This document shows positions 1 to 64,000 of a stretch of 64,000 bases of DNA, piece after piece (within the stretch, counting starts at the first letter, position 1; every line of letters starts with the position of its first letter). The notes under the pieces are model-generated. The model was given only the letters and a program-made list of their open reading frames with translations, was not told the DNA's origin and did not search any database. The stretch comes from Hysterium pulicare CBS 123377 (Eukaryota > Ascomycota > Dothideomycetes > Hysteriales > Hysteriaceae), in the NCBI GenBank assembly GCA_000467715.1, contig AJFK01000403.1:92398-156397 (forward strand), in the 5' to 3' direction. Both the position numbers and the translations under genes were made by a program.

Positions 1-402
1 ACCTACTTCATTTGCCCGTTAAAGCTTCAACTTCCAACCAAGATCAAATACACTTTGTCGAAGTGTTAGAATACAAGTATCTTCGTTCGAACGAGGCAAG
101 CGACGTACTGAAGGATCATCTAGGTCCTTCCGAGGAACCACATCTTACATGGTACTAGGTGGCAAGCAATAAACTAATAGTCCTTGATTCAATTTCTCTC
201 GTCCGTATCTCTCTAAACGCCTCTGTGATGCACCTACCCAAGACACCAAAACCAGAATAGCAGTAGGAACATCAAATCTGTGCAACCCAATGCGTATGCA
301 AAATTCCAGGACAAGCGAGATCAAGACACCCATTATACAACAACACCCAATCCACTAACAATAACATCTTTTCGTCATCCGCTAACCCCTCTAATCCCCA
401 AC
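1..402. other. Left edge, no gene seen
   Basis: No open frame with protein-like composition or splice signals is visible here. The first supported gene ends on the minus strand just to the right, so this stretch probably holds its 3' UTR and downstream spacer. Confidence 0.5.
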
Positions 403-3400
403 TTATCTCATACTAGTAACTCCAGCACCACCACTCCTCCTCCCCCTCCCCCTCATACTCTCCAATTTCTTAATCAGCGCATCATGTACTTTCCGACTAG
501 CCGCCCACTCTCTCTGCATTTTCTGCATTCGAATCCCCGCTCGAATCATCAGTGCGACGGATTTAAAGCTGGGTTTTTGGTTGTGATAGGAGAGGTCGGG
601 CGTTATGCCCATTTCTTCGATGAGGCGGAGATCTTCTTTGTTGCTGTTGGAGGTGTTAATTATGGTGTTTAACTGAGAAAAGGGGTGAAAGGAATGCCTT
701 ACCATTGTCCATAGACTTCAATCTGCATGAGGAAAAAGCGTTTCTGGAACCTCAAGCTCTCTCTAAATCCTTCTTCTCTTAGACAGCGCGAACGGAGATA
801 CCCGATCTGTTTCGCTAGGCCTTTGATCTCGCCTGCGTGACGCTTCTCTTTATCCATGATGTCGCGTTTTAGATCCATCATCTCCACCGTATCGTTGTTC
901 TGCGCATTCTGGAGTTGTTTATGCGCTTTCTCGAGAGAAAGTGCGAGATCGCGGAGTTTACGCTCCTTCTCGCGGATGAGGTTCTTGGATTCGGTGGACA
1001 GGTGTGAAAGGCGGGCGTCCCGGTCCGAGACCTGGAGTTGGAGGTCTTCGACGTCGAGGGTCGCGGAGCGGAGGCGATCACGGAGGTCACGTAGTTCGGT
1101 TGCTTGCCTCTTTGCTTCTTCCTTCTCTTTGCCGCTGATGTCTTGCTTGAACTTAGAAGCGTAGGCAGAGATTTCGCCGTCCTTCTCCGAGATTTGGAAT
1201 TGGAGTTTTTCGACTTCTGTCTCTGCAGTCCGCAGCTTACTCTCTCGGTCCCGGACTTCCTGACGCAGACGCTTCTCGGTGTCAGTGATCTTCTTTTCCT
1301 GGTCTTGAACGCGTAGTTGAAGTTCTTCGGCTTCGAGTTTCGAGGCTTTGAGGAGGTCGTGGAGGTCTTTTCGCTCCTGGGCCATAGTGGCATCAGCATT
1401 AGCGGACTGCCGGGCAGCTTGGAGGTCCTTGGTAACTTTCTCTAAACGAGTGTGGAGGTCATCACGGTCCTGGTCGGCTACGTTGATGTCCTTCTCGAGG
1501 CTTTCGATCTGGGATTGTAGGCGCGTCTTCTCGCGTTCCACGGTGCGAAGGTCTTTTTCTAGAGGTTCGAACTTAGCTTGAAGGTCGTAGGAGGCTTGAA
1601 TCTCCTTTTCTAGAACAGCGATTTTGGAGTGCAAATTCTGTTTCTCCTCATCTGCTTCCTCGAGAGTATCTTCCATGACCTGTATTTCATCCTCAAGGTC
1701 TTGCTTCGTGGTAGCGAGCTCTTCTTTCAAATCCTCCAGTGCGGAAAGTCGCTCTTCGGCAGTACGCTGCAGGGTCTCAAGCTGGCTCTTTTGGACGTTG
1801 ACAGTTTCGCGCAGAGACTCGAGATTCTGGTCGCGCTCGCGAACAATATTTTGAACCGCCTCGAGTTGAGTATCGGGTTCATCGGCATGTGACTGAAGAG
1901 CCTCAAGTTCAGCATCCCGTTCCTCGATCGTTTTTCGCGCAGATTCTAACTCCCGGGTGCGATCATTGAGGGTGGAGCGGAGGACTTTGAGCTCTTCTAG
2001 AGCTGTCTCTTGAGCAGAGATAGTCTTCTGCATGGTTAAGAGCTCACGCTCGCGTTCACTCAAGGTCTTGCGAAGAGCAAGAAGTTCGCGATCCGCATCA
2101 TCTCTCTCACGAGTGACCTTCTGGAGGGCTTCAATCTGGTTGTCCTTGGTAGACATTGTCGAACGCAGTTGCTGAACTTCCCTGAGGGCATTATCCCGCT
2201 CTTGCTTTGTCTTCGCAAAGCCATCTAGATCGCGCTGCTTGTTGTTCACACTTTTACGTAGTTGCTGAAGCTCGTCTTCCCGAGTACTTTCATCAGCGCG
2301 GAAGCGCTTGATGTCTTCATTAGCTTGGTGAAGCTGCCGACGGCAGTCCTCCAACTCGTCCTCCTTGGCTTCAGAAGCATCAAGACGCGATCGAAGGTTT
2401 TCTAATTCGGCATCTTTCTCACGCGTGACTTGAAGAACCTGTTGTCGAGCGTCCTGTGCAGACTGCTGTGCGAGTTGAAGTTGGTTATCGCCTTGTGATT
2501 CCGCGAGCCGTAACCGATCAGTCAGTGCATCCAGCTCGCCTTGCTTCTCTCGCTCCACAGATTGAACTTGTCGCTGAAGGACCTTGATTTCCAGGTCCTT
2601 TTCGCGTTCAAAGCTTCGTAGTCGTTCTTCCAGGGCAGCGACTTCTTGTCTCTTTGATTCCTCAGCTTCGTCCAATTGCTTTTCTAGGTCACGAAGCTCC
2701 TCCTCCTTATTCTCGTCCGACGAGTCCAACTTGTCTTGAAGGGCATTGATCTCATTGTCCTTTTCCCGCGTTAAAGACTTCAGCTCTTCCTCAAGCTCTT
2801 CAATACGGTTTGCTTTTTCCTCGAGTTGCCGCTCGTCTTCTTCCCTTCCCGCGTCCTCATTGCTTTCCGCAACTTTTAGCTTCTCCTGGAGGGAATCCAC
2901 TTCATCTTCCCTATCACCTAGAAGGCGTTCTTTTTCTTTGAGTTCGGCTTCCATATCGTCAAGCTCCCCGCGCAGCTTCTCAAGCTCATCATCATCGGCA
3001 TTTATCGCGTCCATTTTGTCCTGCAGATCCTCAATCTCGGCTGCCCGCTCGTCCGCGACCCGCCGTAACTCATCCATCTCTTCGCGCATGGCTTCATCGA
3101 TATGCCGTCGTTTGACCTTCTCCGCGTATTCCTGCAACTCCTGCCTGTATTTTTCCAGTTCCCTCTCCGCGCGATTCAAGTCCTTTTGGTATTTCTTAAT
3201 ATCGCGCGACAGCTGAACCTTGTCGATTTTGAGATCCGTGTTCTCCCTGAGCGCTTGTTGGTTGAACTCGGTACCCGACTTCTGGAGGCTCTCTTCGAGG
3301 AAGTGGATTTTGAGCTTTAGGCCGAAGTTTTCCTTATCGATTTGTTCTAGTTTCTGTTGATGGAATGATTAGCGTGGGAGAGCAAAGTAATTCGCGTGTG

Positions 3401-3946
3401 GCTTACGGCTTCTTGTTCTCTGAGTGTCAACATATTCCCTCCGTCTAACGCGCCTTCTCCAACCCGTCGCGGCAATGCCATAGGTGTGGACATAGCACTG
3501 GAACTCGCAACAGGTGGCACAGGTGTTCCATACGAGCGCGATTCGCTCATAGAACTCGAGTTCATTGCATCATATACACTGGCTTCCGGTAATGCAGGGC
3601 TGTTGTCGAATTTGAACCCTGGCTTCAACAATGCCGGGGTCGCCAGCTTGCCGTTCGCGTTGAAATCGAGCAGTCCATTTGCCTGAGCTGCGCGGTTCTT
3701 GGCTGCGCTCTTAAGTAGAGGTGTAAATTCATTTTTCGCCGGACCTTGCCGCAAAGTCGCGAGAGGGTTCCTTGCTGAAGGTGTTCGTAGAGGCTGCGGT
3801 CTGCCATTCCGAATTTGAGAAAATAAGTTATCGCGTTCCTTAGGTGCTACGAATGAAGGCTCCATTTCCATGCTGAAATCGACAGCTGTCATTCGTGTTT
3901 GGTCTCCGAGCTCGGTGCGCGGAGTATCCAGGTAGGGTACAGCCAT
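403..3946 (-). CDS. apsB: Mto1/ApsB-type microtubule-organising coiled-coil protein
   Basis: Three exons (3946-3407, 3353-703, 643-403) joined by 53-bp and 59-bp GT-AG introns give 1143 aa. The first ~170 residues are disordered and Ser/Pro rich. The first splice junction then rebuilds a centrosomin-motif-1 (CM1) block, LTLREQEAKLEQIDKENFG followed by LKLKIHFLEE, the segment that recruits gamma-tubulin complexes in this family. About 800 residues of almost unbroken heptad coiled coil follow. Near the C-terminus, LAKQIGYLRSRCLREEGFR and the residues after it resemble the Mto2-binding region of Mto1, and the last intron lies inside that block. CM1 plus this C-terminal region points to the Mto1/ApsB group (septal and spindle-pole-body outer-plaque organisers) rather than Pcp1/Spc110. 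It is divergent from the Ecd gene across a 379-bp promoter region. The family call is strong; the exact orthology is inferred. Confidence 0.85.
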
Positions 3947-4325
3947 TGTGGGGTGTACGGTACGTGAATCTTAACTACAACACATGAGCGAAAGAATGGG
4001 AGTATTATAAAGCGCCAGCCCGGGTATTACTGTGGTGTTAGTTGTATTGGGGTGTTGTTGATGTTAGGGCGTGCTTTGTTTACATCGAAAAACACAAGTG
4101 ACGCTAGTATACGTGAAGGTGGCCCAAGCTCCCTCAGTTGCCTTATGTAATAGCGCCTTATGTAATAGCGCCTTATGTAATAGCGCCTCATGCCAAGACC
4201 TTTTCAACGTTTGCCTCTCACTTCCACGACACTATGAGTTGAAAATTTAACCCAAGTTCCCTTTCCTCAAATCTAGTCTCAAGCTCCACTGCTATTCGTT
4301 TTCTGAATTCTCCGGATGTCCCATC
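3947..4325. promoter_or_regulatory. Divergent promoter region between apsB-like and Ecd genes
   Basis: This 379-bp spacer separates the start codons of two divergently transcribed conserved genes, so it must carry both promoters. It contains a 15-bp tandem repeat, listed separately. I see no clear TATA box. Confidence 0.5.
4141..4192. repeat. 15-bp tandem repeat, 3.4 copies
   Basis: The unit CCTTATGTAATAGCG is repeated exactly three times (4141-4155, 4156-4170, 4171-4185), followed by a partial copy, CCTCATG. It sits in the divergent promoter about 140 bp upstream of the Ecd start codon. It could be a multimerised factor site or a slippage product. Confidence 0.9.
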
Positions 4326-6247
4326 ATGACCGACGTTCCTCAGGATGACTTCAAATGGTTCGGAGAAGGTTTCGATGGCTTTCCCAAACGCCTGCCAGAC
4401 GATGTTGTTGAGTATGTGATATTCATGATCGACTCAAAGCTCTCCGATCTTCAGACGCGTGAAAGTCTACAAGCCTTTCAAAGAGCTATGACTGAGCTTG
4501 AGAAGAAGTTTTTAAAGGAGTACATATGGCAACGACAGGGCATCACATTAGAACTGGTTCGGGAAGAGGGTATTCTCTTTTCCTCATTTACATCACGATT
4601 CTGCTAGGAACCTCTAACATTATGTCAGGCGAATGGCTACTTCGCGGTCGAACAAACTACGGCGACTCAGTAGCAGATGAATGGCTAATCGTCTACTTTC
4701 TTCGAGAATTAAGCAAACAGTTTCCGGACGCATGGATACGAATCCATGATACCGATGGCGAATTTTTACTCATCGAAGCCGCTAACACACTCCCGAAATG
4801 GCTGGAGGACCCTGAAGTGACCGATAACAGAGTCTGGATCAACAAACATAGACTCAAGCTAATCCTCCCGGAAACTCAATCAAATCCTAAAGCTCTCTCA
4901 TTGCCAGGAGCCCTCAAGTCTATTCGAACTTCACTATCATCTGTATGCTGTATTCGTGAGGTCGAAGCCGAGGCTTTCCATCGTCTTCGCAACTATCCAG
5001 TTGCTATCGCTGAGAATCAGCACCACGCAACAATTCCACTCCCGCGAAAGTTAATCGCAGTATTACATTTGAATCCTGCTTATGTCGCACCAGCCGTTGA
5101 AGCATTTTATCTACGTGATCCCATCGCATTACGAGCAATTCAACCAAAATACAACCCTAATGGCTTAAAATTCCCACCCAACGACTTCATCACGACCAGC
5201 ATCCGCTTCACTAAAGTCCTCTATGCTCAGCTGCGAGGCCAAGACTGGGTACCACCAAGTGTATGGGGAGACGCGCTAGCATCGCTTTCCGAATCTGCCT
5301 CCAACACTCGAGAACTGGAGAAAGCCGAGATCGGTATTAAATTGGCTGCTGGGTTCGAAATGCTAGTCCAAGACAAGATGAACAAAGACCAGAAAGCCGT
5401 GCGGGAGATTCAACTCCTACTAGATGATATCGAGACCGGCGAAGAACCGTTGCCCACGGATGAAGAGATCGCAAGCTGGGGGGAAAGAGATGATGATGAA
5501 GGTTGGCTGGACATCAACTTCGAGGATTTTGAGAGGGAATTAGCTGGGAAAGGCAAGGCATCTAGTGGAACAGATGCCACCGGATTTGGAGACAAAGCAG
5601 CTCAAGAAAACCTACGTAAAATGGTGGAAAGATTCGAAGCATTCCTAAATGATGACGAAGCTGGTTTGGAAGGGGCAGAGGGCCTCGATTCAATGGACTT
5701 TGACGATGACCAAGATGAAGAAGACGAAGACGAAGACGAAGAAGATAGTGACGAGAGTGACGAGGACCGAGAAATTGAGCTCGATGAGAATCAGTTTGCG
5801 AGGCTGATGCGGGAAATGATGGCCATGCCGTCGGCTGAAGATAAAGTAGCCCTATCAAACGAAGCGCGTGAGCTCGCAAGAGTAGAGGAGCTCGACGATG
5901 ACGCAGACGATGGCGAAGCGGACGAAATTAGGAAATTATCAGAACGATTTGAAGCTGAACTCAGTCGGCATGGGGCCTTGAATCTGGATCCTACGCCCGA
6001 GGACGTTGCTAAGACGAGGCGGGCGATCAGAGGGAAAGGAAAGGGCAAAGAAAGAGTCGTAGAACTTGATGAGGAAGATAACGAAGCAGATGATGATGGG
6101 GAAATTGATATTGATTTCAATCTTGCGAAGAATATGCTGGAGAGTTTGAAGGGGCAGGCCGGGATGGCGGGACCAGCTGGTAATTTGATGGGATTGATGG
6201 GTGTACGATTTCCGAAGGATGACGACGTTAGAGATCAGTCGAAGTAA
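4326..6247 (+). CDS. Ecd/SGT1-family protein (ecdysoneless homologue)
   Basis: Two exons (4326-4569, 4629-6247) with a 59-bp intron give 620 aa. The N-terminal part contains the blocks expected of the SGT1/Ecd family: DDVVEYVIFMID, then after the intron GEWLLRGRTNYGDSVADEW, DAWIRIHDTDGEFLLIEAA and VWINKHRLKLI. A very acidic stretch lies near residues 437-465 (runs of D/E), and further acidic patches occur towards the C-terminus. Animal and fission-yeast members act in pre-mRNA splicing, through Prp8/U5 assembly and R2TP contacts, and in cell-cycle progression; applying that role here is by homology. The start is the first ATG in the frame and the splice junction restores the conserved block without a gap. 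The protein is probably nucleo-cytoplasmic, as there is no signal peptide or membrane segment. Confidence 0.88.
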
Positions 6248-6346
6248 GAGTCGATTTTACAATTCATACTCCTTTTACATTCCTCGTCCTCACTTGGCCA
6301 TATGAACTTGTTCAGGGATTCATCATATCCATAATCTCCTCCTCTC

Positions 6347-7516
6347 TCACTCCTCCCAGGCCTGCCTAGTAACAGTCAATCTTCCCTCGTCAAACCCATC
6401 ACCTTCCATTCTCTTCAAACAAGCAAGCCTTCTAACCTCCTCACCCAACGCCGATAACACCACCACCCTGCCTGGCATATCTTTCAGTCCCTCGATTGCC
6501 CTAATCTCAATCTCGCACACCCTAAGTCCACGCAACCCCATCATCGACTCAAAAAGGAAATCCAGTGCCTTCGTCCCTTCCTGATTCTTCTCATCAAACC
6601 TTCCACACACCTCCACCCTCAAAAACTTCAGCCCTTGCATCCGTATAACGACGGTCCTCCACATCCGATCCCAATGCGTCGCCAAATCGCTCGATCGGAT
6701 ATCTAGATACCGCATCCCGCGCGTCCTATACACTTCACTCTTTTCAACCCATCTCAGCGTCAGCGATGTAATGGTTTCGAGACGTTGAGGCAAGATAGCC
6801 GATGCCCACCAGACGAAGCTCTTAGGGTGTGCGAAGTCGAATGTACGGGTCGAGTAGAGGAGCGGTATAGCTTCGATATAGATCTGTCGACATGTCTTCA
6901 GAAATGCGAGGTTGGCCGAGGAGAAACTGAAGGGGGTGTATGTGGGGAGTGTGCCGTCCTCATATCGAACAGGATCCGCGGGAGGAAAGAAGGGAGAACA
7001 GAAACGATGGGCTGGGGAGTGAGAGCAAAGGATATGACCCATTCTTGTATCATGTTCCTCTCTGCTTTTGGAGACGATGTGTACAGTGCCGTTGCTCCCT
7101 AGCGCTTCAACATATATCATCCGCCTTATCTCAGCCGGTAACCTGGCGAAAAAGGCGCACGTCTGTGGCATCATAGTGCTAGGTTTCTCCGTTGCTACGC
7201 ACTGCCAGCGATCCTCCCCAAGCGTTAAAAGTTCACGACGGTGGAGAGGCTGGCGTCGTGGAAATCGGCCTCTGTATGCGGCGACTGATTTGGTGATGTG
7301 CTCGTGGAAATCCTCGAATGTTTTAGATTCGTCGAGCCAGTCGAAGTCGCTGCCGATCCGACGGGTTCGCTTTCCTTCATCGTGCTGAATGTTTTGGAGC
7401 TCTTGAGAGACGGCAGTACAATGAGGGTGGGAGTCTGCCATTTGTGGGAAGAGTTGGGGTACTTGTGAGGTTGCCTGCGGAGATGAAGAAACTTGTGAAG
7501 AAGTAGGTGAAAACAA
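6347..7516 (-). CDS. F-box-like 2EXR/DUF7730-type protein
   Basis: Single-exon gene of 389 aa. Residues 122-140 contain FFARLPAEIRRMIYVEALG, the helix typical of the fungal F-box-like 2EXR/DUF7730 group. The usual second block, LAFLKTCRQIYIEAIPLLY then STRTFDF, lies about 85 residues later. The rest is a leucine-rich helical repeat-like C-terminus (LRWVEK, LKFLRVEV, LRGLRVCEIEI). Proteins of this kind are very numerous in Pezizomycotina and are thought to be substrate adaptors, but none close to this one has an assigned function that I can name. The first ATG gives a Ser/Gln-rich N-terminus; an internal ATG at residue 26 is an alternative start. Confidence 0.75.
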   Translation of the reverse strand: MFSPTSSQVSSSPQATSQVPQLFPQMADSHPHCTAVSQELQNIQHDEGKRTRRIGSDFDWLDESKTFEDFHEHITKSVAAYRGRFPRRQPLHRRELLTLGEDRWQCVATEKPSTMMPQTCAFFARLPAEIRRMIYVEALGSNGTVHIVSKSREEHDTRMGHILCSHSPAHRFCSPFFPPADPVRYEDGTLPTYTPFSFSSANLAFLKTCRQIYIEAIPLLYSTRTFDFAHPKSFVWWASAILPQRLETITSLTLRWVEKSEVYRTRGMRYLDIRSSDLATHWDRMWRTVVIRMQGLKFLRVEVCGRFDEKNQEGTKALDFLFESMMGLRGLRVCEIEIRAIEGLKDMPGRVVVLSALGEEVRRLACLKRMEGDGFDEGRLTVTRQAWEE

Positions 7517-8035
7517 ACTCCTAGATCACCAACGTTGAAATTCATTTTTGACAACTGCGACACGTGCGCGGTAGATCTCCCCCAATATATTCGTTTCTTT
7601 CCGTTATTATTTCGCATCCACTTTAGAATCCAGTCAAAGACCGGAAATTGACGCTCCAGGCACTGAGCTTAAACATACACATGACGCTGCGAATCCGGTT
7701 AGACTCTTAAAAGATGGAACAAATGATGGAATTACGTGCCATTAGAACGGCTCGTCGTTATGGCATGGTTTTTGGAGCGCGTCTTAGTATTCCTGGTGGT
7801 CGAGCATTCATCCCAGTATGGACGCATGGAAGTCGCCATGTGAGCCACGTGGGGAGTGGACACTGTGCAGCTGAAAAGATATGTGACGAGAGAACGGAAG
7901 ATTAGATTAGTGTAGTAATACCAACATCATAACCACCATTTCCGTTCCCGGGCCTCAGGTCTCACACGCTCTTGGGAGAATGAATTCAGTTTCAATTTCA
8001 ACCGTCCTCCTACCGCTCCTATGCCTTACTGCGTC
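7517..8035. other. Intergenic, no gene seen
   Basis: A short open frame at 7714-7905 has no family signature and no coding-like context. The stretch probably holds the promoter of the 2EXR gene and the 3' end of the PLAC8 gene. Confidence 0.5.
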
Positions 8036-8992
8036 TTACTGCTCCGCCACGTACCTCATCTCCTCATTCCTCCTCGAATACCCCAAATCCGCTGCCTCCT
8101 GAGTCCACTTCTCCTCCCTCCACCTCGTTTCCCTCTCCTCCTGGATACAAGCGCAACAGCAACAAAAAGCCGCTTTGGCACAATCACCTCGGTTGGAACC
8201 TTGGATGCCGTACCGGTACCGCACTTCGCGGCGGGTGGTGGATGTGAACATCCAGTAGGAAAAGAAGAGTAGGGTTGTGCAAATGCAGCAGGAGAAGCAC
8301 TTTTGTATAAATTAATGGGAAATTTGGGGATGGCGGGAGGGCATAGGAGTAGAATAGGAGAGACTTACAAACACGTTTGTAGAGGTTATTTCCGATTCCT
8401 TCGTCCCTTTAACTCTGAGATGCGTGCGGCCGGCCAGAATGCAGGGACATGTCACCGCTTCGCAGCATAAACTGGCATCTCCACATATATCCCAGAAGCC
8501 GAAGTGCCAGCTTTCTTTTCCATTTCTGTTTCCACCACTTCGGTTGTTCTCTCGATATGGCGGCGCATCGTCTATTCCCCTCGCCCCACTAGAAACGACA
8601 GTATTCGGGTGTGTAGGCCTACACATCGTGGCATCGTCCCCTGGGCTCCTATTATCCACCCCCTCTTCCCCGACCACATACTTTGCAGTCGACCTATCCC
8701 CCGTGTTATCATTCTCCATCAAATATTTCGGCGTGATTTTATCAGGCAATGGCGCTGGCGATATTGCACCTGATTTCTCTGATAGATGGGCCGATGTATC
8801 CGTTGCTTTCCTCTTGATGTCGGGGCTGGAGAAGCCTGAGTAGGGTGGGCTGGGAGACGAGGGGAGAGGAATTGAAGATGCGACGTCTGGTGTTGGAACG
8901 ACTTCGGGCGCGTTTGAGGTTGGAGAGACGACTTCAGGAGCATTTGAGGGCGAGCGGGAGAGGGTGGGGACAACTTCGGGGGCGTCTGCCAT
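8036..8992 (-). CDS. PLAC8-family cysteine-rich protein
   Basis: Two exons (8992-8369, 8299-8036) and a 69-bp intron give 295 aa. The first ~165 residues are low-complexity and contain three near copies of NAPEVVP/DAPEVVP. From about residue 165 the PLAC8 pattern begins: WHFGFWDICGDASLCC, then CEAVTCPCILAGRTHLRV, and after the splice CFSCCICTTLLFFSYW (a hydrophobic segment), GDCAKAAFCCCCACIQEER and a charged C-terminus. PLAC8 proteins are membrane-associated. Plant and fungal members affect cell size or metal (Cd/Zn/Ca) handling, so a plasma-membrane role is likely but its substrate is unknown. The intron was placed because it is the only way to join the two Cys-rich halves in frame. Confidence 0.82.
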
Positions 8993-11220
8993 TTTTGGTT
9001 CGGAGAGTATGGGATGGGGATAATGCGATGGTTGTAGATGGTATCAGTTGCTGTAGAATGATGAAAGGTCACGATTCGTATACTTTTCCTAAAGGTTGAA
9101 ACAGTTGAAGTACGGAACTTTCGAAAAAGGAGATGAAATTAAGGGAAACATCAGCTCCTACGCTAGAATGCTGCATCCTTCGTGCTTATGTATAATCTCA
9201 CCGATCCAATCTCGCGCCATGCTAATCCCTTCATCATCTCACGCCTGTCATTGTCAGGCCGAACCCGTCGACCAGGTTGAAAGCTTAGCTGGTTCAAGGC
9301 ATCGTGGCAGGGCTGAAAAAGCTTCGACATTTTTTAGGAGGTACGATTGGTTTGGTCGTTTACGCGTCGTTTACGCTCATTTTGGTTCGGGAAAAGTGCG
9401 CGGAGATTTTGCCGTTTCAGTGTGGGATTTGGGGGCCGTTCGGTCGGAGTTGATGCTTGTCCGTAGGAGTAGGAATTTTGGAGAGCATCATGCACGTTTT
9501 TGGATATGTTGGGTTTTAGAAGTAGAGAAGAAGATATGTAAGCTTTGGAATAAAGTGATAATGCCAAGGACCTTGAAGATATATGATGGAAAAGGACGTA
9601 GCAAAGACAAAGTTTAACTCACCGGCAAGTCATGCTTACTAATGGGCGCTAAATTGGTTTCGCCGACTCCGTTGACGTTCAACGTCCCGTCATCTCTTTA
9701 CATTCGGCAAAGAAAAAGTAGAGGCTCACCGGAGAATTCATTGGTCGTGGCACTTGGTGCCTCGTGTTATGGCCATACGGATAGCTACACGTGAACATCA
9801 GTAGTCTCACAGTATCGCAAAAGGAACCCGCAAGAGAGATCGAAGAAACACAGTTACGCGTGGTCAAGGTCATCAATCTTCTTCTCACGGCTCGCACAGG
9901 AGGCCGTGACTATAAGTGAACACGCTTGTCGGCCGGATCTGGTGCCTGTCTTGCTTCATTCATTCAACTATACCTCGCACCTTGCAACACTAACAAGCAC
10001 AGGTTCATCAATATTGCTGGACTCTCCTCGGTCGCGTCAAAACCTGGCTTGAGAAGCCTCGCGACTTCTGGGTATTGTTTCTGCTTCCCTTGTGCTCGCT
10101 ATGGGCTGGTGTCATCTTGCTCATTCTACGGAGGAAAAGACCAGCCAAGATCCCTCCCCAAGTGAGCATACTTCCAAAAGCAGCCAGAACCCTTGCCATT
10201 GCAGCTCGAAACGGCTTCAAATTGCAATCCGTGACGCCGGCATATCAACTAAAACATATGGGAAGGATGGTCTCCTTGGGGTGAGGGCTTCATGCTCGAA
10301 ATGAAGCGTGGTATCATTGCCTGTTGAGTTATGTTAGTTAAACGAAGCCGTGATTTCACCTGATGGAGATTGACTAACGGTATTACTAGTTCGTGTTTAA
10401 TCATGTTTTATCTTTGCTAAAACCAGATCCAGAATAGTCTCGTCTTGCAGCTGGCCAGATGAGGCTGCATTGAATGTTCAATGACAACATCCAGCTCTTG
10501 AAATCGGTCGGTTGAGCTCTCTTCGGTCCGATCATTTAGGGCTGACTTTATCCCTCCCTTCAGAAACAACGAGTCGCATTCTATCCCATCGCCGTTCAAG
10601 CCATCATGTAGCTTTCGGCTGCTTTAGGTAGTGGACATGGTATGGCTCTGTCTCCTGTTGCGAATCCGCACCTCGTCGTCATGTACACCTCGTTGGCAGC
10701 TACAGTAGGCCTCTAATCTGTATTCTTGAGCTATACCACTTAAATTAAGGTCATCGCGGTTTACCGAACGCATTTGAACTCCGGGAAGGAACGCAAATGG
10801 CTTTTCCGTCTCTGACATAGTCCTGTATAGTCCTGTTATATATAGTCCTGGTTTAAGATAGTAAGGAAGTTAGTTTACTATTAAATTCTATAATATCTAC
10901 TACTTCTCCTTCAAGAGCCGAGGTTTCCCCGACGAAGAGCGGTGAATGTTAGGTTTTCCTTTCACCTCTCATCCCTGATAACAGCAATTCACTCACATCT
11001 CACGGTGTTATCACACGTGATTATCGAGTATGAATAGGAACAATGTGATGAATAGGGACAATGGCTTATTCAGGCTATTGTATCGTCGAGTTTCTTCTAT
11101 ACATTTTCCTTCTTCACCAGTTCCTTCCCATCTCTTCCCTCGATATTTCCACCACCAAATTTCTTCCTCTTTATAATATCTCTCAATTCTGCTGGCCAGA
11201 TTCAAGAACGATCTATCATC
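8993..11220. other. 2.2-kb gene-poor interval with a possible decayed coding segment
   Basis: No complete gene is visible. A 173-codon frame at 9096-9617 has no ATG start and no family features. At about 10010-10284 (+) one frame encodes a hydrophobic anchor-like segment (FWVLFLLPLCSLWAGVILLI) followed by RRKRP and 50 ordinary residues, and it is preceded by a branch/acceptor-like sequence (CTAAC...CACAG). It could be a relic or the last exon of an unrecognised gene. At 10815-10855 the hexamer-like unit TAGTCCTG occurs three times. Confidence 0.4.
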
Positions 11221-12422
11221 ATGGAAAATCTAACCCCTAAAGAGATTCTCAATGAGAATGCAACGGAATACTACGTGTCCTGGCATCCGGATGCCGACAG
11301 CTTCATGGATATGGAGATCCCTCAGTGGATTGATAAAGGTTTGGTAGATCCGCAGCTCAAAGAGGACTGGAAGAAGAAGCAGAGAGCCAAGGATGAGGAA
11401 ACGCGCCGAGCTCAACGAGCTCTATATAACTTGGGTTTCGGGTACTATCAGTCTTGTATGTCACTCCACTGACAACCCTTCTAGCAACCTTCCACTGACC
11501 CGTATTAGATTATGTCCCTATTCCAACAGCTCCACATACTCCTCCAGTAGCTACTCTGGCAAACACACCTTCTCTACTCGGGACACCAGGCACTCAGCGC
11601 GTGCAGCCCATACATCCAGCGAGCGCTACGCCATTGTCGACCACCTCAGTCCCCCCTTTGAGCCAAAATGAACCTCCTGCTCCGGCAGAAATCCTTCAAA
11701 TGATCCAGTCCATGCAGAATCCGCCGCCAGGAAAGAGCAACAAAGAAGGTCTGCCCTTCAGAGCATGGCTCTTTGACGCCTTCCCAGGCCAGTACACGCG
11801 GAACAAGAAATGGCTGCACCCGAAATCCCCCCTACATCAATACTCTATTGCCCAGCTGGGCATATCGCAGGATTTCTGGGACTGGATTTCTGGGACCACC
11901 ATAGCACCGAATGCGGTCAAATCGAATCCTCGGAATCCGACACCCGCATCCTCTGAGCATGGAGCTGCGGCAGCGGAACCGTTTGTGCGAGAGGAGCCAG
12001 AGGTGGTTGAGCATGTGCGGTGTAATCAGGCTCTGCGTAATGGAGCGGCGCGGCACTGGGGCGTTTCGCGGAGATGCAACCATCACCCTACTCTATTCTT
12101 GGTCTGCCATGGATGCAGGGTAAGCCACGCCAAACATGCCTTGAGCCCACTGCTGAAAGCTGCTGCGAGACGAGGAGCGAGGGTATCTGTGTGCCGAAAA
12201 TGTGCTGCTAAGGCTGTAGCTAAGCATGGACACGGTCACCAGGGCTGCAGGTGCGATACTGCTTGGACTTGCTGCCAGTGTCGTACGGCTGAGCTTATTA
12301 GCCTGGTATTCGCTCGGGAAGGCCGTGGTGTTGACGCGTGTGGAGGTTGTGGAGTTAATATGTTGGGGAAAGGGACGAAGGTGATGTGTTGTATGCGTTG
12401 CAGGAGATTCACTACGCCTTGA
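11221..12422 (+). CDS. Unknown protein with C-terminal CxxC-rich domain
   Basis: Two exons (11221-11455, 11509-12422) with a 53-bp intron give 382 aa. I do not recognise the family. The N-terminus is charged and helical, the middle is Pro/Thr rich, and a block near residue 150 reads FRAWLFDAFPGQYTRNKKW. The last ~120 residues are dense in cysteine and histidine (RRCNHHPTLFLVCHGCR, VCRKCAAKA, CRCDTAWTCCQCRT, ACGGCGVNM, MCCMRCRRF), which suggests a multi-zinc fold resembling RING/LIM-like treble clefs but matching none by eye. It lacks a signal peptide, so an intracellular role is likely. It is the first of several lineage-specific genes on the plus strand leading into the Myb-like cluster. A pyrimidine-rich leader and the context ATCATCATGG support the start. 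Confidence 0.7.
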
Positions 12423-12833
12423 TCGCTTGACTGGAAGGCGTTGTTTTGGGGGTATAGCTTGGGCAATTCCGTGCGCAGCTGGACAGCTTGAGCTCTTCCT
12501 TACCTTAGTCGCTTGGTTCCTTCACCTTCTCATTTCCGGATTTTTCACTTTCTGGATGCCAACATGTGTCGCTTAGCACCTTCAATCGCACTAGTCTATG
12601 CTTGGTCGAAATTAGGCTTAGTCTCTACTTCTACCGTTCAAAACTGAAGCTACTCTTCCTCTGGATCAATCTATTTATGTATAGCATTCATCGACATCGC
12701 TACTTTCACAAAGCCCTGTACAATGTCACAGCTTCGCATACACCTGTGCCAAATCGCCTCGCCAAAGCGCTCATACTTAATACTTCCACTCATCTTCATG
12801 TTTACAACCATTCTGTCCACCCACCAAACCACC
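12423..12833. other. Intergenic spacer
   Basis: No gene is seen apart from the 5' extension of the next reading frame, where in-frame ATGs at 12723 and 12798 could lengthen the downstream protein. Confidence 0.45.
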
Positions 12834-13544
12834 ATGTTTTCCACACAGCCCCAACATGGCTCTCGAAGAACTCCCTCTCCACAAACTCCACCGGAGGAGG
12901 AGCCCATCAACGACACAGCATTTTTCAACCGCGCACCACCAACTTTCGTCCCACCTCTCAATCTGAACCACCTTGGCATTCTCGCCGAGCGGCCTGAATC
13001 ATACTTCATCCTCTGGGGCTTCGACCCCTCCTCCAGCAACCCCCTAGCTGCCTGGATCGACAAGAAGGACGTTGGTTGGTATCTTTGTCGAGAATGGCAC
13101 GATCACAACCACAGCTGGAAGCGGAGTCTCTTTCTTATGGGGATTCGGCAGCGAATCTATGATGAGCGTGAGAGGGGTAAACGGGCTACGGATGAGATGA
13201 TCGTTTCTATTGTGAGGCGGTGCTTTTTAGAGGAGAGGCAGGCAAACAATTTGACGCCGGAAGAAGAGCAACTCTTTGATGAATTTGTTGACTTCGATGC
13301 TCGGAATATCCTATACAAGCCACCGGGCGATGTGGTCGGAACTGATGATAACTTAGGTCTGGTGAATGGGAACGAGGACAGTGAGGCTGAGTCTTGGATC
13401 TCTCCGCCTCCGTCGCCCATGGATCTTGTGGATCCGGATCGAACTGATCCAGGTATTACTATCGTTACATCTTCGTCAGTAAGTTCGAGCTCGGGGCTTT
13501 CGGATCCGCCAGATGTGGTGGTTATGCCGGAGGGGTTAAGGTAG
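12834..13544 (+). CDS. Hypothetical protein, family unknown
   Basis: Uninterrupted frame giving 236 aa from the third in-frame ATG; the upstream ATGs at 12798 and 12723 would add 12 or 37 residues. I chose 12834 because the residues after it (MFSTQPQHGSRRTPSPQTPP) resemble the disordered starts of neighbouring genes. The centre (residues ~50-170) is globular: LGILAERPESYFILWGFDP, WYLCREWHDHNHSWKRSLF, and a charged helix LEERQANNLTPEEEQLFDEF. The C-terminus is acidic and Ser-rich. No domain is recognised. It lies between the CxxC-rich gene and the Myb-like cluster and has the same orientation. Confidence 0.55.
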   Translation: MFSTQPQHGSRRTPSPQTPPEEEPINDTAFFNRAPPTFVPPLNLNHLGILAERPESYFILWGFDPSSSNPLAAWIDKKDVGWYLCREWHDHNHSWKRSLFLMGIRQRIYDERERGKRATDEMIVSIVRRCFLEERQANNLTPEEEQLFDEFVDFDARNILYKPPGDVVGTDDNLGLVNGNEDSEAESWISPPPSPMDLVDPDRTDPGITIVTSSSVSSSSGLSDPPDVVVMPEGLR

Positions 13545-14416
13545 GGGTGCAGCTGTCTCGGGGAGGGGTAGGTGGTTGGAGGGTTGTATAGTCGAAGGAC
13601 TAAAATTCTGGCTACCCTAGAGTTCTAGGCAGTTGTAGGCAAATTCAAGAATGAGGAGATTAGTTTGTAGATTCAAAAAATGTAAAATGTATTGATGGGA
13701 CGTTATCCTCATTCGTCTGGTGGGTGGACATCCTGAGATTCCTCCTTGGCGTAAATTTCCGCACAACTGTAGTTTTGGTCACGTACAACCCCTTTAATTT
13801 ACTCACATACAGGATTAAAAGCTCTCTTGCGGTGTCTTCAAGACTATCTCGTTAATTGTCTAAACTCGCCCATTCTTTACGAGTTTAAGTTTGTTCGGTG
13901 CTCGCGTTCACGACGCGTGGTTGAGCTTTCTCAGTCGCTTCTTCATTGTGCATGGACATGTATCCGAAGTTCTAGCAAAGCAATACGATTCATGTGTTGG
14001 TAAAGGACTCGAAGTTTGATGAACATATTCAGGAATTCCCTTCACACTCTTTTTTCACGTCTGAAAATCCGAGATTCACGAAATAGCAACGAAGTTTGCG
14101 TGCGAATAAACGCAGTGAACCAAAACTATCCCGCCCGCGTATACACCATACGAAATGATGGCTGAGCTTCACACAAAACGTTTCTATGTTGAATGAATCA
14201 CCCCTTTGCTCCCATTTCTTATTGGAAGCACTCACTTCTCATTTCTCATGTGAATTCATATTTTCATTAAGGAATAGCTAGGGCCAGGCTATAAAGATAT
14301 AAAATGGGGTCCTCATCCCATACTGTTTACGGTATACCCACCACATTCAAGCACTCGAAAACAACTACTCAACCACCAATATCTTATTCAGCTCCAAGCA
14401 ACGAGAATCTTTCAAC
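13545..14416. other. Intergenic, promoter of the first Myb-like gene
   Basis: No coding sequence is supported. The right end carries a TATA-like element, listed separately. Confidence 0.5.
14290..14296 (+). promoter_or_regulatory. TATA-like element (TATAAAG)
   Basis: TATAAAG lies about 120 bp upstream of the start codon at 14417 and is followed by a second A/T-rich motif, ATATAAAA. The spacing is plausible for a fungal TATA box with a short leader. The call rests on motif and position only. Confidence 0.4.
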
Positions 14417-16195
14417 ATGCGGTATGTTGATATGACAAATTCGCCGAATGCTTCGCCTTTAACTACTCCTGCTTCGAGTCCGACAACCCCTGCTCCTCGC
14501 GGAGAACTTGGGACTCAGTCTAATCCAATCGATTTGGCTGTATCCCCATCATCTGCTACCTCAACACCGGTTTTCTCCGGGTATCGTGCCCCTGGATTCG
14601 GTACGCCGCTTGGAAGTTCCAACCACAATACTCCAGACGTAACCCATTCTGGTAGTACTCTGCAGGGTGACTCTTTTCGAGAGAACCCAATTCCTGTCCC
14701 TCCGCCCACGCCTTTCAATTCTCCGGCTCAGCAGGCGCACACCCCTCCATCGGTTGAACCCGTTATGCCTGAGATTTCACTTCCCGCTCGGACTACGCTC
14801 TTCCCAGATGGATTACAATTTGGTATTCCTCGTCGACGGGCTCAAAAGGATCCTCATCCTGGGCCTTGCTCTGTGGCGCCGACATCTGCGACCCCTAATA
14901 AGTCGACTACTGTTGAGACTACACTGTTCCCAGATGGCTTGCGATTCGGTGTTCCACGTCGACGGGTTCAAAATGATCCCCATCCTGGACCTTACTCCAG
15001 CCAATTTTCCAATGCTTTAACTCCTGGAAGCCAACCCCACACTCTAACTCCTTTGCAGCATGGGTCGCCTCAAGCTGCCGCTACTCCGGTTCGTCAAACC
15101 ACTGTTGTGCAAGATACTTCTCATACCCGCACTGTTTCGCAGCATCCCACAACGCAAGTCGGGACTATTCCAGGTTCTCAGGCAGGAGGCTTGCAAGATA
15201 ATTCCACTACCTCCACTCCGGTGGTACCTGCCAATGGAATCGTTGCTAGCACTATTCGTCATAGCAATACACCGAGATCTCCTTCAGCGGTGCCGGGGCC
15301 AACATATCCTATGGTACCCAATGAACCCATCAATCCCCTCACCCGTCCACTGTCAGCGGTTGAAGTTAGAAGCGCCCAGAATGTTCAGAACCCCAACACG
15401 CAAACTGGTTCTCCTCTCGTAAACATCGGCCGAGCCATAAATAGAGGTGGCTCATCTCACCATACTATCACGCTCCGAAACTTGAAACAGTTTCTAAAAC
15501 GCTTTGGTATCAACATGCCCGACAACAACTCCACGGACAAGGAACGTGATGAAGAACTGGAACGCGTCCGCCGCTTATCAGCCATCGAGTTCGCACTTGA
15601 TAATCGTGACCGATTTCCCAATATGTCTAAGAAAGACATCATTAGAAACATGGGTCTGACAACTAAAGATCCGGGTTCAGAGTATTCCGGAAAGAGTAAA
15701 AAAGAGCAACGAATGGAAGATGAGAAGGAGATCCAGAAGATCAAGGAAGCACTTGGAATAGAGAACGAAGTTGATTCTGACAGTGGAAGTGATGAGGACG
15801 AGGAAGAATCCGAATCCGAAGAAGAGGGCAACGAGGAAAACGAAGCCAATGAGGAAGATCAGCCTACTGCTCACGATGAAGAACCAGCCGAAGAAGACCC
15901 TGAAGATGAAACTGAAGAAGGGGAGCACTCCGAAGAAGAACCCGAAACCGCTCAAAATGGGGCATCTGTTCCTTCTCGAATAAATTCCAACCCACGGCAG
16001 CCATGGACACGAGCAGATGATGAAATCTTAACCAGAGCTCGATTGGAGGAGGGATTGAGTAATAGAGAGATAGTGGCAAGGTACTTTCCGACGAGATCAA
16101 CGGCTTCGGTGGCGGGCCATTGGTTCATTCTGAAGCAGTGGGGTGTAAGGAGTCGTGAGGATGTGATCCGGGCGAATCAAGATCGGCAACAGTGA
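14417..16195 (+). CDS. Myb/SANT-like protein with long disordered N-terminus
   Basis: Single-exon frame of 592 aa. The first ~330 residues are Pro/Thr/Ser rich and contain an internal duplication: TTLFPDGLQFGIPRRRAQKD (from residue 126) recurs 42 residues later as TTLFPDGLRFGVPRRRVQND. A charged helical block follows (LKQFLKRFGINMPDN; KDIIRNMGLTTKDPGSEYSG), then an E/D-rich stretch (~450-515). The protein ends with one Myb/SANT-like repeat, PWTRADDEILTRARLEEGLS followed by NREIVARYFPTRSTASVAGHW. The WT...L..AR..G...EI...YFP.R...AV pattern is shared with the next four genes. The role is probably DNA or chromatin binding in the nucleus; no target can be read from the sequence. Confidence 0.75.
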   Translation: MRYVDMTNSPNASPLTTPASSPTTPAPRGELGTQSNPIDLAVSPSSATSTPVFSGYRAPGFGTPLGSSNHNTPDVTHSGSTLQGDSFRENPIPVPPPTPFNSPAQQAHTPPSVEPVMPEISLPARTTLFPDGLQFGIPRRRAQKDPHPGPCSVAPTSATPNKSTTVETTLFPDGLRFGVPRRRVQNDPHPGPYSSQFSNALTPGSQPHTLTPLQHGSPQAAATPVRQTTVVQDTSHTRTVSQHPTTQVGTIPGSQAGGLQDNSTTSTPVVPANGIVASTIRHSNTPRSPSAVPGPTYPMVPNEPINPLTRPLSAVEVRSAQNVQNPNTQTGSPLVNIGRAINRGGSSHHTITLRNLKQFLKRFGINMPDNNSTDKERDEELERVRRLSAIEFALDNRDRFPNMSKKDIIRNMGLTTKDPGSEYSGKSKKEQRMEDEKEIQKIKEALGIENEVDSDSGSDEDEEESESEEEGNEENEANEEDQPTAHDEEPAEEDPEDETEEGEHSEEEPETAQNGASVPSRINSNPRQPWTRADDEILTRARLEEGLSNREIVARYFPTRSTASVAGHWFILKQWGVRSREDVIRANQDRQQ

Positions 16196-16635
16196 TGCAA
16201 GCTATCATAGGGGGTAAGGGGAGGCTGAGGTGATTGAAGTAGTCAAGAATGTTGGGAGAGCGATGTGATCATGGGGTTTTCTTTCAGAACTTTCGTGTAG
16301 GCATATGGTCTATTTCACGTTAGTTTCTAGTTCAAATGCTCAGCCTCATTCACACATGGCTCTCAAATCAATTATACGTGATATACTCTTCGTCACCGTC
16401 CCCATGAATCATATTTCCTCCTTCACATTTTTCTCCTATAGTGGTAACACAACCTTTCTCTGCACTGCAGTTATACTTCCTGAAAGACATGTATGGGCTA
16501 GCTGCTATAAGAAAACACTATTAACTTAAACAACATATAGGTATACGAAAGCTAGGAGAAGGATCTCTAAATAAATACACCCTAATTTCGAACGAGCCAG
16601 TCTTAACAGCGCAGGAAAGGCTACGGCAAATATAT
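16196..16635. other. Intergenic spacer in Myb-like cluster
   Basis: A/T-rich spacer with no supported gene. Confidence 0.5.
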
Positions 16636-17016
16636 ATGGCCAGGTTCTGGGCAGACCCGACTAACCACGACAAGAATACGGTTTGGTGCTGGGATGAGAA
16701 TCAGCGGCATCTTGTAGTCGTTGCATATACAGGGTCTCCAGATTACCAGTGGTCGGAGTTGGAAGAGAAGACTCTTCTAGAGGCTCGCAGAATGGCGTGG
16801 ACCTATGAGGATATTGCGGAACATTGCTTTTCAAATCATAGGACTGTGCACGCTTGTGCCACACACATGTACACCCTGAAAAGTCAAGACCTTTATGTCG
16901 AAAGTCCATATATCATGTCAGATCCTGTTCGGAGGCGAATAGCAGAAGGCCAGGATTATGATGGGATTGGGCGAGGAGATAACGAGAGTGAAAGCCAGGG
17001 AGCAGATATTTCTTAG
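16636..17016 (+). CDS. Small single-repeat Myb/SANT-like protein
   Basis: 126 aa, single exon. The N-terminus has a CWDENQRHLVVV motif that recurs in the gene at 17.9 kb (CWDEDQQTLVDV). One Myb-like repeat follows: WSELEEKTLLEARRMAWTYE, then DIAEHCFSNHRTVHACATHM. A short acidic tail (DNESESQGADIS) ends the protein. A single repeat with no other fold suggests a dimeric or accessory DNA-binding protein. It is clearly a paralogue of the gene at 17932-18372 and shares its strand. The start is the first ATG in frame. Transcription has not been shown, and such small genes can be missed or spurious, but the paralogy argues that it is real. Confidence 0.65.
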   Translation: MARFWADPTNHDKNTVWCWDENQRHLVVVAYTGSPDYQWSELEEKTLLEARRMAWTYEDIAEHCFSNHRTVHACATHMYTLKSQDLYVESPYIMSDPVRRRIAEGQDYDGIGRGDNESESQGADIS

Positions 17017-17931
17017 ATCAGCAAAACTTATGGAGATAGAGGATAAGTTCCGAACTTTGGTGTAAGGATGGGAATGAATAAACTTGTGCCCTCAAAGTTG
17101 CTACTTATCGAGTCAAATGTGACCCATTATTGTTTGAAGAGGAGTTACCTTCCGAGTCAAAGCCACAGCCACAGCCACAGCTTCATACCTAACAAAAAAT
17201 CACCAGCACGTGGCTCGCAGATCATCCGCACATGCCAACACTAGCCCCACTTTCACCTTTCACCCTCAAGTTCCTCTACTTCCTAATACAGTAGGTCTTT
17301 TGCAGAGTGTTGGATCCTGGACAAGACCTTTAAAATGTCGTCCAATCATTTTGCGAGCGCATTCTAGCCCTATCGTAGGGCATTCACCTCTCCACACCGG
17401 CACGCGGCCCGAACCACTAGCGCAGGCGGCTTAACAAATTCACCCTTCAATCATCTGGTGATGTGCATGTAAAAGTAGTTTGTTCGAATGTTGTGCTTCT
17501 CCTACTTCGGGAAACTACCATTCACCATGCCGGCCAATATGCTCTTTCCGTTTCAGCAGACCCACCTGCCGTCTCGTTGTAGCATTTCTTCAGTCACCCA
17601 CCAACATCATCCATCAACATCAAAAACATCGCTAAGTTCCGCAAATATCTTAGATGACCTTTGCTCAGGCGCGACTAGTCTACTCCTCTACCCATCCTGA
17701 ACCCAGCAGAACCGGCCACGCTCACAGCAGGACGGTAACATCAACTCCTGTGACCAGCAACTACCAATCTGCATTACAAGCATTCGTCGCTGGTCAAATT
17801 CTGTATCGGACTCCTTGCGTAATAAAGATCACACCACATTCCAGCGAGCATTCTCTTGGGCACAGTGGTATGCTTGCACTTTACTACACTTGCTTTTGGA
17901 CCGAAGTTGACGCTATGCAACAGATCTCATC
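17017..17931. other. Intergenic spacer in Myb-like cluster
   Basis: 915 bp with only short open frames and no family signature. At 17160-17182 the hexamer CCACAG/AGCCAC is repeated about four times (microsatellite-like). Confidence 0.5.
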
Positions 17932-18372
17932 ATGCCCTCTAAGAACCACGATCGAACCGCTTCACCACATCCACCAAAAACCGTTTTGTGTTGGGACGAG
18001 GATCAGCAAACGCTAGTCGATGTTCCCAATCCGTACACGGAGTTCACGAAAAGGAGTTATTGGACTAGCACACAGAAAAAAACCCTTGCAGAAGCAAGAA
18101 ACAGAAAGTGGCCTTACAAAAAGATTGTCGAGCTTTGCTTTCCTGGGTTCAGAACAGAGAACGCGGTTTATGTTCAATGGCGAAGGATCAAACCCTCTCA
18201 TTTAAGACGCACTACAACTTCTAAGGCAACAAAAGACACTGCTGAGATTGAGAGAAAGTGGGCTGAGCATGCCAAAAGGAAAGGATACGGTGCAAGTGAC
18301 GATGGTTCTGACTATGAGAGCGAAACTCTGGAGGAGATGTTTAAGTCACCTAGCGACGATGAAGAGACTTAA
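17932..18372 (+). CDS. Small single-repeat Myb/SANT-like protein, paralogue
   Basis: 146 aa, single exon. It shares with the preceding small gene the module TVLCWDEDQQTLVDV (there TVWCWDENQRHLVVV), followed by the Myb-like repeat YWTSTQKKTLAEARNRKWPY plus KKIVELCFPGFRTENAVYVQW. The C-terminus is longer, with a basic helix (ERKWAEHAKRKGYG) and an acidic end (SDYESETLEEMFKSPSDDEE). Lys/Arg-rich segments could serve as nuclear localisation signals. The two genes look like an old local duplication, since identity is limited to motif positions. Confidence 0.68.
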   Translation: MPSKNHDRTASPHPPKTVLCWDEDQQTLVDVPNPYTEFTKRSYWTSTQKKTLAEARNRKWPYKKIVELCFPGFRTENAVYVQWRRIKPSHLRRTTTSKATKDTAEIERKWAEHAKRKGYGASDDGSDYESETLEEMFKSPSDDEET

Positions 18373-18709
18373 GTTTTAAGCCGAGTATCAAGAGACGAGT
18401 GTTGTGGGGGTAATTGACCAAGAGTTAGGTCTTCTGAGGCATAGTATGGGTGGAAGTGTAATGCTAGCAGAGTCGAGCAATGAAGCGACGACGACATCCG
18501 TACAGGCTTCGCAATGCATTCTCCACGTGACACTATAGATGGCAGTCATTACCTCTCGATCGCTAGCCGCCTCACAGCTTATTAACCCACCGGCCATGAG
18601 TGAAAGAGAAAAAAGGGCTAAACCAGCTACAATAACATGACCACCAACTCCACATCCAACCACTGTACACTCAATCAATCTCCACCTAACCACTGCCTCA
18701 CTTTACAAG
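18373..18709. other. Intergenic spacer
   Basis: No gene seen; it holds the promoter of the three-repeat Myb-like gene. Confidence 0.45.
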
Positions 18710-19834
18710 ATGGACGGCGACCAGCACGTTAGTAATCGCAACGAAGTGCAACCTAGAAACGACTACTGGAAAACCGTCTTACCTAATGAGGAAGGTGAAC
18801 TTGATCCACACTCACACACAAGCGCTCAAACAGCTACTCACGAAACCCATGAGAGCATTACAGAAGCCGAACCAAACACTGCTACCGATTCATCCACAAA
18901 CTTAGTCATGCGAAAGCCAAGCCCACCTATAAGCAAGCCAGTCTCAGGAATGCCCAGTCCTAATGGCGCTGCTAAATATATTGTTCCTGATACAGATGTG
19001 GCTGCATCGCGCATGTGGAAAGGGATAGCTAGGGACTACAACACTTGGCGTGTCAAGCATTCACTCAAGGAAAAGTTGGCGGAGCTCAAAGTCTATGGAT
19101 GGCGTGATAAATTCAGCCCAAAGCCTTCCCGAGAAGAAAATGATGAGATCTCTTACCTTTTGGCTGCATTGGAAGCCCATCGAGCGAGCACTAAGACAAT
19201 CCTTCGTGCTCCAGAGCTTCCGCCAGGTTATTCGTTCGCTGCATCCAATGTTCCGGACGCACCCTATGCAGCCGCAACGAAGACGCACCTTGATGTTCCC
19301 GTAAATGGATTGACTACTGGTCATCCCAGACGCAAAGCAATAAAATGGACTTCGGAAGAAAGCCAGATTCTTGTCAACGCACGGAAATCGGGAATAGGAT
19401 ATGTGGAAATTCAGAACATTCACTTTCCCGCACGGACTGTTGGCGGTATCGCTAGACATTATTCAATAATCAACGGCAAATCAAAAGCACACCCTCCTGA
19501 AGGAGACTCATATGACATCGGAATAATACAGCCGCCTTCGAAATGGACTGAAAAGCAAAATGTCCTGCTTGTACAAGCTCGTCGTCGTGGTGATGACTTT
19601 GCAGACATTCAAGAAACGCTTTTCCCTTACAGAACCATGGAAGCTATTATCGCACAGTATGCGCGACTTACGGATAATGGTGAACCTAAATGGACGGACG
19701 AAGATTATATGGCTCTTGTGCGTGGCAGAATGGTCGGAATGCCATTTTCAAAGATCGTGCGGGAAGCTACTCCTACACGGAACGTGGACTCTGCGATGAA
19801 ACACTACTACGAAATGAGCCCTGAAGAGCGATAA
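18710..19834 (+). CDS. Three-repeat Myb/SANT-like protein, truncated by an in-frame TAA
   Basis: 374 aa before the stop. The N-terminal ~200 residues are disordered or helical (LKEKLAELKVYGWRDKFSPK). Three Myb-like repeats follow at about residues 211-255 (KWTSEESQILVNARKSGIGY), 277-320 (KWTEKQNVLLVQARRRGDDF) and 326-370 (KWTDEDYMALVRGRMVGMPF). The frame ends at TAA 19832-19834, but the same frame continues with sequence homologous to the end of the next repeat: ER-stop-RIEAM here matches GRKRIEEV after repeat four. The stop therefore looks like a recent nonsense mutation of a four-repeat protein (see the next entry). The three-repeat product may still be made. Role as for the rest of the cluster: probable nuclear DNA-binding protein. 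Confidence 0.7.
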   Translation: MDGDQHVSNRNEVQPRNDYWKTVLPNEEGELDPHSHTSAQTATHETHESITEAEPNTATDSSTNLVMRKPSPPISKPVSGMPSPNGAAKYIVPDTDVAASRMWKGIARDYNTWRVKHSLKEKLAELKVYGWRDKFSPKPSREENDEISYLLAALEAHRASTKTILRAPELPPGYSFAASNVPDAPYAAATKTHLDVPVNGLTTGHPRRKAIKWTSEESQILVNARKSGIGYVEIQNIHFPARTVGGIARHYSIINGKSKAHPPEGDSYDIGIIQPPSKWTEKQNVLLVQARRRGDDFADIQETLFPYRTMEAIIAQYARLTDNGEPKWTDEDYMALVRGRMVGMPFSKIVREATPTRNVDSAMKHYYEMSPEER

Positions 19835-20224
19835 CGCATCGAGGCGATGGTGGACCAGGAGAACCCAGCATTCCATGCGGGAGAACAATGTCAGGAAGAA
19901 GCGTCAAAGAGCCCGTCGATGGAGTAAGTTCTCAACGGACAACTGTTGAATCCCGTTCAGTTACCTAAAGCCTTGGCTCGAAAGAATCCTAGGTGGACCG
20001 AGGAAGAAAATGAGGCTCTTGTCCGAAGCAGAATGAACGGAATGGACTTCCAGGCAATCACAAGAACCTATTTTCCTGCCAGGAAGGTGGATGCGGTTAT
20101 GAAACATTGGTACCAGTTAGGTGCTGAAGGGCGGAAGCGGATTGAGGAAGTCTGGCAGCAGAATGACGGAACGGAAGAAGAGGTTGGTAAAGGTCGACCA
20201 CGCGTAAGCGGTGATTTTATTTAA
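19835..20224 (+). pseudogene. Detached fourth Myb-like repeat of the preceding gene
   Basis: This segment is in the same frame as the 18710-19834 gene and runs on past its TAA. It encodes ~30 residues of linker and then a fourth repeat (WTEEENEALVRSRMNGMDFQ, AITRTYFPARKVDAVMKHWY). A second in-frame TAA (19925-19927) lies inside a good intron candidate: donor GTAAGT at 19924 and acceptor CCTAG ending at 19992, 69 bp, which keeps frame and joins GAG to TGG of the repeat. Only the TAA at 19832 then separates this repeat from the first three. The repeat has no good ATG of its own. Confidence 0.65.
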
Positions 20225-20842
20225 AGCTCTCATTGTGGGGCATCATGGCAAGCAGTAATGAGGGCATATTGCAGGTTGCGGCCCTCTTCCTCTGATCCCC
20301 TCACTACGGACTCCATTGAGCGACTCATGTGCTGAGATTTCTAGAAAGTCATCATCATTTCCATTTCAAATTGCCTAAGTCTTTTACGGCACTTCAGCGG
20401 TATACTTCAAGTCACTCTTTTGATGTATTTCAGTTAGAGTTATGTATTATGCTTTCTGTTTTGAGAATTTGAAAATGTTGTGTAGTGCACAATGAAATGA
20501 TGCCCCTCGCCGTGATGTAGAACGCTTCCCTCAAATATGTTAATTTGCATTGTGAACGCATAGCTCGCCATATACCTATAATACTCGTTTAAGACCAAAT
20601 CCTTGAAAACTAGAGCCAATATCTTTCTTTATCGTGTTTAGTCTTATTTTGATAGTCCTGCTACCCACTGATATGAAATTGTTCTTGCATAACAGCAGGT
20701 GTAACAATATAAAAGATGAGAGCGATCATTCATGTCCATGATCCGTAAAATTTCGCATTCCTAATCTTTCTATCACGTACTATCATAGATTGACACATTA
20801 CTTACCAAAATCACATCGAACACATATTTCGGGACGATCAAC
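20225..20842. other. Intergenic spacer in Myb-like cluster
   Basis: A/T-rich, no gene seen. Confidence 0.5.
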
Positions 20843-22015
20843 ATGACGAAAACTAATCTAGGGACTCAACCTGGTGCTGAAGGTACCCCACCACCACGGA
20901 AGAACATGATATCCAAGCAGAAGCTACAGAGTCAATTTCAAGAATTTCTTCAAACCCGCCAGAGCCCAATACTTCAAGTTCAAACAAACTTTCTCGAAAC
21001 CGAAAATCTCAACCCGCCCTCGAAAATGTTACCTTTGAATGACCACAAGGTACAAGACCATTTGAAAACCATAGCTCCTGTTGCTGCTGGTACAAATATA
21101 CGCTCGAGAGCGCCTCCACCAATCAAAAAATCTAACTCAAAGCTCGCCAAGGTTTTTGGCGTTCGCAAGCTACCAAATGTTAAGCCATCCGCGCAAAAGG
21201 ATCGTAAGGGGCCCGTAATGGACTGTGGTAAGAGTGGTAAAGGGGACAAAGTGGATAAATTGAGTAAGGTTTCAAAGACATCCAACGTGCTTGGAGGTAA
21301 AGGTTCGAAGGGTTCGAAGGGTAAGGCTGGTGGACAGGATTTTTCTGGTAGCAATAAGATTCATAGTTTGCATAAAGTAAGTCTTACCCCATCTAATACT
21401 TCCACTTCAAATGGTTCTAAAAGCATCGATAGCACAGCTACCCACCAGAGCGGCCCTAGGGCCTGGCAAGCAGAAGATAACAAGTTCCTTGCTTACCTGC
21501 GAGAGAATTCAACTCTGGCCTATAAGGAGATTGCGGAGATCTATTTTCCCGGGGAATCGGTTGAAAAACTTCGACGCCGCTATTGGCGCGAAAAGGACCG
21601 TCGTAGAGTAAGCCGAGCTTTGGGGAACTTATCTTCAACCTCTCCCGCTCAGCAGCGAAGGAGGGATTGGTCGGATGAAGAGAAAGCCATCCTTAGAAAG
21701 GCTAAAGAGGTTGAAGGTTTGAGTTTTATGGAGATTCAACGTCGTTATTTTCCACATAGGCTGATAAATACCATGGAAGCATTCTACGCTTATTTGATGG
21801 AGCAGGATCGCGTAAACGACACGCTTGCTGCGAATTCTAACGCGGGCTCAATTATCGGAATCTCCAACGCTTGGTCTCAGGAGGATGAAAATATTCTACT
21901 CGACGCAAGAAAGCGGGGAATGACCTTCGTAAAAATCGCAAAAACGATGTTGCCTACAAGAACTGCTGGGGCAGTTAAAACGAAATTCTACGCTATGGAG
22001 AAACGGAATGATTAG
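20843..22015 (+). CDS. Three-repeat Myb/SANT-like protein with Lys/Gly-rich linker
   Basis: 390 aa, single exon. The N-terminal half is disordered, with a basic Lys/Gly/Ser region at residues ~120-170 (KGSKGSKGKAGG) that could bind nucleic acid non-specifically. Three Myb-like repeats follow at about 206-252 (AWQAEDNKFLAYLRENSTLA), 273-320 (DWSDEEKAILRKAKEVEGLS) and 341-388 (AWSQEDENILLDARKRGMTF). The third repeat runs to the C-terminus. The repeats are more divergent from each other than those of the 18.7-kb gene. It is the last gene of the cluster and lies on the same strand as the other four. Confidence 0.72.
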   Translation: MTKTNLGTQPGAEGTPPPRKNMISKQKLQSQFQEFLQTRQSPILQVQTNFLETENLNPPSKMLPLNDHKVQDHLKTIAPVAAGTNIRSRAPPPIKKSNSKLAKVFGVRKLPNVKPSAQKDRKGPVMDCGKSGKGDKVDKLSKVSKTSNVLGGKGSKGSKGKAGGQDFSGSNKIHSLHKVSLTPSNTSTSNGSKSIDSTATHQSGPRAWQAEDNKFLAYLRENSTLAYKEIAEIYFPGESVEKLRRRYWREKDRRRVSRALGNLSSTSPAQQRRRDWSDEEKAILRKAKEVEGLSFMEIQRRYFPHRLINTMEAFYAYLMEQDRVNDTLAANSNAGSIIGISNAWSQEDENILLDARKRGMTFVKIAKTMLPTRTAGAVKTKFYAMEKRND

Positions 22016-22865
22016 GGAGAAATGGTCCGATCCGCGCGATGCTTCCTAAATACACCTAGACTAAGTAAGCGGAATAACCAATCCATTAGTCATTCACTGC
22101 GAAGAGAAGTATATATCCTTACAGCTATAAGAGAACGAACCTATAGCATGCAAAGTTAGGTAAAAGAAGTTTGCAAGACTTGGTTTACTTTAAGACCAGT
22201 GGAGGCACCAAGCGACCATTACTCTATCTTAGAATGAATATCGTGTACGTTAAGCGTAGAAGATGAAGCTGAATCGCGATTGAGTGCTATTCCTCTGATC
22301 GCAATGTCAGTTGGAGGTCGCTGATCGGCCTTGATCTATTATGGTACTATATCAGCTAACATAAACATCTTCATTTCATTCCCCTTGATGTATTAGTAAT
22401 TAGATTCATATGTTTATTAGTCCGGTATATCTTCTGAAACAGTTGGTGTAGGTGTTTTGATTGAACGGTTCTGCGAACACGTATATTAATTGACTTCTCA
22501 AGCTTGTAGAGGTGTCTTGGATATATATATATATATATACATACATTCCTCCTATTGGTCCGTATAGACTAAATGGCGTTGTCTAGCCGACTCAGCCACT
22601 GCGCCACGGAAGTTGCATTCAAGGCTGATTCTGGGCGACTGATAGCATCATGGCTGGGTCTCAGCCTCGAACCTCAAAACACTGACGACCCCACTTCAAT
22701 CATCACCCACGCGATCCATGAGATCTCTCCGTGGCTTAAATCGTTGAATATTGTGTCTCCACAAAAAGCCTAACCACTGGCCTCGATCACACTGAACCAC
22801 TGCCGATGTGATCACACCTGGCCGAAGGCATCCGTGACAAGCCTACTTTTCAGCCTGATCGAAAG
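22016..22865. other. Intergenic with an (AT)n run
   Basis: A TA dinucleotide run lies at about 22520-22539. A 66-codon frame at 22573-22773 ends upstream of the HET gene; it starts with ATG but has no recognisable domain and is not called. Confidence 0.5.
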
Positions 22866-24122
22866 ATGAGATTACTCAAAACACGAAGCTTGAGGCTGAA
22901 AAACTTTTTCGACACGAGCGACCTGCCTGAGTATGCAATACTTTCGCACACTTGGGAGAATGAGGAGGTCACGTTTCAGGACATGGAGAGGTCGGGAGCC
23001 CGCTACAAGAAAGGATACAAGAAGGTGATCGAGTTTTGTGCGGAAGCAGATCGAGAAGGATATAATTGGGCTTGGATTGATACGTGCTGCATTGACAAGA
23101 CTGACCATAATGAGCTCTCCGAAGCAATCAACTCTAAGTTTGCATGGTACCGCGACTCTGGGATGTGCATTGTCTACTTATTCGACTTCGAATATGACCC
23201 TAGACTGGAGGACTGGGCTACGGATCTTGAGAGATCTAGATGGTTCAGACGGGGCTGGACACTTCAAGAACTGATTGCGCCGGGAGATGCAGTCTTTCAT
23301 GACCGCAATTGGCAAGATTTCGGCACTAAGAGAGGATTTGCCAACCTCATATGTGATATCACCGGGATTAATGCCGCACTTCTTCGAGGCGAAAGAAGAC
23401 TAGACCAGTTTAGCATCGCACAAAAGATGAGTTGGGCAGCATACCGGCAGACTACCAGGGTCGAAGATCGAGCATATTCCTTACTTGGCCTCTTTAACAT
23501 TCATTTCCCTCCAACATATGGAGAAGGGTGGAAGGCTTTTGGACGTCTGCAAGAAGAGCTTTTGAAAGTATCGACCGACCAATCCATATTCACCTGGACA
23601 CAAAACGGCCCGCCATTGCCTGCCAACCTTTACACGGATTCTAGCGTTCATCGAAAATGCAGCAAGCTTGCTCCGACGCCGGATTGCTTTTCTCGGTCTT
23701 CTCACATTATAACAGCTCCAAGCGCAAAGGACACTCACCCCCGGCTGGTTCCCCATACGACAGGGGTAGGCTTGGCAAGTCAGCTTCTGAATCGACCTAC
23801 TGTGATCACAAATGCTGGCCTCCAATTGACGCTCTTGGTCCGAGGTTTGGAAACTCGCGGGAGGAGGGTTCTCCTTGAAGCGATACTGAACTGCTACGAT
23901 GACCGCGACCTGACTAGAAACATCACGATATATCTAGTGGCAGATGGCCCTGGCTTGAAGGTCGCACTATTCAACCCGCCCCAACGAGACAACGTGCCCG
24001 CTTGGAGAGTAGAGCCCTACCACATCGGAGCTAAAGGGTTTACTTCCATGGGTTATATCGGAGACCATCTTGACCAGATTCGACGGTGGAGTTCTGTGGC
24101 ACTTGACTTGTATCCTGTGTGA
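22866..24122 (+). CDS. HET-domain protein, ends early at an in-frame TGA
   Basis: 418 aa with the full HET (heterokaryon incompatibility) domain in the first ~230 residues: LPEYAILSHTWENEEVTFQD, YNWAWIDTCCIDKTDHNELS, SGMCIVYLFD, SRWFRRGWTLQELIAPGDA, and later TTRVEDRAYSLLGLFNIHFP. HET proteins trigger cell death after fusion of unlike hyphae. The C-terminal ~190 residues are the variable part of this group. The TGA at 24120-24122 is followed in the same frame by 78 more codons that read as the usual C-terminal tail (next entry), so this copy may be a truncated allele. No 40-80-bp intron can remove the TGA while preserving frame. Confidence 0.8.
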   Translation: MRLLKTRSLRLKNFFDTSDLPEYAILSHTWENEEVTFQDMERSGARYKKGYKKVIEFCAEADREGYNWAWIDTCCIDKTDHNELSEAINSKFAWYRDSGMCIVYLFDFEYDPRLEDWATDLERSRWFRRGWTLQELIAPGDAVFHDRNWQDFGTKRGFANLICDITGINAALLRGERRLDQFSIAQKMSWAAYRQTTRVEDRAYSLLGLFNIHFPPTYGEGWKAFGRLQEELLKVSTDQSIFTWTQNGPPLPANLYTDSSVHRKCSKLAPTPDCFSRSSHIITAPSAKDTHPRLVPHTTGVGLASQLLNRPTVITNAGLQLTLLVRGLETRGRRVLLEAILNCYDDRDLTRNITIYLVADGPGLKVALFNPPQRDNVPAWRVEPYHIGAKGFTSMGYIGDHLDQIRRWSSVALDLYPV

Positions 24123-24359
24123 ACATTTGATTTTCCCATTAGTTCAGCTTGGATGGATGATCAGCATTGGTCTAAAGCGACTGGGCGCGAAATGAACTCA
24201 GCTCGAAAACGTATTGAAGAAGTGAAGGACTTCCGCAGGAGTGAACTAGCCAGAGAGCGAGAGAAGAGAACTGATCGGAAATATCAGATTTTCGGTGCTG
24301 TTGCGTTGGCCCTAGTTGCTGGTCTCGGGGTCAAAGAACGTGGGCTCGTCGGCCCCTGA
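24123..24359 (+). pseudogene. C-terminal tail of the HET gene beyond the premature stop
   Basis: In the same frame as the HET gene, this encodes a charged helix (KATGREMNSARKRIEEVKDF) and a hydrophobic segment (IFGAVALALVAGLGV) before TGA. Charged helix plus a short membrane segment is a usual ending for HET proteins, so it is read as the detached tail. A 24-26-bp intron across the stop would be needed to rejoin it, which is too short for this genome. Confidence 0.6.
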
Positions 24360-24931
24360 GCTACAAGGGTCCGAAGAATGTAATTCAAAATATTGAGTCT
24401 CGATACGTTCCACACTACCCATGAAAACAACCTAACGATAGTCGTTTCTGATTTGTTTATATTCAGTTGTTAATAAACCCCTTCAAGCTTACCCGTGCTG
24501 ACCTTTTAGTTCTACCCTGTTCGCTCCATAAAGTTCAGAGATAAACATATCAAAGTTCACCAGATTTTGAAGCACTATGAGCGGGTGTCTAGTAGTAACA
24601 ACCGAGGACATACCGTGAGCCACATTTGATCGAATTATGAAAGTCCTCGAAAAGAAAAAATTAAATAGTCTCATAGACTGTAGGACAAATAGCTGTCTTG
24701 ATAACGAAGCAAAGAGAGGCTGTAAGCCGTAGCAGTAAAGTAGGACATGTGCCAAAAGTAATAAGGGCCTCCGTTATAGTAAGACGAGCAACTTAATCGC
24801 TGAGCGGTTCTTTACTAAAGTATCCGAAGTTGAAGTTGAAGGAGCTTTACAGATGGGAGACGGTCGTTAATTTAGAAAGCAAATGCTTTCGGTGTTTATA
24901 CGCTGTCAAAGATCGTTCACCATGAGGCTCG
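24360..24931. other. Intergenic
   Basis: No gene seen. Confidence 0.45.
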
Positions 24932-26396
24932 CTACTGAAACTGTTGGAAGAATTCTCGGACATTCTCGGGCATATCAGCGTTATCCACCTCGGGCCAGCC
25001 GGTCCAACCCCAGTGCTTTCCTTCTTGCCTACGATTGTCGATTCTGCGCAAAATCTCCTCGATATCATTCCAGATTCTCTTGCGATTTCTCAGACCTTTC
25101 GAGTTGACCCAGGAGAACTTAGCCGAGATGTATAGTTGGCGCCAATTAGTCTCTCTGATAGGCAAATCTTGACCCTCCCACAGCCATGGCATATCTTGGA
25201 ACACGAACTTCCGGAAGAGAGTATCAGGCAGCTCACGTAGAGACCTAGTGACAAATCGAAGATTTGTGATGTCCTTGCCCGATAAATCCTCCATGATCAA
25301 GCATGTGATCTCCGTTGGAAGCGCTCGGAATGGATCTGTATGATTACAGTCGGCTTCAACAGTCGGTAGTGCTTGTTGGGGTTTGTCATGAAGCGCTACA
25401 GCAGCTTGGTAGTCACTGAAATAATGTCATGGTACAGGTACACCACCGTAATCGCCTGTCTCCGAATTGTCGCTTGGCATTTTGGGAAGTCCTTCTACTT
25501 TTCGAGCGCATGACGCTATCATCGATGTGAGGCCAGGAATTTTCACTGGGTTGGTCGCAAGGTATTCGTCCCCAGGCATATGGTGCCAGCGTCGTTGTTG
25601 ACAAGTTGCATTGTTTACGGCGGGATCTCGAGGAAACGGTTTGAGGAACTCATCTTCTGCTTAATTTAAGGGTTGCACGGGTCAGTTTAGGAGCAGAGCA
25701 GAAAGGTTAATCGGACGTGAAACGTTTACCTGATACCAAGAATATAGGCCACGAACATCAACTATGCCTGAAGGCTTCTAGACGCCTTCTTGAATATTTC
25801 GAAGCATGTCGAATGGAATGGAATTCCGCTCGTGTAGTCCAATGAGATCTGGTAATTATTGCAAGTTAGAGTGCATTCATATGGGAAATAACGAAAGAAG
25901 CGGACATACTTTGGTTGAATCATTGGCAACACAAACAACATCCAACCCATGTCTGAGGGGAACGGACGATATGCCCTCATTAATATCATAAGACCAAGTT
26001 GGTAAGGAAGTAACTCGTGCTTTGTTCGAAGTCTTCATCATCAGCCTCCGGCTCCCATACTTTGAAAACTTTTTTCCAAACCAAGACTTGGACTTCCCTA
26101 CGTCCCTCAGTGTCAGCAACCAGAAGGTGATGGCCAGAGTAACCATTCAAACTCACACATCCAGGACCAGCGATGTGCTCGCCAAAGATAGCATCTCCGG
26201 CACGTTTGCAGCCAGAGTTCACACCACAGGAGGCTACAATATCAGCCAAGCTCTCGCGGAAAGGCCAAAAGCCTGTAAAATCCCAAGCCGCAGACAAATC
26301 TTCACCTTCGCGTCGAAGACGAGTCGTGTTGAATTGGACACCGCAGATCTGGCAAAAATTCCGTCCTGCATTGTGGTTTAGCGGAGACTTTGTCAT
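24932..26396 (-). pseudogene. Decayed F-box-type gene (two frameshifts and one nonsense codon)
   Basis: Read on the minus strand from ATG 26396, the segments together match a common ascomycete F-box family layout. They are an N-terminal CxxC block (FCQICGVQFNTTRLRREGED), GEHIAGPGCVSLNGYSGHH, an acidic linker, RHGLDVVCVAND, SGIPFHSTCFEIFKKASR, GIVDVRGLYSWYQ, PGDEYLATNPVKIPGL, and the F-box FRALPTEITCLIMEDLSGKD followed by RNRKRIWNDIEEILRRI. Two introns keep good splice sites (25849-25909 and 25657-25729). The reading frame changes near 26000 and again near 25765, and TGA 25427-25429 interrupts the last exon between VPVP and HYFSDYQAA. Three independent lesions mean it is almost certainly non-functional. 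Confidence 0.75.
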
Positions 26397-28094
26397 CAGA
26401 GACAAAGGCGAGGTTGAGTCGCGGGAATTGAAAACTGAACTACCGTTACCAACGCAACTCGTAATCACGTGCTCTTTTTCGACGTCCCGGGTCCGCCTCC
26501 AACCGAAAGTTTAACAACCATACTTTCGAGCTTCACTGTAGCTAAGAACGCGCCAGCGTCCAAGGGTGGTGGAAAGAATAGTGCTCCGTACCTCTTATTT
26601 CCAGCGTCGCGTAACCGTTTGTTATCTAGCACAGATCAAATATGCTCCGCTAGACAAATGTTGAAGTTTGTTTCTCTCTTTTACGACTGCTGTCAATACT
26701 TCCACCTGATGTTGTGCAGGTAATGTTGCTCTCGATGTTTTGCCATGCCGTAACGATCTGCTTGACCTCCCTGAAGACGCTCAGTAATGGTGACATACTG
26801 TCGAACGATACTGATGTCGCCATATTTAGTAGTCATGAGCCTATGATCTTATTCTTCCGATTCTACATGGACATTGCCATTCGGTTTATAGTTCATCGTC
26901 GCGGACTTTTTCTCATTATCTCTAGACGAGTCTCAAGTCTAGGAGCTTTTCGAGGCATAAATCTATGCGTCGGAGATTTCGAAAGTTCTAGTTCCATGTC
27001 AGTGTAGACACAAAAAATGCTTCGTGGGCATTCTAAGTTCGAGTGCCGTCCTGGAAGCCGAAAAGGTCTGGAGATGGATGGCGGAGCCAGATTTGCATCT
27101 TGTGATGAACGCATTGGATCACGCTCTTTTCCAAAACATATCTTAGGGCTGCCTTTGACGAAAAAACACAACTCAAAGAAGCGTAATGGATTGTGTGTTA
27201 GGGAACTATTCTCCGGAAGGATAGAAGGGCGAACTTAAAGTTTGAAAGATCTCCAAGTTACGCTAGGCCAGATGAGCTTAGCCTGAACGCGTAACATGTC
27301 ACTTCTCCTCTCCACCTGATACTCGAAACCTTTGTCTGTTCCATACTCTACAACATCAATGGTGAATGATCCAAGAGCCCGACTTGGAATCACCCTAGAC
27401 TGATGTACGATGCTGATGTACGATGCTGACGTAGCTGTGACTGACGATGACGGCTCTTCCTTAGGACTATGTGCAAGGGTAAGTTGTTCATTCATATTCG
27501 ACGAAAAAGATTACCTCTTTCCTCGGGGGTTTAGTTTCACTACATACTTACGGATGTTACTACTAACAGCATAGTGGCGCCAAGTGCAGCTGCAACATTA
27601 GTATTTGCCAGGGCAATAAAAGCAGCCTAAAATGGCCAACCTGGCTTGAATGTCTCTGCGTCAATATGAGCGCTCCGAGGCGCGCCGCGATCTGTCGGCC
27701 TCTTCTCTATAATTTCGGTAATGGTTTTTCCTCTCCCAAACCATTGGTTTTGTACTTGTCATGGCCCATGGGCGGTTTGATCGTGATGTTTCCTCAAGGC
27801 CGCAGCGATTTCAGGAATGCGTGAGTTTATTATTATCGCGATAGGGCTTACACTTCGTGCAACCACGAATTCTGCCTCGAGCCCTCTTCTACGCCTTGTG
27901 GCCTGGTTGTGCGACTCGGACATCGCGCAACTCCAGTGTCGTGCAAATGATGTCTAGTTAATCAAATTTCGGGTATCACTCTTCATTGGTACTCCTGCGA
28001 CATCATCCAATAAATTGTGGCCAACACAAATATTGCGTTTGGCACAGCTTGTTGCTGATAACTGCGATACTCAATATACATCTCCATCAAATTC
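26397..28094. other. 1.7-kb interval with fragments only
   Basis: No intact gene is visible. Short minus-strand frames at 26893-27171 and 27235-27495 have no recognised domain. Near 27545-27610 a minus frame reads AAFIALANTNVAAALGATML, ending at a GTAAGT, and could be a relic exon of a membrane protein. A 14-bp segment, GATGTACGATGCTG, is duplicated in tandem at about 27407-27434. Confidence 0.4.
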
Positions 28095-29625
28095 ATGAAC
28101 ATCATTTTCAAGTCATACATCACATCTATGGCTACGCTAACGCCGCTCGATATCGCATCATGGCCACCACCAAACTACGTTGATCCGGAATCTCGAGTCA
28201 GCCTTCTTCTTGGTGTGGAGATTGCTCTGGCAATCATCATGACAATCTTTATTTCGGCAAGAATATTTGTCAGGTACAATAAGAAGGCCCTTGGGTTTGA
28301 TGACTGGACTATGCTTCTGGCTTGGGTATGTAATTACAGGACGATTGGAAAGGGTCAGGCTCAAATATTTAGTAGGTAATCGCAACCACCATATTCGTCA
28401 CGAATTGTATCTCCACTCGCTATGGTATAGGATATCATGTATGGGATGTCAAAGTTGAGTGGTCGGTTAAAGTGTCTAAGGTACCTCCGTTCGCCTGGGC
28501 AGGTATGTAGAATATTTAATAGCTAACTCTTTCAGCTGGGCATTGTGTTTGAGCTCCTCTTCGCACCCTGCGTCGGCTTCACGAAGATTGCGATATGTCT
28601 GACTTATTTACGGGCCTTTCCTTTTCAGACGAATAAGTGGTTCTGCTACTGCACGATGGTTTACATGTTCTGTTGGACTGTCGCGGTCTTTTTCTCGCTC
28701 TTGTTTCAGTGCTGGTAAGTCCATTGATTTTGCTCTTGGTCGTCGGGAAATTACAAGCGAGCTGAACTACATAGGCCTATATCCGAAAATTGGAATTACT
28801 TTGATATGGTTAAGCACTGTGTTGATCAGAGAGTTTTCTTGATTACCACTGCGGCCCTAAACAGCATCACCGACATTCTTGTATTCCTGTGGCCCGCAAA
28901 GTATATACGGAACATACAATTGCCACAAAGCCAACGTACAGGACTCATGGTCTCATTTTCTATTGGATGCTTGTAAGTCCTTCTATTTGAAAGACACTGA
29001 CATCAATTTAACGTGTTACATCAATGCAGAGTTTGCGTTGCGGGCGCATGCAGGATTTGGTATGTAAAAGTGTACTTCGACAGTTATGATACTAGCTGTA
29101 TGAAACCCAGAGAACTCGAAGCAGCTTCTTCTAACTAGCAATGTCTTCCCAGGGGAGGGAGCCACTACATACGTCATCGCAGCTTTCGAAACAAACCTTG
29201 GCATCATATGTGGATGTATACCCCCCACGAGGCCGCTCTTTTCCCGATTCTTTGCAAGCATCTTTAAATCGAAACAAAACATGTCCGGCTCGTTGGACTT
29301 ATCTGGAGTAAGGTCTTTTGTAAAGAGCTTTCGTTTTCCGAAGTTGGTAGAAGACTTACCCGACGGCGTTACCAGACCAGCACCGGCCAGGTTAGAGCAG
29401 GACATTGACTGGGCGAGCTGTATCTCAGAAACGCACTTCTTGGGGATCAGAGGAAGCAACGGTGATGAAGAGCAAGCGTTGGAACCGTGCAGGCAAGAGG
29501 GGGCAAGTGAGCTCGGCAGAGGGAATACATACAGGGCTGACGAAGACTTGTCAAGGTTCTATCAGCATGGCTTTGGTGACTTTGAGTGGCAGAGTGGACT
29601 GGATATTAAGTTATGGGCCCTCTAA
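28095..29625 (+). CDS. Rhodopsin-fold (SAT4/Pth11-like) seven-TM membrane protein
   Basis: Six exons (28095-28325, 28376-28480, 28536-28714, 28775-28972, 29030-29097, 29153-29625) give 417 aa, or 406 aa from the ATG at 28128, whose MATLTPLDIASWPPPNY is the more typical start. The family signature is clear: VRYNKKALGFDDWTMLLAW after TM1, FTKIAICLTYLRAFP, CWPISENWNYFD, TTAALNSITDILVFLWP, GCLVCVAGACRIWYVKVYF, YDTSWEGATTYVIAAFETN and IICGCIPPTRPLF. These fungal rhodopsin-domain proteins sit in the plasma membrane, and some act as Pth11-like GPCR-type receptors. The long C-terminal tail is soluble. It converges on the type III PKS gene with only ~150 bp between stop codons, and no frame damage is seen although neighbouring genes are decayed. 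Confidence 0.85.
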
Positions 29626-29777
29626 GGCTTGGCCGAGCCCGTTAAAGAAGGTAATAGTAGCGCATTTTCGTACTGGTCTTGGTCCTTCACTTACAAGTGC
29701 GGTGGGAAATGTAGATAATGAGTGTAATAAGATTCGAAATGTATGAAGTTCCAAGATTGTTGACGCTGTTTGCCAAT

Positions 29778-31100
29778 TTACTCAAGCTCGCCCATGCCCT
29801 CAGCCGCATGACGGCAACGTCTCATCGTAGCCATCTCAATCGCCAAACCCGGCCCAAAACTTGCTGCTACAACATGATCACGGCCTTCTCCCATATTTCT
29901 TAGCCTATCGAGTACAATGAGTACCGTCGGACTAGAAGAGTTGCCACGAGACTGGTAGATTTCCAACGATGCTCGTAAGTGATCTTTGTTAATATTTAAG
30001 ACATCCTGCGCCCCTTCCAAAATAGCAATTCCGCCAGGATGAAGTGCCCAGTCGCAGTCTTTTGCTTTCAAATCCATGAAAATTCCCTGATCATCTTCGT
30101 AGGTCAAGGACTGGCGTAGTCGGTCGAACATGGGCTTAATCGCCCCCACTGCATTCTCCGGGACCTCTTTAGTAAGAGTGATTTTGAAACCTAGAAAAAT
30201 ATTAACAACAAGTCCGTAGATCATTGTACTGCAATAAGGTTGCAGAAACATGCCTTTAGGGTCTGCCATGAATGCCATGTATGGATAGGTACCAGGTAAG
30301 ACCATATTACCCCAGTCGAGCAGCTCAAGAATAGGCAGGGTTCCGTTATCGAGCCCAAGTTCGTTGCAAACTACCAACGCTGCCGCAGCATCTGAGAACA
30401 ATGCAGGCGCGATTCGTAGCTCTTCGCTATTCTCGCAGGCGTAATGAAGCTCGCACCGGGTGTGAAGACTGCATAGTTCACACGCAAACACAAGGATCCT
30501 CGCCGGCCGTCGCCGCTGCGAGGCTCCTGCTGCGAGGCCTGCTGCCAAACGCAAAGCCGAAAGTCCGCCAGCGCAACCAACGCCGTGCAACAGCGAGCGT
30601 TCAACATCATGACGAAGCTTAAGCTTCTGAGACACGAGTAGGTCGTAGCCAGGATTGCCCGCGTCGGTACATGTTACGGCCACAGTGTGCGTAATTTCAG
30701 ACGCGGCAAGTTTCGCCTCCAGAAGTGCTTTCTCGCAAGCAGCCACAGTAAGATCCACGCCAGCTTTTCGGAAGAGAAGAGAGAGCTCATCGATGGTAGG
30801 GGGAAGGGAGCATTGGTTGGTGAGATCTGTATAGTTGGAAACGGTTGCGCGGGTATGAATGCCGGAGCTACGGTTGACCGCGAGAAGCTTCTGGATGCTA
30901 GACCACATCAACGACAGATTCTAGCATTAGTTAAGTAGTAAAGCAGACGCTTACCCCAAAGAATCGATGTGCTCCGAACATATCCTCCCAAGCACCTCTT
31001 CAAAATCCATCTGAGTAAAGATATTGGAAGGGTATTGCCCTGCTAAGCCTGTGATAAAGATAGCGGGCCTGTCGCCGGCTTTGTCATTTATTCCCACCAT
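29778..31100 (-). CDS. Type III polyketide synthase (chalcone-synthase-like)
   Basis: Two exons (31100-30955, 30897-29778) with a 57-bp intron give 421 aa, the usual size. The N-terminus reads IFITGLAGQYPSNIF, and the junction rebuilds HIDSLGIQKLLAVNRSSGIH. The catalytic triad is present: Cys157 in HGVGCAGGLSALR, His335 in WALHPGGIAIL and Asn368 in YQSRGNSSSPTV. The FGPGLAIEM motif near the C-terminus matches the family's GFGPG-type loop. The enzyme condenses a starter acyl-CoA with malonyl-CoA units to pyrones or resorcinols in the cytosol. Starter length cannot be read from the sequence. An acceptor 23 bp upstream of the chosen one would break the frame. No P450 or oxidoreductase partner is visible beside it. 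Confidence 0.9.
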
Positions 31101-33619
31101 GTTGTTAGTGTGATGGGCCCGTTATTTCTCAGCGGATTATAAAAGCTTCTCTGGAACAGAAGTTGACTCTATTCAAGATTGAAAAGGTCTATATATCTAA
31201 GATCCTAGCGGCCGTGCATCTGATACGTAGCCCCAAGGCAGTACCAGTACCATCAAGAATGGCCAAACTCTTCTTCCTTCTTCGTTTGTACCCGTGTCCA
31301 TTTGCATCCAACAATTTGTCTCCTACTTGTTGGTGGGAAGGATCTGTGCGACCTCATTGGGATCGCATGCACATCTACGTAAGATCCGACGCCACTTGAA
31401 GCCAAAATGGAGCACTGCATCTTGTACAGCCCGAGCGGATGCCAGAAAGCGTTACTTTGAAAGGCAGTGTTGCCTAATCTCCGATTTCAGGATTATGTAC
31501 GACCCTTATAAGACCCTAAAAAAGTAAAGTGCCACAAGCCAAGGCAGATTTAGGTGATAGCCGGCACATGGATCTAAGGTGTCAGAGAATTATCTACTTA
31601 TCTCTAGTAAGACACTAAATACCACAATTCCTCATACACTACTATATGCCTAGGCAACTTTTATTGGCGCCCCTTCTCTACAGTATGACAAAAGTACTTA
31701 TATCTTAAGATGGCCGTCACACATTCCATGAGTGGAGTGACGGTACGTAAGCTACCTTAACGAACCTGAAACCGTGATCAAGATTAAGGCATATTCTGTG
31801 TTTGAGCTCTCTTTCAACGCCGTTATTTATATATGCAAGGTATATATTAGTCCAACTAATCCGAGCGGAACGATACTATTGCTCGGATAACTCTTAAAGA
31901 GTTATCCTGCTCTTTACCACATCCTCCCTGTCACACACTCTATCTCGTCGCATACTATGCCTCATAAAAGAATACGAGTGCGATTCGCCTACGTCACCTA
32001 TTGTACCAACCTGTGCTTTTCAAAATGGCTTTCTACGATCTTACAGAGACGAGCGAGTGGTCTCCCAGGGTATCTATGCCCTTTTCAAAACACGTCCCAA
32101 GCTGAGTCGGGAGTTTGTGTCCTTTGGTCGGTTTCATTGACTTTCTCTTGCTCACCATCGCTTCCATGCTCATTGATACCACAATAATCTCTCCAGCATA
32201 CGTGGGAGAGCTAAGATTCAGATGGAGCATTCTGAATAGTTCTTATCAGGGGAAGCATTGTAAAGAAGAATAGAACAACTAGATCAGGCATGACCGTCTC
32301 CAGCTATTGTTTCGCTTTTTTGCGGTACGAAGAACTGTCCGCAATGGGCAATGAAGGCATATTGTCAATGACGAATTCCTTGCAGCTAGCCAATCATTCT
32401 TCTGAACTAATAGGTCTCACTACCATCTAGCGATCGTAAAGATGCCCGTAAGAGAATCATCGAATACGATCTGGCAAGGAAAGAATATTTTACTTGGTGT
32501 CATCCGGCCCTAATGACCGAAAACGCGAATACCATCGTAGCGTGCCCTTTACTATCTGTGGGAGTTTGAGCCACTAGTATTTTTGCAAAAGCTTCGGGAC
32601 ATACTAAAACCACGATTCACGATGTAATCGATGTTGGAAGTAGGAAATAGCTTAGTCACTGGCCAAAGCGTGGTTCGGTTAACCTCGTAGAAAGCCCCTG
32701 AATGGGCCTCCCTTGCCCTTCCACCCTTCTTCTTCTCTTCTTCAATAATCTACTAATTATCGAGCGAGGATCTTGCAGACATGATAACAATACTTTATCT
32801 CCTTCTCAAATCGCTTTTTTCCGAAACGTCCCCATCTTTTCGACGATATAGTATGTTTAGCATTTTGTGGAAAATATTTCGAAAACCAAACTTACTGGAG
32901 TTGCAGGACATTCTGGATAGATGTGCAGGAGGTTTGGCGGAGAGTCATAAGGTACAGCTTATTGGGGTCGGATAGGCTGCTGTGGATACCCATATTCGTA
33001 CCCTATGCTCAACCGATACTCAAGCTGGATGTCTACACCAGCATTCCCGGGAATTACGATATTATCGGAAGACCTAAAAGATTTCAGACTTGCCGCTTCT
33101 CAACAATCACAATGTATTGGGAATGCTTCGGGGAACGATCAGTGAGAATATGGAATGTAGGTAGGACGCTAGAGTCGGTGACCTTAATCATCGAGGAGTG
33201 ACATCTAATCTGGGAGAATGGCGGCTTGAACGGTCAAGCGCCCGCAGGATTGAATCATCCACAAATAAGATACGAATTACACCCAACAATACCCGAATAG
33301 GTCTTTAGAATCGGCTACATCGCAGCCGTTCCGGTTCAATAAACCCCTGTCTAAGCGATCAAATTCACAGAATCCGGGTGCCATGGCCGTCACCTGCTTA
33401 GCTCTAATGACCCTCGTTTTGTTGTATTCAAACATTCTATGGCGAATCACCGTTTCTATAGCTTTAGAGCAGACGGCATTCAATTCCTCAAACCATTTTC
33501 TCCCCTGAGTATCTTCACAACCCTAGAATCACAACCACTCATTCAATCCGTACTCTTCAAGCCATCTCCCGTTCAACGTCTCACAAACAAATCTGCAAGA
33601 GCGCAATCTCACACTCAAG
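31101..33619. other. 2.5-kb gene-poor interval
   Basis: No intact gene. The only protein-like stretch is near 32130-32230 (+), where one frame reads GFIDFLLLTIASMLIDTTII followed by SPAYVGELRFRW, interrupted upstream by a stop. It may be a membrane-protein relic. Confidence 0.4.
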
Positions 33620-35632
33620 ATGGACCTCGAGCAGGAGAAGAAAATCTTCGACGCTTATTGGGACCACGGGCTTAAACTAGATCCTCGCGCTAATCCCGGG
33701 TATCCGGGATACGACCCAAACTATCTTAGCCCTTACACATCACCGCCAAAACCAGGTCCCGAAGAGGATGATGACTTGGATGCGGAGGGCGAGCCCGAAG
33801 ATGGAAGCCCGAAACATAGTTCTGATTGGGGTGAGCCTCATCTGACTGTGGACTCGGAGGGCATGCCCGTTGCTGCAGACATCGGAGACATAGAGGTTGT
33901 CGTTGATGAGAGCGAATTCGAACAGGCGGAGATTCTTCCACGAGGGCCCACGCGTCTTCCACTTGCGCTGATGATGAGTTCCATAGCATGGAACCCACGA
34001 CAAGCGCCGAAGCCAAAGGGAATTTCCAATCCACTGGACGCCAAAGATGAGGCCCTTCAATCGTCTCAATATTTCGAGAGAACGGATCCTCCCAACGAGA
34101 GCAACAAGTCTCCCACTCCTAGCCGTACACGTTGGGTTCGAGCACGTGGAAGTATTGATCGTAGGGGGAAAGTGAGGAGTACGACCATCCAGCCCAGTCC
34201 GCTTCGGAACGTTACAGCTATCTCGAATGATGAAGAGGCACTGTCAGCACCTAATACCGATGAAAATAGAAGTACGCGCGGACGCCGGGGCGGACGTGGA
34301 CGTGGACGTGGAGACCCTCATGGACCAAGAGCTATCTCTGATAATGAGGGTACTCTGTCACGCGCTGATGGAAACAACATCACGACTGCACCCAGACATG
34401 GCCATGGACGCGGAGGTGAACGTCCTCGAGGAGACGGTCGAGCTCGAGCTCCAGGTTCTAGCGCTTTGCGCAATGTCGCTGTAGCTTCGGATCTTGCGGG
34501 TCCATTCTCGGTGAACAATACCGCAGCAACTTCTAGCACCAGAGAGCCTAACTCTTCTCAGCCTATCCGAGGAACCAGAGCTCCTAGACGAGCAGGAGGA
34601 CGTGGAAGAGGCCATGGAAAAGTACAAGGAAATGCCGAGAGTCACGGTAACGGCAATACTTCCCCATCTACCACTCTCCGCATGCGGGACCCTGAACATA
34701 TTGCGCTGTCCTCCAACGCTGACAATATCCCACCAGCGGGCAATAGGCGCAACTACAGCGAAGCGGTTGGCCCTATGTCCAATCGTCCTATCAACGCCGA
34801 TGACTCCAACATAATGCCGCACAGGGGTGGGTTTAACCAACTGACAAGCCCTCCTAGGTCTAGCAATCTCATCGACTACAACCTTGGACTTAATGATCTG
34901 TCCCTTTTGCCCACGGCCGCTCGCAACTTGGTCGAATCAACCGCCATCAATCCCACCCTCCTACGCCCACCTCCACCCGGCAACATGATCCCTCACCGCT
35001 TCTACTCGTCCAACACGTTCAACCCAACCGGCGAGTTCAATCCATTTTCTACCACTCCCCGCAACTCTACCGGGCGTGGATCTGGCAACAACTCCACGTC
35101 CGCTAGCTTGGGAAACCAAAATCTGTACAATCGCGGCAATACTATTAGTTATCCTAGTGTTGGAGCGGCATACATAGGATCCCCGTTCAACCCCCAACCC
35201 AATGTCACACTGGATCCCCGCAGCCACGTTGTCGACATGTCTTTTCTTCTCCCACCCAACACAAAAACTGCTTTCAATACTCACAATCCGTACCCTAGAG
35301 GCGCTATCATGGGAAGCCAGGGACCTACCCCGAGCAGCGGAATCCCACAGCAAGAATCTCTCTTCCCGGATCTCCAGGATTATAAGAGCATCAACCCATC
35401 TACTAGGAGGCGAGCAACCCCATTATTCGAAACTGGTACATTCAATCCTGGAATCACGGGAGCACAGTATGATGCGATGGATTTTGATCTAGAACCGGAG
35501 TCGAGGATCGGTGGAAGAGGTAATCGCAACGAGGAGGTCGAGGCTTCAATGAAGATGGATGTTGGTGACGAAGGGATCGAGACTCAACTCCCGGTTCCAA
35601 AGCGGCGGAAACAGTCGGAAGGACCTAAGTGA
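33620..35632 (+). CDS. Disordered RGG-rich protein, family unknown
   Basis: 670 aa, single exon. The N-terminus (MDLEQEKKIFDAYWDHGLKL) is helical and followed by an acidic stretch. Residues ~210-350 contain repeated RGG/RG clusters (RGRRGGRGRGRGDPHG, RHGHGRGGERPRGDGR, RRAGGRGRGHGK) separated by repeated Ala/Ser/Asn/Asp linkers that look like loose copies of one another (RNVTAISNDEEALS, RAISDNEGTLS, RNVAVASDLAGPFS). The C-terminal third is Asn/Pro/Ser rich and ends with a likely nuclear localisation signal, PVPKRRK. RGG boxes usually bind RNA and are arginine-methylated, so an RNA-binding or condensate role is plausible. No folded domain is seen and I do not recognise a family. Confidence 0.65.
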   Translation: MDLEQEKKIFDAYWDHGLKLDPRANPGYPGYDPNYLSPYTSPPKPGPEEDDDLDAEGEPEDGSPKHSSDWGEPHLTVDSEGMPVAADIGDIEVVVDESEFEQAEILPRGPTRLPLALMMSSIAWNPRQAPKPKGISNPLDAKDEALQSSQYFERTDPPNESNKSPTPSRTRWVRARGSIDRRGKVRSTTIQPSPLRNVTAISNDEEALSAPNTDENRSTRGRRGGRGRGRGDPHGPRAISDNEGTLSRADGNNITTAPRHGHGRGGERPRGDGRARAPGSSALRNVAVASDLAGPFSVNNTAATSSTREPNSSQPIRGTRAPRRAGGRGRGHGKVQGNAESHGNGNTSPSTTLRMRDPEHIALSSNADNIPPAGNRRNYSEAVGPMSNRPINADDSNIMPHRGGFNQLTSPPRSSNLIDYNLGLNDLSLLPTAARNLVESTAINPTLLRPPPPGNMIPHRFYSSNTFNPTGEFNPFSTTPRNSTGRGSGNNSTSASLGNQNLYNRGNTISYPSVGAAYIGSPFNPQPNVTLDPRSHVVDMSFLLPPNTKTAFNTHNPYPRGAIMGSQGPTPSSGIPQQESLFPDLQDYKSINPSTRRRATPLFETGTFNPGITGAQYDAMDFDLEPESRIGGRGNRNEEVEASMKMDVGDEGIETQLPVPKRRKQSEGPK

Positions 35633-36623
35633 GGGGGTGCAAGTTTGGTACGAGGCTCGAATCAGTATATGTCTTGGGCGAGTTACAAGGCTGCGGTGTT
35701 GTATCTTGGCAAGGAATTGGTTCAGTGGTGGGATCGTCGTGGTTTTAAGGTTTGTTTAGGGTTTGCTAAGTGATAAGATTATCACGAGCACCAAAAGTGA
35801 GAAGTAGCAAACCAGTATTATCCAAACACTGCAGAAAGCAAACGGTCAGAACTCCCCAATACACATATGATAAAGCAGTCGAGAGCTTTCCCTCCTCTTG
35901 GTAGACATTGTTTCCATCAGAATGAAATTGTTCAGCAGAAGGCTGCGTCATTACACTCTATCCTTCTCTGAATTTTCGTGAATTCTTTGCCTAAAGGAAT
36001 TTTAACAGTCGCTTCCGGTAGTGGTTCGTGCTTTGGTTGATACACCCCTGGACTTTAAAGACTTTATACTACTTATTAGCAACCGTAACGGCCGGTGTCA
36101 ATTGGCATCATTCATCGTAAGACGAACTCCTTTACTTGTATACGACTGGAAAAACCCTATTCGTATACTATTTTCCGACTAATCCTAAGGATAACAACTT
36201 GCTTTTATGCCCTTCCCAGAGTCAGAATCAGCTTTGTACGCTGGCGATAAAGAAGATGATAGGCGCGCAAACCAACCCTCCGAAACGTCGAACTACGACA
36301 CCCCGTGTGTATGTCAGAGTTTGGAGAAGCAAGATTCACAGATTCGGAGTTCATTTCATAATCTCTGTCTCGACCAACCCCTTAAGGTGACTTAGAGTTA
36401 TATATTCACGAGAAGCATCAAGGTTTTGAACCTGGTGAGATTTTCATTCACGCTCACGCCATAGTATTTCACGACAATCTTAGCCTATATCAACCTACCT
36501 ATCTGTTCACGTTCGTCCTGCTCATTATTGTACCCACAACTTCTCCACTCTCGCAACCAATCTTCAAAGCCATTCGCAGAACCAGCACCAACAGTTACAC
36601 ATACCTGCGATACAACTTTAACA
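35633..36623. other. Intergenic
   Basis: No supported gene; it holds the promoter of the following 2EXR gene. Confidence 0.5.
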
Positions 36624-37427
36624 ATGTCATCGAGCATCCCCAGCCGCGAAGGAATCTCAGCTGCCAGGAAGTATTTGAACGGATTCGAAAACTTCGACGA
36701 CCTTCGAGGTCTAGAGCCATACCTTGACGAGACTTTGAACGAACGTTGGATCCCAAAATTCCAACACCTCCCTCTGGAGATACGACAAAACATTTACGTC
36801 ATGCATGCCCTCGCCATTCACCCCGACGTGGACATAGAATGCCACATGGAGAGCCCAAAATGGTGTCCATCATTCCTCCCAGACATATGTGCGACCAATT
36901 CAGAGATTCTTGCCGAAGCTGCGCCACTGTTTATACGATACAGCAATTTCGTTATTCGGGCACACAGAGAAAATGAGTATCTCGATGCTTGCTTCAACTC
37001 CGTCACGGACCACAAGGGTTTCGTAAATGTGTTGGAACTCTCATTCCCAGACTTCTATCTCTTCAACCGAAAGAAACACTTCGCGGAACCTGCAGCCCAT
37101 GCACCAAATGGTGACATCATGTTGATGAAGAAATGTCCCAATCTTGAGAAAGTGCACCTGGCGGTCAGCTTTTTGGCTCTCACGATTGGTTTCGTAGCCG
37201 GTGAACTCCAGAATCGAGATGTTGAGGAGGTGGTGGAGGAATTCGAGTTGAGGGAGATGTTGAAGTGTCGGAAGTTGAAGAAAATTGAGCTCGATGTGAT
37301 CGAGTGTCGGCATTATTTTGCTCATTGTGGTTTGGTGGCTTGGATGGAGGGAGAGTTTGCTAAGCAAGGTCAGTCGGTGCTGGTTGATGTTACTACTCAT
37401 CGAGCAAGGCTTTCTGCCTATCATTGA
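36624..37427 (+). CDS. 2EXR (F-box-like) domain protein
   Basis: 267 aa, single exon. Residues ~40-60 carry WIPKFQHLPLEIRQNIYVMH, the 2EXR/F-box-like helix, followed by LPDICATNSEILAEAAPLFI and RYSNFVIRA, the standard second block. The remainder is helical, with an acidic segment (RDVEEVVEEFELREMLK). An in-frame non-ATG extension exists upstream, but ATG 36624 has a good context (AACAATGTC) and places the domain at the usual distance. The function is unknown; the family is thought to contain adaptor-like proteins. Confidence 0.72.
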   Translation: MSSSIPSREGISAARKYLNGFENFDDLRGLEPYLDETLNERWIPKFQHLPLEIRQNIYVMHALAIHPDVDIECHMESPKWCPSFLPDICATNSEILAEAAPLFIRYSNFVIRAHRENEYLDACFNSVTDHKGFVNVLELSFPDFYLFNRKKHFAEPAAHAPNGDIMLMKKCPNLEKVHLAVSFLALTIGFVAGELQNRDVEEVVEEFELREMLKCRKLKKIELDVIECRHYFAHCGLVAWMEGEFAKQGQSVLVDVTTHRARLSAYH

Positions 37428-37825
37428 GAGGGCTATACGAGAAAGGCTAGTTTTAATTGGTTCTCATATGTATAAGGGAAGAGAGTATAGGGGGTATGTA
37501 GTACATGTTATTAGAAAAATATTGCAGGCTTAGCTCATACCTAATAATCAAAAGTATAGTTATGTTGACTCAGAGTCGGTCTTTGTAGTCAAATAGATTA
37601 CATTGAAAGCCGCCCTCGTGCCGGGCAAAACCAAGTACGCCGCCCTAAGTCATTGTTGGGGCCCAGAAGGATTCCCTGGACTTAGAACTATGAGTTCGGG
37701 AGGGAGTTCCTGAAATACTACGCCTGTGAAAGGGAGAATCAGCAAATACGAAATCCGGCGCTACAACTGAGATTAAAGCCATTGTATTACACACTATAAT
37801 AATCTTATACAACCTCTCCATAATG
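37428..37825. other. Intergenic carrying a HET-domain relic
   Basis: Convergent spacer between the 2EXR gene and GPI1. Its only coding-like content is the HET fragment listed separately. Confidence 0.5.
37597..37713 (+). pseudogene. HET-domain fragment
   Basis: A 38-codon frame between stop codons reads KYAALSHCWGPEGFPGLRT, which matches the first conserved block of HET proteins (the YxALSHxWG motif). No start codon or later HET blocks (the WIDxLCIxQ-type motif) are visible nearby, so this is a leftover of a deleted gene. Confidence 0.6.
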
Positions 37826-40216
37826 TTAACCCCTCAGACCACCTCCACCTCCACCTCCGCCCCCACCCCCAGCCCTCCCTCTCCTCAAATGCCCATTTCC
37901 ATTTCCATTTCCCATCCCAAACCCCCTCCCCGGAACCATCAAATACCCATTCAACTTCCCCTCCTCCTTCTTCAGCTTAGCCGGATCTTTCTCCGTCAAT
38001 TTAGTCCAGAGTTCTACAATTCCCGCCCGATGCGCAGGTAACATGCTATATTGCAGACTGTAGAGGTTTCGGCGGTGGATGGGTGGGACGAATTGGCCTG
38101 TTACGAGACAGAGGAAGACGCCGGGGGAGAGGTAGTGTTTTCGGAGACGGTTGCCGAGTTCGAAGTATTCGTTGAACATGGCGCGTAGGGGGAGCGGGAT
38201 GGACTGGGTGGATGTATGTCAGAAGTTTTGTTTTGCGAGCAAGGAATGGTTTGGGGGTAGGCTCACTTGGAGAACGACGTAAGATGTCGGAGCGGAATGA
38301 TCTTGTTCCGATAATTGAATGGAACGGGTATCTTGTAGATCGAAACGAATGCCACCTGGAAGGATTTAGTAGATAACCTTAAAGCTCCTTCGGGATGTCA
38401 TACCTGGTAAACGCCGAGAATCCTTGATCCGAAGCATTAATGCAAAAAGCGGGAAATGGTTCAAACATGCTAGCATAGTATCCAACGTCGCTTTGAGAGA
38501 TATAATGGCCATCCTAGCGGATGCAAACGTAAGATAAAAGACAAATACGGTTGGAAGAAGGAAGAAAAGAAGAGTGAAAAGAATCGTGCCGAGCAAAAGT
38601 TGGTCTAAGTCGTAGTCGCATGAATCGATTCGGTGACGTAGAACATTACGCTTCTTGCCGCGGAAAAGGTGGAATAGAGATATGATGATGGAGAGCTGCC
38701 AGTTAAAGATGCGTGCAGATGCAATGTAGAAGGAGTAGATGTGCAGGGTTAGTAGAGAGACAAGATCTGAGAAGAGGGAGATGGGCATCGTGGCTCCAGC
38801 GAAGCTGGAGAATCCGATGAAGTGTATGATTCCAGGCAAATAAGGCCGAAGCATTTCCATGCACCCTGAATTGGTCAGAGATGATTTATCGGAGGTGCGA
38901 AGCACATACCAGCCCAGTGATCGATGACCCAGAGAAAAAGATCACCTAGGAATTCTGCCAGCTCATTATTGAGTTTAAGACCTCCAGGCCATTCCATGAG
39001 CCAAGAAATCATCCGCCTCAACCCTTCAATGGACCAGGCATTGAAAATCGTATCAACTTGCGATGCTACAAAAGTTGAGTTCTCAATGATGTATGATCCT
39101 AAAGCGATACCAATGATCACATCATTTGCAACAAGCCAGAGGCTGTTGTAGAAACGAATGTACTCTGGGTGGTTGTTGGTCACGCTCTCCCAGTTCCCCT
39201 TTCTCTTACGCAAAGTCAGGTACTGAATCGGCCAATAACAGAACTGCTGTAGTCGAATATCTACTTGTTGTGCGGTAGCTGAAATATCCTTTAAAGCAGC
39301 GGCCTTGTCTGAAATTCGCCAGTCCAGAACCCGAAGGATCGCTTCACCAGCGACGCGATGAGAAATGAGCCCAAGAATGAATAGTCTAGCGATGATCGGG
39401 TAGACCCATACGGCGGCGATGTAGCGTAATCCAAGGATGACATAGTCCCATAGGTCATTGGCTGATTCCACAACTCTCTCGCTGACACTCAAAGTACGTT
39501 TCAAACGCGTACCAATCAGACCGACATTCTTTTGAACGACAGTATCGATTTCAAAGGAACAGTTGATCTGGTCCATTATCTTAGGCAACGACAGTTCTTT
39601 TTGGGTTGGCGGATGGGATACGACAGAGTGTAAACGCAACTTCTCTACCAGCTTTTGCTTCTTTTTCCTTTCTCGTTCTTCTTCTGCCTCAACTCCGTCA
39701 AATGCAGGTTCCGGCTTCCCAGCCTTGTCACGATTATCGCCTTTATCACCGAGCGCGAGAGATATCGGGTCCAACGAAAGGTACTGCATCCGAGTAGGGT
39801 GGGGCCTATTATACAGAATGATTTGTATAGAGATGTTCGAATCACCTGGACAATATAGTCGGGGAAAGCGAGACGTAGCATCGGTGTAGGTCGCAAGAAG
39901 AGACAAGTCGAATCGGTCCGGAGGAGTTTGAGGATTTAGAGATCCTAACACCTGCAGCGACGAATGACTGCATCTTTCAAACAAATAGTTGATAGGGTGA
40001 GGACTATTTCGGTAAAGTGTCCCGACGCGCAAGGCATTTTCTACATTTCGTAGCTATCTTTCGATTAGCAAATGCGTCGCTCGAATCCGACAATACCCAT
40101 ACCTCGACATGTTGGAGAATTGCCACAACAAAGACGTCGAGATCTGAGTTTCTCCATCCTATTAAGATACCGGGAGCTAGACCAGTGGGCGCATCCGACG
40201 GCCAGAATATCCGCAT
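37826..40216 (-). CDS. gpi1: GPI-GlcNAc transferase subunit Gpi1 (PIG-Q homologue)
   Basis: Five exons (40216-40103, 40053-38910, 38865-38404, 38355-38267, 38203-37826) with introns of 44-63 bp give 728 aa. The start MRIFWPSDAPTGLAPG fits the family; an upstream in-frame ATG would add 7 residues. Conserved core: WESVTNNHPEYIRFYNSLWL, NDVIIGIALGSYI, WPGGLKLNNELAEFLGDLFL, then MLRPYLPGIIHFIGFSSFAG, TLHIYSFYIASARIFNWQ, SYDYDL-like CDYDLDQLLLGTILFTLLFF and LPTVFVFYLTFASARMAI. The protein has several ER membrane spans. It is a subunit of the complex that makes GlcNAc-PI, the first step of GPI-anchor synthesis. The C-terminus is unusual: it ends in a run of eleven glycines and LRG. Confidence 0.92.
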
Positions 40217-40336
40217 CAACCCATTCTTTGTGACCATATCAACATAGTGTTCCGTCGCTAGAACGATCCGCGGCGTTTGAGCTGCTCTCTAGCTGATATA
40301 CCGCCTCCCGCAGTTCTAGGATGCTGGTCGGAAGCA

Positions 40337-40652
40337 TCAGTAAATTGTCCCAAAAACAATATTCGCACCTATGCCAGTACTAACCAGGTCGGTTTCGCGT
40401 GCGGCGATGCGTTCGATGGGGAGTATAAAGAGGAAGAAGAATAGTGATAGGATGGCGAAGCCCTTGGCGGCTCGTGTCTGTGAGAGGGAACTGTTAGCTG
40501 GAGATGCCACACAGATGAGTGCTTGGACGTACTACAACTCCGTGATCCCAAGCGAAGATTGCCAGTTCATACAGCCGAGTGACTAGATCCCACCTGGCAG
40601 TAGAGTATCCAGCGATGAAGATACCGAGAGTGACAATGGAGAATGCGTGCAT
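40337..40652 (-). CDS. Small two-exon membrane protein (86 aa)
   Basis: Exons 40652-40533 and 40477-40337 with a 55-bp intron (GTACGT...CACAG) give 86 aa. The sequence begins MHAFSIVTLGIFIAGYSTAR, continues WDLVTRLYELAIFAWDHGVV, and after the splice TRAAKGFAILSLFFFLFILP then IERIAARETDL. Two hydrophobic segments flank a Trp/Tyr-rich amphipathic region, so a small ER or mitochondrial membrane protein is likely. I do not recognise a named family. The clean splice, phase-0 join and coherent composition make it convincing. An alternative 3' splice (donor GTTAGT near 40384) would change the last ~15 residues. It lies only ~120 bp upstream of the gpi1 start codon and is transcribed in the same direction. 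Confidence 0.65.
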
Positions 40653-41349
40653 GAATTAATTATGGCGGCGCCGTCATGCCAAGAGGAGTCGTCAGTGAGT
40701 ATGGAGTTAAGCTTTTGAGGCCGGGCGAGCTTCAGGACGGAGAAAGGGTTGTTGGGAGGGATGCAGCGAGGACCTTGAGTGAATGCAGCGTGTTTTGAGG
40801 TGTGGAAGGTCAGGAACATGCAGATGCATGGTGAACAGAGAGTGAATGGAGTGCGAAACGGGAGAGATGGACAATTGACATTGTTGCCGCGGTGAATGCG
40901 GTGTTGGCTGCAGACTTGCAGGTTGCGAGACTCGCTCGGGCACGACATTTCGCCTCACGTGCTTGCCCGCCTCACCAATCAGAAGCCACCCTTTCAGAGC
41001 TCAACCCCAACTTCCTCCCACCACAATTCTGCGAACCTGCGACAAGATGACTTTCTACAGCAGTTCTAGCTATGATAGCTACAACAGGTATGTATATCAC
41101 GCTCCTCTCCCCAGCAGTTCGTTTTCTTTCATTATTGTATTGAATTGTGGGGTCTCATGTCTGCTTTGGGTAAGCGCGTCTGTGGCTTCGCGTGTCTCGT
41201 AGCATTGTCCTTTCACCAAAACCTATTCACCACACACTCTCGAGCAGCGTCACTACTTTTCCGCCATCTAAAATTTATTGCTACCGCAATGCTAATCTGC
41301 TCTCTTTTCTACTCTTCATAGACTCCACTGGCGACCAACTCCTTCGGAT

Positions 41350-43468
41350 ATGGTTTTGTGCAAGTACTGGGCGCAGGGCAGCTGCAGATTCGGAGGTAAT
41401 CTCCCCTGCGTTACCTGCTACGACTACCTTAACTGATGTACTCTAGATAAATGTCGTTTTGAGCATCCTGGACATGTAACGTCCGGCAGCGGAAATGCAA
41501 ACCAAAACCGTTTCGAACCTCTCAGCGGAAGAGGTGATCGCTATCAACCGCCAAGAGGAGGAGGATTTGGAGGTAAGGAAGTCTACTTGATCTCCATCAT
41601 TCCCTGTCAACCCTTGATTCGATTTTCACTGTTTCATCTTTGCCTCACTGTCGAGCTTGTTGCTTCATCAAACAGCATTCTAACGCATGGGACAGGCGGC
41701 CGAGGTAGCGGACCGGAACGTGATTGGCGGTAAGTATATCGTGCCCTCTTTACGAAAAGGCAGCTTACTAACTTAGTCATAGATATGGTCTCTCTGTCGA
41801 TGCTATAAAAGTGGATTTTGCGGAAAAACCACCATGGCCTCTCTCCGCATATGGACCCGGACGTGACGCTCCTCGACAACTGATCGAGGGCGCTATTGAG
41901 ATAAGTCCAGAGGAAATGAGGCTACGTTTCTACGAAGCTCGAGCTGCAGGTAATGAAGCTGCGGCTGTATGTTTATCTTCTTTCGCGCTTCCATGCACTT
42001 ATTGATATGACTATCGTAGATTCGAGAAGAGCAAGAGCTTGCTGAGAAAGCGCGACAACAGCATGAAGCAATTTTGAAAGATATAAGCGGAGCATTACAC
42101 TACATCGAAGAAGGCAGCAAAGATCCCAACAACAGAATCGAAGTCGAAAAGCGTGTTGGTAAAACCGCAGGTATATTCAGCTTGGAGAATCGCAATCGAC
42201 AAAACGTCAGTGCCTCTACAGGGCCATCAACATTCGGTGGCGCCCCGCAAAACTCATCATTTGGAAACCCGGCCGGTCCTGCCTTTGGCCAATCTGGATT
42301 CTCTGCTTTTGGACAACCCGCCAGCCAACAACCTCCCAACCAACCCTCTCCTTTCGGGCAGCAATCGGCCATGGGTCCAGGCTCAGCATTTGGTAAGCCT
42401 TCAATTCCAGGTCAGACACCTGCTTTTGGTCAGTCTGGGTTTGGTCAACCATCAGCCCTGGGTCAGGGCTCGGCTTTTGGCAAACCATCAATGCCCGCCC
42501 AAACATCTGCATTTGGCCAACCGTCGCAACCAGGGCAGCCATCCACGTTTGGACAATCTTCCATGCCCGGTCAAACATCCGCTTTTGGACAACCATCGAA
42601 TCCGGGGCAAAATCCGTCTCCTTTTGGTCAACCTTCAAATCCAGGACCGACCGCTTCTGCGTTTGGTCAAACGTCCAACCCTGGTCAAACATCTGCATTT
42701 GGAACACCAGCATTTGGGCAATCATCACAACCTTCCGCCTTCGGTCAACCAGCAAACCTTGGAGGCGCATCTCCGTTCGGTCAACAGCAGGCACAACCCA
42801 ACCCACCCGCAACAAATCCCTTCGGCGGATCCCCTCAGCCCACATCTGCGTTTGGCAAGCCCGCACCGCTCAATCAACAGCCCTCTCCCTTCGCCCAAAA
42901 CCAGCAGAACCAAAACCAGACACAAAATACAAGCCCGTTTGCTCAGAACACTGCGCCCTCTCAACCATCAGCCTTTGGCCAGTCGTCTCCCTTCGGCCAA
43001 CAAAAACCACAAACATCCATCTTTGGGCAACCTGCGGCCCCCTCACCACCGTCTTCATCACCGATTACGAATGGTACACTCACAAACGGGGCAGGCCCCT
43101 CCATTACCTCCGCCACTGACCTCACATCGTACGCCACACTGAACCCGAACGGATCACTTCAATCCTGGAAATCCCACCGCGTGGCATATTTCCCCGATGC
43201 AACAGGTACACATGCCTACTACGCTCTAAACCCGCGTGCCCATCCTTCCGATAAGAAATCTGGTTGGGAGAGGATATGGCTTCCCCAAGGTGCACCCAAG
43301 GATCTCGAGAAAGTGAGGGAGTTCAGAGAGGGAAGACCGGAGGAATATGCCGGAGAGGCAGGGAAGATGCTAGAGGAGGCTTATAGGGTTGCGAGGGAGA
43401 GCGGACGGTTTGAGAGCTTGGTGCCGGAGTGTCCGCCCAGGATGGACTGGATTAGTTGGGCTGTTTGA
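41350..43468 (+). CDS. CCCH zinc-finger FG nucleoporin (Nup42/Amo1-like)
   Basis: Five exons (41350-41395, 41447-41572, 41696-41729, 41783-41966, 42020-43468) give 612 aa. The first splice rebuilds a CCCH finger, CKYWAQGSCRFGDKCRFEH (C-x7-C-x5-C-x3-H). A Gly/Arg stretch and a helical domain follow (AIEISPEEMRLRFYEARAAG; REEQELAEKARQQHEAILKD). Then come ~250 residues of FG repeats, mostly of the form FGQPS/FGKPS with Gln/Pro/Ser spacers. The C-terminus has a short globular part ending WISWAV. CCCH plus FG repeats is the Nup42 (Rip1)/Amo1 layout, a cytoplasmic-face pore protein aiding mRNA export through Gle1/Dbp5. A possible extra 5' exon (ATG 41047, donor 41089, acceptor 41322) would add about 25 residues before the finger. 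Confidence 0.82.
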
Positions 43469-43586
43469 AGGAACGGAATTATATGCATAGCGGAAAGCCT
43501 TTGCTGCCGTACAGGCGGTAGTCATTTGTGGGAGCCTTTCTTCGGGAGGCATACTTGGCGTTTGCATGTAGGAGCCTATGGAATAA

Positions 43587-43667
43587 TTAATCACGCCTTT
43601 GGGCAGGTGCAGCGTCGACGGCAATGAGAAGAGCGAGGGTCCAGGTAGCGCTGGCGAGGAGCTTCAT
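43587..43667 (-). CDS. Possible tiny secreted peptide (26 aa or spliced variant)
   Basis: ATG 43667 opens a frame with a textbook signal peptide, MKLLASATWTLALLIAVDAA, followed by PAQRRD and TAA. Downstream on the same strand another frame ends APTNDYRLYGSKGFPLCI then TAA (~43490), and a GTCGAC...GAAAG intron would join it to the signal peptide. Whether the 26-aa form, the spliced form or neither is real cannot be settled by eye. It lies upstream of, and divergent from, the UstYa-family gene at 44.7 kb, a common arrangement for small secreted RiPP precursors, but it lacks the repeated core peptides of known precursors. Confidence 0.3.
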   Translation of the reverse strand: MKLLASATWTLALLIAVDAAPAQRRD

Positions 43668-44733
43668 GGTGGATGATAAGTAGGCAGATGTGTGATTGAG
43701 ACTTGCTCTCTTCGTGAGTAAGGATGATTGGCAGTTTCTTGCATCCTCGTTTGTCGTTCCTGACCTTTACTTATGTTCTCGATTCTACCGAAGCAACTCA
43801 CGAATCACGATTCTATGGTCTGCACAGTCTGCTCGGATTAAGTGTCGATCCGAGTTGGAATGCGACGCTGTGACCTCACAAAAGCATCTTGATCCCACTC
43901 AACGACGCACGAAAGAGGCTAAATGGAGTGAACTCAGTGAATAGACGTAGAATAAGTGTCGTATCAGTTTCGATTGGCTTGGGTTGTGTTACCGTATTTC
44001 TCTTTGCATATGTACGGCTTTTTAACCGTGCGGAAGGATTCTGCCAATAGAAGGATTTGACGCATTTGTTCGTATTCCTTCCCAACTATTAGAATAGTCT
44101 GCATACTATTTCAGAGAGAATGTGGGGTAACGCTAACTGATTCTTCAGCTCTCCTACGTTCGTACACTGCACCCGATAGAGCAGTCAGACTGTTTACTAC
44201 GCAATCGAGATGGGTTCATGCAAGAATTATCCAGCAACGATACTATTCAAAGATATGTTTCAAATAAGAACCCCATATACTACTCAGAGCCCCTGGCGTC
44301 AACGCACTGTTAAGATCTAGTTTACGTCGATTGATACCCATCCGATTGTTATATGTCGAAGCCGATGTCGGTCACTAATCGTATGCTTACCTTTACTAAC
44401 ACCTGGTCAGACTTCGTGCAGCTAGATCAATGCCGTTGTGCGGGCCGATCCGGAATCCCCGTGCTAGCGAGTGGGAGTAATTTTAGTAGTCCGTGTAATT
44501 GCTCCTTCTGGATGGGATCGCCACAAGTTGTATGCAGTTGGACTTCAAGGTTACATGATCATCCGGTCCTATAGAAGAATAGCTGAACGTGGATCCGCGA
44601 TTTGACGTCAAGGCTGCATGACTGATTGATATCAATATCTTTTTGGATACCTTTGACATACCGCACCTCTCAAGTGTTCATTCAGTTATTCCATTCGACT
44701 TCCTAACCATCTATCTCACAAACATATCTAAAC
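43668..44733. other. Intergenic, shared upstream region of the mini-peptide and UstYa genes
   Basis: No other gene seen in about 1.07 kb. It would hold a bidirectional promoter if the peptide gene is real. Confidence 0.4.
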
Positions 44734-46002
44734 ATGGAATCGAAGTATGAGCCACGTGACCGTCACTCTACTGAATACGAGGGAACTGTGCATGCGGATG
44801 AGAGTCTCATAGGGAAACCAAACCTAGTGCTCCGCAGACATCTACCTTGGTACAGCTCTTTTCGAAGACGTTTGCCTTTTGGCATGGCCCATGTTCTACC
44901 TATCATCAATGGCGTGCTATTAGTAGTTCTTCTATGGAGACTCACTCGAGAGTCGCAAATGAGATGTGAAGATCCGAGTCTCGCTGGAGTATATTGTGAG
45001 TGTATTTCTTATTGGAAGATCTTTGTTTTGAAAGTGTTTAACATAGACTAACGCGTTCCTGGAGCACCCGTAAATGATGTCGTACGCTATAAAGACGTCG
45101 CCTTTAAGAAAGGCTTCATTACAGATATGAGCGACTATCAGGGATGGCCGAACGACGCCAAAGATAAACTGTGGGAAGAATTGTATAGGGGTGCGTCTAT
45201 TCTCATTTTAGGCTCATACAACTACTGGAGCGATTACTAATTACAATACTCCTAGACCAGCCCGTTCAAATCCTAGAGACTGAAGCCGATAAGTTGCCAA
45301 ATATGACGGAGCACTACACCGTAGAGGGTTTCGAGAACGATTACATGATAGGGATCGGTAGGTCCTCCAGATCAGTATTAACTAGTATATGTTAAGACAG
45401 TCGCTAACCTTGGAATTCCGTAAAGATGTTTTCCATCAACTACATTGTCTAGTATCCATTCCTTACCACATAGCTGGATCGAACTCGCCTAACCCAACCC
45501 TCCCCTAGAACGTTCTCCGGCAGTCTTTCTATCCAAAACGTTATCCTCAAATGAGTATTTGGCACGCGAACGGCACCCTTAACTTCTTAAACTGGGTCCA
45601 CATCGCTACGAGACTTTCTCTATCCCACTTCTTCTCGCGTCCTTACTCCAGTCCACTAACAACTACCACCTCCACCCACCAGACCACTGCATCGAATCTA
45701 TCCGCCAGTCGCTCATCTGCTCCTCCGACATAAGCTCAATGAGTATGACCTGGCTCCCATCCCGTAAATACATGATGCTGGGAATGAAGACGTACCACCG
45801 CTGTCGCGACTTCGACGCCATTCGTGACTGGGTTAAAACGCGGTTTCGCGGCGACTTCTCCGATCGGAAGCATGTCGAGAATGGGCGCGTTGTCGATTAT
45901 AAGGATGCTGGTAGTGTGACGGGCGATCTTGATATTGACGAGTTGAGGAGGGCGAGGTTTGATTTGCCGGAAGGGGTTCGAGAGGGGGTGGGTTGGATTT
46001 GA
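44734..46002 (+). CDS. UstYa-family (DUF3328) membrane-anchored oxidase-like protein
   Basis: Six exons (44734-44995, 45065-45190, 45256-45357, 45426-45451, 45509-45595, 45652-46002) give 317 aa. One membrane span lies at residues ~51-69 (MAHVLPIINGVLLVVLLWRL). Lumenal motifs follow the family: YSPVNDVVRYKDVAFKKGF, YQGWPNDAKDKLWEELY, then the two HxxHC-type motifs DVFHQLHCLNVLRQSFYP and HLHPPDHCIESIRQSLICSS. In known clusters (ustiloxin, cyclochlorotine, asperipin) UstYa proteins catalyse oxidative cyclisation or chlorination of peptides or related products. The last intron (45596-45651) uses a weak GTCCAC donor; without it the gene has a frameshift between the two motifs. No tyrosinase or peptidase partner is visible nearby. 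Confidence 0.75.
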
Positions 46003-46380
46003 GAGACTGTGATGAGAAGTCGCTACATAAACCAATCTAACCCCATGGTAGCTGGTCTTTAGAATGGCAGACCTATAAGACGGCTTGTGAGCTAAACTTC
46101 GTACGTCACAGCGGGTGTCATGTTTTTGTCGCGTAGGTACGCTGGAGAAGACAAGTCCGGTGTTGACTAGTAATTAAATTAGTTTGAGTAATCACTTTGC
46201 TCGAAGTAGATTGCTATATCAGGGTGATATTGAACGATTCAGATATATACAAGGAGTATTATGTGTAGCTTGGAGCCACGGGTATCAACGAAGCAAGCAA
46301 TTGCCTTCCAACCAACAACGTTAAGTGAAAAAAATGACACATAAAGAAGAGATGAAGGGAAATCTAGATCATGAATAACT
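46003..46380. other. Intergenic, convergent 3' ends
   Basis: No gene seen. Confidence 0.45.
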
Positions 46381-47853
46381 TTACGAAGATTCAGAGACAG
46401 GAGGCGATGGGGGAAGACCGTGCAGCTGGGGCACAACGAGCAATTCCCGCTTTGACCTCCGACATCCTTCAGGCTCGGCGCTCTTTTCCATCTCCTCCCT
46501 TGCTCGCTTCCGAGCTGGCGAAGAGGGAGGTACCTCCAACGTTTGGCCGGAGTGGGATTCCATTTGCGAAGCTCTCTCCTGTCGTCGGTGTTTTATGAAT
46601 TTCTTCCATTGAGCGTATGCATAAAATGCCAATGCAGTTTGTCCGAAGTCGGTCATCCTCGCTGGCTTGATTCCTAACCAATCTATCCTTTGCAAGGGAA
46701 CGAAGTACTTGCTGCTGAAAGCTTTAGAGAGGTTCTTGGTCAGGTACTCGATCTGCTCTTGATTCAGGGCTGCGTCTCGAAGGGCGAAGCGGAGAGTTAA
46801 GTAGCCGCGTGGAGGATTCCGTAGCAAGGCTTTCTGTCGCTCCCGGTCTTCGGGGTTGAGAGGTGACAAGCGAATGTGTCGCTCGTGGTGTGTGAGTCGG
46901 TACCACAGTTGCGAGGGCATCTCGCGTCGGACGGGATTTAATAGGATTCGTTGGTTCAGTTGGAAGGTTGTGAAAGACTTGTCTCGATATTCGTTTAGTA
47001 GCTCCTTCAAAGCATCGATTAAGGCTCGGGTGAATGAGTTCTCGCCCGGTGATGCTGTCGTGACATCGAAAGCGCACGCGCTCATCAATTCGTATGTCCG
47101 ACCATCATCCTTTCCAGACTTCACCGAGTTGCTCGAAAAGCAGGTGTCCAAGATTGTCAAGACGTCACTATCGACCTCGTCGTCTCGTAGGACTTCCTCC
47201 GCCTTATTCCAGTTTGCGCGAGCTTCCTTCTTCAGCCCGTTATTCATTGTCGGACTCGTGGATGCCGTGAGTTCCAGGTGATGGTCGTTCACCCGACAAA
47301 ATCCATGTCCAGTATAGTATATGATGAGAAGGTTGCCTCGTCCATCATGCTTCTCCACGAATGATGCGAGGTGGCGATTGAGTTGATGCTGGGGCTTGCT
47401 TGAGACGTTTAATTCGACAATTTCGGTCTTATAGTGGAAGCGTTCGCGGAATACAGCCTCGAGTTCGAGCGTCTTGAGCCGTCGTTAGCCTTAATCTTCA
47501 TTACTGGTAACTGGACTTACCTCTGCTCTTGTCTTTAGCTCATCCAGCTCGTCCGCCCACTTAATCATTAGGACTGCAACATTCTGGTATCCGTCTGGTA
47601 GATTCATGTTTCTCCTGATAGCCTCATCCCACCATCGCTGCATCTCCTCCGACCGTTCCTGCGCATCTTTGTCCTCTGGAGAGACATTGGTCGGAGACGC
47701 AATTACGGGAGTCCCGCTGCCACTCACTGCGCCTTCAGGTTCGATTGATTTGATATCGGCATGAATGATTCGATCGCCCAATGGATAGGGCTGCTCTAGG
47801 GTTGGTGTGCCTGCGTCCATCGTGAGGCTCGAGTATGCAGTCAACAAGGTCAT
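46381..47853 (-). CDS. Caspase-like (peptidase C14) protein
   Basis: Exons 47853-47521 and 47472-46381 with a 48-bp intron give 474 aa from the first ATG; ATG 47820 (MDAGTPTLEQPYPLG) would give 463 aa. The junction joins MIKWADELDELKTRAE to TLELEAVFRERFHYKTEIVE, the usual start of this fungal caspase group. The catalytic dyad is intact: His ~167 in LLIIYYTGHGF and Cys ~222 in VLTILDTCFSS. The C-terminal third is basic and disordered with possible nuclear signals (ARKRAREEMEKS, RRSKRE). There is no metacaspase-type Pro/Gln-rich prodomain with zinc finger, so it belongs with the orphan caspase-like proteins often linked to incompatibility or NLR-type systems rather than with the canonical metacaspase. 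Its protease role is predicted only. Confidence 0.8.
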
Positions 47854-48427
47854 TCGACAGAGGGTCAGGAAGCCTTAAGGCTCTTCCTGTCTGTCACCAT
47901 TCCGGCCCCAGGGATGATCAGCCCCCAAATGTTGGTGGGACGGCTGGCGCCATTTGGACAGGGCTGTGGAGGCATTGGAGTTAAGCCGCAAAGGAAACAG
48001 AAGTGCCAAGAGCGGGCTTACTAACGCAATTTTGGGGGCCAATTCATGCGAACCATCATCCTTCCTCCTGCCCATGAAGGATTGGTGCCATGCACCGAAA
48101 AGATGATTGGGGCGGATACCCGTAACCTCTCGCTGGGCCTTGCAACAAGTCGAGTGACGGGTGTCGGGTGAACCAAATGCGGGCGGGATGCTCTCGCAGC
48201 AGTTTGTAAGGATTCGGCTGTGCAATAATCAGCCGCATCTCCAGGGCACAAATTCGAGACCCAAGGCAACGACTGAAAAAAGTTGCGGAGGCCTGCAATA
48301 CGTCGCCCAGCGTTTAAAAAGAAGGGCTCCTGTTCATTCTCCGCCTTTCTCATGCCCACGCCGCTATCGAACTGAAAAACGCCTCATAGCCTTTCGCAAT
48401 TCACGCCGCAAAAGCATACAGACAAGC
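47854..48427. other. Divergent intergenic region
   Basis: Overlapping short frames on both strands (47875-48359) have no domain and unusual composition; none is called. The stretch must hold promoters for the caspase-like gene and the small gene to its right. Confidence 0.45.
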
Positions 48428-48886
48428 ATGTCTGCGTCTGAAGTCCAAATTCAGCCGGACCAGGAACAGAAACTCTCGGTGAGTGGTACTCCCCAATAAT
48501 GTAACGCCACACAAGGCTGACGAATAGAATAGCCCGAAGCTACTTTGACTGTGCCAGAAGGAACGATTCCAGATGAAAAATCCGATGTAGAAATTGACCC
48601 TAACGCCCCTGAAGTGAGTCGTCACCGGAGATTCGCAATGATTCACGCGTTCGCTGACGTTAAAGAATAGCAAACGAGGAAGTATGGTAAAAGAGACACT
48701 GTGCACATGTCGATCATTCAAAACGGGGCGAGGACGAAGGGAATCTTCACCATTTACAACAGCCGAGTGCACAAGTCAGGCTCGTACTGGGAATACCAGT
48801 TGAAGGAGGGCAAAGGCACTTTGTACAACTCAGGGCAATGGGTGCGAGAGAAGGAGCTGAGGTTGGAGAAGAAATGGCGTGGCTGA
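48428..48886 (+). CDS. Small hypothetical protein (115 aa)
   Basis: Three exons (48428-48478, 48533-48613, 48671-48886) with 54- and 57-bp introns, both starting GTGAGT and ending AATAG. The N-terminus is acidic (PEATLTVPEGTIPDEKSDVE). The C-terminal ~70 residues look like a small beta-barrel fold: RKYGKRDTVHMSIIQNGART, KGIFTIYNSRVHKSGSYWEY and QLKEGKGTLYNSGQWVREKE. Similar short proteins with a DTV...G.Y.I.......YxL pattern are common in ascomycetes, but I know no function for them. The matching phase-0 introns support the model. Confidence 0.65.
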
Positions 48887-49141
48887 GCAATGTCGCACCG
48901 CCTCACTTGGTTTCGCGAATCTAGGCAGCCACAGTTTGTCCATTGGATCTGGAGTTTTGCGGGTTTGGGCTTGGGCGGTGTGATCTTTCGCATATTAGAT
49001 GTCGACCTCCACCCTGAACATCAAGCTAAAGGAGGTTCACCGGTCGCTATTATGATTGATGATTGATGTCAATGTTATTTCTGCTTGTTCCCTGACGTTT
49101 TCTTCGTCTTTTGTGTATCACACCCGCGCAGGTCGCTCACA

Positions 49142-50643
49142 ATGGCACCTTCGCGGACCATGACTGGAGACACAATTGTGTCAGAGAAGCATGACTTGGA
49201 TGCTCAATCGCCAACATCGCCTACCAATACTGCCAATTCTGGCGAAACCCTTCGAGGAGATGCAATTATCAACATCATAGAGGAAGGAGACGACCCCTCA
49301 TCTCGGATGTCTTCCGTAGCTGAATCTTCGATAATCGACACAACTGCACAGCCTCGTACGTTATAACGCCAGCCTCACCACCTGCCTACTTCGGACCCAG
49401 GTGTCAATCTACCAACCAATTGACCAATATTTTGCTAGAAAAACGACCGAGCATCCTGAAACGAGTAACTGGCTCGTTCAAATCGGAGCCCGACCCAAAT
49501 GGTGTCACAGAAACGAATACACGAATATGTAAGGCACACTCGACTCTCTGGGTAAAGGAGCGAGGAACTCAATATATGTAGTGGAAAATACCCCGAATGG
49601 GTTCCCTCGACTTGCCGCTTTTCAGTCTTCCGAAGCCAACTTCTCTCTTTACCGTAGCTTTAGCTACTTGCATAGCCGACTTCTCTTAGACCTGCAGGAC
49701 CAAATCACGGCTCTAGAAAAGGAGCTTGACGAGATAGACTGGGATGATTTTGATGAAGACCCTGACCGTCTACGATCACGAGAACACGATGACCAGAACC
49801 CCGAAGGCGGTTGCAATACTCGTACTAGGAGAGAGATACTAAAAGACATCAAAGATAGACTAATGGAATATGGTAGGACCCGCAGGCATCTCCTCATACG
49901 ACGAATATTAATTGGGACTTAGATGAAGTATTAATCAAGGCACAAACGCTCGAATCTTTCCAACGACCCTCTGATCGAAACTACCGTAGTGTGAGAAGAT
50001 ATCACCATAATACCAAGCCTCTGATGGACGCTGAAATGGATTCCATTCGAGCTAAAGAAGACATCATAAGCCTACGAGGCGGACGAGAGTGGGCAAGCTT
50101 CGATGGAGGTGTAGAGAAGATGCTCCAGCATCTCGATAAAACTATCAAAGTATGACGAAGTCCATCAACTCAACCACGACCAGCTACTAACTGCGAACTC
50201 AGTGGATTTTCCGTACGAAGGAGCCACCACTCCAGGTAAGCCACACCCATCTCGCACTTCACTAATCACTGGTCCCAAACTTCTAACATCTCACGTAGCG
50301 CCTATTCCGCACCCCCGAACTGCGAGCCAAAACAACAAACAAATACATAAACTTCTACTCCTCCTCACGCATCGACAAGCTCGTCGGCGTTCTCATCACT
50401 ATAATTATATTCGTCTTGCTCGCAGTTCCCGTCGTAATAATGTATCATCTCACAAGCACCTCCAGCCACCCCACCACGACGTTCAACGCCGTGGGAGTTC
50501 TAATCGTCTTCACGCTGCTGTTCTCGGCAGCGATGTCTTTGCTGACGAAGGCGGCGAGACATGAGCTTTTTGCGGCGAGTGCGGCGTATTGTGCTATTTT
50601 GGTTGTTTTTATTGGGAACTTTACTGGACCTTCTGGTCCCTAA
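49142..50643 (+). CDS. DUF6594-type membrane protein
   Basis: Six exons (49142-49355, 49439-49528, 49582-49872, 49923-50149, 50203-50235, 50299-50643) give 399 aa. The N-terminal ~100 residues are disordered. The conserved region starts at ENTPNGFPRLAAFQSSEANF and continues YRSFSYLHSRLLLDLQDQIT, ALEKELDEIDWDDFDEDPDR and YSSSRIDKLVGVLITIIIFV. Three hydrophobic segments near the C-terminus (VLITIIIFVLLAVPVVIMY, VGVLIVFTLLFSAAMSLL, AAYCAILVVFIGNF) match the three-helix membrane end of DUF6594 proteins. The function is unknown for this widespread fungal family. The short 33-bp exon 5 is required to keep frame. Confidence 0.82.
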
Positions 50644-52127
50644 TTACTTTATGATTAATGGAAACGAGTTTTCTTGAAGGATGTGTGGAACGCGTGCTAA
50701 GCTGGATCTTGATTTCAAATCGATGTGTGAGACTTGACTGCCTAACTTTTATTTCTCATTGCATGCTCTTACTGTTCCCGATTTCTCGGGCATCGTTATT
50801 GAAGAATTCGGGATCGACTTATCCAAAAATAGCATCGTTCATGAAATCCGAACGAGGGACTTGAGTAGGCTCATATTCATTACGCAAAGTAAAAAGCTTG
50901 AATAAACGAGTTTCCTTATGAAACACCTTATGATACTATGGACTGAAACATCCCTATGGAGTATGTGCTACTTCACTATTTTCGAAGCGCACGTGTATGC
51001 GTCGCCCGCACGGGCCATCAAGGCCTACATCGCTCTCAACCTCACTTCCTCTCAAACCCATATCTAAGTTGACCTCACTTTTGTACCCCAACTTGCATGA
51101 TCCCTTTCATCCAAACCTGCGTGCCACACGACCGCTCTCTGAGCCTCCTCCGGCTTTCCACGATTCCGAAGCTATTCTTACAGTGGCGTCTATTTTAGGC
51201 GCCCGCTTGGTAATACCTACAGCTAGAATCTTGTCACGATGCCGAAGCTCACCCATGCCGCTTCTCACGCCGCTTCCTACGGCTGATTAGTCTAATGAGC
51301 TGTCATGTGTGGTTTTCAGGCGTCGCGGCCACGCGGCGGTGTGTACTGTTCCCTCGCGATAAACCAACATGCTGAAACGAAACATCACCAGCGCCTCCAT
51401 CATCTGGTGCTGGTCAGGCAAGAAAGGTTTATCCGTGCCGCAAAAATATGACAAACGCAGAGTCTCAGTATTTGGAAGTATCCCATTAAAAGAATAAGCT
51501 TAAATTCTAGGGCTATGTATAGCGGTTAATCATCTGTCAGCCCGTCTCCGGGGCTGAGCCGAAACTTTTCCTTCTTGCGTCTCCAAACTAAGCTGCCTTC
51601 AGCTGTCCTTTCCTTGGTTATTTAATGTAATCATCTCTCCATCCTTTGATTGGACGTTTCATTTCCTATTTCGAGCATAGCTCGAGACAAAAATCACAAA
51701 CTCCACGTACCAAGCCGGCTTCAACGAACCGAAGCTTCTGAGTTCTTACATCTCCGCACCCTAAAGCGGCTCTCTTACTGTGTTGGAGTGGCAGTGTCCA
51801 AAAAGCTCATCCCCAACATCAGCACCTTTGCACAGCACAGCTATGAGTGGTACCTGCGTACTGCCTGCCGGCACGGTCTAGATCCGGCATATGGGAAATG
51901 TAGCCAAGACGTGATGATGCCAGCTGCTGAACTAAAATAATATAAGAGTGCTACTTTTCCATCATCACATCACAATACCAAACAACAATACAATTTCCTT
52001 AAGTTGTTTCCTACTTTTCTGCTTTCTTCTTTCCTTGATTTCATTTCTTGTTATTAACCACTAAGCTAATCCGACCTTTCCTATCTACTTTACTTTTTCA
52101 ATTCTCGTACCTCAACAAATAATCAAC
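50644..52127. other. Intergenic with promoter of the cupredoxin gene
   Basis: No gene is supported; a 96-codon frame at 51650-51940 lacks an ATG start. The right part holds a TATA-like motif and a long pyrimidine-rich leader. Confidence 0.5.
51941..52127 (+). promoter_or_regulatory. Core promoter and CT-rich leader of the cupredoxin gene
   Basis: TATAAG at 51941 is followed by about 100 bp of strongly pyrimidine-rich sequence (52000-52100) and then AATCAACATGG, a good start context. CT-rich leaders are typical of highly expressed fungal genes. Assigned by motif and position. Confidence 0.45.
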
Positions 52128-52703
52128 ATGGTTGCCTTCGCCTCCATCGCCTTCGCTGCCGCCACTCTTCTCGGCCTCTCCTCCGCCGCCCCTGGGACGG
52201 TCCCTCCTACCGGTGTCATCCACCGCGTCACAGCCGGCTTCAACGGCCTCCACTTCGAGCCCGAGAATATTGTTGCGCAACCAGGCGACCTTGTTGAGGT
52301 TCACTTCTTGCCAAAGAACCATTCATTCGCTCAGTCTTCATTCGCGCAACCATGCAAGCCTATTAACGACAACGCTTTCTTCTCTGGTTTTATGCCTACC
52401 ATGGTCGGAGAGGCCAATCAGACCTTCACCATCTCAGTTCAGGATAGCACCACTCCTATCTGGTTCTATTGCTCGCAGACCGTGGGCAGCCATTGCCAGA
52501 ACGGTATGGCTGGCGTGATCAACCAGAAGTAGGTTCTCTTCACCTCCCAATCTCTCATCGTCCCAAAATGCTAACGACTTCACAGCTTCAACTCTCCCAA
52601 CACCCTCACCGCTTACAAGGCTGCTGCCGCCCTCACCGGCACCTCCATATCCCCACCCAAGCCTGGCAACGGCGGTGTCATTGCCAAGAACAAGCCTTTG
52701 TAA
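52128..52703 (+). CDS. Secreted cupredoxin-domain protein
   Basis: Two exons (52128-52528, 52586-52703) with a 57-bp intron give 172 aa. Signal peptide of about 20 residues (VAFASIAFAAATLLGLSSA). The cupredoxin fold follows: FNGLHFEPENIVAQPGDLVE, VHFLPKNHSF, and WFYCSQTVGSHCQNGMAGVI. Likely copper ligands are His65, Cys115, His122 and Met127, the type-1 set. There is no obvious GPI signal at the end (GNGGVIAKNKPL). Related extracellular fungal cupredoxins are often strongly expressed in aerial or infection structures, and the CT-rich leader fits high expression. A role in copper binding or redox at the cell surface is likely; the exact function is unknown. Confidence 0.85.
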
Positions 52704-53029
52704 ACATCTCGTGAGCGCACAAGATCAGATTATGCATGAATATAAGAGTTAAGAACGCATCAAGCCTTCAAGGATAGCGTTGGGAATTATTGGGTTGGCA
52801 TGTTTGGGCGTTTTTGTTATATTTGGAGTTTGCCTTTTAGACCAACCACTCTTTACATTCTTGAGTACATTTTGAACGCTATAAAACACATTTTTGGAAA
52901 ACTTGCTCTTCCTTCTACTGAGATGATTGAGCTCTTGGAAGCATATTTAGAAGCCCAGAATGGCTTCGCAAGTAACTTCACAAACCTTCAATTCCGCCTC
53001 AACTGCTCACCTCACTCTCCTACCATCCC
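52704..53029. other. Intergenic
   Basis: No gene seen. Confidence 0.4.
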
Positions 53030-53497
53030 CTACTCCTCGACAATTTCAACATTCTCCACCCCCCTCTCCCTCTTCACTCTAACCTCCGCACCCCTAAACC
53101 CAGCATCCTCCCACCCAACAGCAACACCACAAATAATCTCTTCACTTTCACTCATCCTCTCTCCCAAAACACTCCTAATCACCTCCGGATACCCAGCCAC
53201 ACTAACCTCAACACGAGTCCCCAACCCCATAGCCGTACAACTCTGCAACCACATCCCCACACTCAAAGCATTTGCTCTATGAAGCTCTCTATCCATACAA
53301 ACAACCCCAACAATCGGCGCACCGAAAAAATCAAAGTTGCGCAGCACGGCGGCCGAGCGGGCGGCTGTGTCATTTTTCGCGATGCCCATGCCCCTTCCAT
53401 GCACTTCCTTCCCCAGCTCGGATCGAAAATGCCGGTACTTGGAGGGGAGGAGTGGAATATTCGGAGCCACCCCGTTTTGAGCAAACGAGGCGAGAGG
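53030..53497 (-). pseudogene. Nitroreductase-like fragment lacking its N-terminus
   Basis: The frame encodes the C-terminal ~145 residues of a nitroreductase (FMN-dependent) domain: YRHFRSELGKEVHGRGMGIA, NFDFFGAPIVGVVCMDRELH, ANALSVGMWLQSCTAMGLGT, YPEVIRSVLGERMSESEEII and CGVAVGWED. The N-terminal third, with the flavin-contacting RRSxR and aPSxxNxQPW blocks, is missing: a TAA closes the frame upstream, and the start of the Zn2Cys6 gene lies only ~150 bp further. No ATG begins the segment at a sensible place. It is probably a 5'-truncated relic; a very short hidden exon is less likely. Confidence 0.6.
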
Positions 53498-53643
53498 TTA
53501 GGATTGGGGAGATGGTCCGTGCACGACACAGCCTCACTCAGACTCAGACTTCGTAACCTCCTGAGTGCATCCTTCTCAAACACCTCCGGGTCTCTGTAAA
53601 GGACATCTTTGTGAACGGTTTTTGTTCAACCTCTACTTTCGAA

Positions 53644-55466
53644 ATGCCACCATCAACAGAAGACACTTCGCTGCGGCCCCCTAAGAAGACCCGTAAGTTT
53701 GGTGTAAAGGTGAAAACGGGTTGCATTACTTGCAAGTACGTGGATCAACGCGTCAACTTCTTCGACCAAGTTGACCGAGGCGACTAATCTTGAAATGCAG
53801 AATTCGCCGCATCAAGTGCGATGAGACCAAACCAAACTGCTTCAGGTACATCTGACCAGTCATTCTTCATGCTTTTACTAACCGAATCAGATGTACATCC
53901 ACCGGCCGCAAATGTGATGGCTATGCTCCAATCAAGAATGGGAATGAAATCAAAGCTATCAGCGCCCATCAATCATCTAACCCCCAGTATGCTTTCTCAA
54001 CTTTCTCTGGGAGCGGTGACAGCATCCTATACCTAGAGTTCTATCATCATTGCGCGGGTCCAACGGTTTCCAGCTACTTTGACTATGAATTCTGGTCCCA
54101 AACTGCCCTCCAAATGGCACAGTCCGAACCTGCGGTCCTACACGCATTGATTGCTTTAGGCTACCTCTACAGGACCGAACCGGGAAGTTTGAAACATGCA
54201 CGCTCACAATTTGTAACACAAGATCAAGGCGGAGTAACATTAATAAATCATTACAATAAATCCGTTCGTTGTCTTGTCGATCGCATGGCTGAGAAGTCGT
54301 ATTCTCCAGAAATTGGGCTGGTTACGTGCGTATTATTTATTTGCATGGAGTTCCTGCGCGGAAATTACAAAACAGCATTCATTCATCTGCATTGCGGGCT
54401 CGATATCATATCCGAATGGAAACAAAGACAACTGAAACTTACACCGAGCCCATCGACTTCTCCTAGCACCATCGCTAGCACCATCACTAGCCCACCGATT
54501 TCATCCAGCATCATCGACAGCAAATTGATTCCAATGTTCATCCGCATGATTGCCACCGCTGGACTCTATGGCGAGAACCTACCCCAGTTTGACATGCTCA
54601 CAAGCGCGCTTCCACCAAGCAGCCAGCGCCGCATATTCAACACTCTTCAGGAGGCGCATCATTCCATGTTCGAACTGCGAAATCGCGGCTTGAAATTCGT
54701 TCGCCTCATGGCTCAAAAGCTCCATGGGACCTGGGCGATTAACACAGAGGATTTTCAATACCAGGCCCATCTTCAGGCCTGTTTGCAGTCTTGGCTAGGT
54801 GCATTGAATGTATTTGAGCATAACAGCTATAGTACCGCCAGCCCCCAGAAGCCCCTATCAAAGGAGGAAAATATTGCCATAAGTTCCTTAAGAGTCGGGT
54901 ATTATGCTATCTACCTGTGGGTGTCGGGCAGCACCGATCCAAGCCAGATGATATACGACAACTATGTCAAAGATTTCGAGGCTTTGAACTTTCATGCCAA
55001 GATTGTTCTAGATGGCACACTCGCTAGTTCAGCTACCGCATATGCGATGTCAAGCCCTTCGGGAATGGATCCCCTTCCTCCTCAGTCACCAGCGGCTCAC
55101 TTTACTTTCGAAATCAACATTATACCACCACTCTTCTTCGCCGCTACTCGCTGTCGCTGTCCTGTTACCCGCAGAGTAGCCATTTCCCTTTTGTCTGTCA
55201 ACCCACCGCGTGAAGGTTTATGGGACGCGAAGCAATGCGAATTGGTCAGCCAGCGTTGTATGCAGATTGAAGAAACCGAGGTCGACATAACGACAGGCTT
55301 CCCAGCTCAGAGAACTAGAATATGGTCCCAAGTTGTTAATGCAGATATGGACGACAAGGGCAGGTTCGATGTGGGATTCTTTGCAGGAGCGTGGTATGAG
55401 GGAATAGAAGCACCCGCGGGACCAGGAGCTTTAGGAAGAAGATGGGTTGAGCATTTGGTGATGTGA
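53644..55466 (+). CDS. Zn2Cys6 fungal transcription factor
   Basis: Three exons (53644-53735, 53801-53845, 53891-55466) give 570 aa. The two short introns lie inside the zinc cluster, and splicing rebuilds C27-x2-C30-x6-C37-x6-C44-x2-C47-x6-C54 (GCITCKIRRIKCDETKPNCF, then CTSTGRKCDGY). Basic residues precede the cluster (PPKKTRKFGVKVKTG). The middle region (~residue 120 onward: LEFYHHCAGPTVSSYFDYEF, PAVLHALIALGYLY) matches the fungal_trans_2/DUF3468-type regulatory region common in this class. It is nuclear and binds CGG-type sites; the target is unknown. It is transcribed away from the nitroreductase relic, a potential former target. Confidence 0.88.
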
Positions 55467-56931
55467 CTGCAATAAAGATCGAGTCTCCAAGAGAGCACCT
55501 CACACATACCCCTCGATTTTACAATCCGGGCTCCCGAAAGTGTGTAATGAGCGCACTGGTCCAGTTCACGTGATTCCTAAGAGGCGCCTAAGTCAGTAAC
55601 GAACATACTTCTGGACCGATGGTTTCAACGATGCTGGGAAGAGAAGATGACGGACGCTAATCTATGGCCTTCAAAAGAATTCAAGTTTCTACTACGCCAG
55701 CTAGCTACTGGATATCCTACCTCCGCATATTCTCAGGACCTAACATCCTCTTTCCCCGAACTTACATCATGTCATTAAAAGCATAATTACGCCAATGAAG
55801 AGCACATTTCCACAGGATACCAGTAGATTAAAGAGCTTGCCACTGTTGAGATTCAACGTTCCGATTGTAATCAAATAGCTAGGCAAAATCAGCGGGTACG
55901 AAGAGGAACTGTCCGAGTATCAGAACAAGACGGCAATGCGGCCTCCGATCATGTCACACTAGCACTGGAACGCAACCGAGTCTAACCCTAAGAGATAGAA
56001 ATGAAGCAAGAAGTGGTAGTTTATCAGCGTTGTGAAGTTCGCCAGGAGATTATACACAGCGCCACAACGGCCAGTACTCCTGCACCGCCCGTTGCGTCCA
56101 CTTATCCGCAAGTATTACGACATGTGGACCTCGACAAAGCGGGCGTAAGGATTGAAATCGATCGTTATTCTATACCAGGAGTGATGCAGGTTGCAGACTT
56201 CTCCAACCATTCGGGAGGGTATACGAGAATTGGTCCGATGACAACTCGATGAGGATGACTCTTATGACTAGGAAGTGATGGCGCAGAAATGCGCTGATGT
56301 GAATTTCAAGTGTTCGTTTACGAACAGTTGGTATGAAAATACCATTCAATTTTAAGTAAAAGGGCTTGACCGCCCTTTTATTCGGCTTCCGATTTCTCTT
56401 CCCAGCACTGGAATCATAAAAAAAGATTGGCCACCGTAGGCTATAAGAAAGAATTCGACTTTCCTATGCGATCTAGACGTCCGCTACAATGTCTCGGGCC
56501 GTACTGAAACGGATTGTTGAGGAGCAAGATGTGAAAGCTAGCAATTTACGTCATCGCATACTACCTGCTAGAAGGAGCCTAGCCTGTCTCTTTGCCCCGG
56601 ACTGGACATCTGGTTATTCTCTCCTTCGTCTTGTAGCTGCATCGACTTTACAATTATACAAAAATGTCTAAACGATAGAGTACTGGACATGACTGGATAG
56701 TTGGACGAGCAGTAGTCTTGCTTTCTCAAATTGGCAGCTCGGTGCGAAAGAGATCATCGTTGCACCGCCACGTGCATCAAGGACTCGCGCAAGAGTACTG
56801 ACGACGCTTACTGTGGCTTATACCCATCTGCCTATTTATATTAGTTCTACTTCTACCCCAAGCTCTCATTCAGATTTTCCTCCACAAAGAAGACATCGCT
56901 ACGCCCACAATACCAGCAAAGCAGCGCCAAA
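55467..56931. other. Intergenic
   Basis: 1.5 kb with short frames only (for example 56001-56252) and no domain. No gene called. Confidence 0.5.
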
Positions 56932-58047
56932 ATGGCAAACCACGATCAGGAAAAGCTCAATGAAATTCAAGACATCATCTCCAAAAATCCTAACAATGAA
57001 CCTGCTCAAACCGACTCTATAGCCCGAGTCCGCAATTGGTTCAGTCCCAACTCAGAAAACAGCACCGCCTACTCCACAATTCAATCCTACCAGTCCGACT
57101 CTCTAGACATCCAAAGCGCAGTAAACCAGATCGCCAAGCCCATAGAACACGCCTACTCAACCGGCGACTACGGCCGCGCAATTCGGGAAGCGGAAGAAAC
57201 GGCCGTGTACCAGCGTCAGAATTGGACAGAGTCAGAAGGGAAAGAAAAAGCGGAGGAAATATGGGGTACTCCGCTTCCTGAATCCTCACTACCCGCCGTA
57301 AACCCCGAAGATGAAAACAAGCCCACCACAGAAGGCTATCTCTGGGACTTGTGGTACAGCATCCTACACACCGCGAAACGCACACCCTGGCACGACACAT
57401 CCGCCCATGAAAAACTCCTTCAACTCGTAAAAGCATTAAAGCAGCGCCCAGATCCGCAGCCTCCATCCCTAATGACCAAAGCGCTAAAGAACGATTGGAT
57501 CTACGCATCCGACACCCTCTGGTCCACACTCAGTCTCCTCGGCGCCTCAACCCGCGAAGCCTGGAACGACAGCCCCGGCTGCGGCGCCGGTTTCACACCG
57601 CCCGAAATCCACGCCTGGACGAACATGAACGCGTTCGTGGCGCGGCTGACGCGAGACGGCGTCGCGGATTTCTGGCTCTACGCTATTTGGGCGATGCGGG
57701 ATGCGTTGGAGGATGTGCACGTAGACGATTCGCCTGCGCATCAGCCGTCGAGTCGGAGGGAGAAGTTGGATGCGTTTGTGCCGGCGGCTGCGGTGTGGGT
57801 TTTTGTGCTGGGGAGGGGTTTGTGGGAGCGCGCGGAGGATTTGACGCCCAAGAGGAGTAATATGGGGGATCCGGCTAGGGGAGGGGAATTGTGGAAGGGG
57901 AAGAGTGAGTTTAGTAAGGAGAGGTGGGGAGTTTGGAAGAGGAGGTTTGGGGAGGTGGTTCAAGAGGAGAGAATCAGTGCGGAGACGAGCCAGATTGCTA
58001 GGGAGGCGGTGAAGAAGATGGAGGCTATTGAGAAGGGGGAGATGTAG
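56932..58047 (+). CDS. DUF3632 protein
   Basis: 371 aa, single exon. The conserved block is GYLWDLWYSILHTAKRTPWH followed by EKLLQLVKALKQRPDPQPP, then IHAWTNMNAFVARLTRDGVA, DFWLYAIWAMRDALED and VPAAAVWVFVLGRGLWERA, the DUF3632 layout. The protein is helical and soluble with no signal peptide. The family is numerous in filamentous ascomycetes and uncharacterised. Codon composition changes within the gene: the second half is much more G-rich, but the frame is intact and the family match spans both halves. Confidence 0.8.
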   Translation: MANHDQEKLNEIQDIISKNPNNEPAQTDSIARVRNWFSPNSENSTAYSTIQSYQSDSLDIQSAVNQIAKPIEHAYSTGDYGRAIREAEETAVYQRQNWTESEGKEKAEEIWGTPLPESSLPAVNPEDENKPTTEGYLWDLWYSILHTAKRTPWHDTSAHEKLLQLVKALKQRPDPQPPSLMTKALKNDWIYASDTLWSTLSLLGASTREAWNDSPGCGAGFTPPEIHAWTNMNAFVARLTRDGVADFWLYAIWAMRDALEDVHVDDSPAHQPSSRREKLDAFVPAAAVWVFVLGRGLWERAEDLTPKRSNMGDPARGGELWKGKSEFSKERWGVWKRRFGEVVQEERISAETSQIAREAVKKMEAIEKGEM

Positions 58048-61000
58048 ATTCCAACGGATCGTGGGGTTTAAAGATTCGAGAAATCCAAGCTTTGAGAAGT
58101 CTTTGTCTCGATAGCTGAAATCCCACCCCCTTCAAATTCTCTCAGCACATCCCCGCTCATCCAGCCAGCAAGCTATCAAGAGCAACAACAGCCTAAGGAC
58201 CTTCCATCCACCCACCCCACTCAACCCCCGTATCATTATAATTCCATTCCGGCCTTCCAGAGCGATTCCCATGTCGTCGACCAAATATACGTTTTCCGAG
58301 ACCCAACTCTTCCGCTATAAATTTCAATGCCAACTCGGTCGTCTTGTGAGCTCTTGCTTTTCTCTTGCGGGCTGAGAGGATCAGGTCTTGCAGCTGATGG
58401 AGCAGATGCATAGCGGTTGAATTCAGAAGTCTTTCGAGTAATGAGGGTAGGCGAGCGAGCGAGGGTGGGATTTGTTGCTTTAATTGAGGGGAGCTGAGGG
58501 GGTTTGTCCCGCTTGGTTTGAGATGGGGAATTTTGAGGTAGATTGATATAATTCTGAATGGAAGTTAAGAGATTGAAGGACGTGCATTTATCAGAGAGAA
58601 GAAAACTTTCGAGATAAGGAAGTAGGGTGAGACTTGAGTAAGACATGTCTTTCTCCTAAATTGGAACTCGGGCCCAGAGCTTCAAAACTCCTGGACGTTG
58701 TCTTAGACTTTGCATGTGGGTAGGAAAGGGCCGGTTAGTCATGAAATCCTGTCCAGATCAAAACGAACGCCTGAACTCCACGTCCTATTAGACCGACTAT
58801 ACACTTATGGCCTGGCTACATCGCTGCCACCCGGCCCCTTGCTCCACAACGCGAGTGCGAAAGAGCAGAGCGATGAGCAGGAGCGAAGTGACGGATGGCG
58901 TGTCCACGATGAACACTCCCAGAAGCCGAAAGCCCACGGTGGGGATGATGTCCGTGTCCATGATTAAGCCAATATTGATCTTGATTTCCCTTTCTATGGT
59001 GTCGATGATGTTGATGTCGAATACCCCTCTCCTCACCTCTACCCACCGCAAAATCTACACCCCCATCTCTCCCTCCATTCCGCCTTTCCCGCACCATCTT
59101 ACTGCGAGCAGTATTCCCCGCTCCGGCGCTTCCTCGGTGCCGATGCCAATGTCGTCTCGCCGCCTGTTTCGGTTTCGGCCGCTCTTCGTAATGCGGCTTC
59201 ATCAACGGTGTCACGAGGCCTGGTTCCGGTTTTCTTCGTCCTCGACGGAATGGTCTGAGGAGGATTTGGAGACAGCGGAAGAGGTGCATTTTTAAAGACA
59301 AGGTTATGTTATGAAGGAGGAGGGTAGGTAATTGGGACGGTGAAGAGGATGAATGTTCGTGTTTGGAATGAGAAGGTGTGGGTTGTATGGAGAAGGAGAT
59401 GGTGGGATTTGACAGTTTGGTAGTCTAGAGGATATTGATACCTTGGTACTTTCTATCCCCACGACGCCGATGTAACCATATGAAGTACTGTTCCAGAACC
59501 ACAGAAAACCAGATTTAGAGGAGGAAGGTACAAGCCTAGCATATAACCCTTTAAAGTTATTCCCCGGATTTCGAATAAAAGAAAGAAATCTGTTGTACTT
59601 TTCTAATCAGACAACGAACTAGACCCTATAAGCCGGTTCAGTGGCCTCTTCTCTATATTGGCCTTACTCGTTCTGTCCGGCGCTTTCTTGAGGGAGCTGT
59701 AGGCGCAATTCTCATTTCAGTGGCTTTCTAGTAGCCATGCATGGTAGCGCCCAGCGTTACAAAAGGGACCGTGAGCGAATTAGTCGTGTCCGCGAAGGGC
59801 TTCTAAGGTTTTCCATGGCGCACCGACCCGACGCTACTAAGCCGCTTATCCGCTTCTGTACATGCAGCATCGTCCTCCATACTTCTCTCCCATACTCCCC
59901 TATAAAAGCTCCATGCCTTGCTGTTCGTATTGTAGAGCCACAAGCGTTTCTCAATGAGCATCTGAAGGAGGCGCTCCCGGCGATCCATAGGATAATGTAT
60001 TGTAGAAAACTGCATATGATCTCTTCGTACGGGCACCGAATGGACATAAGACTAGATAGAGGATATCTTCTCTGACTGGAAGCGTACCCAATTTACCCCT
60101 GGAACGTTCCCTCAAGTGGCTTACAATACCATCGGTCTAGTCTCTTAAACCTCATACGCCAACAGACCGTGGAAATCCTGAGTCATTTTGTTTATCTCTC
60201 TCTCACCCATACCTCGTAAGCTCTTCCATCCATCACGCTTCCACACCCCTCATCCTCGACACCTCTCACTCCTTTTTGGTTAGACAGAAGCCTTCACCCT
60301 TCTTCCTTCGGCAGAAAAGGCTAACAATTCGATGGAGATAACGAGTACGGGAGCTGAAGGGCTGAAAGGCTGGAGGGCTGGAGGGCCAGCGGCTGAAAAA
60401 GAGAGCTGGAAGAGCCGGAAATGGCTGGATGAGGGGACTAGGTAAGACGGCTGGGAGATATAGTAGGATAGTTTAGACACATAGCTACATTTGCCCACTA
60501 AAGTCACGCCAAAAGTCCACAAAGTTGAACAGTGCAAAGGTCACCACACTCTTCTCCATAGACTCAGCCATCCAAAAGTATGAATGCTATCCGCTCCGAG
60601 AATCGTAAAAAGTACCACTGAAAAGAGCATATAACGGTACCATTAAGGCCAACCGGTCTGTTAGAAGTATTCCTTTGTACGGGTCCGAAGCCAACATCCC
60701 ACAAGCCTGAAAGGACTTGCCACAGTGAGTAAGCTGAGGAAGGACTTGCCACAGTGAGTAAGCTGAGGAAGGACTTGCCGCAGTGAGTAAGCTGAGGAGC
60801 TTTTTTTTTTCTTTTTAGTTAAATTGCCATGCCATTGTTATCAAGAATTGTGATTTCGATATCTTTCTGATGCGAGCTGGAGAATACCAAGACGTTAGAG
60901 GCCCGAGCCGTGCGGGGAAGTCGCCTACACAACTTGTCCAGGACCACCAGTCACGACGTTCCAGCATTGCCACAGCTATGCACATTCTCTTGAAAACAAC

Positions 61001-61439
61001 AACTTGCAACCTCTCAGCCAGCCACACTTCATTCCTTGAAAGTGCTGTACCCTATCCTGATCCTGGGTGGCTGTACACCAGAGTCTCGATCTTCCTCATC
61101 AATAGCTATCCCACTCATCCTTATCTTTGACGAATCTGTACTTGGAGCTTATCCATGCAGCTGAACTCCTTCATGGTCTCGAATAGTTTTGGCGGAATGC
61201 CACAATGAAAATTCCATCGGCTGACGCCTCGAGAGCTCTTGTAGAATCCAAGGCTGGCTGAAGAAGACTTCAAAGTCCTCATCACCGGGTTCTGAAGGCC
61301 CTTCTTTGAGCATATAAGACCACAATGTCTGCAGTTCTTTCAAACAACCCTTACACCGGGCCTCAACACCTTGACAGCTCCCACATTGTCCAATTTGTCA
61401 TCTAGCTTTCCTAACAAAGTCTTCTCTTGTTACTCTGAC
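58048..61439. other. 3.4-kb interval without a confident gene
   Basis: On the minus strand at about 58193-58565 one frame reads like protein (ARLPSLLERLLNSTAMHLLH, RARAHKTTELALKFIAEELG) and ends WGGWMEGP, but its 5' part cannot be connected to the ATG frame at 58646 by a convincing intron. At 58807-59301 long frames overlap on both strands with low-complexity products, and I cannot choose between them. The rest shows only a 29-bp tandem repeat (60711-60797) followed by a T run, and G/A-rich GGCTGGAGG repeats near 60360. Confidence 0.4.
60711..60797. repeat. 29-bp tandem repeat, 3 copies
   Basis: Three head-to-tail copies (60711-60739, 60740-60768, 60769-60797) of a unit starting AAGGACTTGCC and ending GTAAGCTGAGG. 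The third copy differs by one base (CCG for CCA). An interrupted run of T follows at once. No coding role is seen. Confidence 0.92.
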
Positions 61440-62092
61440 ATGGCTCCTTGCCCCAACAACGCACTTGCTGTGTACTTCAAAGAGTTCTTTGCAGTCATTT
61501 ACACAGACCAAGACGGGCTTGTGAGCTGGCTCAACTACGCAGGTTTAGAGAGCAAAGATAATGCTCCCCAGTATGGACTTCACAACTCCATCGCACCAGA
61601 CGGGAAAGCTACCATTGTGGCATACGAAGGACAGATTGCACTGATCATGTTCATCAGTGCAGTGAACCTAGACGAGTGTCATGTATGTGCGAGTCGATAT
61701 AGCTATAAAAGCCGCATACTGACGCTTAATAGTTTCGTCTATACTACATTCAGAAGGGCGTACAGGGTGGAACACCAGACCGATCTGTTCGTGAGCTTGC
61801 AGCTTTCGCCCTCATGAGCGACATCAAACAAGGGAGGCCTTTAAAGTGGTCGCGAGGCGACATAAATTCCGGTCCAAATCCGACACCTTCGGCATTCGAT
61901 CTGAAGAAATACATCGCTTCAACGACCTCGCCACTCGCCGCAGTCTGTGACGGTCCTACGATTAGGGTCTATTTCCAACAGGCCAACAGCAGCGACTTGA
62001 CTGTTGTATACACGGAGTCCAAGGTGCAAAAGCCATCGGCTTTTCAATGGACCGAGAGGTTGGCGAGGTCAGCAGCTTCGGGAGGTTTCTGA
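61440..62092 (+). CDS. Probable beta-propeller lectin-like protein
   Basis: Two exons (61440-61682, 61733-62092) with a 50-bp intron give 200 aa. Repeated blade-like motifs are visible: LAVYFKEFFAVIYTDQDGLV, FRLYYIQKGVQGGTPDRSVR plus ELAAFALM, and LAAVCDGPTIRVYFQQANSS followed by DLTVVYTES. These resemble fungal fucose-binding (AAL/AFL-type) propeller blades, in which alternating hydrophobic strands carry RxYYQ-like motifs, but at 200 aa it is shorter than the six-blade lectins (~310 aa). It lacks a signal peptide, as those lectins do. An upstream ATG (61325) leads to a stop after 26 codons and is not used. The family call is tentative. Confidence 0.45.
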
Positions 62093-62410
62093 AACTGGCT
62101 TCTCCACATTGATTAGATGCGGCACTCTTTCGGAGGAAGAGGTTGGTGGGGTTGACTGTGTAGTAACGGTGAATATCTTTGAAGCCCTCATTATGGTTGG
62201 ATTTCTTTTTATGTCCTTCTTTAGTTTCTCTCGCAATTTCCTTTGGTTGGAGCTCTTTAGGACTCGTCTACTTGGGGTATCATTAGCATCGCGAAAGCAA
62301 TGAAAGGTCCACTTAGCCCCATCCACAGCCCTTTCATAGTCAGAAACTCAGCTTTCTAGCACTTTTCTCGGATTCATCCCATTCTCATTCTTTTCTTCCC
62401 AGAATCCTCC
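62093..62410. other. Intergenic, convergent 3' ends
   Basis: No gene seen. Confidence 0.4.
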
Positions 62411-63217
62411 CTATAATCCTGCAAGCAGCACCACTCCAACAGCAACAACCTTCTCAACAAGCCTCAATTCCGACGTAATAGTCTTCACCGCCATCGCAGC
62501 CCCCGAACTTGTGCTCGAAGCTCCTGCAATACCCGTGCTCGTAGCCGTAGTTGTCCCACTTTCCGTCACTTTCCCAGTCTTCGACACCCCAGACCCAGAC
62601 GCCACTCCCGTCCCCGTCCCACCATTCCCGTCTGTTCCCCCGGGCCTCAACGTACTCGTCCCCGTGCTCCCATCCTTCGCAGTCGTAACAGTCCAAACCG
62701 CCGTCCCCGGGTCCGCGCAAACAGGATGCTGAGGTTCGTTCCCAGAACTCTGCAAGCTGACCCCGGGACCCGAACAACATAACCCACTTAAAATATTTCC
62801 CGGGCAGCCGCTGTATTGTGGGTTATTCGTGACGCAGGCCGCTAAGGGCAAGTTCCAGAGTAAAGTGCCATCGCCGCAGGAACAGGTTGAGTTGTCGTTG
62901 TCGGAGGTGCAGGAGATGGCGCTGCCGGAGCAGCAGTAGCCTTCTTGCACGCCGTAGGCGCCGGCACAGGGGATTGGGGGTGTTGCGATGGCGTCTAAGG
63001 ATGAAGAGGTGGAAGATGAGGCGGCGGGAACGAAATCGCAACAGTTGGAGGTGGATGTTGGGGTTGGTAGGGTGGTGATGTCGCGCTTTTTGTCGATAGT
63101 AGAGCTGCTGCCCTTGATAGAGGAGAAAGAGGAACAGTAGTCTTGAGCGTGGGTGGTGAGAGGGAGGACGAGGAGAAGAGCGAGGGTGAAGGAGGGTGTA
63201 TAGCAATAGGAAGCCAT
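62411..63217 (-). CDS. GPI-anchored cysteine-rich cell-surface protein
   Basis: 268 aa, single exon. A signal peptide of ~24 residues (SFTLALLLVLPLTTHAQ) is followed by a Ser/Thr linker and a Cys-rich part (PCAGAYGVQEGYCCSGSAIS, CTSDNDNSTCSCGDGTLLW, CPGNILSGLCCSGPGVSLQS). A long Gly/Ser/Thr region, probably O-glycosylated, follows, and a hydrophobic C-terminus (VVAVGVVLLAGL) preceded by Ser/Gly/Ala typical of a GPI attachment site. Cys spacing with two CCSG motifs suggests disulfide-bonded repeats. It is likely a wall or plasma-membrane surface protein whose anchor would need the Gpi1 pathway encoded at 38-40 kb (no direct link implied). The specific function is unknown. Confidence 0.78.
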   Translation of the reverse strand: MASYCYTPSFTLALLLVLPLTTHAQDYCSSFSSIKGSSSTIDKKRDITTLPTPTSTSNCCDFVPAASSSTSSSLDAIATPPIPCAGAYGVQEGYCCSGSAISCTSDNDNSTCSCGDGTLLWNLPLAACVTNNPQYSGCPGNILSGLCCSGPGVSLQSSGNEPQHPVCADPGTAVWTVTTAKDGSTGTSTLRPGGTDGNGGTGTGVASGSGVSKTGKVTESGTTTATSTGIAGASSTSSGAAMAVKTITSELRLVEKVVAVGVVLLAGL

Positions 63218-64000
63218 TTGTAGCCTCGTTTCGAGTTGTGGGTTGGGCGGTTTGATGGCTAGTGATGCTGTTAGCCGCGGCAGTTTGTAGAAACCGTGGA
63301 AGCATAATCATGGCTGTTCCATTGTCGGAAATAGTCTCCTTGGAAGGAGGTGAATGAGGTAGACAAACGGATCAAGGCCGGCGGTGAGCCCGAGAGGCTC
63401 ATGGGTGATGCAACAAGGGCCGTTCACGACGACAAGTGGTCTATTTGCGGAGGGGCGGTTATTCAGCATCGGAACTTAGGCTCACGCGGTCACATGATCA
63501 CATTTCGGATCATCCTCGACCGAAGCCCCAACCATCTAATTGCAGGCCGGATCGGGCCTGCCCGTCGTGAACAGCCATGAGAGCGGCACGTCGGGAGGTC
63601 TACTGTACCTTCGACCTTCGAACGCAGAACCGAGCTAGGACCGGGCAAGAATTCGAGTCTTTTCGCGTGCTTGATGAGGCGTTCAGAGAAGTGGTCGGAT
63701 ATACTTCATGTATTATAATCTGCATGACAAACATCATGCTATAAAGGTCCGATCGGCTCGGATCCATGCCATTAAGCCTTCCACACCTCAGGGATATCAT
63801 GTTGCGTGACCCCAGAACCAAAAAAGCTTCCTTCAACCCATAGGGCTATAACATAAGAAAACGCATATGCCATGAAAATGCAGGATATTTCGTAGCCTCC
63901 ATGATTTTGGTTTTGCCCCAGACCAAGATTGATTGAAACGCCAAACCCATTCCTGCCCTTGCGCAATGCACGCACCAATTCGAGTTCAAAAAAAAAAAAA
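63218..64000. other. Right edge, no gene seen
   Basis: No supported coding sequence. The window ends in a run of A (from about 63988). Confidence 0.5.

Follow-up and report, generated by a model that had tools for sequence, protein, structure and literature searches.

Organization of the locus

Five plus-strand open reading frames, carrying ten copies of one repeat, lie within 7.6 kb (14417-22015) of the 64,000-nucleotide stretch of Hysterium pulicare CBS 123377 DNA analyzed here (the window; C309:92398-156397). The bounds first drawn from the sequence alone are exact: the ATG of gene 1 lies at 14417, and the stop codon of gene 5 ends at 22015. The copy number given in that sequence-only reading, namely 1, 1, 1, 3+1, and 3 for genes 1 to 5, was likewise borne out. 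Features of the locus are listed in Table 1. Between 10500 and 24500, the only pair of direct repeats of at least 20 nt reported is the 81-nt one inside gene 1. The host assembly (37.2 Mb, 596 contigs) was the only fungal genome covered by the searches described below.

Table 1. Genes, repeats, and other features of the Myb-like array (window positions; bit scores are from profiles built without the gene concerned)
Feature	Position	Strand	Description
Gene 1	14417-16195	+	592 aa; extended acidic and low-complexity region; single Myb-like repeat at the C terminus
Gene 1 direct repeat (81 nt, two copies)	14791-14871, 14917-14997	+	84% identity
Repeat g1r1	16001-16138	+	33.7 bits
Gene 2	16636-17016	+	126 aa; 19-residue motif in common with gene 3, then one repeat
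Repeat g2r1	16747-16884	+	32.7 bits
Gene 3	17932-18372	+	146 aa; gene 2 paralogue by alignment; predicted beta-hairpin, three-helix bundle, and long helix
Repeat g3r1	18058-18195	+	39.7 bits
Gene 4	18710-19834	+	374 aa; fused domain and three repeats; ends at in-frame TAA
Gene 4 domain in common with ~1000-aa C353 frame	19010-19231	+	No Pfam match
Repeat g4r1	19343-19477	+	42.5 bits
Repeat g4r2	19541-19675	+	33.8 bits
Repeat g4r3	19688-19822	+	22.3 bits
Stretch between two in-frame TAA codons (19832-19834, 19925-19927)	19832-19927	+	Separates g4r4 from gene 4
Repeat g4r4	19991-20125	+	37.0 bits; open frame 19928-20224
Gene 5	20843-22015	+	390 aa; three repeats, with a basic region at the N terminus
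Repeat g5r1	21461-21598	+	17.4 bits; most divergent
Repeat g5r2	21665-21802	+	27.0 bits
Repeat g5r3	21869-22003	+	46.2 bits

The aligned repeat is 45-46 residues long, with W, L, and I columns that are invariant in all ten copies and R, P, and R columns conserved in at least nine. The consensus pattern proposed earlier holds in general and is slightly over-strict, in that the helix-3 R is E in g5r1 and the last aromatic residue is M in gene 2. When each gene in turn was left out of the profile, 10 of 10 repeats were recovered at 17.4-46.2 bits, far from the best shuffle scores of 4.7-6.9 bits (2000 shuffles of each of the five proteins), with the qualification that the repeats were chosen and aligned jointly before profile building, so that their boundaries are not independent. 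A profile of all ten repeats was searched against 6,961 stop-to-stop frames (at least 30 aa) from the window and other loci of the host genome. No eleventh copy was found in the window at E up to 1, and the best matches outside the cluster in this set were a frame on C411 (33.7 bits), followed by one on C31 (18.7 bits).

Assignment to the Myb/SANT fold

The proposed relation to Myb/SANT domains is supported: the ten-repeat profile matched c-Myb repeat 3 at E 1.2e-6, the predicted structures are three-helix bundles with a helix-turn-helix, as in the Myb/SANT superfamily (in gene 3, with pLDDT blocks of 92-94 over residues 51-80), and gene 5 matched PF13921 (E 2.2e-6) and PF00249 (E 6e-6). Gene 5 is the sole member of the five above the Pfam cut-off. 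Gene 4 matched PF00249 just under it (E 5e-5; 23.8 bits against a cut-off of 24.4 bits), gene 1 matched at E 0.0027, also under the cut-off, and g4r4 at E 0.01; genes 2 and 3 had no Pfam Myb match. Taken singly, 6 of 10 repeats matched PF00249 at E up to 1. On the strength of profile and models, the repeat fold is predicted to be Myb/SANT.

Structural matches include MTA1, CoREST, RSC, and BAF complex chains, and Tc3/Mos1 and terminase chains are also present in the fold-match lists. A transposase-type helix-turn-helix was set aside: single repeats weakly matched Terminase_5 (E 0.014) and HTH_SB (E 0.035), while the ten-repeat profile matched Myb instead.

Compared with PF00249, PF13921, and c-Myb repeat 3, the cluster shares a three-helix repeat of 45-46 residues, an invariant first Trp (10 of 10), and aromatic residues at most of the second and third core places. 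In classical Myb repeats the three regularly spaced core places are Trp; here the second is Tyr or Phe in nine repeats (Asn in gene 1), and the third is Trp, Tyr, or Phe in nine (Met in gene 2). Spacing also differs from that of c-Myb-type R2R3/3R MYB proteins: repeats start at residues 212, 278, 327, and 428 of gene 4 (the last read past the stops) and at 207, 275, and 343 of gene 5, giving start-to-start distances of 49-101 residues, of which one in five (49) is near the c-Myb-type value of ~52.

The best match outside the cluster, the 164-aa single-repeat frame on C411, has the same W-S-x-x-D-x-x-x-L-x-x-A-R-x-x-G layout; however, it scores above the Pfam cut-offs, falls outside the cluster group in the repeat tree, and carries Arg-Lys at the contact places discussed below. 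In a search back from this frame, the best match was C31 (E 5.8e-5), with the cluster reached only at E 0.055-0.125. It adjoins frames that by eye resemble a putative sirtuin deacetylase (locus positions 4718-5212 and 5708-7068 for this neighborhood).

Age and probable mode of duplication

Local gene duplication, as suggested by the sequence-only reading, is supported by a tree of 27 domains over 46 columns. In the best tree, nine of the ten cluster repeats lie on one side of a branch with support 88/86 (a branch that was not starred); the tenth, g5r1, is a long branch placed among non-cluster domains, and a clade of all ten was not rejected (p-AU 0.252). The cluster thus likely arose by local duplication. 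Internal repeat gain, the second mode proposed, is clear only for g4r3 and g4r4, which pair at 92/86 and are 51% identical. The repeats of genes 4 and 5 are not grouped by gene in the best tree; gene-by-gene grouping was nonetheless not rejected for gene 4 (p-AU 0.415) or gene 5 (p-AU 0.171).

Genes 2 and 3 are 36% identical over 109 aligned residues, and the 19-residue N-terminal motif that they have in common is 58% identical, with 0 of 500 shuffles scoring as high in either case; any likeness of the tails beyond the repeat is unclear, with 16 of 500 shuffles reaching the observed value. Their repeats also pair in the tree (89/72). By these alignments, genes 2 and 3 are paralogues.

Repeat identities of 16-34%, apart from the 51% of g4r3 and g4r4, together with third codon positions that are only 28-49% identical in the pairs measured, indicate that the duplications are old; the same identities, as well as the lack of any direct repeat of at least 20 nt joining the genes, rule out recent duplication. 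In three comparisons, identity was highest at second and lowest at third codon positions, a pattern that shows selection at the protein level at some stage after the genes duplicated.

Pfam Myb matches above the cut-off occur on at least 18 other contigs of the host genome. At a density of 23 Myb genes (18 + 5) per 37.2 Mb, a 7.6-kb stretch should hold 0.005 of them, with the proviso that inside and outside counts are not like for like, since the genome-wide Pfam search showed only genes 1 and 5 of the cluster, both under the cut-off. With so low an expectation, the clustering is non-random, even allowing for a site picked by eye.

A fused domain and a severed repeat in gene 4

Residues 89-186 of gene 4 have one further match in the host genome, which lies within a frame of 1002 aa on C353 (57% identity, E 1.0e-28; domain at C353:20679-20963). 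In the reverse search (68% identity over 74 residues), the C353 frame itself and gene 4 were the sole two matches in the host genome. Judged from these matches, gene 4 is a fusion of a domain of ~75-98 residues with the repeats. Neither the C353 frame (913 residues scanned, E up to 1) nor the gene 4 domain matched a Pfam family, and the domain had 0 matches among solved structures at E up to 1. A search of the gene 4 protein against viral_contigs and genome_contigs, which hold viruses and prokaryotes only, so that absence says little, returned 6 and 9 pattern matches, of which 0 were confirmed.

The earlier suggestion that gene 4 formerly had four repeats is right in substance: g4r4 lies behind two TAA codons in the frame of g4r1 to g4r3, with no frameshift. 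The 30 codons between the stops and the 86 codons from 19964 are open, which has a chance of 0.003 for 116 random codons of that composition; this, along with a repeat score that is still 37.0 bits, suggests that g4r4 was coding until fairly recently. No ATG precedes the repeat core in its open frame (first M at 20033). Sequencing error may lie behind the stops, though there are two of them. Splicing across one candidate intron (GTAAGT...CAG, 19924-19960) was considered and rejected, since its 37 nt would break the frame and g4r4 is already in frame with g4r1 to g4r3.

Genomic surroundings

The surroundings were scanned with 30 of the 90 frames in the window (five of the 90 being the cluster's own). 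Pfam matches above the cut-off were Cnn_1N, PF07093 SGT1, DUF7730/2EXR, HET, type III polyketide synthase, GPI1, Fungal_trans_2, and DUF3632, and those under it were PLAC8, F-box, a second 2EXR, and FG-nucleoporin. In type, the genes of the window are fungal, and ordinary ones occur among them, namely the Cnn_1N, SGT1, and GPI1 genes. The two 2EXR-type frames lie at 6350-7525 (minus strand, also DUF7730) and 36465-37424 (plus strand, under the cut-off). The type III polyketide synthase frame, at 29781-30920 on the minus strand, contains chalcone/stilbene synthase domains (E 2.7e-17 and 3.1e-17), and a 701-codon plus-strand open frame at 33527-35629 had no Pfam match at E up to 1. No tRNA was found in a search with bacterial settings. 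The base composition of the cluster is within the range of the window. No feature observed singles out this stretch as the accessory region put forward in the sequence-only reading, and of the decayed genes of that reading, the signs considered here are the two stops in gene 4. Elsewhere in the genome, DUF3435, the Starship-type recombinase, gave seven matches on C347, C530, C471, and C529, each to part of the profile.

Candidate functions of the repeats

In c-Myb itself, a Lys-Asn pair of helix 3 is implicated in base contact. This pair is found in 0 of 10 cluster repeats, which in this respect are not of the c-Myb R2R3/3R type; among 11 Myb domains taken as controls from elsewhere in the genome, two have it (C131r2 and C590r2). 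A basic residue is kept at one or both contact places in five repeats, and at neither place in the other five. DNA binding by the cluster repeats is thus plausible from their fold, and the absence of the Lys-Asn pair from all ten weakens the case for it.

Our preferred reading, to which a probability of roughly 60% is assigned, is that of an old tandem Myb-like array whose products are regulators that bind DNA or chromatin in the nucleus, with just a subset of the repeats in contact with DNA. Beyond the fold, homology, and fusion, which are backed by computation, we infer DNA binding, a nuclear location, and a regulatory role. The array would have grown as genes duplicated locally, repeats were gained, and one domain was fused on, and its proteins would work in the nucleus as DNA-touching regulators. 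Those repeats whose helix 3 has a basic residue at the classical contact places (g4r1, g4r3, g4r4, g5r1, and g5r3) would sit on DNA, as perhaps would gene 3 (net charge +8), whereas the neutral or acidic g4r2 and g5r2 would serve as spacers or for contact with proteins. The small products of genes 2 and 3, with one repeat each, may share sites or partners or compete for them.

A rather unlikely alternative, though the strongest, is that the fold is kept while the repeats are mainly protein-binding (SANT-like) or dimerizing modules in a chromatin complex, not DNA readers. This would fit the missing Lys-Asn pair, the five repeats with no basic contact residue, a helix 3 (last 17 residues) that is neutral or negatively charged in three of the ten repeats, the MTA1, CoREST, RSC, and BAF chains among the structural matches, and the extra motif of genes 2 and 3, modelled in gene 3 as a hairpin. 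However, whole-repeat charges run from -2 to +8, compared with -8 and -9 in the two strongly acidic domains on C331 and C429, which are presumably SANT types, and the first match of the ten-repeat profile is a Myb R3. With a basic contact residue kept in 5 of 10 repeats and the Lys-Asn pair in 0 of 10, nuclear DNA or chromatin regulators are favored over purely protein-binding use.

That the cluster is instead a decaying relic, made up of old duplicates without present function, appears improbable. Two in-frame stops do sever g4r4 from gene 4, and the coding score of gene 1 is not distinctive (0.07 in its own frame and 0.08 in one reverse frame). Against decay, all five frames are otherwise open, in four of five cases a gene's own frame has the best score against codon usage taken from eight further frames of the window, and the codon-position patterns show past selection on protein. 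Nor is there a signature of RIP damage: TpA/ApT is 0.73 and (CpA+TpG)/(ApC+GpT) is 1.23, compared with window values of 0.73 and 1.21. Starship-type elements, which have a DUF3435 tyrosine recombinase at their edge, do carry accessory genes without assigned roles beside HET-type genes, but a reading of the present genes as the cargo of such a mobile element is highly improbable: no DUF3435 match was found on C309, and the sole repeat pair reported around the cluster is internal to gene 1. An element reaching past the right edge of the window, where the contig ends, would escape this search.

Comparison with known systems and significance

A partial parallel is MYT3 of Fusarium graminearum, which also has divergent Myb-like domains in an ascomycete (PMC3983115). 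As described there, MYT3 is a protein of 2,304 aa with a Lys-Asn pair, implicated in base contact, in its second domain, whereas the present cluster consists of five smaller genes with up to three repeats, plus one behind stops; the same text cites 19 Myb-like proteins in F. graminearum, where Myb proteins mostly have one or two Myb-like domains (PMC3983115). A thin literature search found, among the top titles listed, no publication on a tandem Myb-like gene array in a filamentous fungus.

The array gives the impression of ancient, divergent copies of a familiar protein type, and in that sense it is a modest, mostly ordinary finding. New in its anatomy are the gene 4 fusion indicated by the C353 match, the 19-residue motif of genes 2 and 3, a fourth repeat in frame behind two TAA codons, and the 81-nt duplication in gene 1. 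More ambitiously, and quite doubtfully, the locus might be a module of DNA readers that act in combination and are confined to one lineage, in which repeat number and third helices diversify through duplication in one place and one member shares a new domain by fusion with a second, unrelated gene. It would then parallel, in a fungus, those DNA-binding families that are clustered and diversifying. If the array is widely conserved, it would be an unnamed branch of Myb-like proteins that Pfam models detect poorly, two of the five genes (2 and 3) being missed. If instead it is lineage-restricted and expressed, it would offer a small, contained case in which to trace how regulatory output responds to changes in the number of repeats, the residues of helix 3, and a fused domain.
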